Both the position numbers and the translations under genes were made by a program. From Clostridia bacterium (GTDB lineage Bacteria > Bacillota > Clostridia > Acetivibrionales > STF1-152), in contig JANQLN010000090.1 in assembly GCA_028280575.1 (NCBI GenBank), positions 1-53,964 of the forward strand: DNA of 53,964 bases, in the 5' to 3' direction. The first letter of the stretch is position 1; each line of letters starts with the position of its first letter. Below the pieces are notes generated by a model. It did not search any database. It was not told the origin of the DNA and saw nothing but the letters and a program-made list of their open reading frames with translations. Shown piece after piece: positions 1-53,964 of the stretch.

Positions 1-636
1 GCTTTGTATCTTCCTGTTGTCAATCAGCACGACTATGGTTCCCAGCGAATACATGGGGTATCCCAATGACTGGATATGAGTCACCATAGTTTGTGTCTGA
101 TTATTCACAGTCATAGGACGACTGGCCAGGTAATCCTTCTGGAAATATCGACCTGTTAATATTTGTCTCCAGGATTCAGAATCCATTTCCTGATAACTAT
201 ATACTTCATCATAGAATGTTTTAAATTTGTAGGTGGTTTTTGATGTAAGAATAAGATCACTATTATGATAGTAAATATAATAATCAAATATGAAATTATT
301 CAATAAACTGTAATTATAAAGCTCATTAAATGCTTCTAATGTGCGGTAAGTCATGGTTCCCTTAAATGGTTCTGTCACAAACCTATACCTGTTGATAGTA
401 GAATTGTCGTTTAACTGGCCAACAATCATATCAATTTCATTTAACCTTCCCTCTAAAATCTCCCTGCTTTGTTCGAGGGTTCGAATATTGCCCTTTATAG
501 TTTCCTCTTTCATTACCTTTACTGTTCTATAATATAAAAAGGTTCCAATTCCAAGAGTTATTAACAGAATCGTCACATAAGGAATTAGAAAATGCACTAA
601 TATTTTTTGGTTGCTTATCCTATGTCTGACCACCAT
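1..636 (-). CDS. Membrane-anchored AraC-type regulator or sensor kinase, N-terminal part (cut by window edge)
   Basis: An open frame of 212 codons runs without a stop to the left edge. It starts at ATG 636 behind GAAAGGAATG. The product has a short cytosolic start, one membrane segment at about residues 12-33 (LVHFLIPYVTILLITLGIG), then an extracytoplasmic region resembling the Cache-like sensor of membrane AraC regulators and YesM-type kinases (polar, Tyr-rich, with a VLID strand near the cut). The DNA-binding or kinase half lies outside the window, so the two families cannot be told apart; the membrane AraC type is slightly favoured by the short N-terminus. Such proteins usually control a neighbouring sugar transporter or glycosidase. 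A 19-bp tandem repeat lies about 70-100 bp upstream of the start. Confidence 0.75.
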   Translation of the reverse strand, partial: MVVRHRISNQKILVHFLIPYVTILLITLGIGTFLYYRTVKVMKEETIKGNIRTLEQSREILEGRLNEIDMIVGQLNDNSTINRYRFVTEPFKGTMTYRTLEAFNELYNYSLLNNFIFDYYIYYHNSDLILTSKTTYKFKTFYDEVYSYQEMDSESWRQILTGRYFQKDYLASRPMTVNNQTQTMVTHIQSLGYPMYSLGTIVVLIDNRKIQS

Positions 637-702
637 CTAAAATCATTCCTTTCAACAGGTTCAGCTTGGTTTTTATTTTAAACTGCTTTAACTTGCCGGT
701 AA

Positions 703-740
703 TATTTATATCTTGTCAAAGTATTTATATCTTGTCAAAG
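703..740. repeat. Perfect 19-bp tandem repeat upstream of the partial regulator gene
   Basis: Two adjacent exact copies. On the minus strand the unit reads CTTTGACAAGATATAAATA. A TAAAAT hexamer (minus strand, 675-680) lies 22 bp downstream, so the repeat sits where an activator overlapping the -35 region would bind. AraC-type proteins bind direct repeats, so autoregulation is possible, but this is inference. The rest of the 640-1024 gap holds only the inverted repeat listed next. Confidence 0.6.
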
Positions 741-928
741 TAATTCTTTACTTTAGCAGCAAAATACTGTTAACACATTAACATATGTCAAAGAAAAATT
801 ATAGAAAGAAAAATGGAACTATAACACATAACACTATAGTTTCCTCTTTAAAGCCATATGCAAATATTATCATACTTTTATGCAATCTTCAATAGTATTT
901 CAATTCTGCGTAATCAGTTTAAAGAAAT

Positions 929-978
929 GAGCATACTAAATGCTGTATATGGTTGTTATCCATAAATTTAGTATGCTC
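929..978. terminator. Inverted repeat, possible terminator of the sulfatase gene
   Basis: GAGCATACTAAAT (929-941) is perfectly complementary to ATTTAGTATGCTC (966-978); the loop itself contains TATGG/CCATA. It lies about 46 bp past the sulfatase stop. There is no strong T-run on the minus side (ATTTCTTT), so the terminator role is tentative. Confidence 0.45.
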
Positions 979-1024
979 CATTAAGAAAATCATAACATAG
1001 GCAAACTGCTCTTACTAGCGTCGG

Positions 1025-2488
1025 TTACCTGAATTTATCAGGATATTTTTCCCTGTACTTTTCAACGGCACAGCCTCTTCCGGTTTTTTCCAGACGTTTG
1101 CAGTACTCTTTCAAATCTGCATATTTTATATGAAAGGGTCCGCCTTCATTCATTACGGTCCATAACGGGTCTGCATCGTGGTCCATGGTCTTCATCATTT
1201 CGTCATGCCATTGATTAAGCCTGTATACTGCTTCTTTACATATATCCTTTCTTTCCTTGACAAGGTTATTTTGCTCATGGGGGTCTTTATCCACGTCAAA
1301 AAGCATTTCATCAGGAAAGAGATGATAACCGTCATGGTAGGATCTAATGTAAATCCAGTTGTCAAACCTGACACTTCTCTGGCATACATGTGCACACTGG
1401 CTCAATACCAGGTAATCTCTGCCACAGTCAACTCCATCTTTGACAGTCAGCGCATAGCTTTGTCCATCCCATGAAGCCGGGGCTTGTCTGTTCAATAATT
1501 CCGCCAGGGTAGGTCCCAGGTCAAGATTATAATGTAACCCCTTGTCAACATGGCCCTTTTGCATCCCGGGCCATCTTATTATCATTGGAATTTTAGGTGT
1601 AACATTATCCGCTGTTGCATGCTCACCATATATTCCAAGCTCGCCCATGTTTTCTCCATGATCCGAGCTAATAATGATAACCATATCGTCCAGTACGCCT
1701 TTTTGTGAAAATGCATCCAGCAGACTTCCGATATGCTCATCCATATATCTTATACCACTATCATACCCGTCAAAAAACTTTTTCAGGGTTTTCATATCCT
1801 TTGCTTCTCCCGGATATCTGGGGTACCTGGGGTCCTCATTGCCATGAAACATGTTGAGCTCCCAAAGGCTATGCGGCCCTGCGTGCTTTAAATGCTCTTT
1901 AAAAACATCCTCGGTAATCCAGCCGGGCATGGGTTCATTCTCAAACGGATTGCCAAATTCCTCCGGTGCCCTGTATGGCGTATGAGGGTCCCAATAGTTA
2001 ACCTGCAGAAACCAATTATCCTCCCCTGCATTATTCTCTATCCATTTTAATACTGTAGGTGTAACTTCTTCTGCCGATTCCATACCACATTTGCCCGTAT
2101 TATAAATCTCGTTGAATCCTGCGTTAAACCACCATGAGGAATGTCGTTCCGCAAAAGGGCTGACGGATACCGTTTTGAATCCGCACTCTCTTAAAAACGC
2201 AGGCAGGCTTTCTCTTCCCAGCATACTTCTAAAATCTCTTCCTTTTCCTTCCAGCCTGAGGTCCGCTGCCACACCACCGTGATTCACAACACCGGAATGT
2301 ATCCCAAACATTCCGGTCATTAGCGCAGTTCTTGAGGGAAGGCATGGTGCATCCGAGCAATAATAATTTTCAAATCTTACTCCATCTTTTGCTATTTTAT
2401 CTATGTTTGGAGAGGTATCCCTGCCATAGCCGTAACAACCAAGATGGTCGGGCCTTAAAGTATCAAGGTCCAAATAAAGAATTCTCAT
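1025..2488 (-). CDS. Cys-type sulfatase, cytoplasmic
   Basis: Alkaline-phosphatase-superfamily sulfatase of 487 residues, a normal length. The N-terminus has the metal-binding DLD (D7, D9). The activation motif C49-L-P-S-R53 marks Cys49 as the residue converted to formylglycine, followed by TALMTG. A second metal motif, SSDHGENMGE, lies near residue 275. It hydrolyses a sulfate ester, probably on a sugar. There is no signal peptide, so it should act in the cytoplasm on imported sugar. The start follows AAAGGGGTGA. It is downstream of, and on the same strand as, the Gfo/Idh oxidoreductase, suggesting a short catabolic unit. Cys-type enzymes in anaerobes need a radical-SAM maturase (anSME), which is not in this window. 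The substrate cannot be read from the sequence. Confidence 0.93.
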   Translation of the reverse strand: MRILYLDLDTLRPDHLGCYGYGRDTSPNIDKIAKDGVRFENYYCSDAPCLPSRTALMTGMFGIHSGVVNHGGVAADLRLEGKGRDFRSMLGRESLPAFLRECGFKTVSVSPFAERHSSWWFNAGFNEIYNTGKCGMESAEEVTPTVLKWIENNAGEDNWFLQVNYWDPHTPYRAPEEFGNPFENEPMPGWITEDVFKEHLKHAGPHSLWELNMFHGNEDPRYPRYPGEAKDMKTLKKFFDGYDSGIRYMDEHIGSLLDAFSQKGVLDDMVIIISSDHGENMGELGIYGEHATADNVTPKIPMIIRWPGMQKGHVDKGLHYNLDLGPTLAELLNRQAPASWDGQSYALTVKDGVDCGRDYLVLSQCAHVCQRSVRFDNWIYIRSYHDGYHLFPDEMLFDVDKDPHEQNNLVKERKDICKEAVYRLNQWHDEMMKTMDHDADPLWTVMNEGGPFHIKYADLKEYCKRLEKTGRGCAVEKYREKYPDKFR

Positions 2489-2582
2489 ATTTGATTCACC
2501 CCTTTATTAATTATTTACATGTGTAAGCCAAACAATGAAAAAAACCCTCTTTTATAAAAATTCTACCTCCAATTAAGGTTGT

Positions 2583-3680
2583 TTATTCAAAATATACAGG
2601 CTTTCCAATCCTGCCTGACTCATATATTGCCTCAAGTATTTGTGTTACAACAAATGCTTCCTCCGGCTTTACATAGGGTTCCTTATCGTTTAATATACAG
2701 TCAATCCAAACCTTGGTTTCTTTCTCTCCCGGACTTAGAGTAGAGCCGTCATAAAAATCAACACCTTTTGCATCAAGATTTGGCGTTTTTACGTACATTT
2801 TACCAAATTCTTCACCATTGATCCTGAGTCCGTCCATCATATCGGCTCCTGCTTTGGTACCGCAAAGGGTAGTTTTTGCTTCACCTGTCTGTAAAGAATT
2901 AAGTGCCCAACTGGATTCTAAGAATATTGCGGCACCGTTTTCCATGACTACATATCCAAATGCCGAATCTTCAACGGTATATTTTTCGGGGTCCCAAGGA
3001 CCCCAGGCATTTGCCGCATCCTTCATACCGCCTAACTTGTGGTATACACTTCCTACCGTATATTTAGGCCTGTAATTGTCCATCATCCATAAGGTCAAGT
3101 CAAGGGCATGGGTTCCAATATCAATCAATGGACCGCCTCCCTGCTCTTCTTCGTCAAGAAAAACACCCCAGGTTGGCACCGCCCTTCTTCTTACAGCGTG
3201 TGCTTTGGCAAAATAGATTTCCCCCAGGTCCCCTCTTCTGCAGGCTTTATAAAGGTATTGCGAGCTTGCACTGTACCTGTTCTGGTAACCTATACACAAT
3301 TTTTTACCTGTTTTCCTGGCAGCTTCTACCATCTTTTTTGCACCCTCACTGGTTTTAGACATTGGCTTTTCACACATTACATGCTTGCCTGCTTCAAGGG
3401 CAGCAACCGTTATTTCCGAATGGGATTTGTTGGGTGTGCAGACATGCACCACATCAATTGTTTTATCTTCAAGCAGTGCTTCATATCCGGAATACTTTTT
3501 TGCACCTTCCACACCAAAATCCTGGGCCGCTTTTTCAGCACGTTCATAAATAATGTCGGCAAATGCTGTCATTTCAACATTGTCCTGCTTGGCTAACCCG
3601 GGCATATGTTTGTTTGTGGCAATACCCCCGCAGCCGATTATTCCTATTCTCAATTTTTCAGATGCTTTCTTTGCTCCCAT
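2583..3680 (-). CDS. Gfo/Idh/MocA-family NAD(P)-dependent oxidoreductase
   Basis: 365 residues. The Rossmann N-terminus has RIGIIGCGGIA (11-21), the family's E104-K-P is present (CEKPMSK), and the C-terminal catalytic segment has GGGPLIDIGTHALDL with D187 and H191. Family members oxidise or reduce sugar and inositol hydroxyls using NAD(P). The start has GGAGGAG at good spacing. The palindrome ATGTAATCAATTACAT lies 66 bp upstream and is shared with the LacI-family gene next door, so this gene is probably repressed by that regulator. The sulfatase gene lies downstream on the same strand with a gap of about 95 bp. Substrate unknown. Confidence 0.93.
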   Translation of the reverse strand: MGAKKASEKLRIGIIGCGGIATNKHMPGLAKQDNVEMTAFADIIYERAEKAAQDFGVEGAKKYSGYEALLEDKTIDVVHVCTPNKSHSEITVAALEAGKHVMCEKPMSKTSEGAKKMVEAARKTGKKLCIGYQNRYSASSQYLYKACRRGDLGEIYFAKAHAVRRRAVPTWGVFLDEEEQGGGPLIDIGTHALDLTLWMMDNYRPKYTVGSVYHKLGGMKDAANAWGPWDPEKYTVEDSAFGYVVMENGAAIFLESSWALNSLQTGEAKTTLCGTKAGADMMDGLRINGEEFGKMYVKTPNLDAKGVDFYDGSTLSPGEKETKVWIDCILNDKEPYVKPEEAFVVTQILEAIYESGRIGKPVYFE

Positions 3681-3745
3681 AATACTATCTCCTCCGTTAT
3701 ATTATTATTCTTACCTTTATAATAGGCAAACTTGCCGGTGCCGGG

Positions 3746-3761
3746 ATGTAATCAATTACAT
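3746..3761. promoter_or_regulatory. Putative LacI-family operator for the oxidoreductase gene
   Basis: Perfect palindrome ATGTAATCAATTACAT (core TGTAAT-CA-ATTACA). An identical 16-mer lies in front of the adjacent LacI-family gene. The two positions and the symmetry make it the likely binding site of that repressor. Confidence 0.7.
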
Positions 3762-3819
3762 TCTCCTTAAAAGCCCTGTAAACCATTAAAATGCAATTTG
3801 CAAAAACAGCTGTACCTTG

Positions 3820-4812
3820 TCAATTAACAGTTGACTCCCTTATAATAAGTTCATGCTCCAGTACAATTGTTTTTTGCATTGTTTCCTCACCGCTAATCCC
3901 TTTTAACAAAAGTTCCATGGCAACACATCCCATATCATATTTAGGCTGTGATATTGTGGTAAGGGCCGGAGAATACATTGAAGAAAAGCTTATATTATCA
4001 AATCCTACCGCCGCAAAGTCATCAGGAATACTAAAACCCTTCTGTATAGCAGCTTTTATCCCCCCTATAGCCATCATATCAGATATTGCAAAAAGCGCTG
4101 AAGGGGGATTTTCCAAAGACAGCAGCTGTGTTGTCAGCCTTAAACCACTCTTATACCCATAATCACCATACATTATAAATCCCGGGTCCAGTGCAATCCC
4201 GGCATCCGAAAGTGCACGCTTGTAACCTTTCTCCCTGAGGGCTGTCGATATAAAATTGTTTTTCGCGCTGATCATACCAATCCTTTTATGCCCAAGCTTT
4301 GTTAAATGCTCCACAGCTTTATATGCTGCCTGCTCATTGTTAATGCTTATCCGGCTGAGGGTTGTATTCTCATTATATTCACAGCATTGTACTATAGGCC
4401 ATATACTGCCCAGCTCCATGAGATATTCGGTTTCAAAATCGGAAGACATGAGTACCGCACCGTCTGCAAGCCTGTTTTTAAGAAGCTCAAGGTAAACCTT
4501 CTCCCTTGCAGGGTCCGAATTGGTATTACAAAGCATTACGTTGTAACCGTTTTTATGTGCAATATCCTCCATGCCCTTGACTATCCTTGAGTAAAAAGGG
4601 TTTGCAACGGTTGGCAATAAAACAAGCACCATTTTGGTTTGTGCCCTTCTTAAATTGCGTGCTGTAAGATTGGGATTGTAATTAAGCTCTCGGATTGCAC
4701 TCAGCACCCTGTCCCTTGTCCCGGGTACAACACTAGTACTGTTGTTCAGCACCCTGGATACGGTAGCTACGGATACTCCTGCCAAAGCTGCAACATCTTG
4801 AATATTTGCCAT
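3820..4812 (-). CDS. LacI-family transcriptional repressor
   Basis: 330 residues from ATG 4812, which is preceded by AGGAAG; a longer frame upstream has no support because the protein must begin at the HTH. Residues 1-55 are the LacI HTH and hinge (NIQDVAALAGVSVATVSRVL), followed by a periplasmic-binding-protein-like effector domain. A TTGACA-17-TAAAAT promoter and the palindrome overlapping its transcription start imply autorepression. The same palindrome precedes the Gfo/Idh gene, so the regulon likely includes the oxidoreductase and sulfatase. The effector is probably a sugar from this pathway. It is divergent from the GntR-family gene. Confidence 0.95.
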   Translation of the reverse strand: MANIQDVAALAGVSVATVSRVLNNSTSVVPGTRDRVLSAIRELNYNPNLTARNLRRAQTKMVLVLLPTVANPFYSRIVKGMEDIAHKNGYNVMLCNTNSDPAREKVYLELLKNRLADGAVLMSSDFETEYLMELGSIWPIVQCCEYNENTTLSRISINNEQAAYKAVEHLTKLGHKRIGMISAKNNFISTALREKGYKRALSDAGIALDPGFIMYGDYGYKSGLRLTTQLLSLENPPSALFAISDMMAIGGIKAAIQKGFSIPDDFAAVGFDNISFSSMYSPALTTISQPKYDMGCVAMELLLKGISGEETMQKTIVLEHELIIRESTVN

Positions 4813-4837
4813 TGTACACTTCCTAAAAACAATATGT

Positions 4838-4853
4838 ATGTAATTGATTACAT
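4838..4853. promoter_or_regulatory. Putative autoregulatory LacI-family operator
   Basis: The 16-bp palindrome ATGTAATCAATTACAT (minus-strand reading), identical to 3746-3761. It starts just downstream of the -10 box, across the predicted transcription start, 25 bp before the start codon: a classic repression position. Confidence 0.7.
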
Positions 4854-4858
4854 TAATT

Positions 4859-4887
4859 ATTTTAATATGTCCAACCTGATATGTCAA
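4859..4887 (-). promoter_or_regulatory. Promoter of the LacI-family gene
   Basis: On the minus strand, TTGACA (4887-4882), 17-bp spacer, TAAAAT (4864-4859). It matches sigma-A consensus well. Confidence 0.65.
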
Positions 4888-4960
4888 CACCATTTTACTA
4901 TAGCAGTTGATTAATGATATAATATGTAAACAAGATAATAAAGCAGACAGGGTGAAGAAT

Positions 4961-5695
4961 ATGTTTATTGATAAACAAAGTCCTATACCAATATATTATC
5001 AAATTAAAAGTTATATTATGGAAAATATAACATCCGGTAAATGGAATAAGGAAAATCCTATTCCGTCGGAAAGGGAGCTCGGCCAGATGGCAAAAGTCAG
5101 TAGAATGACTGTCCGCCAGGCAGTTAACGAATTAGTTAATGAGGGAGTGCTATACAGGCTAAAAGGCAAAGGTACCTTTATAATCAAATCAAAAATTGAA
5201 CAAAGGGATATTATGAGCTTTTCCGAAATGGTAAAAAATAAAGGCCTTAAACCAATAACGGAAGTGCTTATATTTAAAAACGGGATAAACTTGCCGTCGG
5301 TATGCGGTAAATTGGGATTGCCCCCCGAACAAAAGCTTTACAGGATAAAAAGGCTCAGGAAAGCAGGCTCAATACCTGTAGGTGTTGAAGATGTCTATAT
5401 ACCCGAGCACTATTGTCCCGGTTTAAAAAGTGAGCATATGGCAGGTTCCATGTACAAACTGCTGCTGGAAGAATACCAGTATAAAATCAGTAAATGTGAT
5501 TTGAACATAGAAGCCATACCGGCAAATGAAAAAGAGCATTTTGATTTGCTTGAAGCAGATAACTCAATCCCATTATTAAAAGTGTCGGGCACCAGCACCA
5601 CACATACCGGGCTATTACTTTTTTATGAAACAAGCTATTACAGGTCCGAACAATTGTCGTATAAGGTAAGTATATTCAGCCGGCAGGATTTTTAA
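4961..5695 (+). CDS. GntR-family regulator with UTRA domain (HutC subfamily)
   Basis: 244 residues from ATG 4961 behind GGGTGA. The winged-helix domain (about 1-72) shows IPSERELGQMAKVSRMTVR and the wing LKGKGTFI; the remainder (from about 90) matches a UTRA small-molecule-binding domain (PLLKVSGTSTTHTGLLLFYE). HutC-type regulators respond to sugars, amino sugars or amino acids. It is divergent from the LacI-family gene and codirectional with the AraC-family gene, giving three regulator genes in a row next to the sulfatase and oxidoreductase. A TATAAT box at 4918-4923 may drive it; the -35 is weak. Targets unknown. Confidence 0.93.
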   Translation: MFIDKQSPIPIYYQIKSYIMENITSGKWNKENPIPSERELGQMAKVSRMTVRQAVNELVNEGVLYRLKGKGTFIIKSKIEQRDIMSFSEMVKNKGLKPITEVLIFKNGINLPSVCGKLGLPPEQKLYRIKRLRKAGSIPVGVEDVYIPEHYCPGLKSEHMAGSMYKLLLEEYQYKISKCDLNIEAIPANEKEHFDLLEADNSIPLLKVSGTSTTHTGLLLFYETSYYRSEQLSYKVSIFSRQDF

Positions 5696-5733
5696 CTTTC
5701 TTAGAAGCCGTTTTTTAAAAGGGAGGTGTTGAA

Positions 5734-6621
5734 GTGAATTTTGTAAAAACTGAATTACATGAAGAAATAGCCATTAAAAGGATTGTAACCGTTCACTATT
5801 TTGAATATACCAGTAATTACAGCTTTAAAGGAGAAGAACATGATTTTTGGGAATTTTTGTATGTTGACAAGGGTGAAGTGGAGGTTATGGCAGGCGATAA
5901 AAACCATACCTTGAAGCGGGGAGACATAATCTTCCACAAGCCCAACGACTTCCATAATGTTTTTGCCAACGGCAGGGTTGCTCCAAACCTTATAGTGGTA
6001 TCCTTTGAATGTGAATCCAAAGCAATGCGATACTATGAAGGGAAGATACTTTCCCTGGGCAATAACGAAAAAAACATACTTGTTAAAATTGTTAGCGAAT
6101 CAAAAAAAGCATATGGACCATTATTGAACAATACAAACTTAAAAATGCTTAAAAAAAATCCAAACCTTCCCTTTGGCTGTGAGCAGCTTATAAAAATTAA
6201 CCTTGAACTGCTGCTGATTACTTTGATAAGAAGAGGGTCCGGTATTTGCCTTGAAAACAAAATCCTATCAATCGCTAAGGAACAGTCGGACAATGACCTG
6301 ACAAATAAAATAATCGCATATTTATCGGAAAACCTGGAAAGCAGTATCAGGTTTGCAGATGTTATGCATTATTCACACTTGAGCCGAACAAATCTGAAAA
6401 TGCTTTTTAAGAAAAAGATGGGGACCGGTGTAATTGAATACTACAGGAAGCTCAAAATTGAAAAGGCAAAATCAATGATACGGGAGGGCAGGCTGAATTT
6501 TACCCAGATTGCAAATGCATTAAAATACAACACAGTACACTATTTTTCAGCCCGTTTCAAAAAGGAAACCGGTATGACCCCTACCGAGTATTCCCAATCC
6601 GTAAAAGCACAGACAACCTAG
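5734..6621 (+). CDS. AraC-family regulator with N-terminal cupin domain
   Basis: 295 residues from GTG 5734, chosen for GGGAGG at ideal spacing. Residues 1-100 form an AraC-type sugar-binding cupin (EHDFWEFLYVDKGEVEV, LKRGDIIFHKPNDFHNV); residues about 190-290 hold two HTH motifs (IRFADVMHYSHLSRTNLKM; FTQIANALKYNTVHYFSARF). It follows the GntR gene by 38 bp, so they may be cotranscribed. The TAG stop is made of bases 2-4 of a palindromic repeat element (CTAG...), so insertion of the element may have set the present C-terminus (VKAQTT). Confidence 0.93.
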   Translation: MNFVKTELHEEIAIKRIVTVHYFEYTSNYSFKGEEHDFWEFLYVDKGEVEVMAGDKNHTLKRGDIIFHKPNDFHNVFANGRVAPNLIVVSFECESKAMRYYEGKILSLGNNEKNILVKIVSESKKAYGPLLNNTNLKMLKKNPNLPFGCEQLIKINLELLLITLIRRGSGICLENKILSIAKEQSDNDLTNKIIAYLSENLESSIRFADVMHYSHLSRTNLKMLFKKKMGTGVIEYYRKLKIEKAKSMIREGRLNFTQIANALKYNTVHYFSARFKKETGMTPTEYSQSVKAQTT

Positions 6622-6692
6622 TACCTTGAGTCATCTAAAAGTATTGTTTTGCAACGGTCTGATTTTCGCAATACTTCGTTGTCGTCAATGAA

Positions 6693-6767
6693 GTGTCGTA
6701 CCTAAGTGTCGTACCTGAGTGTCGTACCTGAGTGTCGTACCTGAGTGTCGTACCTGAGTGTCGTACC
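6693..6767. repeat. 13-bp tandem repeat, five full units plus a partial
   Basis: Unit GTGTCGTACCTGA starts at 6693, 6706, 6719, 6732, 6745 and 6758 (last one partial); the first unit differs by one base. It is followed by inverted half-copies (GGAACGACAC), so hairpins can form. It lies inside element copy A only. Confidence 0.9.
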
Positions 6768-6840
6768 AACTGGAACGACACAGCAATGACGGATCCGCGT
6801 AGCCTACCGGAACGACACACATGCTCGCACCCGTTATATC

Positions 6841-6909
6841 GGAATCCGGCACTTACTTATTAAGTCTTTACTTTATCTTACAGATGCAAGCGAGTAAGTG
6901 CCGGATTCC
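6841..6909. repeat. Perfect 17-bp inverted repeat with 35-nt loop
   Basis: GGAATCCGGCACTTACT (6841-6857) pairs exactly with 6893-6909. It corresponds to the small central hairpin GGAATAC/GTATTCC in element copy C, enlarged here. It could act as a terminator for either flanking gene, but no T-run follows. Confidence 0.8.
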
Positions 6910-6978
6910 TCAATCCTCCGCCTTGTACTGCTACTACAATCCAACCCACAATTTCAAAGTTTACAGACCACTAGCTCT

Positions 6979-8898
6979 TTATTGAAGCTCATCAAGCCAC
7001 ATATTGACTGAAGCATCACTTGGCATTCTCCAATCTCCCCTGGGCGAAAGGCTTATACTCCCAACTTTGGGTCCGTCGGGGACACAAGACCTTTTGAACT
7101 GCTGGCTAAAAAACCTCTTGCAAAATACCTCCAGCCATTTTTTAATTGTATCCGAATTATATTTTTTTTCAAAAGCATGATTTGCAAGGTACAATATTTT
7201 AGACGGAGCTGCTCCGTATCTTACCATATGATAAAGGAAAAAATCATGGAGCTCATATGGACCTACTATATCTTCTGTTTTCTGTTCAATCTCACCATCC
7301 CGGCCTGGCGGCAAAAGCTCGGGAGAAATGGGTGTATTAAGTATTTCCCGGAGTATAGCCTTTGATTTTTCGTCTTCAATATTACCGGCCACCCACTTTA
7401 CAAGGTACTTTACAAGTGTTTTCGGCACGCTGCAGTTAACGGCATACATTGACATATGGTCTCCGTTGTATGTCGACCAGCCAAGAGCCATTTCAGAAAG
7501 GTCCCCCGTACCTATTACAAGCCCTCCATATTTTGTAGCCAGATCCATGAGAATTTGGGTTCTTTCCCTGGCCTGTACATTTTCATATGTCACATTGTGG
7601 ATTTCAAAATTATGCCCAATATCTTTAAAATGCTGCAAGCACGCTTTTTTTATATCAATTTTCCTGGTTGTAACACCCATTGACTCCATAAGCTCAACTG
7701 CGTTTTTATATGTTTTATCCGTTGTGCCAAATCCCGGCATTGTAACGGCAATAATATCCGACCGTTTTCTTCCAAGCCTGTCAAAAGTCCCGGCTGCAAC
7801 CAAAAGTGCGAGTGTTGAATCAAGTCCGCCTGAAATACCAATAACTGCATGCTTTAGTCCGGTATATTCCATTCTTTTGCTCAATCCTGTTATCTGGATA
7901 GAGAAAATTTCCTCACATCTTTTATCTCTTAATTTTGTTTCAAACGGAACAAAAGGATAGGGATCAATATGCCTCTTCAACCTGTACGGGACATTTCTGT
8001 TTTCAAAAAAAACTATTTTCCTTAACTCAATCGGGGGCATTTCCATAAAGCTCGTATTTTTCAACCTGTCATTCGCAAGCTTTTCAATATCTATGTCGGA
8101 AACAACAAGAATGCTGTCTTTTTCAAACCTGTTTCCTTCTGCAAGCACGGTTCCGTACTCAGCAATAATAGCATGTCCTCCAAAAACGACATCCGTAGTT
8201 GATTCTCCTATTCCGCATGAAGTATATATATAACCTGAAACACATTTTGCAGACTGCTGCGCTACAAGATTCCTCCTGTAATCACATTTGCCGATAAGGT
8301 CGTTACTGGCGGAAAGATTAAAATTCAAGGTGGCTCCGGCCAGTGCATGAAAGGAGCTGGGCGGTATGGGGACCCATAAATCTTCACACATTTCCACACT
8401 GAAGCAAAGCTTTTCATTTTTATTGCCAGCAAAAACAAGGTCGGTGCCAAAGGGTACATCTTGTCCGCAAAGCCTTATACGTTTACCGGTTACATTTTTC
8501 CCCGGGGAAAACCACCTTTCTTCATAGAACTCCTTGTAATTCGGTATGTACGATTTGGGTACAACCCCTAAAATAGTCCTGTCTTGAATTATAACAGCAC
8601 AGTTATAAAGCTTGTTTGAGTTATAAACCGGGGCTCCTGCAATAACAACAATATTTTTGCCGCATGTAAAGGTAACAAGCTCAGCAAGCTTTTTTTCGGC
8701 AGCTTTTATAAGAGCTTCCTGGTGAAATAAATCACCGCAGGTATATGCGGTCAATGATAATTCCGGGAAAACTATAATACCCGCTTCCTGTTCCAGCGCT
8801 TGACGCACCAAGTCCGTTATTTTTTCCAGATTGTATTTGCAATCGGCTACACGCACCTTGGGAACGGCAGCCGCAACCCTGAAAAATCCATGCTTCAT
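6979..8898 (-). CDS. nadE: Glutamine-dependent NAD(+) synthase
   Basis: 639 residues, the full two-domain form. The N-terminal nitrilase-type glutaminase (1 to about 290) has the E46-K115-C171 triad (FPELS, VPKSYIPNY, EMCEDLWVP); the C-terminal ATP-pyrophosphatase domain has the P-loop GISGGLDST at 354-362. It makes NAD from deamido-NAD, ATP and glutamine in the cytoplasm, with ammonia channelled between domains. It appears monocistronic, flanked by copies A and B of the palindromic element. The ATG start lies behind CAGGTGA. Confidence 0.97.
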   Translation of the reverse strand: MKHGFFRVAAAVPKVRVADCKYNLEKITDLVRQALEQEAGIIVFPELSLTAYTCGDLFHQEALIKAAEKKLAELVTFTCGKNIVVIAGAPVYNSNKLYNCAVIIQDRTILGVVPKSYIPNYKEFYEERWFSPGKNVTGKRIRLCGQDVPFGTDLVFAGNKNEKLCFSVEMCEDLWVPIPPSSFHALAGATLNFNLSASNDLIGKCDYRRNLVAQQSAKCVSGYIYTSCGIGESTTDVVFGGHAIIAEYGTVLAEGNRFEKDSILVVSDIDIEKLANDRLKNTSFMEMPPIELRKIVFFENRNVPYRLKRHIDPYPFVPFETKLRDKRCEEIFSIQITGLSKRMEYTGLKHAVIGISGGLDSTLALLVAAGTFDRLGRKRSDIIAVTMPGFGTTDKTYKNAVELMESMGVTTRKIDIKKACLQHFKDIGHNFEIHNVTYENVQARERTQILMDLATKYGGLVIGTGDLSEMALGWSTYNGDHMSMYAVNCSVPKTLVKYLVKWVAGNIEDEKSKAILREILNTPISPELLPPGRDGEIEQKTEDIVGPYELHDFFLYHMVRYGAAPSKILYLANHAFEKKYNSDTIKKWLEVFCKRFFSQQFKRSCVPDGPKVGSISLSPRGDWRMPSDASVNMWLDELQ

Positions 8899-9076
8899 GA
8901 AATCACCTGCTTACAAGTTTATAGTTTCTGCAATTGCTTTTATGCTTACAGCATTTATTTTATTATATAATACAACAAATACGCAATTTTTTAAATGCCG
9001 AAATAATATTATTGCGGCAAAGGTGCCCGTTTTTTGACTTCCTGTCAATTATTGCTGTATAATATTAACTACGAAT

Positions 9077-9240
9077 CTAGTACCTTGCGTCATTTAAAAT
9101 ATTGGATTTGCGGCGAGGATGATTTTTGCAAGACGAGGCGGAGGATTGAGTAATGCTGGCGCATTGCGATTGACGACAACGAAGTATTGCGAAAATCAGA
9201 CCGTTGCAAAACGATACTTTTAAATGACGCAAGGTACTAG
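9077..9240. mobile_element. Palindromic MITE-like element, copy B (complete, 164 bp)
   Basis: The ends are perfect 23-bp inverted repeats beginning CTAGTACCTTGCGTCATTTA; imperfect complementarity continues inward, so the whole unit can fold into one long hairpin. Both ends start with CTAG, itself palindromic and possibly the target site. No open frame. The right end lies 30 bp before the start codon of the glycosyltransferase gene, leaving room only for its ribosome site. The family resembles a non-autonomous miniature transposable element, but no matching transposase is in the window. Confidence 0.8.
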
Positions 9241-9270
9241 GCACAAATTGCTTGTAAAAAGGAGTATATT

Positions 9271-10764
9271 ATGATTACCGGCTTGACAAAAAAAGCTCTC
9301 ATGGGATTAACCGTTTGTTTCATACTTTTTACTATTATACAATTTTGTATTTTTACATTTACCAAATACAACTTTCCAACAACCGGCAGTAAAGTAGAAT
9401 GGGTTATTATATTGTTTCTGATTTTGGCTGCGGTACTGGTTATTTTGCTGCTTTGGGCAAAGATATTGCATATAAGCGGCTTAATACTGTCACACAAGGC
9501 AATAACAATAATTACAATCTGCATCTTTACATTAGCACCAAGGATTCTATGGATTATTATGGTTGACGTTGTACCAAACAGCGATTTTAAAACATATCAT
9601 CTGGTGGCATCGGCCTTAGCGGAAGGAAAAATAGAACTGGGCCATTTTATTGCTCTCTTTCCTCATGTAATCGGTTATCCTTTTGTTTTGTCTTTTTTTT
9701 ACAGGCTGTTTGGCAATCACATTATTGTCGGCCAGGCTGCCGGGATACTCTTTTCATGCGGGACGGTAATAATGGTTTTTTTACTTGGGAAAACATTTAT
9801 CAATAAAAAATATGCCCTGATAGCTTCATTTATTTATATGCTATGGCCTTCTCATATTATTTATGCAGCTTTGCTCTCTTCAGAAGAAGTTTACACATTT
9901 TTATTATTATTTTATATATATTTGTTTATAAAAATTGTTTCAATGAACAAAAATATCAAGAAGACACTTTTTTCATTTTTTTCTCTTGGAATTCTTTGTG
10001 CATTTGTAAACAGCATAAGGCCATTTGGAATTTTAATTCTTATTGCAAGTGCTGTTTATTACTTTATTTTTATTAAAGAAAATGCAAGAATAAAATCACA
10101 ATCAGTTTCCAAAACAATATTTTTTATTACACTGGCAGCAGGATTTTTGATTTCCTCTGCTTTGATAAGCAATTCCATAAGCAAAAAAATAGGCCGGGAA
10201 ATCGCTGGAAAGTCTTTTGGTTTCAGTCTTTATGCAGGTACCAATATAAATTCAAAAGGTACCTGGTGTAAAAATGATTCAATGGATTTAGAATATCTCA
10301 TACGGGAAAAATCCTATAGTGCACAGGATATCCAGGATATATTTACCGAAAGAGCAATTGCAAGGGTAAAGAAAAACGGTATAAACAACATAAAGCTTTT
10401 ATACCATAAGCATTCATACATGTGGATACAGGATACGGACGCGGTTTTTTATATTAACAGGGATTTAAATCCCCAAAAAGAGTCATTACTGTATTTTCCT
10501 AAATACCATAATTTTTTGATTAAGATATGTAATATATATTATTATGTAATATTACTCCTATCCCTGGCAGGATGTATATTTATTTTTAAAAACAGGATCA
10601 ATACGTCAATCCTGTTACCTGTTCTTTTACTTTGGGGAATTATAGCCACTCATATTTTCGTAGAGGCTGCGGGCAGATACCACTATCCTTCAATTCCTAT
10701 TTTTTCACTCCTGGCTTCCTACGGCCTAGCTTTAAAAGAAGGAATGGATAATCGCCTGCCTTAA
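9271..10764 (+). CDS. Polytopic membrane glycosyltransferase, GT39/ArnT-like
   Basis: 497 residues with about ten hydrophobic segments. The first long loop has PNSDFKTYHLVASALAEG, with the acidic and aromatic pattern typical of the catalytic loop of GT39/PMT-like enzymes, then FPHVIGYPFVLSFFYRLFG. The C-terminal part ends in a membrane segment with HIFVEAAGRYHYPSIPIF, also typical. Such enzymes transfer sugars from polyprenyl-phosphate donors on the outer face of the membrane. The start has AAAGGAG. It is isolated, with element B immediately upstream and the nitrogen operon convergent downstream. The sugar and acceptor are unknown. Confidence 0.8.
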   Translation: MITGLTKKALMGLTVCFILFTIIQFCIFTFTKYNFPTTGSKVEWVIILFLILAAVLVILLLWAKILHISGLILSHKAITIITICIFTLAPRILWIIMVDVVPNSDFKTYHLVASALAEGKIELGHFIALFPHVIGYPFVLSFFYRLFGNHIIVGQAAGILFSCGTVIMVFLLGKTFINKKYALIASFIYMLWPSHIIYAALLSSEEVYTFLLLFYIYLFIKIVSMNKNIKKTLFSFFSLGILCAFVNSIRPFGILILIASAVYYFIFIKENARIKSQSVSKTIFFITLAAGFLISSALISNSISKKIGREIAGKSFGFSLYAGTNINSKGTWCKNDSMDLEYLIREKSYSAQDIQDIFTERAIARVKKNGINNIKLLYHKHSYMWIQDTDAVFYINRDLNPQKESLLYFPKYHNFLIKICNIYYYVILLLSLAGCIFIFKNRINTSILLPVLLLWGIIATHIFVEAAGRYHYPSIPIFSLLASYGLALKEGMDNRLP

Positions 10765-10766
10765 AT

Positions 10767-10801
10767 AAAAAAATGCCACCGTCAGCTTATCTGACAGTGG
10801 C
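10767..10801 (-). terminator. Rho-independent terminator of glnK-amt
   Basis: Stem GCCACTGTCAG/CTGACGGTGGC with a five-base loop, followed on the minus strand by TTTTTTT (10773-10767). It lies about 125 bp past the amt stop. A second hairpin without a T-run (ATCCCTCC...GGAGGGAT, 10836-10864) lies between. Confidence 0.85.
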
Positions 10802-10925
10802 TTATCTGGAATTTACATATTGTAAATACCGTGCTATCCCTCCCGGTAAATAATCCGGAGGGATAACAGGGAAGGTTGTTGCCGTATTAGCTTGCTATGA
10901 AAACAGCAATTAAGGGTTTTTATTT

Positions 10926-12251
10926 TCATAATATATTATCTGCTGATTTCAAATGAAAATCTGCATAGGCCTGGGTGCCATGTTCTCCAATATCCAAACC
11001 CATTATTTCATCTTCATTTTTAACTCTAAGTCCTACGGTAGCCTTGATTACCGAAAAGAGAATTCCCGCCGTTACCAATGTCCATGCCGCAACTGCCAGC
11101 ACGCCAACTGCCTGGATACCCAGCTGTTTGAAACCTCCTCCGTATAAAAGCCCTCCGTCAACTGCAAATATGCCTACAAGGATTGTTCCTACAGCTCCGC
11201 ACAAGCCATGAACTGTTACGGCGCCGACCGGATCATCTACCTTTAATACCTTTTCAATAAACTCAACGCCTAAAACCACTACTGCACCTGCTATTGCTCC
11301 GATAGCTATCGCACCGCCCATACTTACGGACGCACAGCCTGCGGTGATTCCAACCAGGCCTCCAAGTACACCGTTCAGGGTCATACTTACATCAGGCTTC
11401 TTATACCTTATCCAGGTTATGGCCATAACTACAATTCCGCCGGCTGCGGCTGCCAGGTTGGTAGTCATAGCAATAAGTCCTATACCCATATCCGTACCTG
11501 CAAGTGAACTGCCGGGATTGAATCCGAACCATCCAAACCAGAGAATAAATACACCAAGTGCTCCTAAAGTAATGCTATGCCCTGGTATTGCATTGGGCTT
11601 GCCGTTTTTGTTGAATTTGCCTATCCTGGGACCTAGTATGGCAGCTCCAACCAAAGCAGCCCAACCTCCTACCGAATGTACGACTGTAGAGCCTGCAAAA
11701 TCTATCATTCCCATTTCACTTAAGAAACCGCCGCCCCAAATCCAGTGGCCAACCACAGGATATATGAGAATGCTTATTACAAAGCTGTAGATAACATAGG
11801 ACGAAAACTTTGTCCTTTCAGCCATTGCACCGGAAACAATAGTAGCGGCAGTAGCTGCAAATACGGTCTGGAATATAATAAACGCTTCAATGGGAATACT
11901 CAGTCCAAGGGATTCTGCTGTAATATTCCCAAAAAAACCTGTGGACCCAAATAATCCTGCTACATCATCACCGAACATGATTCCAAATCCAACCATGAAA
12001 AAAACCAATGAACCGATGGAAACATCCATCATATTCTTCATTATAATATTACTGGCATTTTTTGCCCTTGTAAAACCTGATTCAACCATTGCAAAGCCTG
12101 CCTGCATAAAGAAAACCAAAAACGCCGCTATAAGAACCCATACCGTATCTATTGCCTGTGCCAGGGCACCAATCTCATCTTCTGCAAATACTCCGGCAGG
12201 TATCAGAATTATTGTTAACAAAAATAATAAAATTATAATCCTTCTCTTCAC
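10926..12251 (-). CDS. amt: Ammonium transporter, Amt family
   Basis: 441 residues with an N-terminal signal-like segment (residues 3-23, ending VFAED) and eleven membrane segments typical of Amt/MEP. Visible family features are FFMQAGFAMVESGFTRAKN, the substrate-channel region GHWIWGGGFLSEMG, the pore-histidine segments STVVHSVGGWAALVGA and AVTVHGLCGAVGTILVG, and a cytosolic C-terminal tail (EDEIMGLDIGEHGTQAY) that binds PII proteins. It imports ammonium. It lies 26 bp after glnK, so the two form one operon that ends at the terminator near 10780. Confidence 0.97.
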   Translation of the reverse strand: MKRRIIILLFLLTIILIPAGVFAEDEIGALAQAIDTVWVLIAAFLVFFMQAGFAMVESGFTRAKNASNIIMKNMMDVSIGSLVFFMVGFGIMFGDDVAGLFGSTGFFGNITAESLGLSIPIEAFIIFQTVFAATAATIVSGAMAERTKFSSYVIYSFVISILIYPVVGHWIWGGGFLSEMGMIDFAGSTVVHSVGGWAALVGAAILGPRIGKFNKNGKPNAIPGHSITLGALGVFILWFGWFGFNPGSSLAGTDMGIGLIAMTTNLAAAAGGIVVMAITWIRYKKPDVSMTLNGVLGGLVGITAGCASVSMGGAIAIGAIAGAVVVLGVEFIEKVLKVDDPVGAVTVHGLCGAVGTILVGIFAVDGGLLYGGGFKQLGIQAVGVLAVAAWTLVTAGILFSVIKATVGLRVKNEDEIMGLDIGEHGTQAYADFHLKSADNIL

Positions 12252-12277
12252 TTAACCCATCTCCTTTAAAAATAAAT

Positions 12278-12616
12278 TTAAATTGCGCTGTCGCCTCTTT
12301 CACCGGTCCTGATTTTTACCGCATCCTGGGCATTATAAATAAATATTTTGCCATCACCGATTTCACCGGTTTTGATAGACGTTACCAGAGAATCAATGAG
12401 CCCGTCAACCACAGAGTCCTTGACAACCGTTTCAATTTTAACCTTTGGAAGAAGGTTGATATTAAGCTCTGTTCCCCTGTAAACTTCCCTTATGCCCTTT
12501 TGCAGCCCACACCCTGAAACCATACTCACAGTCATTCCATAAATACCCGAGTCATTCATTACTTCCTTGACATTTTCGAGCTTTTCCGGTCTAGTAATTA
12601 TTTCCAGCTTTTTCAC
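12278..12616 (-). CDS. glnK: PII nitrogen-regulatory protein
   Basis: 112 residues from GTG 12616, the usual PII length, with GGAGAGGTGAG upstream; the frame is open further 5' but that stretch is leader RNA containing a terminator. Family marks are KKLEIITRPEKLENVK, the T-loop region (36-55), and GDGKIFIYNAQDAVKIRTGERGD with the ATP-binding residues. It senses 2-oxoglutarate and ATP/ADP and gates Amt. Position 51, the tyrosine uridylylated in enteric PII, is Leu here (YRGTELNINL), so control by uridylylation at that site is excluded. It is first in the glnK-amt operon, with expression probably set by antitermination in the leader. Confidence 0.95.
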   Translation of the reverse strand: MKKLEIITRPEKLENVKEVMNDSGIYGMTVSMVSGCGLQKGIREVYRGTELNINLLPKVKIETVVKDSVVDGLIDSLVTSIKTGEIGDGKIFIYNAQDAVKIRTGERGDSAI

Positions 12617-12664
12617 AACACTCACCTCTCCTATTTTTTTAGAAAACAACAATGTCCTCCGATA

Positions 12665-12704
12665 ATAAAAAACGCCAAAACTATATAATATATAGCTTTG
12701 GCGT
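12665..12704 (-). terminator. Leader terminator upstream of glnK
   Basis: On the minus strand, ACGCCAAAGCTATATA pairs with the later TATATAGTTTTGGCGT (one wobble), followed by TTTTTTATTATC. It is a strong intrinsic terminator between the promoter and glnK, placed so that expression needs readthrough. Confidence 0.85.
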
Positions 12705-12707
12705 CTA

Positions 12708-12739
12708 AGCCTGCAGGCTACGAATTCTTCGCGGAATTC
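12708..12739 (-). promoter_or_regulatory. Candidate ANTAR-responsive antiterminator hairpins in the glnK leader
   Basis: Just 5' of the terminator are GAATTC-CGCGAA-GAATTC, a six-base-pair stem with a hexaloop (12739-12722), and the palindrome AGCCTGCAGGCT (12719-12708). ANTAR targets are paired hexaloop hairpins with A at loop position 1 and G at position 4. This loop has G4 but C1, and the second hairpin is not a clean hexaloop, so the match is partial. An ANTAR-protein gene is the next gene upstream. Confidence 0.45.
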
Positions 12740-12774
12740 AATAATTACCTGTTCAATATCCAATTTATGAAATA

Positions 12775-12803
12775 ACTTTACCACAAATCTTGCATAAATG
12801 CAA
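12775..12803 (-). promoter_or_regulatory. Promoter of glnK-amt
   Basis: Minus strand TTGCAT (12803-12798), 17-bp spacer, TAAAGT (12780-12775). The -35 box lies within the inverted repeat CTTGCATTTATGCAAG, which could bind a regulator. This places transcription start about 150 bp before glnK, leaving a structured leader. Confidence 0.6.
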
Positions 12804-12884
12804 GTATTTTTTTGATGTTTTTAAATTTTTTTAAATTTTATGCAATTTTCATAATTTTTTCTTGCATTTTAGTTCTTGAATTGT

Positions 12885-13460
12885 TCAATTGCCCCTTGTT
12901 ATTATGATAGCCTCCGCAATTTCTCTCATTGGAAGCCTGTTATCCCTGCTTTTCTTTCTGATAATGTCATATGCTTCCGATTCCGGTATCTTATCCTGCT
13001 CAACGAGAATCCACTTTGCTTTTTCAACCACTTTCCTGCTTTCCAGTGTTTCATTTAACTTTCTTATGGTTTTTTCATATTCAATAACCCTTATAAAATT
13101 AATCATAGTAAAATCTGTGATTTGCAGAACAACCTCACCGAATATTGGTTTTACCAGGTAGCACATAATACGGGTTTTGCTCAAATATTCCATTATTTCA
13201 TCGTTTCTGCTTTCCAAAATCAATATACAGGCAGAAAGCAGCTCCTCATCAATAATTTCAAGCACCGGCCTGATTTGCCTGAAACCTGACCCGGCTTCTA
13301 CGATAACAAGCTCAGGGCTGAGGCTTCTAATATGTCTTAGTAAGTTTGAGGACTCACTGGAATAACCCAGGTATATATGACCGTTTGAAGTCAATACATT
13401 CTTTACACCCGATAATGTTTTTTTATCTTCACCTGACAACAGGAATTTTGATGGTACCAT
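12885..13460 (-). CDS. ANTAR-domain antitermination regulator
   Basis: 191 residues from ATG 13460 behind AAAGGTG. Residues 1-120 resemble a response-regulator receiver fold but lack an obvious phosphorylatable Asp pair (SLSPELVIVEAGSG at the usual site). After a coiled-coil-like helix (EYEKTIRKLNETLESR) comes the three-helix ANTAR domain (about 135-190; VVEKAKWILVEQDKIPESEA, YDIIRKKSRDNRLPMREIAE). ANTAR proteins bind hairpins in nascent RNA and prevent termination. Its place directly upstream of glnK-amt, whose leader has a terminator, suggests it controls ammonium uptake. The degenerate receiver suggests ligand or protein-partner control rather than a kinase. Confidence 0.9.
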   Translation of the reverse strand: MVPSKFLLSGEDKKTLSGVKNVLTSNGHIYLGYSSESSNLLRHIRSLSPELVIVEAGSGFRQIRPVLEIIDEELLSACILILESRNDEIMEYLSKTRIMCYLVKPIFGEVVLQITDFTMINFIRVIEYEKTIRKLNETLESRKVVEKAKWILVEQDKIPESEAYDIIRKKSRDNRLPMREIAEAIIITRGN

Positions 13461-13483
13461 TTTAATCACCTTTAAAAAAATAA

Positions 13484-13517
13484 TAAAAAAACTTACCCAT
13501 AGTCAACTCTGGATAAG
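13484..13517 (-). terminator. Leader terminator upstream of the ANTAR gene
   Basis: Minus strand CTTATCC, twelve-base loop, GGGTAAG (one wobble), then TTTTTTT. It lies between the predicted promoter and the ANTAR gene start, so it may be an attenuator. Confidence 0.65.
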
Positions 13518-13572
13518 CTTCGGCGCTGTTTACCAAACATATTCTATTCACTTTAATTAATTATTTTCCAAT

Positions 13573-13601
13573 ATAATACCACAAAAAAAAATTTTGAGCA
13601 A
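13573..13601 (-). promoter_or_regulatory. Promoter of the ANTAR gene
   Basis: Minus strand TTGCTC (13601-13596), 17-bp spacer, TATTAT (13578-13573). Confidence 0.5.
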
Positions 13602-13615
13602 CCGGCAATTTTGAT

Positions 13616-14215
13616 TTATGGAATAAAATTACATAAATCAAGGTATCCAAAGCCGTTCTCATCAATTTTTATTCTTGATATGCTTCCTCTATTAACCTTG
13701 AATCTGTAAACATCACCTGCACTCATTCCCAGAAGATATGCAATTGAGACGCATATTACCCCGCTATGGCTGATAATTGCAGCTGCTTTGTCAATGCATT
13801 TTAGTGTTAACTGGTCCAAAAAATTCTTTACCCTCACGTAAAACTGGCTATAGCTCTCTCCACCTTCTATGCAGTAATCCTGCCAGTCTTTTTCCCACAT
13901 TTGGCATTGCTCAGGATATTTTTCCTTCAATTCCCCATAGGTCAGGCCTTCCCATATTCCAAAATCCCGCTCCCCTATTCCGTTGCTTGTGACTATTTTT
14001 GAACTACACCGGTTAAATGCTATCTGCGCCGTCTCGTATGCCCTTTTTAAAGGACTTGAATAAATGAAGTCAACAGCTTTATCACGGAAATAATCCCTTA
14101 TTTTTTCAGCCTGTATGATTCCGCCGGCGCTCAATTCAAAATCACTGCTTCCATAATATATATTTTTTTTCAGAACGCTTATATCCCCGTGCCTTATAAA
14201 ATATAATGTGGTCAT
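13616..14215 (-). CDS. cobC: Alpha-ribazole phosphatase, histidine phosphatase family
   Basis: 199 residues from ATG 14215, favoured by AGGG at eight bases; ATG 14221 is an alternative with poor spacing. The N-terminus MTTLYFIRHGDIS carries the phosphohistidine motif R8-H9-G10; the second catalytic His is in AAIISHSGVI. It removes the 5'-phosphate in assembly of the lower nucleotide loop of cobalamin. It is last in the cobalamin operon, about 25 bp after cobS. The family is broad, so the specific assignment rests on context. Confidence 0.88.
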   Translation of the reverse strand: MTTLYFIRHGDISVLKKNIYYGSSDFELSAGGIIQAEKIRDYFRDKAVDFIYSSPLKRAYETAQIAFNRCSSKIVTSNGIGERDFGIWEGLTYGELKEKYPEQCQMWEKDWQDYCIEGGESYSQFYVRVKNFLDQLTLKCIDKAAAIISHSGVICVSIAYLLGMSAGDVYRFKVNRGSISRIKIDENGFGYLDLCNFIP

Positions 14216-14240
14216 ACCCATTCCCTGCTTTCAAAATGTT

Positions 14241-14990
14241 TTAAAATTTCAGTATAAAAACTGCAAACATCAAATAGAACATTTGATTTAATTCACAGCA
14301 AGCTCCAAGTATATCCCCTGTAACGCCTGAGATTTTTTTAGAAAAAAACAGGTTCAGCAAATAACCTGCAATTGCCCCTGCGGCCCCTAGAAATATATAC
14401 CCAAAGCCTCCAAAAATAAAGTGGACAACCATCAAAGTAATTAATCCGGCAGCTATATGCTTTGCACCGCAGTGGTTAACAAAAGATTTGCCAAGACCGT
14501 CGTCCCGGGCATAATTGAAGGCTCCCGCCCCTACCAGGCAAGCCAGCCTGCCCGTAACAGGGAATAGGACAATTATTTCCGGAGCACCATTAGTAAGCAA
14601 GGTATAAATAAAAGCAATATCCATAAGGACAACACATATGATTGCAAGCAAAGCATTGGTGCCGCATCTGCTGTCCTTCATGATTTCCATAACCCGCTGC
14701 TTTGGCCTGCCCGAAAAAACACCGTCAAATGTATCTCCCAGCCCGTCGAAATGAAGTCCTCCCGACAGCAGTATGTAAGATACAACTATAACTACCGAAA
14801 CCGCCGGAAGGGGCAGGAAAAAAGAAGCCCCCATATAAATGGCGTAAAGGATCAATCCAATTATAAATCCTACCAAGGGTGCAAAAGCCAGGCCTTCGCC
14901 AAAGTCTTTTTCGTCTACATCAAGCCTTGCCGTTACAGGTATCCTTGTCAAAAACTGTACCATTAATAGGAATTGCCTCAAATATTTCAT
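14241..14990 (-). CDS. cobS: Adenosylcobinamide-GDP ribazoletransferase
   Basis: 249 residues, integral membrane protein. It shows the family's MVQFLTRIPV near the N-terminus, GGLHFDGLGDTFDGVFSG (acidic Mg-binding site) and the conserved KDSRCGTNALLAI. It joins adenosylcobinamide-GDP to alpha-ribazole (or its phosphate), the final step of cobalamin assembly, at the cytoplasmic membrane. It lies between cobU and cobC in the usual order. Confidence 0.96.
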   Translation of the reverse strand: MKYLRQFLLMVQFLTRIPVTARLDVDEKDFGEGLAFAPLVGFIIGLILYAIYMGASFFLPLPAVSVVIVVSYILLSGGLHFDGLGDTFDGVFSGRPKQRVMEIMKDSRCGTNALLAIICVVLMDIAFIYTLLTNGAPEIIVLFPVTGRLACLVGAGAFNYARDDGLGKSFVNHCGAKHIAAGLITLMVVHFIFGGFGYIFLGAAGAIAGYLLNLFFSKKISGVTGDILGACCELNQMFYLMFAVFILKF

Positions 14991-15023
14991 AAAAGCCTCC
15001 GGATTACAAAAATTAAGGAATAA

Positions 15024-15581
15024 TTATTTTATCCTCACAGGTATCCCGCTAACACAAAAATAAGCTTCCGCCGCTGCTTTTGCAAGCTTCTGGTTCGTTC
15101 TCCCCGCCACATCCCTGAATAATCTTGCAGAAGGATAAACCGGAACTATCCCCATTCCCACTTCATTTGTAACAATTAAAAAAGTCTTATCCGTTCTTTC
15201 CACAAAATCCAAAAGTTTGCCGATTTCAATATCAACAAGCTCTTCGGCTTCTTTAGAAATCTTATGGCTAATATTATCAAAGTCGCCGATGGAATCCATC
15301 ATGAGATTTGTAACCATTACGGTCACACAATCTAAAAGTACGCCGTCGGCTTCATCAATAAAGCTTTCCATAGCTTTATCCAGATTTTTATATGCTTCAA
15401 CGGTTAGCCAGCCGGAAGGCCTTCTTAGCCTGTGCATTTTTATTCGGAATTTCATTTCATCATCAAAGGGTATGGAGGTTGCAACATATAAAATTTTATT
15501 CCCGGTTTCTATTGCTTTTTTCTCAGCAAAAGAGCTTTTCCCACTCCTTGCCCCTCCCGTAACCAGAATTAATCTGCCCAT
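15024..15581 (-). CDS. cobU: Adenosylcobinamide kinase / adenosylcobinamide-phosphate guanylyltransferase
   Basis: 185 residues. P-loop T8-GGARSGKSS17 and the second nucleotide motif VLLDCVTVMVTNL are present, with TNEVGMGIVPVYPSARLFRD typical of CobU. It phosphorylates adenosylcobinamide and then transfers GMP. It follows cobT by about 10 bp and precedes cobS. Confidence 0.96.
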   Translation of the reverse strand: MGRLILVTGGARSGKSSFAEKKAIETGNKILYVATSIPFDDEMKFRIKMHRLRRPSGWLTVEAYKNLDKAMESFIDEADGVLLDCVTVMVTNLMMDSIGDFDNISHKISKEAEELVDIEIGKLLDFVERTDKTFLIVTNEVGMGIVPVYPSARLFRDVAGRTNQKLAKAAAEAYFCVSGIPVRIK

Positions 15582-15591
15582 CTAATCTCCT

Positions 15592-16647
15592 TTACTCAAG
15601 TACCGACGTATTCAGGCCAATATCTTCAAAAGTTCCCATATTATAATAAGCAGCCAGTGAAGCGTCCACTATCAGGAATGCCAAAGCAGCTCCCGTGCCT
15701 TCACCAAGCCTCATCTTCATATTGAGCATGGGTTCCAATCCCAGCGCCTTCATTATAATTACGCTGCCCGGCTCCGCGGAAGCATGGGAAGTAATCATAA
15801 AATCCCTGGATACGGGAAGGATTCGCACCGCAGCAAGGGCTGCTATTGAAGATATGAATCCGTCTATCAATATCGGCATCCTGTATATAGCGGCCCCCAG
15901 AAAGCATCCCGTCAAACCGGCAATATCAAATCCGCCCAGTTTGGCTAAAACATCTACCGGATTTTCAGGGTCGGGATTGTTAACTTCAATTGCCTTTTTG
16001 ACAACCCTTCTTTTATTCTCAAGCCGCTCACCGATAACACCGGAGCCTTTGCCTACCATGTCTTCAACCTTGCAGCCTGTCAATACTGCCGAAATTGCGC
16101 TGCTGGTCGTAGTATTTCCAATACCCATTTCACCTGTGGCTGCAATATGAATTCCCGCTTCCTTCATTTCCTTAATTATTTCAATACCCTTAAGTATGGC
16201 ATCGTAAGCTTCATCTCTTGTCATTGCAGGCCCATTTTTAATATTCCATGTCCCTGCCCTTATGCTTTTGTCAATTACTCTATTTGAATTTATATCTCCT
16301 TCAACACCAAAATTGTAGACAAATACCTTTGCTCCTGCATAAGCCGAGAGGGCGTTTATTCCGGCAAAGCCATCCGCAGCAGCTTTTGTGATAATTGGCG
16401 TCAAAGCTTTCGGGGCTTGAGATACATCCTCGTCGGCAACTCCATTGTCGGCACACAAAACCGCCACGGCTTTATTATCTGCCTTTACCAAAGCAGTTCC
16501 TGATATACCGGCCAATTTCACAACAATTTCTTCAAGCACTCCCAGGCTGCCAAAGGGCTTAATCAAACCTTTCAGTTTATCTGTTGCAGCTTCCATAGCC
16601 TTTTGGTCAAGCCCTTTTACACCGTCCAGCATACTTTTCAAATCCAT
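15592..16647 (-). CDS. cobT: Nicotinate-nucleotide-dimethylbenzimidazole phosphoribosyltransferase
   Basis: 351 residues from ATG 16647, with GGAGGG seven bases upstream; an in-frame TTG five codons earlier overlaps that ribosome site. Family marks are IKPFGSLGVLEEI, VLCADNGVADEDVSQ, ATGEMGIGNTTTSSA and the catalytic-glutamate segment RLGEGTGAALAF. It makes alpha-ribazole phosphate, activating the lower-ligand base. It is the fifth gene of the cobalamin operon. Confidence 0.96.
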   Translation of the reverse strand: MDLKSMLDGVKGLDQKAMEAATDKLKGLIKPFGSLGVLEEIVVKLAGISGTALVKADNKAVAVLCADNGVADEDVSQAPKALTPIITKAAADGFAGINALSAYAGAKVFVYNFGVEGDINSNRVIDKSIRAGTWNIKNGPAMTRDEAYDAILKGIEIIKEMKEAGIHIAATGEMGIGNTTTSSAISAVLTGCKVEDMVGKGSGVIGERLENKRRVVKKAIEVNNPDPENPVDVLAKLGGFDIAGLTGCFLGAAIYRMPILIDGFISSIAALAAVRILPVSRDFMITSHASAEPGSVIIMKALGLEPMLNMKMRLGEGTGAALAFLIVDASLAAYYNMGTFEDIGLNTSVLE

Positions 16648-16702
16648 GTATAAACCCTCCAATAATTTGTAAGTTGTGTGGTATGAGCGGCAAGCCAGCC
16701 GC

Positions 16703-17929
16703 TCATAATACTTCGTGAAGCCTTGCGTAAGTTACAACAATTGAATTTTCTCTTAGTGAATTATATTTTTCAGTTGCTTCACCGTCTGTATAATCCCTTC
16801 CCACGGCTCCTTCATCTTCTATAATGATAAGCTTTTTTGCAAAAGAAGCAGCTTCCAGATTTCTTATATTCTGTCTTCCAAAGGGCATATTGCAAAGCAC
16901 TACGGCATCCGCATTTTTTACCATCCTGATATTCTCCTTATGGGATTTATTGTCTATTTCACTAAAAGGCATACAAGCTATCCTGCCTATCCCATAAACT
17001 TGTGCACAATTCAAATCACTGTCTCCATAGGCAAAAACACCTGCACTCAATTGGTAGCCCAGCTCGAAAAGATAACGTATGACCCCCGAAGCAGAGCCTC
17101 CTCCTCCAATAATGTGTATCCTGGTTTCCTTTTGGGGATGTAGCGACTCATGTATATGAAAATCAAGCATCCCCGTAACCCTGTTCCTGTAAACCAGGGC
17201 ATTAACACCATATGACTTTGAGAGGTTTTGAGAATTTAATACAACATCTACGGGACCGTCTGCTATTATTTCTCCCTCCTTCATCAGTATAAGCCTGGAA
17301 CAGTAGCGGGATGCAATTTTCAAATCATGTACCGCTGCAATTACGGTGCGTCCCTTGCCGCACAGCTCTTTAGAGATTTTAAATATTTGCTCCTCATAGG
17401 CTATATCCAAGCTCGCCGTAGGCTCATCCAGTAAAATCAGTTCCGTTTCCTGTGCCAGCGTTTTGGCAAACATGACTCTCTGCCTTTCACCCCCGGACAT
17501 CCTGTTAATGGGCCTGTTTTCCAGGTTATCTGTTCCCGTATATTCCATATACTTTCTTGCCAGTTCATAGTCCCTTTTGCTCTCTCCCCTTACTCTGTCA
17601 AGATAGGGATATCTTCCCATCAATACAATATCAAGTGCGGAAAACGGAAAGTTTATAGTTATATTTTGATGCATCAATGCAGCTTTTTTTGCAATATCCC
17701 TGGCAGACAGACCGCGTATATTTTCTTTTTCCAGAACAATCTGCCCTCCTGCTTTATAGATACCGTTGAGGCATTTCAGCAAGGTGGTTTTGCCCGCACC
17801 GTTTGGACCTATCAATCCGATAAATTCTCCTGCCTGTACCTCAAAGCTTAAACCCTTTAGTATTTGATTTTCCAAAACCTTGTAATCCAGGTCTTTTACA
17901 GATAAAACCGGATTATTTGATTTTAACAT
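16703..17929 (-). CDS. ABC transporter ATPase (BtuD/FecE type) with an added C-terminal domain
   Basis: 408 residues where the family is normally about 250-270. Residues 1-262 are a complete ATPase: Walker A 41-49 (GPNGAGKTT), signature MSGGERQR at 144-151, Walker B LILLDEP at 164-170, and switch His201. Residues about 269-408 form a separate domain that opens with a beta-strand and glycine-rich turn (RIHIIGGGGSASGVIRYLFE), has AYGDSDLN and NADAVVLCNMPFG, and ends VVTYARLHEVL; this looks like a Rossmann-like fold but I do not recognise its family. It powers corrinoid uptake with the adjacent permease and binding protein; the role of the extra domain is unknown. Confidence 0.93.
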   Translation of the reverse strand: MLKSNNPVLSVKDLDYKVLENQILKGLSFEVQAGEFIGLIGPNGAGKTTLLKCLNGIYKAGGQIVLEKENIRGLSARDIAKKAALMHQNITINFPFSALDIVLMGRYPYLDRVRGESKRDYELARKYMEYTGTDNLENRPINRMSGGERQRVMFAKTLAQETELILLDEPTASLDIAYEEQIFKISKELCGKGRTVIAAVHDLKIASRYCSRLILMKEGEIIADGPVDVVLNSQNLSKSYGVNALVYRNRVTGMLDFHIHESLHPQKETRIHIIGGGGSASGVIRYLFELGYQLSAGVFAYGDSDLNCAQVYGIGRIACMPFSEIDNKSHKENIRMVKNADAVVLCNMPFGRQNIRNLEAASFAKKLIIIEDEGAVGRDYTDGEATEKYNSLRENSIVVTYARLHEVL

Positions 17930-18021
17930 TAAAAGCCTCCAATCAAAAACTCTAAATGAATTTGAGCATTTTGCGCTGTTATTAATGTAAAATATTCAGT
18001 ATGCTCCTTATTTGGAACCGT

Positions 18022-19056
18022 TCAACGCAAATTGCCTGCATTTGACCTTGCCTTGTTCAGCAGGTACAGAAAATATGGTGCCCCCAGCAGGGAAGTAACT
18101 ATCCCCACATTTATCTCCCTTGGCATCATAATTCCCACAAAGTCACATGCAAGTAAAAAAAACGCACCGCCTATAGCACTTGCAGGCAGCAATATCCTGT
18201 GGTCGGGTCCAACTATCAGTCTTAATATATGGGGCACAATTAATCCCACAAAGCTTATTGTTCCACTAACCGATACGGCCGCAGCAGTTGACACCGATGA
18301 TAGTATAAGCATAATTTTTCTCATCCTGGAAGAGTTGAGCCCTACCGACTGGGCTTCTTCCTCCCCCAGCAGCATAACATTAAGCTCTTTTGCCAGTAAT
18401 ACAAGCATAACCGTACATATGAGAACAGGAAAAATAATAATCTCCACACTTTCCCAGGTTTTATCATTCAAGCTCCCAACTGACCAGAAAATAAACCTTT
18501 TTACCTGGTTCCCGCTTATAAACTTAAGGATAGTTGTGGTAACCGCCGAAAGAAACATACTCACTGCAATACCCGATAATATAAGATTCATAACAGGTAC
18601 TTTCCCGTTTCTTACGGAAAGCATAAAAATAAGAAATGATGCAATCAATGCACCAACGGCTGCAAACAGCGGCAGAAAAAACATGCTTTTTGAAGTTATC
18701 CCCAGGGCAATAGCAGTCACAGCACCCAGTCCCGCCCCGCTTGATACGCCCAGTATTCCCGGGTCGGCCATTGGATTTCTGAACATTCCCTGCATTACGG
18801 TGCCGGATACGGAAAGTGCTGCTCCAACAATAGCTGCAACAATAACCCTGGGAAGCCTAATGTAAAATATTATGCTCTCCAATCTTGAGTCAATCTGGAT
18901 AGAGGCAAACCCCAGGTTCTTAAGAATTATTCCCAGGGTTTGCCTAAGGGGTACGTTAACGGAACCAAATGCCGTGGTAACTATGATTAATACAAGCAGT
19001 GCTGCTGCCATTACAGGAAGCACTATTTTTATTTTCGTATAGACATTTTTGCTCAA
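18022..19056 (-). CDS. Corrinoid/iron-siderophore ABC permease (BtuC/FecCD family)
   Basis: 344 residues with about nine to ten membrane segments. It shows VNVPLRQTLGIIL, RLPRVIVAAIVGAALSVSGTVMQGMFRNPMADPGILGVSSGAGLGA and the coupling region GTISFVGLIVPHILRLIVGPDHR, all diagnostic of FecCD permeases. TTG start behind GGGGGG. With the binding lipoprotein and ATPase it forms a BtuFCD-like importer; corrinoid specificity is inferred from the riboswitch and the neighbouring cob genes. Confidence 0.95.
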   Translation of the reverse strand: MSKNVYTKIKIVLPVMAAALLVLIIVTTAFGSVNVPLRQTLGIILKNLGFASIQIDSRLESIIFYIRLPRVIVAAIVGAALSVSGTVMQGMFRNPMADPGILGVSSGAGLGAVTAIALGITSKSMFFLPLFAAVGALIASFLIFMLSVRNGKVPVMNLILSGIAVSMFLSAVTTTILKFISGNQVKRFIFWSVGSLNDKTWESVEIIIFPVLICTVMLVLLAKELNVMLLGEEEAQSVGLNSSRMRKIMLILSSVSTAAAVSVSGTISFVGLIVPHILRLIVGPDHRILLPASAIGGAFFLLACDFVGIMMPREINVGIVTSLLGAPYFLYLLNKARSNAGNLR

Positions 19057-19077
19057 AGCACGTCCCCCCCTTCAAAC

Positions 19078-20118
19078 TTATTCGAACAGCTCAGGATAAG
19101 CAGCTTTAGCCAGCCCCTCAACTCCCTGTACAATATACTGTGAAACGGATGTCAGATCCTTTTCAGGGATGGATATAACCATTCCTTCTGCTACGGCAGC
19201 AACATCCTTGAGGCTTTTATCATTTTTAAAATCATTTGAAAACTGCTCCGCATCAAATCCTTCAAAAGACCAGGAAGGAAGAATTACCACTTCAGGATTT
19301 AGCTCCACAACCTTTTCCTTGTTTATCGGCTGCCAACCTTTTATTCCCTCGCTGGCCGCAAGGTTTTTTAACCCGGCATGCCGTGCGACGGAATCAAATG
19401 AAGTCCCGATTCCATAAGTACTAAAAAATGAATCAAGGCTCAGTATGGTTTTCCTGTCATCCTCGGAAATTGAAGCAACCTTACCGGCAACTTCATTGAG
19501 CTTTGCATCCATCCAGCCTACAAGCTCTTCTCCCTTTTCCTTTGCATCAAGCATAACCGCAAGCTCCATAACGGTATTTTTTACTTCTTCCACACTGTTC
19601 GGAGTTTTAGCGGTATATACCTGTATTCCGGCATTCCTGAGCTGTTTTATAAATTCCGCATCGGTGAAGTCCGCAGCAAATACCAGGTCAGGACCTGCCG
19701 CTACTATCTTTTCCGAATTGGTACCAATTTTTTCAAAATCTGCTGCCTTGTCAGCAATATTGGAAATTCCATGGTCCTGTGAAATGCTTGAAATTGCTTT
19801 TAACCTTTCCTTTTCAACAATGGACACAAGTATTTCATCTGTTCCAAGGGAAAGGGAAATAATATTTACAGGCTTATTTTCCAAAACTATTTCATTACCC
19901 TTCCCGTCTTTAACCGTCATGGGATAGGCAGATTTTTCCTGTGTTTCAACAGTCCCTTTTTCACTCTCGGGTTCCTCTTTTACTGTTTCATTTTTTGTAG
20001 TTTCTTCACTGCTGCTGTTTACTTTGGCGCCTTGACTATTGCCTTCTTTTTTAAGGCACCCTGTAAACATCGCACCAATAATAAAAACGATTAATAAAAT
20101 ACCAAGTAGTTTTTTCAC
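19078..20118 (-). CDS. Corrinoid-binding lipoprotein (BtuF-like)
   Basis: 346 residues from GTG 20118 (VKKLLGILL), supported by GGGGG eight bases upstream. A lipoprotein signal ends at the lipobox FTGC. A Ser/Glu/Lys-rich linker follows, then a two-lobed helical-backbone binding domain (NIISLSLGTDEILVSI, GPDLVFAADFTDAEFIKQL, VVELNPEVVILPSWS) of the class used for B12 and siderophores. It captures corrinoid outside the membrane for the adjacent permease. It lies second in the operon, just after cobO. Confidence 0.93.
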   Translation of the reverse strand: MKKLLGILLIVFIIGAMFTGCLKKEGNSQGAKVNSSSEETTKNETVKEEPESEKGTVETQEKSAYPMTVKDGKGNEIVLENKPVNIISLSLGTDEILVSIVEKERLKAISSISQDHGISNIADKAADFEKIGTNSEKIVAAGPDLVFAADFTDAEFIKQLRNAGIQVYTAKTPNSVEEVKNTVMELAVMLDAKEKGEELVGWMDAKLNEVAGKVASISEDDRKTILSLDSFFSTYGIGTSFDSVARHAGLKNLAASEGIKGWQPINKEKVVELNPEVVILPSWSFEGFDAEQFSNDFKNDKSLKDVAAVAEGMVISIPEKDLTSVSQYIVQGVEGLAKAAYPELFE

Positions 20119-20140
20119 ACCATATACCCCCAAAATTAAA

Positions 20141-20668
20141 TTAATTTTCTATTCCTTTTCTGGCTTTTATACCCTTTTCCATAGGGTGCTTTACGGCCTT
20201 TATCTCCGAAACATAATCAGCAAGCTCTATAAGCTCCTTTGGAGCCTGCCTTCCTGTCAGGACTAATTCTACATTAGCCGGTTTATTCTCAACAAACTTC
20301 AAAACATCTTCCTTCCTTATCATACCGGCTTTTATAGCTGCCATGATTTCATCCAGTATTATCAGGTTTTTTTCACCGCCGGCAGCAGCAATTTGTGCTT
20401 TTTCAAATAATTTTACCTGCATTTTTTCTGTTTCTTTCCTTTCGTGCTCGTCCATCTGCCAGGTAAATTTTACTATTTCCTTGCTTCTTGCAATTTCAAA
20501 ACCGGATCCAAATGCCTTTACGGCCCTTAGCTCTCCTGTTTCCATCCCTTTCAGGAACTGAATTAACAAAACCTTCATCCCCCTGCCATATGCACGCACT
20601 CCAAGCCCTACAGCCGCAGTAGTTTTACCCTTTCCATCACCTGTATATACATGCACCAAACCCTCCAT
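20141..20668 (-). CDS. cobO: Cob(I)alamin / cob(I)yrinate adenosyltransferase, CobA/CobO type
   Basis: 175 residues from ATG 20668 behind GGAGGAGG; an upstream in-frame start lacks a site. The P-loop region GLVHVYTGDGKGKTTAAVGL, AYGRGMKVLLIQFLKG and NLIILDEIMAAIKAGM match the CobA/CobO family. It transfers the adenosyl group from ATP to the cobalt of corrinoids. First gene of the riboswitch-controlled operon. Confidence 0.95.
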   Translation of the reverse strand: MEGLVHVYTGDGKGKTTAAVGLGVRAYGRGMKVLLIQFLKGMETGELRAVKAFGSGFEIARSKEIVKFTWQMDEHERKETEKMQVKLFEKAQIAAAGGEKNLIILDEIMAAIKAGMIRKEDVLKFVENKPANVELVLTGRQAPKELIELADYVSEIKAVKHPMEKGIKARKGIEN

Positions 20669-20693
20669 AAACAACCTCCTCCTTCCGGGCATT

Positions 20694-20719
20694 AAAAAAA
20701 CCCAATCCTGGGACCGGGT
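20694..20719 (-). terminator. Riboswitch-coupled terminator before cobO
   Basis: Minus strand ACCCGGTC-CCAG-GATTGGGT (two wobbles) followed by TTTTTTT. It lies between the B12 aptamer and the cobO ribosome site, so it is the probable off-switch when cobalamin is bound. Confidence 0.75.
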
Positions 20720-20781
20720 ACAAATTTACTAAAATATACCTTTCAACCCCTCCCTCCGAAGAATCTATAAAGTAAATATAT

Positions 20782-20990
20782 ATCAGGCAGGTCTCCTGGC
20801 TCGTGTTCATTTGAATTAGGCGCCTTCCCGCCGGACAGCTTCACAGCAAAAGCCAAGCATATATCCGGTAGTGGCATCTTCACCTATTCATTCCCACTCA
20901 CAGTAGCGGGGGCTGCAGCGGATTTTAACCGCTTTCCCTTTAATCCCGTCAAGCAAAACAATGAGGTGCTGGGATACCTGATAAATTCCT
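20782..20990 (-). ncRNA. Cobalamin riboswitch
   Basis: On the minus strand, the aptamer includes the conserved core with AATCCGCTGCAGCCCCCGCT followed by ACTGTGA, and the B12 box AGCCAGGAGACCTGCC (20801-20786). The 5' end near ATTTATCAGGTATCCC pairs with the 3' end. It lies about 115 bp before cobO with a terminator between, and should shut the operon down when adenosylcobalamin is plentiful. Confidence 0.95.
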
Positions 20991-21006
20991 TATTTAATTT
21001 TTTATA

Positions 21007-21015
21007 ATTATAACA
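21007..21015 (-). promoter_or_regulatory. Extended -10 promoter of the cobalamin operon
   Basis: Minus strand TGTTATAAT (TGnTATAAT form), about 20 bp before the riboswitch. No properly spaced -35 is seen. Confidence 0.5.
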
Positions 21016-21026
21016 CTAAACTTTTT

Positions 21027-21317
21027 TCAATACAAATTAATAATTTCCATCAGCCTCCTTTGAGAAGGCAGGGTACCTGCAGTAACCTGTTCGCCGTTGA
21101 TAAGCAGGAGAGGGAATTTTTCGACTTCCACTCCCTCTATACCATAAACATCCCTGATATGTTCCAGCTCAACTATTTCAACCTCTATATTTCCTTTTTC
21201 CTTCCGGAGCTTTTCAAGCATCTCCTTAAGGAGTCCGTCCAAAATAACACATGCGGTGCAGGGCTCCTTGAGAGTTACCATTTTTAAGGTTACCTTATCC
21301 CCCATACTTTTTGTCAA
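21027..21317 (-). CDS. Small thioredoxin-like protein with CxxC
   Basis: Up to 96 residues. The longest form starts at TTG 21317 (AAAGG six bases upstream) and overlaps the UroD-fusion gene by 23 bp; ATG 21305 and ATG 21281 are alternatives. A strand is followed by EPC20-T-A-C23-VILDGLLKEM and ends with a probable cis-Pro (EKFPLLLINGEQVTAGTLPS), the thioredoxin/glutaredoxin pattern. It parallels the C-terminal thioredoxin domain of the upstream protein and is translationally coupled to it, so the two probably work together in thiol exchange or metal handling. No closer family recognised. Confidence 0.75.
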   Translation of the reverse strand: MTKSMGDKVTLKMVTLKEPCTACVILDGLLKEMLEKLRKEKGNIEVEIVELEHIRDVYGIEGVEVEKFPLLLINGEQVTAGTLPSQRRLMEIINLY

Positions 21318-22653
21318 GGGCTTCCTTTATTTCACCCCTCAGGGTTTCAACATCAGGTATTATGCTTATATGTTTAATTTGTCCGTCAATAACTATTGTA
21401 GGAATATTTGTAACACCCAGCTTGAGCATTGCTACCACCGACTCTTTATCTTTTATTTTATGTTCCCTATAGGTTACTTTATCTCCAAAACCTTCCGATG
21501 CAATCTTCACAGCTTTTACCATATACTGGCACGGAGCACAGGACTCAGAATCTATTGTAATAATATCTATTATGACCTGCTTTTCGTTGACATAATCAGG
21601 CAAATCATATTCAACGCCCTCCAGCACATTTGCACTTTCCAAAAATTCACTCACTTCACCGTGGACAAGGCTTGAAATGGCCTTTACATTTTCAACGGGT
21701 GTTGAGAATGGCATATCACAACCCGGTGATAGAATATATCCCTTATTTCCGCCGATAGACATGCAGTTTTTAGCGTCATTTATATTATCCATAGGTGTTC
21801 CAAAAAGCATTGTAACCGTAAGCTTTATATTTCCTCCAACAGAAATCCCATATTTTGACGCTGTTTCCACCACATATTCAAGAGGAATATTTTCATCTAT
21901 TGAAATATTATCAGGCCCGCATTTACACATTTGTTCAATATTGTTTTTAGCATTGCCGCAAACAAAAAACGAACAGCCCCTGTCTTTTGATTTAATACTG
22001 TCAAAAACCTCCGAAGCATACGGAGATACGAATTCGGCAAAATTATCAGGTGATATTTGCGAAGTCATAGGGTCAACCAGGGCAACTACATCTACACCTG
22101 CTTCAATATACATCCGGGAAGTATTTATACAAACATCCTTGCAAAAACCCATAAGCTTTTTTACCCTGCCGGGATTATCGATCATTTCATAGAATATATC
22201 CGTTCCCATAAGGTGAAGTGCAAGGGTGAAAGGCCCGGTGATAAGACCGTAAAGCGCTATTTCGTTTCCAAGCCCGCTGCAGATTTTTCTTGCTGCATCA
22301 AGCACTATTGGAAACCTTCCGTCAGCTTCACCCGGTATTTTTAAGTCCTCTATATCTTTTCCCTGCTCAAGGGGATGTGTTTCAACGGACGGCGGATTGG
22401 TTTCGGCATATTTAAGCCTGCATCCCATTGCCTCAGCTTCGACCTGTAAATCAAAAAGGACAGGCAGCCCATCGGGATTATATATTTCATAAGCCTTTTT
22501 CACGCCTTCGACTATATTGGCACTGCTTTTAAAATATTCACTTGCCGTAACATCAATAAGCTTTGCGGCATGGCATCCTACAAACGGGACCCAGGGTATC
22601 CTGTCAACGGTCTTATTATACAGTGCATCCATTACATATTGTTTCGGTTTCAT
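21295..22653 (-). CDS. Uroporphyrinogen decarboxylase/MtaA-family protein fused to a thioredoxin-like domain
   Basis: 452 residues. Residues 1 to about 340 match the UroD superfamily branch of corrinoid:thiol methyltransferases (GLITGPFTLALHLMG, ALVDPMTSQISPDNFAEFVSPY, DNISIDENIP, ILSPGCDMPFSTPVENVKA). Residues about 355-452 are a thioredoxin-like fold with C372-A-P-C375 and NIPTIVIDG (cis-Pro418). MtaA-type enzymes bind zinc with H-x-C and a distal Cys; here the first is F230-V-C232, so the His is missing, while Cys312 is kept. It lies in the methionine synthase operon, pointing to methyl or corrinoid chemistry. The reaction is not known. Confidence 0.88.
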   Translation of the reverse strand: MKPKQYVMDALYNKTVDRIPWVPFVGCHAAKLIDVTASEYFKSSANIVEGVKKAYEIYNPDGLPVLFDLQVEAEAMGCRLKYAETNPPSVETHPLEQGKDIEDLKIPGEADGRFPIVLDAARKICSGLGNEIALYGLITGPFTLALHLMGTDIFYEMIDNPGRVKKLMGFCKDVCINTSRMYIEAGVDVVALVDPMTSQISPDNFAEFVSPYASEVFDSIKSKDRGCSFFVCGNAKNNIEQMCKCGPDNISIDENIPLEYVVETASKYGISVGGNIKLTVTMLFGTPMDNINDAKNCMSIGGNKGYILSPGCDMPFSTPVENVKAISSLVHGEVSEFLESANVLEGVEYDLPDYVNEKQVIIDIITIDSESCAPCQYMVKAVKIASEGFGDKVTYREHKIKDKESVVAMLKLGVTNIPTIVIDGQIKHISIIPDVETLRGEIKEALDKKYGG

Positions 22654-22787
22654 TATACTATTCCTCCATTTTCAGCCTTATAAGGGTTTTCGCTTATATA
22701 TGTAACGTCATAACTTCAAAAGCCATATTGCAAGAACTAAAGACATTACATAAAGCATTTGTACCTACCCTATTATAAAATGAATAG

Positions 22788-22828
22788 TATAACGGCTCAT
22801 GCAATTTTTTATTATGCTTTGTAATAAT
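22788..22828. repeat. 41-bp direct repeat, copy 1 (downstream of ade)
   Basis: Begins TATAACGGCTC and includes CAATTTTTTATTATGCTTTG. It matches 35 of 41 bases at 24664-24704 and starts eight bases past the ade stop on the minus strand. Confidence 0.75.
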
Positions 22829-22835
22829 TTATTGA

Positions 22836-24560
22836 TTACTCAGTATCCTGATACCCAATGAATTTATATGCAGTTACATCAAATAACCCCATATCTGTTA
22901 CCCTGATTTCAGGAATAACGGGTAATGCCAGGAAAGATAAAGTTATAAAAGGATCTATTTTATCATTAATACCTAATTTCAAAGCCTTTTTAATCATTAT
23001 TTTCAATTTTGCTTCTACATATTCAACGGATTGGTCACTCATCAAGCCGGCAATAGGAAGCTCCAACGTATCTACCACCCTGCCGCTGCTTGTAATTGTA
23101 TAACCACCGTTTACCCTTTTGATTTCTTCAATTGCCAGCAGCATATCATCATCATTATCTCCAATTACTATCAGGTTGTGTGAATCATGGGCTACTGTGC
23201 CGGCAATTGCACCATTTTTTATACCAAAATCGCTTACAATACCCAGTCCTACATTGTTCATGGCTTTGTGCCTTTCGATAACCGCGAGTTTGGAATACTT
23301 TCCATTGGGAATGAAATAACCGTTTTTTACATCCACTTCTGCTGTTTCCTTTTTTGTTATTAATTCATTCGGTAAAACCCTGATAATTGTTGCTGCATTA
23401 TCATCCAAAGAAATTGCCAGATCATCACTTGTAATTGAGGATATCCTTACCGTATTGAAAACATTTTTGTCCTCTATTACAGAAGAGACAGGTATGGTAT
23501 CATTGCAGCGGACAACAATATTTCCGCGGTAGAGCACCTTATCTATCCGAAAGCTTTCCATGTCATCCAGTATGATTAAATCAGCCGAATATCCGGGGGC
23601 TATGGCACCCAGCCTTTTTAGCCTGTAGCACTGTGCTGCATTGATGGTAGCCATACATATGGCTTCTATCGGATCTACACCGCACGCCACCGCTTTTTTA
23701 ACGTTATAGCTGATATGGCCGTCTTTTTTTATGTCTTCCAGATGTTTGTCATCCGTACAAAATACACATCTATCAAATTGAATCCCCTTTTGCAGCAGCC
23801 CTTTTATAATTGTTTCCAGGTTTTTAGCCGCCGACCCCTCCCGGATTTGAACATACATGCCTAATCGCAAGCGTTCAACTACCTCATCAATAGTTGAGCA
23901 CTCATGATCAGTGATAATACCGGCCGCACGGTAAGCATTTAATTCATGTCCCGTCAAAAATGGTGAATGCCCGTCTATAATTGTATGATCAAACAAATCG
24001 ATTTTCTTTAGCATATTTATGCTTGCATCCAATACTTTTGGATAGTCCATAACTTCTCCCAGTCCCAAGATTCTATCTATGGACCTAAGGGGCTCCATAA
24101 CTTCGGCACTAATATCCGCCCCGTTATTTTCAAATGAAGTGGCAGGAACACAAGAGGGTACCATAAAGTAAACATTAAGGGGCAAGTTTTTCGTTTGGTT
24201 TAACATAAAGTGAATACCATTAATGCCGCAAACATTTGCTATTTCATGGGGGTCTGCAACAATGGTTGTAGTGCCATAGGGAAGTATGGCTTTTGCAAAT
24301 TCTACAGGAGTAACCATTGTTGACTCAATATGTACATGGCTATCTATAAGCCCCGGACAAACATATTTACCCGTTGCATCAATTTCTTCTTTTCCCGAAT
24401 AATTGCCTATTCCAACAATTAAATCATTACATACGGCTATGTCGCCCTTAACAACCTCTTTTGTAAAAACATTGATTATTTTTGCATTTTTAATAACCAG
24501 GTCGGCTTTCTGCCTGCCCATTGCAGCATCAACCCTAATAAGCTTTTGTTCAACACTCAT
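22836..24560 (-). CDS. ade: Adenine deaminase
   Basis: 574 residues, full length. Metal motif IDSHVHIESTMV, then GTTTIVADPHEIANVCG, FCTDDKHLEDI (metal Asp) and a long C-terminal domain (GLGIVSDFGIKNGAIAGTVAHDSHNLIVIGDND) define the Ade branch of amidohydrolases. It converts adenine to hypoxanthine and ammonia. It sits between metH and the UroD-fusion gene on the same strand, and is framed by a 41-bp direct repeat, so it may have been inserted into the methionine operon. Salvage of adenine released from S-adenosylhomocysteine could link it to that operon. Confidence 0.96.
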   Translation of the reverse strand: MSVEQKLIRVDAAMGRQKADLVIKNAKIINVFTKEVVKGDIAVCNDLIVGIGNYSGKEEIDATGKYVCPGLIDSHVHIESTMVTPVEFAKAILPYGTTTIVADPHEIANVCGINGIHFMLNQTKNLPLNVYFMVPSCVPATSFENNGADISAEVMEPLRSIDRILGLGEVMDYPKVLDASINMLKKIDLFDHTIIDGHSPFLTGHELNAYRAAGIITDHECSTIDEVVERLRLGMYVQIREGSAAKNLETIIKGLLQKGIQFDRCVFCTDDKHLEDIKKDGHISYNVKKAVACGVDPIEAICMATINAAQCYRLKRLGAIAPGYSADLIILDDMESFRIDKVLYRGNIVVRCNDTIPVSSVIEDKNVFNTVRISSITSDDLAISLDDNAATIIRVLPNELITKKETAEVDVKNGYFIPNGKYSKLAVIERHKAMNNVGLGIVSDFGIKNGAIAGTVAHDSHNLIVIGDNDDDMLLAIEEIKRVNGGYTITSSGRVVDTLELPIAGLMSDQSVEYVEAKLKIMIKKALKLGINDKIDPFITLSFLALPVIPEIRVTDMGLFDVTAYKFIGYQDTE

Positions 24561-24663
24561 TCAAGTTCCTCCAGGTTAAAATTGATTTTAATCATACATG
24601 CCTGCATTTATCATTACCATGTTATAAAATAATACTATATGGAACATTTTCAATTCTATGCAA

Positions 24664-24704
24664 TATAACGGCTCCTCCAATTTTTTATCATGCTTTGCTA
24701 TTAT
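24664..24704. repeat. 41-bp direct repeat, copy 2 (metH 3' end)
   Basis: Covers the last codons and stop of metH (minus-strand AGCAAAGCATGA) and about 24 bases beyond. Six mismatches to copy 1. Confidence 0.75.
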
Positions 24705-27105
24705 ATTGGAACAGCTCCCTGGCTTTTTTTACCGCCTCATACGCGTCAGGGGCATATGCATCTGCTCCAATCTCATCGGCAAAAACTTTGTTTACAACCG
24801 CTCCGCCTACCATTATCCTGCAGTTAAGCCCCCTATCCCTGACCATTTTGATTACATTTGACATTTCTACCATAGTGGTTGTCATTAAAGCGGAAAGCCC
24901 TACAATCCCGGCACCTGTTTTTTCTGCTTCTTCAACTATTTTTTCAGCGGGGACATCCTTCCCCAGGTCATAAACATCAAAACCATAATTCTTAAGCATC
25001 AATGCCACTATATTTTTCCCTATATCATGTATATCACCTTTGACAGTTGCAATAACAACCTTCTTTTTTTCATCTGTTTCACTGCTTTCATTCTGTAATA
25101 TTGGCTCAAGAAACTCAAAACCCAGCTTCATTGCCCGGGCACTTCTTATTAACTGGGGAAGATAATATTTCTTTTTTTCATAATACTCACCGACCAAAGT
25201 AATTGCAGGAATCAAACATTTATCTACTATATTTTTTGCATCAATACCCTCTTTCAATACCTTTTTTATATAGGATAAAATTTCATCTGAATTTCCTTTC
25301 AAAACAGCATCCTTTACATGTTCCTCAGATGATTTTTCCTCCAATCCCTCATTGGATCCGGTTTTATCATTTGATACAAATGAGCCGATATATTGTTCAC
25401 TGCCCTCATCCCTGCCTGTAAGCACATCAGAAGCAAGCTTAACGCTCATAAGCATTTCTGAGGAGGGATTGGCTATAGCCATTGTCAGTCCCCTGTCAAT
25501 TGCCATTGCTAAAAATGCCGAATTAATCCATTTTCTTTCGGGCAAACCGAATGAAACATTGGAAAGTCCAATAACGGTGGCCATATTAAATTCCCTGCCG
25601 CACCATTCAATTACATCAAGGGTTTCCCTGGCTGCCCCCTGTCTTGACGATACTGTCATAACAAGACCGTCCGCTATGATATCCTCTTTCCCATACCCAT
25701 GTTTTCCAGCCATTTCAGTTATCCTTTTAATAATCTCAAGCCTTTGTTTTGCTTTTTGCGGTACTCCGCCGTCATCAAGAGGCAAAAGTATGAACATGGC
25801 TCCATACTTGGCAGCAACAGGCAGCAGCTTTTCAAGCTTTTCCCTTTCTCCTGATATGGAGTTTACGAGTGCGCGCCCCGGATAAATCCTCAAAGCTTTT
25901 TCAATCACCCCAGGGTTTGAAGAGTCAATACAAAGCGGAACATCAACCTCTGCAGCAAGCATTTTTACCACCTTTACCATGGTTTTTGCTTCATCTATGG
26001 AAGACATTCCAACATTGACATCAAGTATTTTGGCACCATTTTCCACCTGTTCAAAGGCATACTTGCGTACAACTGCCAAACTTCCTTTCCCCAGGTCATC
26101 CTGGAGCTTTCTTTTACCCGTAGGATTTATACGTTCGCCAATAATGGTCAATGGATTGTCAAGGTCTACAAACACAGTCTGCCTGGCGGAAGTCAGTGCT
26201 CCGGTTATCCGGGGCTTAAGCTCTGCCGGCTTTCTGCCGTCAAGTTCTCTTGCTATTCCTTTTATATATCCAGGTGTTGTTCCACAACAACCTCCTATCA
26301 TATTCACTCCAAGGTCGGCAAATGGACCTACATAACCTGAAAACTCATCCGAATCCATCCCAAATACTGTGTTTCCGTTGCAAAGAGAGGGAAATCCTGC
26401 ATTTGGCTTTACCATGACAGGTACCCTTGCATATGCTTTCATTTCACCGGCAATTTTAAGCATTTCCTTAGGTCCCGTAGAACAATTGCACCCTACCGCA
26501 TCTGCTCCCATAGCCTGAAGGGTAACAGCCGCAGTTACGGCACTTGTTCCCATTAGTGTTTTCCCGTCTTCATTGAAGGTCATACTTACGCAAACAGGAA
26601 GGGAGCAGCTCTCTTTTACAGCAAGAAGCGCCGCCCTTGCTTCCTGTATGTCTATCATTGTCTCTATCACAAAAAGGTCTACCCCTCCCTGCAAAAGACC
26701 CCTCACCTGCTCCTTGAAAACATTTACCGCATCTTCAAAAGGCAAATCTCCAAAAGGCTCAACAAACATTCCGGTGGTTGATATGTTTCCTGCAACAAAT
26801 TTTGTATCTCCTGCCGCTTCTTTTGATATTCCGGCAAGCTTTTTGTTCAGCTCAACCGTTCTTTCACCCAATCCGTACTCATCCAGCTTTACCCTGTTTC
26901 CGCCTAAAGTAAAGGTATAGATTATGTCCGAGCCTGCCTTAATGTATTCACCCTGGATTTGGGTTAATAACGAAGGATTGTCTGCGGCCCAGCTCTCAGG
27001 GCATACACCTGGCGGCATGCCGCATTTTTGCATCTGCGTGCCTGTTGCCCCGTCCAGGATTATTATCCTTTCATTTATCAAGCTTTTGAAGGTATGTCTA
27101 TCCAT
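24688..27105 (-). CDS. metH: Cobalamin-dependent methionine synthase, short form
   Basis: 805 residues in four modules: homocysteine-binding barrel (about 1-285, zinc ligands in VGCNCSTG and MIGGCCGTTPG), pterin/methyltetrahydrofolate-binding domain (about 310-570, DVNVGMSSIDEAKTM, NSISGE), B12-binding cap (about 600-680), and cobalamin-binding Rossmann domain with GDIHDIGKN (about 690-800). The C-terminal SAM-binding reactivation domain of the 1200-residue enzyme is missing; the adjacent upstream gene supplies it. It makes methionine from homocysteine and uses the cobalamin that the neighbouring operon imports and assembles. Its start overlaps the activation gene by eight bases. Confidence 0.96.
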   Translation of the reverse strand: MDRHTFKSLINERIIILDGATGTQMQKCGMPPGVCPESWAADNPSLLTQIQGEYIKAGSDIIYTFTLGGNRVKLDEYGLGERTVELNKKLAGISKEAAGDTKFVAGNISTTGMFVEPFGDLPFEDAVNVFKEQVRGLLQGGVDLFVIETMIDIQEARAALLAVKESCSLPVCVSMTFNEDGKTLMGTSAVTAAVTLQAMGADAVGCNCSTGPKEMLKIAGEMKAYARVPVMVKPNAGFPSLCNGNTVFGMDSDEFSGYVGPFADLGVNMIGGCCGTTPGYIKGIARELDGRKPAELKPRITGALTSARQTVFVDLDNPLTIIGERINPTGKRKLQDDLGKGSLAVVRKYAFEQVENGAKILDVNVGMSSIDEAKTMVKVVKMLAAEVDVPLCIDSSNPGVIEKALRIYPGRALVNSISGEREKLEKLLPVAAKYGAMFILLPLDDGGVPQKAKQRLEIIKRITEMAGKHGYGKEDIIADGLVMTVSSRQGAARETLDVIEWCGREFNMATVIGLSNVSFGLPERKWINSAFLAMAIDRGLTMAIANPSSEMLMSVKLASDVLTGRDEGSEQYIGSFVSNDKTGSNEGLEEKSSEEHVKDAVLKGNSDEILSYIKKVLKEGIDAKNIVDKCLIPAITLVGEYYEKKKYYLPQLIRSARAMKLGFEFLEPILQNESSETDEKKKVVIATVKGDIHDIGKNIVALMLKNYGFDVYDLGKDVPAEKIVEEAEKTGAGIVGLSALMTTTMVEMSNVIKMVRDRGLNCRIMVGGAVVNKVFADEIGADAYAPDAYEAVKKARELFQYNSKA

Positions 27106-27739
27106 TATTTACTGTCCTTTCTATACCTGTTATTGCAATTACTGATTTTTCCGGTATCAATATATATGCATCCGTTATTTCAATTCCAAGCTTTTCAAGC
27201 CCCATTATTTCATATACCAGCTTCTGGTTTGACAAGTCAAGGTCCCCGTATCCCGGGCTGTAGCGCCGCCTGGTTAATATTCCATCCTCTTTTTTAAGGC
27301 GGATATTAACGTATTCCATAATCCAATCAAGGGCGTCGTCTGCTATCTGGGATGCAGCAGCATCTAAAGAAGCTGCCAGAGCTCCGTCTCCATTCCTGAT
27401 TTCCTTGGAAATTCTATCTGTTATACTTTTCCCTGCGGTTGCCGCAATTAAAAGAATTTCATCACTTTTTTCAAGAAACAGGGCCAAATCAGCACTCCGA
27501 AATGTATAACCGCCTTCCGCTTTTATAAAGCTATTACCTTTTTCAATTATATCAAGCCTTATCAAAGCACCCTTTAAGGTACATAGCATTTTAGCAGTTG
27601 CTATTACATTGTCTAAAAATCCTTGTTCATCTGTGTCAAATTCCGTAAAACCCTTCCTGTGCCCCAGTCTTGCCTTAATATTACACTCATCTGTTTTCAC
27701 AGGGATTGAATTAAACCGTATTACAGATCCCTTTTTCAT
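27098..27739 (-). CDS. Methionine synthase activation protein (detached MetH reactivation domain)
   Basis: 213 residues from ATG 27739 (AAAAGG eight bases upstream; ATG 27742 and GTG 27748 also possible). It shows the clostridial activation-domain pattern: LAASLDAAASQIADDALDWI, then RRYSPGYGDLDLSNQKLVYE, the equivalent of the SAM-binding loop in MetH, and ends DAYILIPEKSVIAITGI. It supports reductive methylation of oxidised cob(II)alamin on MetH. It is first in the operon and overlaps metH by eight bases, fitting a 1:1 partner. Confidence 0.88.
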   Translation of the reverse strand: MKKGSVIRFNSIPVKTDECNIKARLGHRKGFTEFDTDEQGFLDNVIATAKMLCTLKGALIRLDIIEKGNSFIKAEGGYTFRSADLALFLEKSDEILLIAATAGKSITDRISKEIRNGDGALAASLDAAASQIADDALDWIMEYVNIRLKKEDGILTRRRYSPGYGDLDLSNQKLVYEIMGLEKLGIEITDAYILIPEKSVIAITGIERTVNNG

Positions 27740-27772
27740 CATATGCACCTTTTATTCATCTTTTTACAATTA

Positions 27773-27800
27773 ATTATACATTAATTTCATTTAATTTCAA
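27773..27800 (-). promoter_or_regulatory. Promoter of the methionine synthase operon
   Basis: Minus strand TTGAAA (27800-27795), 16-bp spacer, TATAAT (27778-27773). About 35 bp before the activation gene; no riboswitch is seen in the short leader. Confidence 0.65.
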
Positions 27801-27874
27801 GTATTTTCTTTTTTGAGTTTTCACAGAAATGAAACGTGTATTTCTTTGGAGCTTTTATACCCTGTTTTCATAAG

Positions 27875-28555
27875 CTATTCAATACTCATTTTTTTTTGAT
27901 TTTCATACAGCCAGTGTCTATGCTTTTCATAATCCGGCATTAATGCCCTTACCCTGCTCCAGTATTGTTTTGAATGGTTAGGAATCTCCACATGAATAAG
28001 CTCATGTACTACTACATAATCAATTACGGCAGCAGGAGCCATATATAACCTCCAGGAAAAATTCAAATTCCCTTTTGAGCTGCACGAGCCCCACCTTTTT
28101 TTTGCATTTGATATTTTTACGGTATTGTACTTTATGCCAAGCAATCCTGAAAATCTCTTTACCCTCCTGCAGATAAACTCTTTTGCCTGTTTTTTATACC
28201 AGGCAAGCATATTTTTATCTGCTTTACTCAAATAACCTTCAGGAAGCAGAATCTGTTTGCCGTCAATCGTTATATCTTTTACAGGAGCGGAAACAATTTT
28301 CAAGCCATAGCTTTCTCCCAGGATTAAAAATTTTTCTCCATTGACATACTTTTTGGGTTCATAGCTATTGCTGCGCCTTTTTATCATTTCCTGCTTTTTT
28401 ATAATCCAGTTTCTTTTTTCATTAACGACTTTTTCGATATATTTATTTGAGGTATTAACAGGTGAGCGTACAATCAGTTTACCTTCGTCAGTCAAAATCA
28501 AGGCAATAGATTTTCTTTTTGTCCGTATGACCCTGTCAATTTTAATATCTGCCAT
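27875..28555 (-). CDS. YgjP-like (DUF45/M48-type) metal-dependent protease
   Basis: 226 residues from ATG 28555, with AAAGGGG eight bases upstream. The frame stays open for another 63 codons 5', but that stretch is a mutS2 remnant (listed separately). The family pattern is clear: RTKRKSIALILTDEGKLIVRSP at the N-terminus, KISNAKKRWGSCSSKGNLNF in the middle and the zinc motif VVHELIHVEIPNHSKQYW. It is a soluble SprT/WLM-like putative peptidase; substrate unknown. Whether translation can start upstream and attach a MutS2-derived tail cannot be excluded. Confidence 0.88.
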   Translation of the reverse strand: MADIKIDRVIRTKRKSIALILTDEGKLIVRSPVNTSNKYIEKVVNEKRNWIIKKQEMIKRRSNSYEPKKYVNGEKFLILGESYGLKIVSAPVKDITIDGKQILLPEGYLSKADKNMLAWYKKQAKEFICRRVKRFSGLLGIKYNTVKISNAKKRWGSCSSKGNLNFSWRLYMAPAAVIDYVVVHELIHVEIPNHSKQYWSRVRALMPDYEKHRHWLYENQKKMSIE

Positions 28556-28744
28556 CCCCTTTTCCCCTTTCACACCATCTTTTTCTCCAATTTCCATACT
28601 CAAATCAGGATTATGCCTTTTTTCCATTATACGTCTTGCTTTGCCGGCTGCCAGCCTTGCAGGGACCCCATTCACAGATATGCTCAGGCCCTGGCTTCTG
28701 CAAATAGAAAGTCTTTTTTTTGACTCGGACGGTTCTTTTAACAC
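28556..28744 (-). pseudogene. Internally deleted remnant of a mutS2 copy
   Basis: In one frame the stretch encodes three pieces of the intact MutS2-like protein joined together: EPSESKK (intact EPSAVKK), LSISVNGVPARLAAGK (intact LSISMNAVPARLTTGK) and ARRIMEKRHNPDLSMEIGEK (intact ARREMEKRHNPDLSIEIGEK). At DNA level 28581-28644 matches 29832-29895 at 61 of 64 bases, and 28645-28714 matches the region near 30915-30990. The first junction falls on a shared CTTTGC, so deletion by short homology is likely. It abuts the metalloprotease start in frame. Confidence 0.85.
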
Positions 28745-28955
28745 ACAGGCAAATTTACTCGTAACTGTTTACTATTTTTTTCATAATACTAAAAAGAATG
28801 AACAAGAAAAACTGAGAAAATAAAAGATAGATAGAGTTTTTATTTTGAACACATTCTCCGACAGCCTCAAAAGTGAGTATGAATTTCACAAAAAGTGGCA
28901 CAAAACCCTCTTTATGAGCCAGGTGTTTGACTTGTTCCATGCCTTATATCTTATA

Positions 28956-29354
28956 CTATGGCTCAATTCTCTTTACATTGAATTTGTCAAAATCCTTATC
29001 AAAGCTGTAAAGCGAAGTCTCTGGTTTTTCCTCAATACAAGCTATCAGGTAGCTGTCCATGATTTCAATATTGCTATTATTAAATATTTCCAATGTTCTT
29101 AAGTATATTTGCTTTTTTTCCATATATACCCCCTGCAAATTAACTATTGCATCCAATAAGTAATATATTTTTTCCCTGTCCAGTTTATAAAAGCTTTTTA
29201 ATACAAATATGCATTGAAAAAAAACAAGTGGTTTGATTTCTACTTTTTCCAATCCATCTTCCAGTCTTGAAAATAGTTTATACACTCCTTCAAATTTTGA
29301 AGTTTTATCAGCAGTTAAAAAACGTATTATAACATTTGTATCAATTAGATTCAT
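28956..29354 (-). CDS. PIN-domain toxin, VapC-like
   Basis: 132 residues from the ATG at 29354 that begins MNLIDTNVIIRFLTAD; it overlaps the antitoxin's 3' end by 14 bases, typical of coupled toxin-antitoxin pairs. PIN acidic residues are seen in LIDTNVI, IEIMDSYLIA and SFDKDFDKF; the usual fourth, mid-protein acidic residue is less clear. VapC toxins are Mg-dependent RNases that cut tRNA or rRNA. It lies between the intact MutS2-like gene and its decayed copy. Confidence 0.85.
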   Translation of the reverse strand: MNLIDTNVIIRFLTADKTSKFEGVYKLFSRLEDGLEKVEIKPLVFFQCIFVLKSFYKLDREKIYYLLDAIVNLQGVYMEKKQIYLRTLEIFNNSNIEIMDSYLIACIEEKPETSLYSFDKDFDKFNVKRIEP

Positions 29355-29610
29355 CTTGTTTCCATCCATTAACAAATTCCTCTTCAGTAACTTTTGTTAT
29401 TTCATTTTCAGATATTTGAGGGCAGTCAAACTCTTTCTCATTCAAAATTCCGAAAAGTTCATCAGTTACCTTTGACTTTTTTGTGGGAATTAATCTTATA
29501 TTATCATCCTCAACTACAACATCAACATAGTCTCCAATATTTAGATTATATTTTTTTCGTATGCTGGCAGGTATAACTACCTGACCTTTGTTATATATTT
29601 TCATTTTCAT
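29341..29610 (-). CDS. AbrB/MazE-type antitoxin, VapB-like
   Basis: 89 residues. The N-terminal SpoVT-AbrB swapped-hairpin domain reads KIYNKGQVVIPASIRKKYNLNIGDYVDV; the acidic tail (LNEKEFDCPQISENEITKVTEEEF) would wrap the toxin. It binds its own promoter: a perfect 13-bp inverted repeat overlaps the -10 box. It is translated ahead of the PIN toxin with overlapping ends. Confidence 0.88.
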   Translation of the reverse strand: MKMKIYNKGQVVIPASIRKKYNLNIGDYVDVVVEDDNIRLIPTKKSKVTDELFGILNEKEFDCPQISENEITKVTEEEFVNGWKQDESN

Positions 29611-29635
29611 TAACTCTGTTCCATTCCTTTCAAAT

Positions 29636-29667
29636 ACATGTGTTATACCCTATAGTATAACACATGT
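29636..29667. promoter_or_regulatory. Operator of the VapBC-like operon
   Basis: ACATGTGTTATAC (29636-29648) and its exact complement (29655-29667) are separated by six bases. The palindrome covers the -10 region of the promoter, as expected for autorepression by the antitoxin. Confidence 0.8.
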
Positions 29668-29682
29668 AAAAACAGTTTTCAA
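29654..29682 (-). promoter_or_regulatory. Promoter of the VapBC-like operon
   Basis: Minus strand TTGAAA (29682-29677), 17-bp spacer, TATACT (29659-29654); near-consensus sigma-A. Confidence 0.75.
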
Positions 29683-29812
29683 CAGAATATACTAAAAAGC
29701 AAAGCTAAAAGCATGAAAATTTTTGTACTGCATTTTTCAATAGTCTTTTTTTTTTCAAATATCCCAAAAGTATTGGTGTCAAAAGCATGGGATTATATAC
29801 AACTTTTTATTA

Positions 29813-31795
29813 TTATCCGTCCACATCATATTTTTCTCCAATTTCTATACTCAAATCAGGATTATGCCTTTTTTCCATTTCACGTCTTGCTTTGCGGTTT
29901 TGCACCGAATCAAAAACAATGGAAAAATCATAATTTTCAGGGTAAAGCTCACTTGCAGGAATACGAAGCTTTATCCTTTTATGGTTTACAAGCACCTCTT
30001 TACCCTTGATCTGTACACCAAATTCACCTTTACCATTGGCTTTTTTGCAAACTATACCCGTAAGTTTTTGCGGATATACAATAACACTGTCTCCAATGCT
30101 GAACTTATCAACCTTGGGGCTCATCTTAAAATTCTTCATCTTCTTTTCCTGTATACATATATCTTTTGTCTTTTCTTCCTTTTGAATATGAGGAATTTTA
30201 TTGAAATCTGATGCATTGTAATGTGCAGCCGGCAGGTTTTCCCCGTCCCCATTCCCACTATAAGCTACCGTATATGCCCTGTCTATCATTTTTTGAGGTA
30301 ATCCTAAACGCTTTGCAATATAAAGGGCGCAGCTCTGACCGGCTTCTCCGATTTCAAGTTTGTACAATGGGACAAGATTTTGCCTGTCAAAAGCCATCCT
30401 GGCATTTATCAATCCGTCCGACCGCCTGGCAAATTCCTTTATTTCAGGATAATGTGTTGTTGCAACAAAAAGGCAATCCTTTTTTAACATCTCCTCAAGT
30501 ATTGCAGTTGCAATCCCCATACCTTCGACAGGGTCTGTGCCTGAACCCAGCTCGTCCAGCAATACAAGGGACTGTCCATTGGAAATATTCAAAATTTGTA
30601 TAATATTCGCCATATGTGACGAAAATGTAGACAGATTTTCTGTTATGCTCTGCCCGTCTCCAATATCGCATAAAACCATGTTATGCATGCAGAAGAGGGC
30701 CTCTTCGGCAGGCACATGCAGTCCGCTCTGCGCCATAATTGAAAACAGTCCCACCGTTTTTAATGCAACAGTCTTGCCGCCCGTATTGGGTCCTGTAATA
30801 ATGATTCCCCTTGCCGGGCCTCCATTCGTTATTCCTGTTCCAATATGAAAATCAACCGGAACAACTTCATCTGCTTTGATAAGCGGATGCCTGCCGGATT
30901 TTATAAAAATTCCTTTGCCGGTTGTCAGCCTTGCAGGGACCGCATTCATGGATATGCTCAGCCTGGCTTTTGCAAATAGAAAGTCTAGTGTTTCCATAGC
31001 TTCAATATTAACTCTAACAAGGGGCAGGTAATCTTCCACAAGGGCAGTAAGGGTATATAGTATTTTTCTAACCTCATTTTCTTCATCAATGTGTAATATT
31101 GAAAGCTCCTCCTGCATTTTTTTGACAGCGGACGGTTCAATAAAATACGTGCCCCCACTCCTTGATGTATCTACTATTGTCCCATTTATACAATTCTTAT
31201 ACTCCCTCTTTACGGGTAAAGCAAAATGGCCGTTGCGGTTTACAATCAAACTTTCACTAAAATATTTGCCGTTATTTCTTAAAATTGAATCAAGCTTTGC
31301 TTTTACCCGGTCACTTGTACGTACAATCTTCTTGCGAATATTTGCAAGGGCGGCAGATGCTTTTTCATCAACCATATTACCTTTAATAGAGCGTTCGATT
31401 TCATCTTTCAACTCCGACAGGTCATTTATGGAATTCCCATACAAAGCAACATGGGTGTATGTGCTTTCAGCCTTTTTCAAATATATTTTCATCCTATTGC
31501 AGGCAGTTATAAACAGGCTCACACAATTAAGCTGTTCCGGCAGCAGCATTGCATCTTTGCCAAGCAAAGCCAGAACTTTTTCAAGCTCCGCCATTGAAGC
31601 AAGAGGCGGCGTACCCGAAAAAACAATGATCTTTTTTGCCTGGGTTGTTTCATGGGTACACCTTTCTACTTCTGATTTTTCCATATAGGGCTCAAGCCTT
31701 TTTATTTTTTCCTTTGCCCTGTCCGACAAGGCATATTCAGACAGCATATCCAGTATCTTATCAAATTCAAGCGCTTTAAATGTTTTTTGTTTCAT
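29813..31795 (-). CDS. MutS2-like ATPase without Smr domain
   Basis: 660 residues; MutS2 is usually about 780-800. The N-terminal half has clamp and lever segments (RKKIVRTSDRVKAKLDSILR, HFALPVKREYKN). The ATPase has Walker A ITGPNTGGKTVALKT near residue 335, IGDGQSITENLSTFSSHM, Walker B LVLLDELGSGTDPVEG, and VATTHYPEIKEFA. After a KOW/SH3-like stretch (SIGDSVIVYPQKLTGIV) it stops at about the point where the Smr nuclease domain should begin. MutS2 acts on recombination intermediates and collided ribosomes; without Smr its nuclease function is presumably absent. A scarred copy of parts of this gene lies about 1 kb downstream. Confidence 0.9.
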   Translation of the reverse strand: MKQKTFKALEFDKILDMLSEYALSDRAKEKIKRLEPYMEKSEVERCTHETTQAKKIIVFSGTPPLASMAELEKVLALLGKDAMLLPEQLNCVSLFITACNRMKIYLKKAESTYTHVALYGNSINDLSELKDEIERSIKGNMVDEKASAALANIRKKIVRTSDRVKAKLDSILRNNGKYFSESLIVNRNGHFALPVKREYKNCINGTIVDTSRSGGTYFIEPSAVKKMQEELSILHIDEENEVRKILYTLTALVEDYLPLVRVNIEAMETLDFLFAKARLSISMNAVPARLTTGKGIFIKSGRHPLIKADEVVPVDFHIGTGITNGGPARGIIITGPNTGGKTVALKTVGLFSIMAQSGLHVPAEEALFCMHNMVLCDIGDGQSITENLSTFSSHMANIIQILNISNGQSLVLLDELGSGTDPVEGMGIATAILEEMLKKDCLFVATTHYPEIKEFARRSDGLINARMAFDRQNLVPLYKLEIGEAGQSCALYIAKRLGLPQKMIDRAYTVAYSGNGDGENLPAAHYNASDFNKIPHIQKEEKTKDICIQEKKMKNFKMSPKVDKFSIGDSVIVYPQKLTGIVCKKANGKGEFGVQIKGKEVLVNHKRIKLRIPASELYPENYDFSIVFDSVQNRKARREMEKRHNPDLSIEIGEKYDVDG

Positions 31796-32263
31796 ATCCC
31801 AATCCCTCCATAAAAAATACCCGCCAAAGACATACCACCTTAAGTGTGAATGCTCCCTGCGGGCATAAATTTTGGAAAACCATAAGGAAGTTGCATATAA
31901 AAAGCACAGCTATCATACCCGCTGCACTTCATATTTATCTCACAACATATATTTGTTATTATTCCAACATAGTTTTTAAGAAGCAGTCTTAAGGTATTGT
32001 CATCGGAAAGGCACAACTAATGCTTCAATGCAAACTGACTTTAAATACCGGGCTTCAGCATTAAAAATAAAAGCTTTCGCCTTGGTACTAAAAGCAGGAT
32101 AAATAATTCCACATAAAAAATGTGCCTCATACAACTATATTCGGTTGCAAACCTTCACTACAAACAATACCGACACTAAAACAATCCCTTCCTTCTTAAA
32201 AATAGCATGTAATTATACTAACATGATTGCATCAAATAGTCAAAATAAATTGACCAAAAGGTA

Positions 32264-32292
32264 TTGCAGCTATTCTTTTTTTATGGTAGTAT
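32264..32292 (+). promoter_or_regulatory. Promoter of pheB-hom
   Basis: TTGCAG (32264-32269), 17-bp spacer, TAGTAT (32287-32292). It lies in the 31796-32308 gap between divergent genes, where nothing else definite was seen (no T-box core). Confidence 0.5.
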
Positions 32293-32332
32293 TACATAGT
32301 AAAAACACATGTATTTGATAGGAGGACAAGTG

Positions 32333-32779
32333 ATGGATCAAAAAGCTATGTACTATCTTGTTGATGTATCGGTACTGCCTGAAGTATTTACAAAGGTTAT
32401 GGAAGTTAAGCATTTGCTTAGCAGCGACGTGAATCTGGCTGTAAACGAAGCGGTTAAAAAAGTGGGAGTAAGCAGAAGTGCTTTTTACAAGTACAAAGAC
32501 TATGTTTTTCCATTTTATGAAACCTCACGTGGTAGGACAATTACACTGTTTTTTGTGCTTGAGGATTTTTCCGGCATACTGTCAAGAATTATAGACAGGA
32601 TAGCAGAAGCAAAAGCAAATATACTGACAATAAATCAGAATATACCAATAAACGGGCTTGCCGACGTCTCCATTTCCATAGATACGCAGAATATGGACAG
32701 CGGTATAAAAGACATGATGGATGAAATATCCAACATTGAGGGAGTAAGGAGACAGGAAATACTTGCTAGGGAAAAGTAA
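32333..32779 (+). CDS. pheB: ACT-domain protein, PheB family
   Basis: 148 residues from ATG 32333 behind GGAGG (spacing seven); an earlier ATG at 32309 precedes the ribosome site. An N-terminal HTH-like segment (LAVNEAVKKVGVSRSAFYKYKDYVFPF) is followed by a C-terminal ACT domain (TITLFFVLEDFSGILSRIID...ANILTINQN). PheB-family proteins are small amino-acid-binding regulators often paired with hom; their exact role is unsettled. It is cotranscribed with hom, 29 bp downstream. Confidence 0.9.
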   Translation: MDQKAMYYLVDVSVLPEVFTKVMEVKHLLSSDVNLAVNEAVKKVGVSRSAFYKYKDYVFPFYETSRGRTITLFFVLEDFSGILSRIIDRIAEAKANILTINQNIPINGLADVSISIDTQNMDSGIKDMMDEISNIEGVRRQEILAREK

Positions 32780-32808
32780 ATCTTCGAAAATAGCTGGAGG
32801 ATGGTCAA

Positions 32809-34047
32809 ATGATAAATATCGCAATACTGGGCTATGGAGTAGTAGGTTCGGGCGTAGCCGAGATAATTGAAAAAAACAAAAATAATATAGCCGCAAGGGC
32901 CGGCCAGAACATACAGGTAAAAAGAATACTTGATATTAAAAACTTTCCGGACGCTCCCCATAAGGAACTGATTACGGATAACCCCGACCATATTTTCAAG
33001 GATAAGACAATCAGCCTGGTTGTAGAAACAATAGGAGGAACAAGAGCAGCATACGAGTTTACAAAAAACGCTTTTATGTGTGGAAAACACGTGGTTTCTT
33101 CCAATAAGGAACTGGTTGCCGCCCATGGACCCGAGCTTTTAAAGCTGGCTAAAAAAAACAGGGTGAACTATATGTTCGAAGCCAGCGTTGGCGGTGGTAT
33201 ACCAATAATAAGGCCTTTAAGCCGGTGTTTGTCTGCCAACAGGATAAACAGTATAACAGGTATCCTCAACGGTACTACCAATTATATCCTTACCCGGATG
33301 AAAGTAAATGGGGAAAGCTTTGAAGATGCCTTAAAAGATGCCCGGCAAAAAGGATACGCAGAAGCAGACCCTACGGCCGATATTGAAGGGCATGATGCAT
33401 GTAGAAAAATAGCCATACTGTCATCCATAGCATATAACGAATTCGTTGATGCTTCCGTAATAAAAACCGAAGGAATAAGCAAAATTACAATGAATGATAT
33501 GGAGTTTGCGGAAGCCATCAACTCAACAATCAAGCTTTTAGCTCTAAGCAGGTATGAGAATGGAAAAATATACTGCAGGGTTGCTCCCGGGATTATCAAA
33601 AAAACGCATCCCCTGGCAGGTGTTGATGATGTATTCAATGCTGTTTTAGTGAACGGGGATGCCATTGGCGATGCTATGTTTTACGGGCAGGGCGCCGGAA
33701 AATTACCAACGGCCAGCGCTGTTATAGCAGATGTAATTGACATTGTACATGACAGGTACAGTGTTGTGGATAATGTCTGGGTCAGGCCGGAAAAGAGCAA
33801 TCTTGTTGATATTGCAAACGAAAGCATCCGCTTGTTTGCAAGGTTTTCTGCCCGTAACAGGGAAGCTGCGAAACAAAAAATAAATAAAGTTATGGGTAAA
33901 GTTGAATATATCGAACTTAAGGCAAATAATGAAATTGCATTTATTACAGACCTTGATCTGGAAGGAAAGCTTAGAGCTCTCCTGGCTTCCCTTAGGGGCA
34001 GCAGTGAAATAAATAAAGTAGAAAATATTATAGCAGCGTATATATAA
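32809..34047 (+). CDS. hom: Homoserine dehydrogenase
   Basis: 412 residues. NAD-binding VAILGYGVVGSG-like start (NIAILGYGVVGSGVAEII), substrate motif EASVGGGIPIIRPL, TGILNGTTNYILTRM and the catalytic region GYAEADPTADIEGHDACRK; a C-terminal ACT-like domain (about 345-412). It reduces aspartate semialdehyde to homoserine for threonine and methionine, thus feeding the methionine synthase encoded nearby. No thrB or thrC follows. GGAGG precedes the ATG. Confidence 0.97.
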   Translation: MINIAILGYGVVGSGVAEIIEKNKNNIAARAGQNIQVKRILDIKNFPDAPHKELITDNPDHIFKDKTISLVVETIGGTRAAYEFTKNAFMCGKHVVSSNKELVAAHGPELLKLAKKNRVNYMFEASVGGGIPIIRPLSRCLSANRINSITGILNGTTNYILTRMKVNGESFEDALKDARQKGYAEADPTADIEGHDACRKIAILSSIAYNEFVDASVIKTEGISKITMNDMEFAEAINSTIKLLALSRYENGKIYCRVAPGIIKKTHPLAGVDDVFNAVLVNGDAIGDAMFYGQGAGKLPTASAVIADVIDIVHDRYSVVDNVWVRPEKSNLVDIANESIRLFARFSARNREAAKQKINKVMGKVEYIELKANNEIAFITDLDLEGKLRALLASLRGSSEINKVENIIAAYI

Positions 34048-34084
34048 ATAGCAAATACATTGCCTATCTTAATGCAAGGAATCC

Positions 34085-34117
34085 GGCAAGGTGCAGCATC
34101 CTGTCTGCTCTCTTGCC
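34085..34117 (+). terminator. Weak terminator-like hairpin after hom
   Basis: GGCAAG...CTTGCC with an inner GCAG/CTGC, followed by TCTTT. The T-run is short, so this is tentative. Confidence 0.35.
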
Positions 34118-34199
34118 TCTTTAGCATACTTATAACAAATCAGGCAAATTCAGGACATAAAGACATCAGGGAGTATGTAACAAATTTCTTATTATATTT

Positions 34200-34225
34200 T
34201 GTAACATTTCCTATTCCCGATCGTT
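34200..34225 (+). promoter_or_regulatory. ECF-type promoter of the sigma factor operon
   Basis: TGTAAC (34200-34205), 16 bases, CGTT (34222-34225). It has the TGaAAC-N16-CGT form of ECF sigma promoters and lies just before the sigma gene, implying autoregulation. Confidence 0.65.
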
Positions 34226-34251
34226 TATATAAAGAAGGCAGGTGATGCTTG

Positions 34252-34752
34252 GTGATTGCCTTGGAAAAGCTTTACAGAGAACTTGTGAATCCGCTTAAAA
34301 AATATGCACTTAGCTTTACAGGCGAAATTCAATCAGCCGAGGATATTGTATCAGAAACATTCCTGAAAGCTGCCGAGCATTGCATAGTGAATGATAATGT
34401 TCCTGTCAGGGCTTGGTTTTACAAGGTTGCAAGGAATATAGCAATTGACCGGCTGAGAAAAAGAGGAAGGATTGATAATGGTGAAATTCCAGAGATTGCA
34501 GACGAGACGAGAGAATCAAATCCTGAGGATTATTTGAAGCATTGTGAGAATATCAGGCAGCTTGACAAATGCATGTCAAGATTACCTGATAAATATAAAT
34601 CTGTTTTGGTGCTCAGGGAGTTTAATGGTCTGGCTTATGGTGAAATAGCGGCTGTGCTTGGCATAAGTGTTGATAATGTGAAGGTTTTATTGTTCAGGGC
34701 CAGGCAGAAATTAAGGGAATCATACAGGAGGGATAATAATTATGAAGTGTGA
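34252..34752 (+). CDS. ECF-family RNA polymerase sigma factor
   Basis: 166 residues from GTG 34252 with AGGTGA upstream (TTG 34249 is possible). Region 2 is LKKYALSFTGEIQSAEDIVSETF plus RAWFYKVARNIAIDRLRKRGR; region 4 is LPDKYKSVLVLREFNGLAYG with the HTH GEIAAVLGISVDNVKVLLFRA. There is no region 3, as in ECF factors. It overlaps the anti-sigma gene by 11 bp. It probably responds to envelope stress, but the regulon is unknown. Confidence 0.94.
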   Translation: MIALEKLYRELVNPLKKYALSFTGEIQSAEDIVSETFLKAAEHCIVNDNVPVRAWFYKVARNIAIDRLRKRGRIDNGEIPEIADETRESNPEDYLKHCENIRQLDKCMSRLPDKYKSVLVLREFNGLAYGEIAAVLGISVDNVKVLLFRARQKLRESYRRDNNYEV

Positions 34753-35854
34753 TAATGTAAAAAGTTTGCTGCCGGAGTACCTGGCTGGAACGCTTGACAA
34801 AAATAAAGCAGCTGAGATAGCAGAGCATATTGAAAATTGTAAAAGCTGCAAAAAGGAGGCTGATGATATAACCAGTGAAATAACAGCTCCAATTTTAAAT
34901 GAGGATGGGGATATTAAAAGGATCCTTAAAAATACAAAAAGAAAGTTCAATATGAATATAATAAGAAAAATAACAGCGGTTACAATAGCATTGGCTCTCC
35001 TTGTATACATGATTCCATATGTTCTTGGCGGAGTGCAGTTTATAAAGATAGGTAAGGCATCCCGCGCACTTATGGATATAATCCAGTTTTCACAACCCGC
35101 TAAAGTTATCATGTGGGGAAACAGGAATACAGACAGGTCATCAATGTCAATACCGTTATTATCTGCAACAAGGCTTCAAATTGGTAAGGGATACGGTGAG
35201 GAGCAGAAAGATATTGTTGCCAATCTGTCAGTTCTTACAGGTAAAGTAACTGTACCTCTTGATTTTGGAGCACAGTTCATACATCCTCAAACAGGCATGG
35301 AAGGTTATTTGGGCAGAAACAATAATCCTGAAGTTCAAAAATCAATTTTAGAGAAAAATGCAGATACAACCGTGGCTCTGGTTGATTATTCATTGAATGG
35401 AATCATTAATTTAAGTGATGTTTCCGTATTATTGGAAAAGTACGATATAAAGATTTGCTGGATGGCAGTTGAAGCAGGAGTAGAGGATTTCAAGCCCAAA
35501 AATATGCTTGGGGCAAATCAGGTATTGCAGTGGGGAATACCAGGCAAGCTTTCCAGACCCGGGGATATGGATTATGCTTCAATTGAAGATGATATTGACA
35601 AATATGAAAGCTTGATAATCGAAGAAATGAGCTGGCTTGATGAAAACAAGGATATACTGGCTCCTTATCCCGACTTGTTGAAAAATAACGGTATAAATAA
35701 TTCCGTGGAAGATAAGGCAGCATATGTTATTGAAAACGGAATTAAAATTTACGGTGTGCGGATTACCGGACCGTCGGACGAGCTTTTGAGGCTGACAGAA
35801 AATCTTGACATCAGAACCATGACAGTAGTTGAAATGGATTTTTGGAATTGGTAA
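34742..35854 (+). CDS. Membrane anti-sigma factor with zinc-finger domain
   Basis: 370 residues. The N-terminal zf-HC2/ZAS domain has H29-IEN-C33-KS-C36, the zinc site that grips ECF sigma factors. One membrane segment (about 79-99, TAVTIALALLVYMIPYVLGG) is followed by a large external domain resembling the Sigma_reg_N/C pair (VALVDYSLNGIINLSDVSVL; KICWMAVEAGVEDFKP). It should hold the adjacent sigma factor at the membrane until a signal releases it. GGAGGG lies before the ATG, inside the sigma gene. Confidence 0.9.
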   Translation: MKCDNVKSLLPEYLAGTLDKNKAAEIAEHIENCKSCKKEADDITSEITAPILNEDGDIKRILKNTKRKFNMNIIRKITAVTIALALLVYMIPYVLGGVQFIKIGKASRALMDIIQFSQPAKVIMWGNRNTDRSSMSIPLLSATRLQIGKGYGEEQKDIVANLSVLTGKVTVPLDFGAQFIHPQTGMEGYLGRNNNPEVQKSILEKNADTTVALVDYSLNGIINLSDVSVLLEKYDIKICWMAVEAGVEDFKPKNMLGANQVLQWGIPGKLSRPGDMDYASIEDDIDKYESLIIEEMSWLDENKDILAPYPDLLKNNGINNSVEDKAAYVIENGIKIYGVRITGPSDELLRLTENLDIRTMTVVEMDFWNW

Positions 35855-35914
35855 AATATAAAACAACAAATTAAGCATTCGGACGGATAAGGAACTCAAA
35901 GAACAGGCAAGTCT

Positions 35915-36679
35915 TTAAATTCCACCCCTGTTGTAATACTGCATGCCCCAGGGGTATTGCCCGTACCCCGACCATTTATATTTGTGCTTTAGCAATTGGG
36001 GCAGAAGAAGCTCATTATATTTCTCCGGAAACCTGATTATCTTATATGCTTCAGCATATATGAACCCTGCACCGGCCATATGCCCCCTGAATCCTGCAGC
36101 CACTTTTTTTTCATTCCACAGGTGTTTACCCTGTGCGCTGGGCTGGTCAAACACCATAAGTGATTTTTTTATCCTGTCCATATCTTCACTGATGTCAACA
36201 AAAAAATCAGGATAAAAATATACCATTGTCTGCATCGGGCCAACTTCATAGGAGTGTATTTCACATGATGTACTCCTCAAGCATTTTATTGAGGCCCTGG
36301 AAACCTCATAATGCTCAATATGGTTATCATAGGGAAACATTATAAATGCAATGTCAGGGTTTATTTTTTCAACAGCAGACTTTACGGGAATTATATTGCT
36401 CCAATTTGCTTCAAAGAATGAATTGTCCTTTTTACCGATTATAATTTTTTCAGCTCCAAGGATTTCGGCAGCATAAATATCCTGCCTGTCAAAATCCTCC
36501 ACCAGTTTTGGATCCTCAAAAATTCTCCTTGCCTTTTCGCTATCATGCCTTCTCTTACATGAGATATTCACAAAAACCACCCTGAATCCAAGCCTGGAAA
36601 GCTGGCAGGCAAGGCCTCCCGCTGCAAACTCACAATCATCATTATGTGCACCTATGAATAAAGCTGTTTTATCCTGCAT
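35915..36679 (-). CDS. PIG-L/LmbE-family deacetylase
   Basis: 254 residues. The family zinc motif A-H-N-D-D-C-E lies near residue 11 (FIGAHNDDCEFAAGGLACQL), with IMFPYDNHIEHYEVSRASIK providing the second His cluster. These enzymes remove acetyl groups from N-acetyl sugars (GlcNAc conjugates) or related amides. It is last in the carbohydrate locus, 20 bp after the GH4 gene, so the imported sugar may be N-acetylated. Cytoplasmic, no signal peptide. Confidence 0.9.
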   Translation of the reverse strand: MQDKTALFIGAHNDDCEFAAGGLACQLSRLGFRVVFVNISCKRRHDSEKARRIFEDPKLVEDFDRQDIYAAEILGAEKIIIGKKDNSFFEANWSNIIPVKSAVEKINPDIAFIMFPYDNHIEHYEVSRASIKCLRSTSCEIHSYEVGPMQTMVYFYPDFFVDISEDMDRIKKSLMVFDQPSAQGKHLWNEKKVAAGFRGHMAGAGFIYAEAYKIIRFPEKYNELLLPQLLKHKYKWSGYGQYPWGMQYYNRGGI

Positions 36680-36699
36680 TTCATTACCCTCTCATTTAT

Positions 36700-38019
36700 T
36701 CAAGTTAGAAACTGCCTGTTATAATCCATAAGCTCCCTGCAAAGCTCATTGATATTCCTGAAATCATTAACCAGGGGATCGGTGTTAAGGGCAGCTTTCA
36801 GCTTATCCGGATTGTTTTCCATTGACGCCTCCATATACAGTTCTTCCCTGATACCTATCGGTCTTACTATGCTGTCCAGTATAGGCGGAAGATCTCCTGT
36901 CTGGTGAGGGTGTACTCCTGTTGAGTCAATGGTGCATTTTGTTTCAACAACCATATTCCCCGGCAGGTTTGGTATTTGGCCCTCATTGGGGTAATTAAGT
37001 ACGTCAACATATGTCCCTCCGCCATTAAGAGCCGCAATGAAATCATCAATTTGTTCCGATACCCTTCCGCCTTCAAGCGGCACGGTGCCATCCAGCATCA
37101 TCTTAAGCTTTTTCCTGTCCCTGGACTTTGTCCTAGGCCGTTCGACAATCCTGTCATAATAAACCTTATAATACTCTCTTGTCTCCTTGTCCTTTGTAAC
37201 CTGCCCAAAAAATTCACATATATGCTCATCGCTTATTGCAGGAAAATACCCTATAATATCCCATATCAAAAACCTTATCCTCTGGTTTTCCCTTCCTGCA
37301 AAAGGATCGTCATAACCGGCTATGGAATTACCCAGTTTTGCTCTTTCAATCCATCCTTTGTCCCTGAGCATCTTAAGTACATCCCTTCCAAAGTGCTTTA
37401 TGTCAAGATGCCATGAACAATGGTCAACGCCTGCAACATTAAATTCTACTCCATCCCACCCGTCTGCCCCAAAAAGCGGAAAAAGGCATTTAAGATGATT
37501 TCTCACACCATGGCAAAATCCTGCACACTTTATTGATGTGTATCTCTTGACAGCTCTTGTAACTGCAGTCAGTGGATTTGTAACGTTTAACATCCAGGCG
37601 TCAGGGCATTTCTTTTCCATTCTTTTAGCAATCCTGACAATCTCGGGAACATGCCTGATTGTCCTTGAACAACCGGCAATACCCACTTCAGTGCCTTTCA
37701 GGTTATAGAATCCATATCTCCTGGCAATCCTGTGGTCCTCCATTGCTGCGTCCAGACCCCCATGGGCTATGGAAACAACTACATAAGAAGCGCCGTCAAG
37801 AGAAATATCAAGGTCCATGGTCTTACTGATACCGATATCGCTTTGCGGGTAAAGCTTCTTTACCTTGTTAAAATAATCATATGTGTCATTAACATTCTCT
37901 TCATCTATATCCATCAGGCACAATTCAATGTTTTTATTGAAAAAGCTGTTGCTTAAAAATCCTCTCATTAATGAAGGCATCCATGAATAAGACCCTCCTC
38001 CTATCAAAGATATTTTCAT
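36700..38019 (-). CDS. Glycoside hydrolase family 4 protein
   Basis: 439 residues from ATG 38019 (GGAAGGTGA eight bases upstream). NAD-binding start KISLIGGGSYSWMPSLMRGF, VVVSIAHGGLDAAMEDH, NVTNPLTAVTRAV, and the metal ligands in GFCHGVR (Cys) and VAGVDHCSWH (His). GH4 enzymes hydrolyse alpha- or beta-glycosides by an NAD-dependent oxidation-elimination route and need Mn2+. Substrates range from disaccharide 6-phosphates to galacturonides; here no PTS is nearby, so an unphosphorylated glycoside such as a uronide or hexoside is more likely. A predicted activator-dependent promoter lies directly upstream. Confidence 0.93.
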   Translation of the reverse strand: MKISLIGGGSYSWMPSLMRGFLSNSFFNKNIELCLMDIDEENVNDTYDYFNKVKKLYPQSDIGISKTMDLDISLDGASYVVVSIAHGGLDAAMEDHRIARRYGFYNLKGTEVGIAGCSRTIRHVPEIVRIAKRMEKKCPDAWMLNVTNPLTAVTRAVKRYTSIKCAGFCHGVRNHLKCLFPLFGADGWDGVEFNVAGVDHCSWHLDIKHFGRDVLKMLRDKGWIERAKLGNSIAGYDDPFAGRENQRIRFLIWDIIGYFPAISDEHICEFFGQVTKDKETREYYKVYYDRIVERPRTKSRDRKKLKMMLDGTVPLEGGRVSEQIDDFIAALNGGGTYVDVLNYPNEGQIPNLPGNMVVETKCTIDSTGVHPHQTGDLPPILDSIVRPIGIREELYMEASMENNPDKLKAALNTDPLVNDFRNINELCRELMDYNRQFLT

Positions 38020-38069
38020 TATAACTTTCACCTTCCAATATCATAGGGATATTTTAAAACCATGATTCA

Positions 38070-38075
38070 ATTATA
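38070..38075 (-). promoter_or_regulatory. -10 box of the GH4 promoter (no -35 box)
   Basis: TATAAT on the minus strand. Seventeen bases further upstream there is no -35-like hexamer; instead the proximal half of a direct repeat (38097-38102) lies 21 bp away, the layout of an activator-dependent promoter. Confidence 0.6.
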
Positions 38076-38096
38076 CTAAAAACAGAAAATGAATAT

Positions 38097-38128
38097 ATGG
38101 ACTTTTATTATTAAAAAAATGGACTTTT
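38097..38128 (-). promoter_or_regulatory. Putative response-regulator operator upstream of the GH4 gene
   Basis: Two identical direct half-sites AAAAGTCCAT (minus strand; 38128-38119 and 38106-38097) spaced 22 bp, about two helical turns. The 33-bp block 38098-38130 matches 47979-48011, before the permease operon, at 30 of 33 bases. It overlaps the last codons of the kinase gene. Direct repeats suit the AraC-type HTH of the adjacent response regulator. Confidence 0.65.
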
Positions 38129-40807
38129 ATCATTGCTTTCCATGGTCTGAAAGATTAAAGGTATTCTAATTGTCACACTTGTGCCTTTTCCTAACTCACT
38201 TTCTATAGAAACTTTGAATTCATTGCCATAAAACAGCTTAATCCTGGATTGTACGTTGAGAATCCCTATTTTTTCACACAAACTGCTTTTATTCAGGTTT
38301 TCCCTCATCTTGCCGATATGTGAATCTTTAATCCCTTTTCCGTTGTCCATTACCTTTATGATTAATTTGTTATTGTCCGAATAGCACTTGATTATGACTT
38401 TACCTTTAATACTTCCATTGTCCAATCCATGATAGACAGCATTTTCCACAATGGGCTGAACGAGCATCTGCATTATTGACGATTTCAGGAGATTTTGAGG
38501 AATATCAAATTTGAAATCAATGTTGGAGCCGTACCTGATTTTAACAATATTAATATATGACCTTACGTAGTTAAGCTCATCTTCCAGACTGATCAAGGCC
38601 GACTTTCTTCCCATTCCGCACCTTAACAGTTCACCCAGGTCATTTAACATCTTTATGGATTCCTTTTTATGGTTATTACGAATCATATACACAATATTCT
38701 CCATTGTATTGAAAATGAAGTGTGGTGATATCTGGGCCTGAAGAGCAAACATTTCTGCCTTGTCTTTCTTCTCTTCCATATTCTTTCTCATTTTATTGGC
38801 AATCAAAACGTCGTCAAATAATTGTTCAATTTTATCAACCATACTATAAAAAGTTACCGCTATTTCATCGATCTCACTTATTGATAACCCATCTATCATC
38901 GGGTTATCGTATTCACCAAGTTCAAACTGGTCAAATGCCCTGTTAACCTTATTAACCTGCTGCATAATTTTTTTTGAAATGAATATTGTTATAAGGACCG
39001 TCAGGACCAATGCCGCACAAAGAATGTATATGCTGCTGATATAAATCCTGTTTGTTTCATTATAGATGACTTTGTAGTCATATACAACCAGCAACCGCCA
39101 GGGTGTCTTCAATATGGGGTAGCAGTATACTCCTTTTTTCCTGCCGTCAGTAATCTCACCGGCTTGCTCCAATTCATGGGTGAAATACCTGTCATTACTG
39201 AAAATATCCTTTCCTTCCCCGTCGATAATATGTACCCGGGTGCTATTGTTATATATACTCATATACTGCTTCAGCAAATTATTGTGGGTAATCCTGACAC
39301 GTGCAAATCCTATGGTGGAATTTATATTATAATCATACAGCAAATTGAACTTTTGTCCTACAAATACCACATCAGTATTGATTTGATCCCTGGCAACAGT
39401 AAAAACAGCTCCTCTTCCGGAATGCTTTAAAATTTCGTAATACTCACTGTCCAATTTTTTTTCAGCATTAAGGTAATTGCTGAAAACCAGCCTGTTTTCC
39501 ATATCATAAATATCTATCTGCAGGTCATCAAGACCCAGGTATATATTATTCTCCACCAGCTCCACAAGCTGCTCGTAGCTTTGCTCGTCCTTTTCAATCA
39601 TGTATTTTTGTGTAGGATTATCAAATACTATTCTTTTTAATATTTGCATTTTATTGTCAATATATTCGGACATCACCATGCTTACCTTTCCAAAAGACTG
39701 GGACAGCACCTGGCTCATTATGTTATTTATAATATTATTACTCGTTTTCAAGTAGTACATTATACTGAAGATAAGTACAGGTATTAAAGCTGTAGCAGTG
39801 AAATAAATAAATAAGCGCTTTTTAAGATTTAATGTGTGCCTTTTCTTTAAAGGAAAATCTTCTTTTAATCCTTTTCCAACCCTATAGGTTTCCATCTTTT
39901 GCGTAATTGATGTTACAGGGCTCATAACTATCCTTGAAAGAAAAAAAGAAAAAACAAAAGACAGCAATATACTTGAAAAGACAATGGCAATAAGCAATAA
40001 TACAATATTTTTAAAGTGCTCCTGAAAATAACTGTCGTCAGGAATATATTTAAGCTTCCAATTTGCGAACGACAGTTTTGTTTCATACATGGCTGATTGA
40101 TTTAGCGTTTTTTTTGATTCCTTTATTTCATCACCAACATAGACCTTATTGCCTTCATCGTCAGTAATTACTACATGCTTCATACTGTTATTCAAGCTCT
40201 CCATTACGTCTTTTTCCATAATCACGTATACATTATATTTATTCCCTTCCCCTTCGGAGGAACAGGCAAAATAGTACATATTTTCAATATTGCCTATGAA
40301 ATTCCCCCTGGTGTCAGAGCTTGTTTTTACAGTATGAGAACCTCTCGGGTACATAATTTCAATACCTTCATATTTCCTGTTTATCAATTCATTGTGCAAA
40401 TTTACGGAAAAGTAATATTTCTGGCTTCCGTATTGTATTTGCGGGGTTACTATATTTATGGTATTTATTCTGCGTGAAGCATCCTGTATATAATCCAGCA
40501 AACTGTCAATTTCTTCAACAAGCTTGTTTTTTATAAAAACAGAGCTTTTTCCCTGTTCTATTTTACTTATGTTGTTTTTTATTCTCTGGTTCTTTTTAAG
40601 GCTTTCCGTAATGGTAAAGGCCCTGCTAAATGTATTGTCAACATCTGCAACAATTTGCTCAAACCGGCTCTTGTGAATTTCATCTACTTTTTGATGCAAA
40701 AAATTTCTTACGGAAATACTTGATGTTCCTCCAAGTATTATGATACATGTAATTGAAATACAATTTGATATGAACAGCAAAATAATTCTGAACTTGTATT
40801 TTCTCAT
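38111..40807 (-). CDS. YesM-family sensor histidine kinase with two stacked sensor modules
   Basis: 898 residues from ATG 40807 (GGGG seven bases upstream), while YesM-type kinases are usually about 580-600. Membrane segments lie at about 8-27, 267-293, 331-352 and 587-611, enclosing two external sensor domains (28-266 and 353-586). Then come HAMP (612-665), the His_kinase motif with QISPHFIFN (phospho-His696) and an HATPase domain ending in the G-boxes VMDNGKGI and GKGTSVTIRIP. It phosphorylates the response regulator encoded 14 bp upstream. The duplicated sensor suggests two signals or binding-protein contacts are integrated. Confidence 0.92.
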   Translation of the reverse strand: MRKYKFRIILLFISNCISITCIIILGGTSSISVRNFLHQKVDEIHKSRFEQIVADVDNTFSRAFTITESLKKNQRIKNNISKIEQGKSSVFIKNKLVEEIDSLLDYIQDASRRINTINIVTPQIQYGSQKYYFSVNLHNELINRKYEGIEIMYPRGSHTVKTSSDTRGNFIGNIENMYYFACSSEGEGNKYNVYVIMEKDVMESLNNSMKHVVITDDEGNKVYVGDEIKESKKTLNQSAMYETKLSFANWKLKYIPDDSYFQEHFKNIVLLLIAIVFSSILLSFVFSFFLSRIVMSPVTSITQKMETYRVGKGLKEDFPLKKRHTLNLKKRLFIYFTATALIPVLIFSIMYYLKTSNNIINNIMSQVLSQSFGKVSMVMSEYIDNKMQILKRIVFDNPTQKYMIEKDEQSYEQLVELVENNIYLGLDDLQIDIYDMENRLVFSNYLNAEKKLDSEYYEILKHSGRGAVFTVARDQINTDVVFVGQKFNLLYDYNINSTIGFARVRITHNNLLKQYMSIYNNSTRVHIIDGEGKDIFSNDRYFTHELEQAGEITDGRKKGVYCYPILKTPWRLLVVYDYKVIYNETNRIYISSIYILCAALVLTVLITIFISKKIMQQVNKVNRAFDQFELGEYDNPMIDGLSISEIDEIAVTFYSMVDKIEQLFDDVLIANKMRKNMEEKKDKAEMFALQAQISPHFIFNTMENIVYMIRNNHKKESIKMLNDLGELLRCGMGRKSALISLEDELNYVRSYINIVKIRYGSNIDFKFDIPQNLLKSSIMQMLVQPIVENAVYHGLDNGSIKGKVIIKCYSDNNKLIIKVMDNGKGIKDSHIGKMRENLNKSSLCEKIGILNVQSRIKLFYGNEFKVSIESELGKGTSVTIRIPLIFQTMESNDKSPFF

Positions 40808-40820
40808 ATAAATACCCCGT

Positions 40821-41573
40821 TCAATCCATGTTTTGCATCCTATACTTAAGAGGAGAAGCGCCACACCGTTTCTTAAATATTTTGCAAAAATAGGTATAGT
40901 CTTCATATCCCAGTTTTATTGCTATATCTTTTATCCTGTATGTTGATTTCATCAGCATCAATTTCGCATTATTGATCCGGATATCGGTTACAAATTCAGT
41001 AAATGTCTTGCCTGTTTCATTTTTAAAAAGCAGGCTGAGATATGATGGATTGACATTCAAATCCAATGCCATTTCATGAAGCAGAATCCTTTTTCCTATG
41101 TTTATTGTAATATATTTGATAGCCTTATCGACAATATCTCCACAGGAGGTATTATTTGCAGCCATACCGTGGTTATCGTAAAGTATGCCGTTGTCATGGC
41201 TGCTTAATTCACATACTGCCTTTTGCACGGCCTCAATCATCTTCCTTGGATTGACGGGCTTTAATAAAAATCCTTTAACTCCCAGGTTTATTGCCTTTTG
41301 CGCATATTCAAAATCATTGTATGCGCTTATTATTATGCAGTATATGTTTTTATGCTTTTCTCTTATGATCCGTATCAGTTCAATTCCATCCATATTAGGC
41401 ATTCTTATATCAGTCAGCAATATATCAGGGTTGTACCTGTTGACATGGTTCAATGCTTCACAACCGTCTTTTGCCGTACTGATTTTTCCTATGCCGTGCT
41501 TCCTCCACGGAATAACGGATTGTATATTATCTCTTATAAAATACTCATCATCAACAATCAAAACACTGTACAT
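40821..41573 (-). CDS. YesN-type response regulator with AraC HTH
   Basis: 250 residues from ATG 41573 (MYSVLIVDDE). The receiver domain has D8-D9, phospho-acceptor D55 (LLTDIRMPNMDGIEL) and LKPVNPRK; the C-terminal 100 residues hold two AraC HTHs (LHEMALDLNVNPSYLSLLFK; IKDIAIKLGYEDYTYFCKIFKKR). It is paired with the kinase 14 bp downstream and sits inside the carbohydrate locus. The duplicated direct-repeat sites before the GH4 and permease genes are its probable targets. Confidence 0.95.
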   Translation of the reverse strand: MYSVLIVDDEYFIRDNIQSVIPWRKHGIGKISTAKDGCEALNHVNRYNPDILLTDIRMPNMDGIELIRIIREKHKNIYCIIISAYNDFEYAQKAINLGVKGFLLKPVNPRKMIEAVQKAVCELSSHDNGILYDNHGMAANNTSCGDIVDKAIKYITINIGKRILLHEMALDLNVNPSYLSLLFKNETGKTFTEFVTDIRINNAKLMLMKSTYRIKDIAIKLGYEDYTYFCKIFKKRCGASPLKYRMQNMD

Positions 41574-41731
41574 ATCATCAGATTCCTTTTTAATATTCTG
41601 AACATACATATGTTCCTAATAATCATAAGATCTAATAACAAACTTCTGATGCCTTGCATACAAGGCTTCCGGAATAATAAAACAGGTATACTTAGATTAT
41701 AAAGCTTTGAAATCAGGTTTGCAAGGGCATA

Positions 41732-43273
41732 TTATTCATAATAAATCCATACTGCCACATCCTTCAGCATAAATAGTGATTTTTTGGATTTATGAAGTAT
41801 TGTGCTTATAATATTATTTCCTTCAAAAACAATATCGGAAGGCACATGATATTTCATGTAAAGTCCTTCCGTATTGACATAGCAGAGCTTGTTCTTATTG
41901 AACAGTACGTCTATTTCATTCTCATTGGGCTTTTTTTCTATTCTTAGGCCAAGAAAAACTTCAGCCTTTATTTTGTTTTTGGTATTGAGTTTCATATCAT
42001 CTCCAATAAGAATGCTTATATCTTCATTTTGCCTTGAAGATATTTTTACAGGACTGTCGGGATTCAGCACAGGTATTCTTATAAACTTTTTGTGCGGATA
42101 TCCTCCTCCGGGAATTCTGGCCACACCTCTTGTGCTGACTACATATATCTTGCTTTCCCTGTTCAGCATCTTAATATCTCCAATGCTTTTGAATATGGTA
42201 TCACTGTCTTCGGAATACCCGGTAAAATTCATTGCTTCATAGTTAAAAAGATAAATGCCGTCGGCTCCCGCCCTCAGGGCATTCATTGCCCTGGCCTTAT
42301 AGCATTGTACTTTTTCCCTCAGTTTTCTCCCTGCTTCGTCATTTATCCTGGTTTCATCAAGAGAAGGATATACTTTCACTCCATACCTGTGCCCCAGATC
42401 AATGCTGTAATTCCAATCGTTGAGCCTTATATAGCTTGTAGGAACCATTATATCAATCAGGCCTTCACTCATCCAGCCGGCGATATCCAGTCCGATTGCC
42501 CTGCTATAATCAATACTGTCGGGCACCCTTACCGATAATAACAGCCCCCTTCTGCAGCTCATGCTTTTTTCATCCAGCAATCCCCTGATTTCCTTTATGA
42601 GCTCTGTCATTTTCAAAATTTCCCATTGGGAAGCTGGTTTTCCACGGGCTGTTGACTTAAAAAAGACAGGATGCCTGAAAAAATCGAGATTTATACCATC
42701 AACATAATAATTGTCCAGTACTTCCCTGATAAATGAAACTGCCTTTTTCCTTACCTCCTCATGGCTGTAGTCTACTGCCGACCATTTTCCAACCGGAGGA
42801 TTTTTACCCTTTTTACCCATCAATAACTCAGGATGCTTCATTTTAAATTCATTGCTTTCAAATGCAATGACGGCATTCTCATTGTTGTGCCCGTCATGGG
42901 TATCATTCATTCTTAATTCCCAGAATATTTCAATGCCGTTGTTTCTGCAAAAGTCTGAAACTAATTCCAGGTGGTCTGTTCCCTGCTTAATCAAATCACC
43001 TGTAATATTTTTACCGAATCCACCTTCTTTGCTGGTAAGAATGCTGCCTGCCGCTGTATTGTGGGTAAACAGGCCAAAGCCTGCACCCATGGTTGCACAA
43101 AACACTGCATCCACACTTGTGCCGGCCAGCCTGTTCATCCTTTTCGACAAAAATTCTTCCCTGTCCGGGCTATTGCATTCGGCAAGCACATCACAGCCGT
43201 CATTGTTAAATATGATTCTTCTTTTTTTATTCAAAACAGAATTCCTGTTTTCCATATGCTGTTCACATAACAT
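41732..43273 (-). CDS. GHL10-like (family 10-type) glycoside hydrolase, cytoplasmic
   Basis: 513 residues from ATG 43273 behind GGAGG. A TIM barrel of the glycosyl-hydrolase-like 10/DUF187 type is suggested by GIEIFWELRMNDTHDG, VDYSHEEVRKKAVSFIREVL, DGINLDFFRHP (probable catalytic acid region), DIMVPTSYIRLNDWNY and ADGIYLFNYEAMNF, followed by a beta-rich C-terminal domain. There is no signal peptide, so it should act on imported glycan. The C-terminal region lacks family matches I recognise. The role is inferred from barrel pattern and context; the substrate is not known. Confidence 0.8.
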   Translation of the reverse strand: MLCEQHMENRNSVLNKKRRIIFNNDGCDVLAECNSPDREEFLSKRMNRLAGTSVDAVFCATMGAGFGLFTHNTAAGSILTSKEGGFGKNITGDLIKQGTDHLELVSDFCRNNGIEIFWELRMNDTHDGHNNENAVIAFESNEFKMKHPELLMGKKGKNPPVGKWSAVDYSHEEVRKKAVSFIREVLDNYYVDGINLDFFRHPVFFKSTARGKPASQWEILKMTELIKEIRGLLDEKSMSCRRGLLLSVRVPDSIDYSRAIGLDIAGWMSEGLIDIMVPTSYIRLNDWNYSIDLGHRYGVKVYPSLDETRINDEAGRKLREKVQCYKARAMNALRAGADGIYLFNYEAMNFTGYSEDSDTIFKSIGDIKMLNRESKIYVVSTRGVARIPGGGYPHKKFIRIPVLNPDSPVKISSRQNEDISILIGDDMKLNTKNKIKAEVFLGLRIEKKPNENEIDVLFNKNKLCYVNTEGLYMKYHVPSDIVFEGNNIISTILHKSKKSLFMLKDVAVWIYYE

Positions 43274-43302
43274 ATGATATCCTCCATTATTACAAAAGAG
43301 TT

Positions 43303-44202
43303 TTATACAAGACTAAAGCTTTCCAGGAGCTTTTCCACTCTTTTCATTTCACTCCGGTCAAGACTTTTGACAGGATGTGCCATAAAACGCTCTCCCATAC
43401 CTCTTATTTCCATAGCCGCCTTTATTGCGGCCATGGCACAACAGGATGTTGCCTCAAAAAGCGAATGGTAAAAATCAATAAACCTTAAATACTCTTTGTT
43501 TGCTTCATTATACCTTCCATCGTTAAATAGGTTCAATATTTCTACGCACCATCCGGGGGTAAGGGTACTGGGCCCTCCCATTATAAAAGACTCTATTCCA
43601 ATTGATAATGCCGGGAGGTACAGGAATTCGTCTCCGGAAATAAGGGTAAAATCCTCCCTGTCCCTGAATAAAATTTGCATTTTCTGCAGTGTTATCTGGT
43701 CCGAGGTTTCCTTCAAACCTATTATTCCAGGATGAACAGATACTTTTGAAACTGAGGCCGGACTCATATGGTTAAGGCTTTCAGGACAATTGTATATTAT
43801 TACCGGCAGGATTTCGTCATCGGCTATTTTTATAAAGAAATCGATCATTTCTTCCTGTGTCAACGGATAAAATGACGGTGGTGTCAGCAGGGCAATATCC
43901 GCACCAGCTTCCTTTGCATCTTGTATATATTGCCCCGCAGCCCTTGTGCTTTCGGCAAAGGTGCCTGCTATTACTTTTGCTCTGCCCGATACAATATCTA
44001 CGGTATTCTTGATTATTTCTTTTCTTTCACACCGGTCAAATGCTTTGACCTCCCCCGCAAAACCTAATGGAAATACAGCATCAAATCCGCTTTTTAAAAC
44101 GTAATCTATTTCACATTTCATATTTTCGGGATTAAAAGCACCTCCGTCATCCAACTGTGTGCAAACAGCAGCAATCAATCCATCCAGCTTAATTTTTTCC
44201 AT
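43303..44202 (-). CDS. DHDPS/N-acetylneuraminate-lyase-family aldolase
   Basis: 299 residues. Schiff-base lysine K164 in GIIGLKETS, tyrosine Y137 in VIIYNCPES, and GFAGEV (48-53) at the place of the family's GTTGE. The family includes sialic acid lyase, KDG aldolase and dihydrodipicolinate synthase. In a locus with a sugar ABC importer, GH4, GHL10 and PIG-L, a keto-acid sugar aldolase is more likely than a lysine enzyme. It lies 30 bp before the GHL10 gene and about 60 bp after the binding-protein gene. Confidence 0.88.
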   Translation of the reverse strand: MEKIKLDGLIAAVCTQLDDGGAFNPENMKCEIDYVLKSGFDAVFPLGFAGEVKAFDRCERKEIIKNTVDIVSGRAKVIAGTFAESTRAAGQYIQDAKEAGADIALLTPPSFYPLTQEEMIDFFIKIADDEILPVIIYNCPESLNHMSPASVSKVSVHPGIIGLKETSDQITLQKMQILFRDREDFTLISGDEFLYLPALSIGIESFIMGGPSTLTPGWCVEILNLFNDGRYNEANKEYLRFIDFYHSLFEATSCCAMAAIKAAMEIRGMGERFMAHPVKSLDRSEMKRVEKLLESFSLV

Positions 44203-44262
44203 ATTGTTCTCCCATACCTTTCATTGGATTTTATTCACAGGACATGCAGCATAAGCATAAAG

Positions 44263-45954
44263 TTATTCCGACATCATATTTTCATATGTATCAATATCGT
44301 CCAGTAATGATAACATCTCAAATAGCTTCGCTTTCTCCAGCTTCTTAATGTAACTGTCCCACTCGGCATCAATGTCAATTTCTCCAACTATGGCTTGTGC
44401 CATGAACTCATCCCTGATTGCCTTGATAGCATTATTATATTTTTTTCTTTCTTCTTCAAATTTTGTTTCATAGAACAAATCAGCTTTGTACGGCTTGAAT
44501 AAGTGCTCAGGTTCAGCCCATATTCCCCAGCTGAATTCAGATGCCTTCTGCCATGCAGCAGTCATCTGGTATTTATTTGTAACCCCGGTATTCATATAAT
44601 CATTAAAAACCACAAGTCCTGTTTTACCGCCTAATTCGGTATCCTCTTTCAATACTGCCGCAGATTTGTACGGTTCACCTTCCCAATCAAAATGCACACC
44701 TTCTTCACCGTATCGGAGATACAACTGCGCTTCTTCATCAAATCCGCAAAAATCAACAAACTCCAGGATTCTTTTAAGCTTCTCGTCATCCACATCTTTT
44801 CTTATATGGAAATAGTTTTTCTGGGGGGTTATCCTGTACATGTCACTTCCCCATTTTCCCTCGGGACCTATAGGACCGGGTGTCATCAACACCTTTGAAT
44901 CGCCGTCTACACTCAAAAGGGATAGGGGAGGCCTGTTTTGAGCCCAGGAAGACAGGCTTGATACTCCATTCTGGAAGCACCCGAACATCCCGTTAGTTAT
45001 TTTATCCCATGCAATATGCATATCCAGTACAAAAGCTTCAGGATCAATATATCCCTTTTCATAAATCCTGTTTGCAAACTTGAGAAAATCCTTATAATCT
45101 TCCAGAACATATGCAGGCCTGACCTTTCCGTCCACATTATGATTCCAATACCAGCTCAGTCCGAAAGCGCCCATAAGATTGATCCATGAATGTGATACCT
45201 CCTTATTTGCCGAATAGCCATAAGTATCATTTTCATTATTCCCGTCAGGATCATCCTCTGTGAATCTCCTCATTATGTCTTCAAAATCATCTAGCGGGTA
45301 GCCGTATTTTGATGCAAATATGCGTCCGTCATCATCGAGCTGTATGATTTCACCTTCGGGCAAATCAATACCCAAGTTTTCCAGCCAATCCAACCTGTAG
45401 TACATACACCTTATGGATTGAAGCAAAAAACTGGGGTCAAAGCCCGACAGGCTCATGAGCTCTTCATCAGATTCCTTGGTTTTAAATATTTTCCATATTA
45501 TAGGATATTTATCGTAAAAGGCTGCAAGCCTGGGTGAATATTCACGTACCATGCTTACGGGAACTGACCTTGTAAGCTCCTGTACGTAATACATATCATA
45601 AGCATTTCTGCTGATCCAGCCGCAATCAGGCATTTCCCCCGATGACAGCATAAGGTTTATCTGGTCTCCGTCCTGAATATTCACTTTTTTAACATCAAGA
45701 TCTATATTCAGCTCCTCTTCCAGCTTTAAAATAGCCCATGCATCCTGGTCAATATTTCCGCAGTTCAAGCTTACAAAGGATATTTTCATCTTCTCCTTTT
45801 TATTTGAATCTTTATCATCAGTCATTTTACCTTCCGTTTTTGTGTCTTCATTTTTTTCATCACCGGACTTATTGCAGCCCATAAGAAAGACCATTATCAT
45901 AGCTGACACAATTATAAAGCAGACAAGCTTTTTAAACCCTTTATTTTTCAACAT
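44263..45954 (-). CDS. Sugar ABC transporter substrate-binding lipoprotein (LplA-like)
   Basis: 563 residues with a lipoprotein signal ending at the lipobox FLMGC near residue 27 and an acidic, Lys-rich linker. The rest resembles large family-1 binding proteins (LNIDLDVKKVNIQDGDQINLMLSSGEMPD; DDPDGNNENDTYGYSANKE, a calcium-type acidic loop also common in LplA proteins). It delivers an oligosaccharide to the two permeases encoded upstream. Its size suits a longer or branched sugar. Confidence 0.92.
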   Translation of the reverse strand: MLKNKGFKKLVCFIIVSAMIMVFLMGCNKSGDEKNEDTKTEGKMTDDKDSNKKEKMKISFVSLNCGNIDQDAWAILKLEEELNIDLDVKKVNIQDGDQINLMLSSGEMPDCGWISRNAYDMYYVQELTRSVPVSMVREYSPRLAAFYDKYPIIWKIFKTKESDEELMSLSGFDPSFLLQSIRCMYYRLDWLENLGIDLPEGEIIQLDDDGRIFASKYGYPLDDFEDIMRRFTEDDPDGNNENDTYGYSANKEVSHSWINLMGAFGLSWYWNHNVDGKVRPAYVLEDYKDFLKFANRIYEKGYIDPEAFVLDMHIAWDKITNGMFGCFQNGVSSLSSWAQNRPPLSLLSVDGDSKVLMTPGPIGPEGKWGSDMYRITPQKNYFHIRKDVDDEKLKRILEFVDFCGFDEEAQLYLRYGEEGVHFDWEGEPYKSAAVLKEDTELGGKTGLVVFNDYMNTGVTNKYQMTAAWQKASEFSWGIWAEPEHLFKPYKADLFYETKFEEERKKYNNAIKAIRDEFMAQAIVGEIDIDAEWDSYIKKLEKAKLFEMLSLLDDIDTYENMMSE

Positions 45955-46099
45955 ATCAATATCCTCCCTATTCTTATTCTAAACCTTATTAAATCAAAAG
46001 AACACAGCTAAAGATTATAATATTTTTTTTACCACCTCCTTGTCCATGATAAATAAAAAAATCAGCAACCACCTCTTTTCTCTAATTGTCTTTTTTCGC

Positions 46100-46990
46100 T
46101 CATCCCTTCAATGAACCTATCATTACACCCTTCACAAAATATTTTTGCAAAAACGGGTATACACAAATTATCGGAATAGTTATCAGCATTGTTATAGCAG
46201 CTCTTACCGTTCTTGGCTCAATTTTGGTTTTTACGGTGGCTTCCATTTCAAATGCATGCATATCACTTGTAACATCCTTGATGTTATCAAGCATTCTTCT
46301 TAAAATCATCTGGAGAACTATTTTGTTTTCATCCTTTATGTAAATAAAGCACGTAAACCAGTCATTCCAAAGGGAAACTGCATGCCATAATGCTATGGTC
46401 GCCAGCACAGGCTTTATGATGGGAATCAAAATTGTAAAAAGTATCCTTGGATAGCCCGCACCGTCTATCAGGGCCGATTCTTCTATCCCATTGTCGACTG
46501 TCGATATATATGTCCTTGTAACAAGCATGCTGAACACACTGAAGGCTTGCGGTATTATATATACCAAAAGGTTGTCAACCAATCCGATATACCTGTTGAT
46601 TATATAGCTTGGTATGAGTCCTCCTGAAAAATATAAGGGTATGAGGAAAAACAATATGATTATTTTCCTGTATTTCAAATCTTTTTTTGACAAAGGGTAT
46701 GCAACAAAAAGGCAAAACACAACATGCAGTGCCGTACCTGTTACCGTTCTCAAAACCGTGACTATAATAGACCTTACGATCTGGTCATCCTTGAAAAGGT
46801 ATATGTATGAGCTGAAAGTCAATTTTTCCGGCCAGAATCTGATTTTCAGCGAATTAACAGATAAAGGCTCGGAAAATGACATTACCATCATATCCCAAAA
46901 AGGCAGGAATATGCTTATGCAGAAAACAGCCATCAGCAAGAGGTTTATAATATCAAATGCTTTATCCCATTTACTCTTTTTACAAGCCAA
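46100..46990 (-). CDS. Carbohydrate ABC permease (LplC/YtcP-like)
   Basis: 296 residues with six membrane segments. The cytoplasmic coupling loop has IDGAGYPRILFTILIPIIKPV (EAA-type motif), and the protein ends FVKGVMIGSLKG as is typical of this group. It pairs with the next permease upstream. No ATPase gene lies in the locus, so a shared MsmX-type ATPase elsewhere must energise it. Confidence 0.95.
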   Translation of the reverse strand: MACKKSKWDKAFDIINLLLMAVFCISIFLPFWDMMVMSFSEPLSVNSLKIRFWPEKLTFSSYIYLFKDDQIVRSIIVTVLRTVTGTALHVVFCLFVAYPLSKKDLKYRKIIILFFLIPLYFSGGLIPSYIINRYIGLVDNLLVYIIPQAFSVFSMLVTRTYISTVDNGIEESALIDGAGYPRILFTILIPIIKPVLATIALWHAVSLWNDWFTCFIYIKDENKIVLQMILRRMLDNIKDVTSDMHAFEMEATVKTKIEPRTVRAAITMLITIPIICVYPFLQKYFVKGVMIGSLKG

Positions 46991-47015
46991 TTTTTTCCCT
47001 CCAGATATAAATATT

Positions 47016-47909
47016 TTAAAATACAGATGTAGCTTTCAGGCTTTTTGCTATTTTATTCGATGTAATTACAAGAATGAATCCCACTACATTCTGGAATATG
47101 CCGATAGCCGCCGAATACGCGTAGTCTCCGCCAAGTATTCCAATCCTGAAAGTATATGTACTGAACACATCTGCTTTAGACATAACCTGGGCATTATACA
47201 AATTATACACAGGATCAAATCCGACTTTCATCACTTTCCCAACTGCCAGTATGAGCAATATGGTAGCCGTAGGCATAATACCCGGCAGTGTTATGTTAAC
47301 CATTTTTTGAAATCTGTTCGCACCATCAATTTCTGCTGATTCATATTGACTTTGCTCAATACCAGCTATTGCAGATAAATATATTATGGAACCCCATCCC
47401 ACGCTTTGCCATAATAAGGAAATTATCAGTATTGGTACAAACAAATCCTTGTCCCCCATAAAAAAGATCGGTTTAGGTATAATATCCAATTTAGAAAGCA
47501 CAGCATTTACAAGGCCTACTTCAGTTGACAGCAGCTGGTATACAAATCCTGAAATAACTACCCATGAAATGAAATGGGGCAGATATGAAATTGTCTGTAT
47601 TGCTTTCTTGATTTTTATATTCACTATTTCATTTATTAAAAGAGCAAAAATAATGGTAACAATAAATCCTGTAAAAATGTTAAGCAGGCTTATTTTAACC
47701 GTATTTCCAAGGACCCGGTAAAATAAATAATCGTCAAAAAGCCTTTTATAGTGCTCAAAATTATTCCATTCGCTTCCAAGAATCCCTCTGCCAAACTTAA
47801 AATCCTTAAATGACAATACAATGCCCCATATGGGTAAGTACTCAAAGACTATCTGGTGTATGACTGGCAGTATTAATAAAAAATAAAGCGACCTGTACTT
47901 TTTTACCAT
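47016..47909 (-). CDS. Sugar ABC permease (LplB/YteP-like)
   Basis: 297 residues, six membrane segments, beginning MVKKYRSLYFLLILPVIHQI and with the EAA loop AEIDGANRFQKMVNITLPGI. First gene of the carbohydrate operon; a consensus -10 and a direct-repeat operator lie 40-95 bp upstream. The next permease gene starts 25 bp downstream. Confidence 0.95.
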   Translation of the reverse strand: MVKKYRSLYFLLILPVIHQIVFEYLPIWGIVLSFKDFKFGRGILGSEWNNFEHYKRLFDDYLFYRVLGNTVKISLLNIFTGFIVTIIFALLINEIVNIKIKKAIQTISYLPHFISWVVISGFVYQLLSTEVGLVNAVLSKLDIIPKPIFFMGDKDLFVPILIISLLWQSVGWGSIIYLSAIAGIEQSQYESAEIDGANRFQKMVNITLPGIMPTATILLILAVGKVMKVGFDPVYNLYNAQVMSKADVFSTYTFRIGILGGDYAYSAAIGIFQNVVGFILVITSNKIAKSLKATSVF

Positions 47910-47951
47910 ATATGTTTTCTCTTTTCATTAAAAATTTAATGCTGCAATATT

Positions 47952-47957
47952 ATTATA
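47952..47957 (-). promoter_or_regulatory. -10 box of the permease operon promoter (no -35 box)
   Basis: TATAAT on the minus strand, without a -35 hexamer at 16-18 bp. The proximal operator half-site lies 20 bp upstream, mirroring the GH4 promoter. Confidence 0.6.
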
Positions 47958-47977
47958 CTTGAAAAGAACAAGCAAAG

Positions 47978-48009
47978 ATGGAATTTTATTATTAAAAAAA
48001 TGGATTTTC
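47978..48009 (-). promoter_or_regulatory. Putative response-regulator operator upstream of the permease operon
   Basis: Direct half-sites GAAAATCCAT (48009-48000) and AAAATTCCAT (47987-47978), spaced 22 bp. Near-identical to the site before the GH4 gene, at nearly the same distance from the -10 box and from the start codon (about 70 bp here, 79 there). Confidence 0.65.
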
Positions 48010-48147
48010 ATTACAATCATGCTGCATGAGTTAACAAGAAGCCTTTTTATTATATGAAATGGACAGACCAGCAGGAAGTGCATCTTCAACTGGTCAAGGA
48101 AAAAGCTGCAGTTTTCTATAAGAGCAAAAACGCTTGCTTGAACATTT

Positions 48148-48795
48148 TCATAAGCATATGTCAAATAGAAAAAGAATTGAAACTGTAATACTTATCTGTG
48201 CAAAATAATATGTGGGTAAGATAAAACGGCTGAATCTTCTATTACTGCAAAAATCACTTTCTGCAATAAGCGTATCTGAAATTAATATCATCATTATACC
48301 GAGTGCATAAAATCCTTTTGTAGCCCGCAGAAAATCCGTATTCAGACTCAATGACATGCATATACAGGATATTATCGTGTAAAAAAACACTGCTGCCAAT
48401 AAAATACTATTGCTGATTTCCTTTTTGACTCTCAGGATAAAATATATTGTATATCCTGCGGTCAACATTATCAGAGCAGCAACTGCAATAAAATCAAACC
48501 CACCATATATGGCAGCAAATGCCAAATATCCTGCATGAGCTGCAAAGTAGCCTGCTATACCATAGGTATAGTTATTTTTATTCCTGCCTTTATTGGAAAG
48601 AAAATAGTCGCCCACCATTGAGCTTAAAAAAGCTGCTATAATAAAAAACACGTATGCATGCACATTTTGTATAAAATATAGCCATAAGGTCATTAATGAA
48701 CATAAAAAAGTAACGCCGATTTTAAATATAAGCTTATTTGTTTTTACCGCAATAACAGATATAATTACAGTAACAATAAGAAGCACGTAAAACAT
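48148..48795 (-). CDS. YhhN/lysoplasmalogenase-family membrane protein
   Basis: 215 residues with seven to eight membrane segments. Family marks are SMVGDYFLSNK, the GYFAAHAGYLAF segment, ILISDTLIAESDF and FILPTYYFAQISI. Members hydrolyse lysoplasmalogens (TMEM86 relatives), though in anaerobes the role may be ether-lipid turnover. It is monocistronic, unrelated in function to the adjacent sugar locus. ATG behind AGGAGG-like sequence. Confidence 0.85.
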   Translation of the reverse strand: MFYVLLIVTVIISVIAVKTNKLIFKIGVTFLCSLMTLWLYFIQNVHAYVFFIIAAFLSSMVGDYFLSNKGRNKNNYTYGIAGYFAAHAGYLAFAAIYGGFDFIAVAALIMLTAGYTIYFILRVKKEISNSILLAAVFFYTIISCICMSLSLNTDFLRATKGFYALGIMMILISDTLIAESDFCSNRRFSRFILPTYYFAQISITVSILFLFDICL

Positions 48796-48989
48796 TTACT
48801 CCTCCTGTAAAAAGGTTTTATACATAATTATAATAAAAGCTCATCTTTAGCTTCTGTAAGCAGTTGATATCATAGCTTTAAAACAATAATCATTCATCTA
48901 TCGTACTGTCAAGCTTCCTTCATGACGACACATGGTACTCTATGTTTATTATAAAATATAATTTCCAAAAAGTACATAGTAAAATTGCG

Positions 48990-49045
48990 CCATCCTTAAA
49001 TATGAAAGCCCGTATTGATATTCTTATCCAAGTGCCTTGTGCCAA
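48990..49045 (-). pseudogene. Possible Nudix hydrolase N-terminal remnant
   Basis: One minus-strand frame encodes IRISIRAFIFKDGAILLC, which resembles the first strand-turn-strand of a Nudix domain. The following codons do not give the GGG-Nudix box in any frame that I can see. It lies in the 48796-49232 gap, which otherwise shows nothing recognisable. Short match, so tentative. Confidence 0.3.
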
Positions 49046-49232
49046 ATTCAAGCATAACACCTGGTGCAATAACAGGAACATATGCATCATAGGTATAAAT
49101 TTATGCGTACAATGAAACATTTATCATTGGGAATGCTCAAATGATATTTAAGGTTTACTAATTTACTCAAATATGACATAATGTTGTCTAAGCAAAAGAA
49201 AATATTAACATGAAAAAAGAAGGTGTTAGCAA

Positions 49233-49676
49233 ATGGAATGGAAAGAAATCTTTCCGCAGGAAAGGCAGCCGTCAATGGATGAAATTGCTGAATATATTGG
49301 CGGTGATGCAAAAAAGCTGTGGCAGTCACTCATGGAATACATGGATACGGCATATAAGTCAAAACCTAAAATGTCATATAGTGCTTGCTCTGGAAAGCCA
49401 GGCTGGAATATAAAATTTAAAAAAAGCGGGCAGTCATTCGGAACATTATACCCGGAAGAAAATTCCTTTTCAGTTTTTATCGTCATAAGCTACAAACTTG
49501 ATCCTTTAATGGAAGCTGTTCTTCCCAGCCTCAGTGCTGAAACTGCTGAGCTTTACAGGCAAGCCGATGATTATATGAAACTCGGAAAATGGATTATGTT
49601 CAGGATCAAAGATGGATCAGGAGTGGAAGACTATAAGAAAATCATATCTGTGAAAATGCCGCCCAAGTTCAAATAA
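49233..49676 (+). CDS. DUF3788-family protein
   Basis: 147 residues, cytoplasmic, starting behind GAAGGTG. Pattern seen: MEYMDTAYKSKPKMSYSACSGKPGWNIKFKKSG, then SVFIVISYKLDPLMEAVLPSLSAET, ending in RIKDGSGVEDYKKIISVKMPP. This agrees with the DUF3788 group of small YdhG/DUF1801-like proteins; function unknown. It is convergent with the sulfatase gene and has no operon partner. Confidence 0.75.
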   Translation: MEWKEIFPQERQPSMDEIAEYIGGDAKKLWQSLMEYMDTAYKSKPKMSYSACSGKPGWNIKFKKSGQSFGTLYPEENSFSVFIVISYKLDPLMEAVLPSLSAETAELYRQADDYMKLGKWIMFRIKDGSGVEDYKKIISVKMPPKFK

Positions 49677-49774
49677 TCAAGGGGTATATGCATTTTTAAA
49701 GACGACTCCGGTGCTTGCCGATTTATCCAAAACCGGCATTTTGACAATTCTGTTTCCTCATCCATATTTGGGTA

Positions 49775-51232
49775 TTAATCCATTAACCCCAGTCTTTTGA
49801 ATTGTTCCTCCGGGCAATCATTATCCTTCATTATTTTTGTCATAAGTTCAGTCATTTTCTGCTCAACTTCCTGATTACTGATTGGCTTTTGCTGTCCGGG
49901 GTCCTTTTCAAGGTCAAGGAGCATTGTACCCAATTGGTTTTCAGGACAAAAGGATGAACGGCCTTTTATCTTCAAGGTCCTGCACCCCTTGGTAAATTCA
50001 AAGGGTTCCTTGAGTTCAACATCCTGAAGCTCTTCAGGTGAAAACATGCAGCGCATATGGGCAGGCATCAGGGTATATTCATAAAGAGGCTGGTTGCTGC
50101 TGTTGCCAGGAGCCCTCATATATACATATCTGCCATCGGTACAGTTAACATGTCCGCCGTGAATACCAAACAATATACCCTCATGGACTGCCGTATCTTT
50201 CTGTATTGTATCCTTGAGAGATTTACCCTTCATATCCCGTGGAATGTCCACATTGAAATAATCCAAAAGAGTAGGTGCCAGGTCAATAGTTTGAACCAGA
50301 GCTTTCCTTCTTTCGCTCCTGATTCCGCTTCGGGGATCCCATATGAACAAGGGTGTATTTGCAATTTCATTATAAAAAGGCATTTTGCACTTACCCCACC
50401 AGTCATGTTCCCCAAGCAGGAATCCATGGTCAGTATTGACAATAAGCATTGTATCCTTCCACATATCATTTTTATCCATCATATCAAGGACCTTGCCAAG
50501 ATAGTGGTCACACATGCTTATAAGTGCCGCATTTTCAAACCGTACATGGGAGATGTACTCTCTTTCCGTTTCTGTAACTTTTTCATAGCAGGGCCAGTCA
50601 AAATGCAGACTGTCGTATTCATATTCATAAAGCTCCTTGTACCTTGCCTGAGAATAGTAAGGTTCATGGGGATCAAATGTTTCAATCTGTAAAAACCAAT
50701 CATCTTCGTTTTTGTTTTTTTCAATGAACTCCAGTCCAAGGCGGAAGGTATTTGCCTGGGGCATATCTTCTTCATTTTTCATATATTTACGGTTAACGGC
50801 ATCCTGCCTCCAGGACCGGCCAAGATGGTCGGGAATTTCCGGGTCTTTAACTTCACCCTTCCAGCTGTCTCCTTCCTGCCCGCGTACGATTTCCCAGGTA
50901 TTGTACCGTTGATGGTATGTGCAGCCTCCGTCTTCCCAGTAATGATAGTGGTCACTTACAAGATGGGTATAAATACCTTTACCTTTCAAAATTTCAGGCA
51001 TTGAATCGTCAAAGGGCTCCAAAGGTCCCCAGCTCCTGTGAAGGAAGTTGTACCTTCCCGTATGGATTTCGCGCCTGGCCGGCATACATGGCATGCTTCC
51101 CACATAACTGCTGTCAAAAACAGCACTGTTTCCTGCCAATCTTTCAAAGTTTGGCGCCTTTACCCAGTCACATCCATATGGAGGCAGCATGTGACGGTTC
51201 AATGAATCAAACATGATCATAATAGCTTTCAA
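49775..51232 (-). CDS. Cys-type sulfatase, cytoplasmic
   Basis: 485 residues from TTG 51232, chosen because AGGGAAG lies eight bases upstream (GTG 51241 is too close to it). Metal Asp in IMFDSLNRH; activation motif C49-M-P-A-R53 (SMPCMPARREIHTG) marks the formylglycine site; NTDHGFLLGEHDWWGK is the second metal segment. No signal peptide. It differs clearly from the sulfatase near 2 kb (CMPAR versus CLPSR) and likely acts on another sulfated substrate. The AraC-family gene is divergent and probably regulates it. Maturation would need an anSME encoded elsewhere. Confidence 0.93.
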   Translation of the reverse strand: MKAIMIMFDSLNRHMLPPYGCDWVKAPNFERLAGNSAVFDSSYVGSMPCMPARREIHTGRYNFLHRSWGPLEPFDDSMPEILKGKGIYTHLVSDHYHYWEDGGCTYHQRYNTWEIVRGQEGDSWKGEVKDPEIPDHLGRSWRQDAVNRKYMKNEEDMPQANTFRLGLEFIEKNKNEDDWFLQIETFDPHEPYYSQARYKELYEYEYDSLHFDWPCYEKVTETEREYISHVRFENAALISMCDHYLGKVLDMMDKNDMWKDTMLIVNTDHGFLLGEHDWWGKCKMPFYNEIANTPLFIWDPRSGIRSERRKALVQTIDLAPTLLDYFNVDIPRDMKGKSLKDTIQKDTAVHEGILFGIHGGHVNCTDGRYVYMRAPGNSSNQPLYEYTLMPAHMRCMFSPEELQDVELKEPFEFTKGCRTLKIKGRSSFCPENQLGTMLLDLEKDPGQQKPISNQEVEQKMTELMTKIMKDNDCPEEQFKRLGLMD

Positions 51233-51302
51233 GTACAACACTTCCCTTTTCTATGTCATTTATCAGCCGGTACGTCATAAAAAACGTCCTGGCATGCTTT
51301 AA

Positions 51303-51331
51303 TTGATGCTTGTATAATAATATGCTATACT
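51303..51331 (+). promoter_or_regulatory. Promoter of the AraC-family gene
   Basis: TTGATG (51303-51308), 17-bp spacer, TATACT (51326-51331). It leaves a leader of roughly 85 bp before the chosen start. Confidence 0.6.
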
Positions 51332-51423
51332 TTATATATAACTTCATAATGCAAGCATTGAAGCCGTTTCATATAGGTTACCACTTTTTAATTTGTATTG
51401 AAATAGCAAAAAGGATGTATGGG

Positions 51424-52266
51424 ATGATAAAAAGCGAACAATGTTTCAAAGGTTTTGATTCTATTTTAAACAGAATTCCTGATGAAAACAGCATTGGAAT
51501 ACACGGAAGCTACCGGTTTCCTGTCTACCCGGGATGGAAAGCCGGTATACAGGACTACACCAACCTGCATATCCTCTATGTTACAGGAGGAAAAGGTGCA
51601 TATCATATTCTGGACGGAAGTGAAATACCCTTAAGTCATGGCAGTCTTGTCATTATTACTCCGGGTATCAAACACTATGCCACGGTTGATGAGTACTGTC
51701 CATTATGTATTTCAGGATTTCGCTTCGGGCTGTATGACAGGAAAGGCTGCCATGTTACAAAAGAAGTTGTAACCCCTTTTTATTCATATACGCAAGTAGA
51801 AGATACATATCAAATGGACAGATTTACAGGAAATGTGCATAATGTCTTTCACCATTCCGGAACAAAAGCAGCCCGGCTGTATGTATTATCATGCATTTTA
51901 CAGATGCTTGCAATGCTGTGTATGAATTTTAAGGAAAAAAAGAAATTGAAACTATGCGACAGGAGAATGGAAGCTGCAAAGCAGATGATAGAATTGTCTG
52001 TTTTCAGCAAAATGACATTAGGCCAAATTTCAGATAAGCTTGGCATTACACCAAGGTATCTGCAAAAAAAATTCAAAAGCTTATATGGTTTTTCACCAAA
52101 AGAGTATTATTTGCAAAATCTTATGAATCAATCCTATAAGATGCTGTCACAAAAGGGGATGAGTGTCAGGGATGTTTCCGAAGCTGTGGGGTACAGCGAC
52201 CAATATGCATTCTCAAGACAGTTCAAGAAACACTTCAAAATTCCTCCATCGGCTGTAATGAAGTGA
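51424..52266 (+). CDS. AraC-family regulator
   Basis: 280 residues from ATG 51424, with AAGG nine bases upstream; a longer frame exists but would begin inside the promoter region. N-terminal cupin-like sensor (GWKAGIQDYTNLHILYVTGG, LSHGSLVIITPGIKHYA) and C-terminal pair of HTHs (LGQISDKLGITPRYLQKKFK; VRDVSEAVGYSDQYAFSRQFKKH). Divergent from the sulfatase gene, so a local sugar-responsive activator of it is likely. Confidence 0.93.
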   Translation: MIKSEQCFKGFDSILNRIPDENSIGIHGSYRFPVYPGWKAGIQDYTNLHILYVTGGKGAYHILDGSEIPLSHGSLVIITPGIKHYATVDEYCPLCISGFRFGLYDRKGCHVTKEVVTPFYSYTQVEDTYQMDRFTGNVHNVFHHSGTKAARLYVLSCILQMLAMLCMNFKEKKKLKLCDRRMEAAKQMIELSVFSKMTLGQISDKLGITPRYLQKKFKSLYGFSPKEYYLQNLMNQSYKMLSQKGMSVRDVSEAVGYSDQYAFSRQFKKHFKIPPSAVMK

Positions 52267-52380
52267 CATATGCACGGCAGGGGACGGTTTTTGTTTGTCG
52301 GGGTGTATAGCAATTGCATTTTTGCACATACCCTGCGTTCTTTTATTTCCATTATTGTTTTACCCAGGTATTTATCTTAG

Positions 52381-53796
52381 TTACCTGTTTATCCAATTGG
52401 CGATATCCTCTATGACACTACTGTCTACATGTCCTGGAACTTTATATTCCTGGGGATTGGGCTTCCCTTCTCCACTGATGAACAGATGGTTTAAGCCTTC
52501 GTAGAGCCTGTATGATACATTCTGCCTGTTTCCAAGTGCTTTCTTCCACTTTTCAAATTCCTTTTCAGGAATCTGGTAATCCCTTTTGCCCTGTAAAACA
52601 AGTAATGGCTTTGTAATTTCCCTGGCAGACTCAGCAGGATTATAGCCTTTCAAATCCAGCCAGTAGCTATTTGAAATTCCAAATAAATCAGTACTTTTCA
52701 AATCAGAATCTTTATCAAGGCTCTTGACATTTTCTCTCATTTTTTCGTAAGCTTCAATGGCGCTTTTTTCTTGATCAGACAAAGTGCCATCCAGCTCACT
52801 TATATACTTTACCTGGTCTGCCATCAATTCTTCCAGGGGAGTTACCGCGCCTGCCATTACTATATATCCCGCTGCGTCCGGGGTTATCTGCGCTATCCTG
52901 GGTATGAGCATGCCGCCAAGGCTGTGCCCCAGGATATATATTTTACTGCTGTCCGTATCATCAAGAGTTTTCAGGTACTCAAGTGCCAATGAAGCATCTT
53001 CAACAGTCTCCTCATATACAGTAAAATCCCCTGCACTGTTTATAAACTTATTATTATACACATAAGTTCTCTTATCGTAACGCAAGGTCCCAATACCTTT
53101 TTTAGCAAGCCCCCATGCGATATCCCTAAACGGCTTGTTCGGACCTATTGTTTCATCCCTGTCATTTGGCCCGGAGCCATGGACTAAAATAAGAACAGGA
53201 CAGCCTGTCTCACCCTTTGGAACAGTAAGGGTACCTGGCAGCTCCCAGCCCTCTTTGCCAAACCTAACTTCTTTTTCCACAATATCGTCAGATATTTCAG
53301 CAGGATTACTCGCCTGTACATTGCCTCTATGTATCCCGGCTATCAATTTTTCAGAATCAAATACAATATTAAGATCAACAAAAGCTGATTCAAACAGCAG
53401 CTTGACTGAAACAATGTCATACTGCTGATATTTACCGGGTGTCGTACTTTTTACTTCAATAAATTCTCCATAATTGTCATTTAATACACCCCATACATCT
53501 TCTCTGAAGAATTTTTCATTGGCAACAGCATTCATCTCACTTGTGTATTTATAGCCTTCAAAAGCCTTTTTATAATCAGCATTGACCAAATCCGTGATTA
53601 AGCTTAGTGCTGTCTCTTCAATGCCGGTATCCCCCCGGGTATCATTAATTTCTTGAGAAGTATCCTGTGCAGCCGTTGTTTCCGCCTGACCCTCGGTAAC
53701 GGTATCAGTTTGTACATCTTCATTACCTTTATCACCTTTACATCCTGTAAGTGTAATAATCATTATAAATATTAACATTATTAATATTTTTTTCAT
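52381..53796 (-). CDS. Lipoprotein alpha/beta hydrolase with DUF3887 domain
   Basis: 471 residues from ATG 53796 (GGAGG nine bases upstream). Lipobox LTGC near residue 18, a Thr/Glu-rich linker, a DUF3887-like domain (about 60-155, LITDLVNADYKKAFEGY...VKLLFESAFVDLNIVFD), then an alpha/beta hydrolase: LILVHGSGPNDRDET (oxyanion), nucleophile elbow ILGHSLGGM, Asp in LVLQGKRDYQIP and His in EGLNHLF. It is an anchored extracellular esterase or acyl hydrolase, substrate unknown. A palindromic element begins only five bases upstream of its ribosome site. Confidence 0.9.
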   Translation of the reverse strand: MKKILIMLIFIMIITLTGCKGDKGNEDVQTDTVTEGQAETTAAQDTSQEINDTRGDTGIEETALSLITDLVNADYKKAFEGYKYTSEMNAVANEKFFREDVWGVLNDNYGEFIEVKSTTPGKYQQYDIVSVKLLFESAFVDLNIVFDSEKLIAGIHRGNVQASNPAEISDDIVEKEVRFGKEGWELPGTLTVPKGETGCPVLILVHGSGPNDRDETIGPNKPFRDIAWGLAKKGIGTLRYDKRTYVYNNKFINSAGDFTVYEETVEDASLALEYLKTLDDTDSSKIYILGHSLGGMLIPRIAQITPDAAGYIVMAGAVTPLEELMADQVKYISELDGTLSDQEKSAIEAYEKMRENVKSLDKDSDLKSTDLFGISNSYWLDLKGYNPAESAREITKPLLVLQGKRDYQIPEKEFEKWKKALGNRQNVSYRLYEGLNHLFISGEGKPNPQEYKVPGHVDSSVIEDIANWINR

Positions 53797-53814
53797 CAAA
53801 AACAGCCTCCTATA

Positions 53815-53964
53815 CTAGTACCTTGAGTCATCTAAAAGTATTGTTTTGCAACGGTCTGATTTTCCCAATACTTCGTTGTCGTCAATCGGAATACGGAAAG
53901 TATTCCTCAATCCTCCGCCTTATCTTGCAAAAATCATCCTCGTCGCAAATCCAATATTTTAAAT
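53815..53964. mobile_element. Palindromic MITE-like element, copy C (cut by window edge)
   Basis: Begins CTAGTACCTTGAGTCATCTA, runs through the same arms as copy B, has a small central hairpin GGAATAC/GTATTCC, and reaches TATTTTAAAT at the last base, exactly where the other end's TIR should begin. About 15 more bases would complete it. It lies directly upstream of the lipoprotein hydrolase gene. Confidence 0.78.

Follow-up and report, generated by a model that had tools for sequence, protein, structure and literature searches.

The window, i.e., the whole 53,964-nucleotide stretch of DNA from a Clostridia bacterium analyzed here, contains a carbohydrate locus whose genes follow two putative regulatory sites, designated A and B; the sites and their flanking genes all lie on the minus strand (Table 1). 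Behind site B, two permease genes are followed by those for a solute-binding protein, an aldolase, a 513-aa protein, a response regulator and a sensor kinase; behind site A, the gene for a GH4 enzyme is followed by that for a PIG-L deacetylase. An earlier, sequence-only reading of this DNA had placed the two sites ahead of the permease and GH4 genes, with a YesN-type regulator encoded between them, and this is the arrangement found. The regulator carries both an N-terminal receiver and a C-terminal AraC HTH domain (Response_reg, 16-129, E 3.8e-30; HTH_18, 181-258, E 8.5e-21), and its gene is adjoined by that of the sensor, also located between the sites. The longest ORF of the kinase starts at 40906, and this frame (38111-40906) matches PF06580 and PF02518. 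For the GH4 gene, the ATG at 38019 is most likely the start codon, rather than the GTG at 38031.

Table 1. Coordinates in the window of the putative operators, promoter elements and genes of the locus.
Feature	Position	Strand	Remarks
ABC permease (LplB-like, BPD_transp_1)	47016..47909	(-)	First gene behind site B
ABC permease (YtcP-like, BPD_transp_1)	46100..46990	(-)	
Extracellular solute-binding protein	44263..45954	(-)	PDB sequence relatives include 5gub, AlgQ2
DHDPS/N-acetylneuraminate lyase superfamily aldolase	43303..44202	(-)	
513-aa protein	41732..43273	(-)	Without Pfam or NCBIfam match
Candidate ordinary promoter TTGCAA-17-TATAAT	41696..41724	(-)	Precedes regulator gene
YesN-type response regulator (REC + AraC HTH)	40821..41609	(-)	Proposed activator
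YesM-like sensor kinase (HAMP weak, His_kinase, HATPase_c)	38111..40807	(-)	Probable start ATG 40807
GH4 glycosidase	36700..38019	(-)	Nearest solved relative LplD alpha-galacturonidase (3fef)
PIG-L family deacetylase	35915..36679	(-)	Second gene behind site A
Site B, upstream half-site GAAAATCCAT	48000..48009	(-)	
Site B, downstream half-site AAAATTCCAT	47978..47987	(-)	22-bp period
-10 box TATAAT, permease-led operon	47952..47957	(-)	20 bp from site B, without -35
Site A, upstream half-site AAAAGTCCAT	38119..38128	(-)	Inside final codons of kinase gene
Site A, downstream half-site AAAAGTCCAT	38097..38106	(-)	22-bp period
-10 box TATAAT, GH4-PIG-L operon	38070..38075	(-)	21 bp from site A, without -35

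Several of these proteins may hint at the nature of the substrate. AlgQ2, an alginate-binding protein, is among the nearest solved relatives of the solute-binding protein, and the aldolase matches the models for dapA, 5-dehydro-4-deoxyglucarate dehydratase and N-acetylneuraminate lyase, all below cut-off; from these relatives and those of the GH4 enzyme, we would guess at a uronate-containing oligosaccharide. The 513-aa protein has clear homologues only in three related genomes (G009, G022 and G441); matches in other places are weaker. Its homologues often neighbour the same type of transporter. The candidate promoter ahead of the regulator gene has a recognisable -35 box, unlike both operator-linked promoters, and is put forward as a suggestion, given that the promoter scan yields many chance matches. 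An additional AraC-family regulator, with a cupin-like domain, is encoded at 51310-52266, 3.3 kb beyond site B. The source genome (G000, 4.35 Mb) contains 82 matches to LplB-type permeases and approximately 200 first-look response-regulator candidates, counts that point to a great many sugar-sensing transporter systems.

The two sites share the same anatomy. Read on the minus strand, site A (38128-38097) runs AAAAGTCCAT-TTTTTTAATAAT-AAAAGTCCAT and site B (48009-47978) runs GAAAATCCAT-TTTTTTAATAAT-AAAATTCCAT, followed after 21 and 20 bp, respectively, by TATAAT; each thus comprises two 10-bp half-sites in direct repeat, separated by 12 bp. A and B have the same 12-bp spacer and differ at three half-site positions. 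The 3′ end of the kinase gene (final codons ...DKSPFF*; stop 38113-38111) reaches into site A. At 16-18 bp upstream of either TATAAT, direct reading finds no hexamer with more than 1-2 of the 6 bases of TTGACA, so the description of both promoters as lacking a -35 box is fair; with the transcription start placed by means of TATAAT, the proximal half-site occupies the -35 position of both. Direct-repeat half-sites approximately two helical turns apart are the shape predicted for an AraC-type operator, and it is present at A and B as well as in the two related genomes described below (G030 and G029). In their best ungapped alignment, the blocks are identical at 30 of 33 bases, a value to be compared with a maximum of 25 in 2,000 dinucleotide-preserving shuffles of both upstream regions. 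The resemblance of the blocks, the half-site repeat and the isolated -10 box had all been proposed beforehand from the letters of the window, and each withstood this scrutiny.

The combination of repeat and promoter is also rare. The score of the repeat plus TATAAT was reached by none of 5000 shuffles of the site A region and by one of 5000 for site B. Genome-wide, where the statistics are those of pattern searches, the paired half-site pattern with a gap of 11-13 bp had exactly two matches in 4.35 Mb, sites A and B themselves, and the reversed pattern used as control had none; no further copy appeared in the genome when one mismatch was allowed. With two mismatches, a single additional weak match was found on a different contig (C97:42414); it has no -10 box at the proper distance and was discarded.

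Among 197 relatives, no homologue of the regulator exceeds 43% identity, and a GTDB scan with the regulator returned distant YesN proteins only (best 35-49% over part of the sequence), the half-site of A and B being absent from all of their loci. Syntenic loci occur in G030 (contig C44: regulator 39%, kinase, permeases 53-60%, solute-binding protein 36%), G029 (C73: regulator 42%, kinase, permeases 50-54%) and G009 (C103: regulator 36%, kinase, 513-aa protein 45%). In G030, the strongest direct repeat past the kinase gene is AAAATATTACAT-N10-AAAATATTGCAT, with a period of 22 bp and TATAAT 20 bp on (score equalled by 1 of 5000 shuffles). In G029, the corresponding repeat is AAAAATATTACA/ATATATATTACA, again with a period of 22 bp and followed by a -10 box of TATATT/TATACT type; this match is weak and A/T-rich (8 of 5000 shuffles). 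No comparable site was found near the genes of G009, despite its homologous regulator-kinase pair. The heptapeptide DYTYFCK, in the second recognition helix, is common to the window's regulator and its homologues in G029, G030 and G009, and is missing in the unrelated YesN paralogues compared. A half-site core A.AA.A.T.CAT is common to the aligned sites at approximately 8 of 12 positions, in an alignment made by eye for regulators that are 36-43% identical. Since a related half-site and -10 distance recur in G030 and, more weakly, in G029, the absence of conservation that the sequence-only reading had named as counting against it was not observed; its suggested comparison of orthologous loci thus turned out favorably in one genome, less so in a second and unfavorably in a third, all through homologues of at most 43% identity. 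Conservation therefore appears partial: clear in G030, weak in G029 and absent in G009.

Pattern searches also covered the relatives. The only exact match to the generalised pattern A.AA.A.T.CAT in the G030 genome is the kinase-adjacent site, from which the pattern was itself partly derived; beyond it and the window's own sites, this search returned no intergenic place with a convincing, properly spaced promoter. Approximately 15 places in 2.4 Mb of collected DNA score at least 16/22 against the consensus of the window; the G030 site is one of them, and one of only two of them outside the window with a perfect TATAAT. The original half-site pattern with one mismatch found 13 other places in the 197 relatives, at most one per genome; they are taken as chance, because their total barely exceeds that of the reversed control and because the one nearest to the proper -10 distance (in G054) falls within a long ORF of the opposite strand. 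The operons of more distant kinase homologues (G015:C20, G029:C138 and C13 of the source genome) are not preceded by any convincing 22-bp repeat.

Taken with the gene order, these features make it likely that the local regulator uses A and B as operators, at which a tandem dimer would activate both operons by replacing the -35 contact. The membrane kinase would sense an extracellular oligosaccharide and phosphorylate the regulator, two subunits of which would bind the tandem half-sites on the same face of the helix (22 bp being two turns). The promoter-proximal subunit, in the position of the -35 box, would recruit RNA polymerase to TATAAT, turning on the transporter-aldolase operon from site B and the GH4-PIG-L operon from site A. 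Regulator and kinase would probably be supplied at a basal level from TTGCAA-17-TATAAT, boosted by read-through from site B. Binding, its dependence on phosphorylation, activation and the inducer are all predicted parts of this scheme. The self-contained circuit that had been envisaged from the window is consistent with the regulator-kinase pair between the sites, with an operator unique to the locus, and with the recurrence of the layout in G030 and G029.

Other explanations were considered for the same features. The sites could be AraC-type operators that serve another regulator, e.g., the one-component AraC/cupin protein encoded 3.3 kb away from site B, or a different YesN-type regulator out of the many candidates in the genome; we regard this as unlikely, as A and B flank the regulator-kinase pair and are found nowhere else, and a related site lies directly behind the homologous kinase gene in both G030 and G029. 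Very unlikely, in our estimate, is that the same regulator represses from these sites or uses them unphosphorylated, the missing -35 box being incidental. Their position relative to the start of transcription is inferred, which leaves room for such a role; against it, the second half-site stops 20-21 bp short of a perfect -10 box that lacks a -35 partner, as expected of an activator site, and in Caldicellulosiruptor bescii AraC-type sites lie upstream of mapped promoter elements for four of four one-component and three of five two-component regulators (PMC8579813).

It is also conceivable that the identity of the 33-bp blocks reflects a copied A/T-rich promoter fragment, or a dispersed repeat, of no regulatory role. 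The window does hold other short dispersed repeats. The spacer, the same in A and B although the half-sites are not, may point to one site having been copied from the other by duplication, as opposed to two sites maintained independently. Both copies, however, keep an equal spacing to TATAAT before two functionally linked operons, no more copies exist in the genome, and the related loci retain the 22-bp period with different spacers, so that we give the idea of a fragment devoid of function very little credence indeed. As the spacer differs in G030 and G029, its identity here would reflect either recent copying of a site or an A/T-rich spacer that aids bending in this organism.

The proposed operators resemble those of the E. 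coli regulator AraC, which at araI1-I2 binds direct-repeat half-sites spaced by approximately two turns; the nearer of the two takes up the -35 position, and the promoter's own -35 box is weak. AraC also represses by looping. It differs in being a one-component protein that binds arabinose itself and in its unrelated half-site. The simplest reading of sites A and B, by analogy with araI1-I2, would be class II activation by the phosphorylated YesN-type regulator. Further counterparts are BxgRS, with two conserved tandem-repeat sites, and other two-component regulators of C. bescii, for which 7-11-bp units were sought at 21- or 32-bp periodicity (PMC8579813). As here, a local kinase and an AraC-type response regulator are encoded beside a CUT1 ABC transporter and tandem sites (searched at 21-bp periodicity) lie upstream of promoters; organism, substrate genes and half-site sequence are different, and the C. 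bescii starts were mapped by 5′-end RNA sequencing whereas those of the window are inferred. In Ruminiclostridium cellulolyticum, the available part of the report on XydS/XydR describes an AraC-type response regulator and sensor kinase that activate glycan-use genes, as proposed here, and binding of XydR upstream of its targets in EMSA; that part defines no operator and reports no direct repeat with a 22-bp period, and the targets are cellulosomal hemicellulases instead of a permease/GH4 pair (PMC3572039). Since tandem sites are already known for the class of AraC-type two-component sugar regulators (PMC8579813), the locus is a sound predicted further example of a known layout and not a new class, a precedent that the sequence-only reading does not mention.

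The value of the locus lies in a specific operator prediction (ATAAAAnTCCAT, with a 22-bp period before TATAAT) for one sugar-sensing two-component system out of a very large and largely unassigned class. To judge from the match in distant relatives, operators might be readable from layout and recognition helix, which would aid regulon assignment in genomes with dozens of such systems. In 963 upstream regions, mostly YesN-linked, direct repeats before a -10 box (9/10 matching bases, -10 at 16-23 bp) were commonest at periods of 20-23 bp: these four of the 23 period classes hold 12 of the 23 matches, the shuffled mean being 0.3 per class. This clustering is a moderate statistical signal and not a demonstration. 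It is possible, if on balance doubtful, that the YesN class shares a rigid layout (half-sites at 21-22 bp, the -10 box 20-21 bp on and no -35 box) with letters that track the second recognition helix; where a genome has dozens of YesN systems, every one could then be assigned its own operator from sequence alone.

Several of these repeats resemble operators of other YesN systems, such as ACTTTTGTTCAAAA with period 22 (locus L086), TTTGTCCAAT with period 21 (L130) and a TGTTACC repeat with period 21 on contig C81 of the source genome. Candidate operators, with repeats of 21-23 bp before a -10 box, were noted near other YesN genes upstream of L086 12211, L130 16232, L135 9288, L067 6805 and L237 136. 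An LplB-type permease gene beside a related kinase in G030 (contig C20; L307, ~5894-5960) is preceded by an 11-bp tandem array (ATAATGATCAT/ATAATGATCAG), possibly a multi-copy operator with one helical turn per unit.

Some further repeats were observed in the window. A dispersed repeat of approximately 70 bp (agtaccttgagtcatctaaaagtattgttttgcaacggtctgattttc.caatacttcgttgtcgtcaat) is situated close to both window ends (6618-6688 and 53817-53887), the former copy being followed by a short tandem GTGTCGTACCTGA array. Three similar stretches of approximately 50 bp lie within or close to the region of a MutS-domain gene (28590-28650, 29840-29890 and ~30870), and tttttctccaatttc.atactcaaatcaggattatgcctttttccat is common to the first two.
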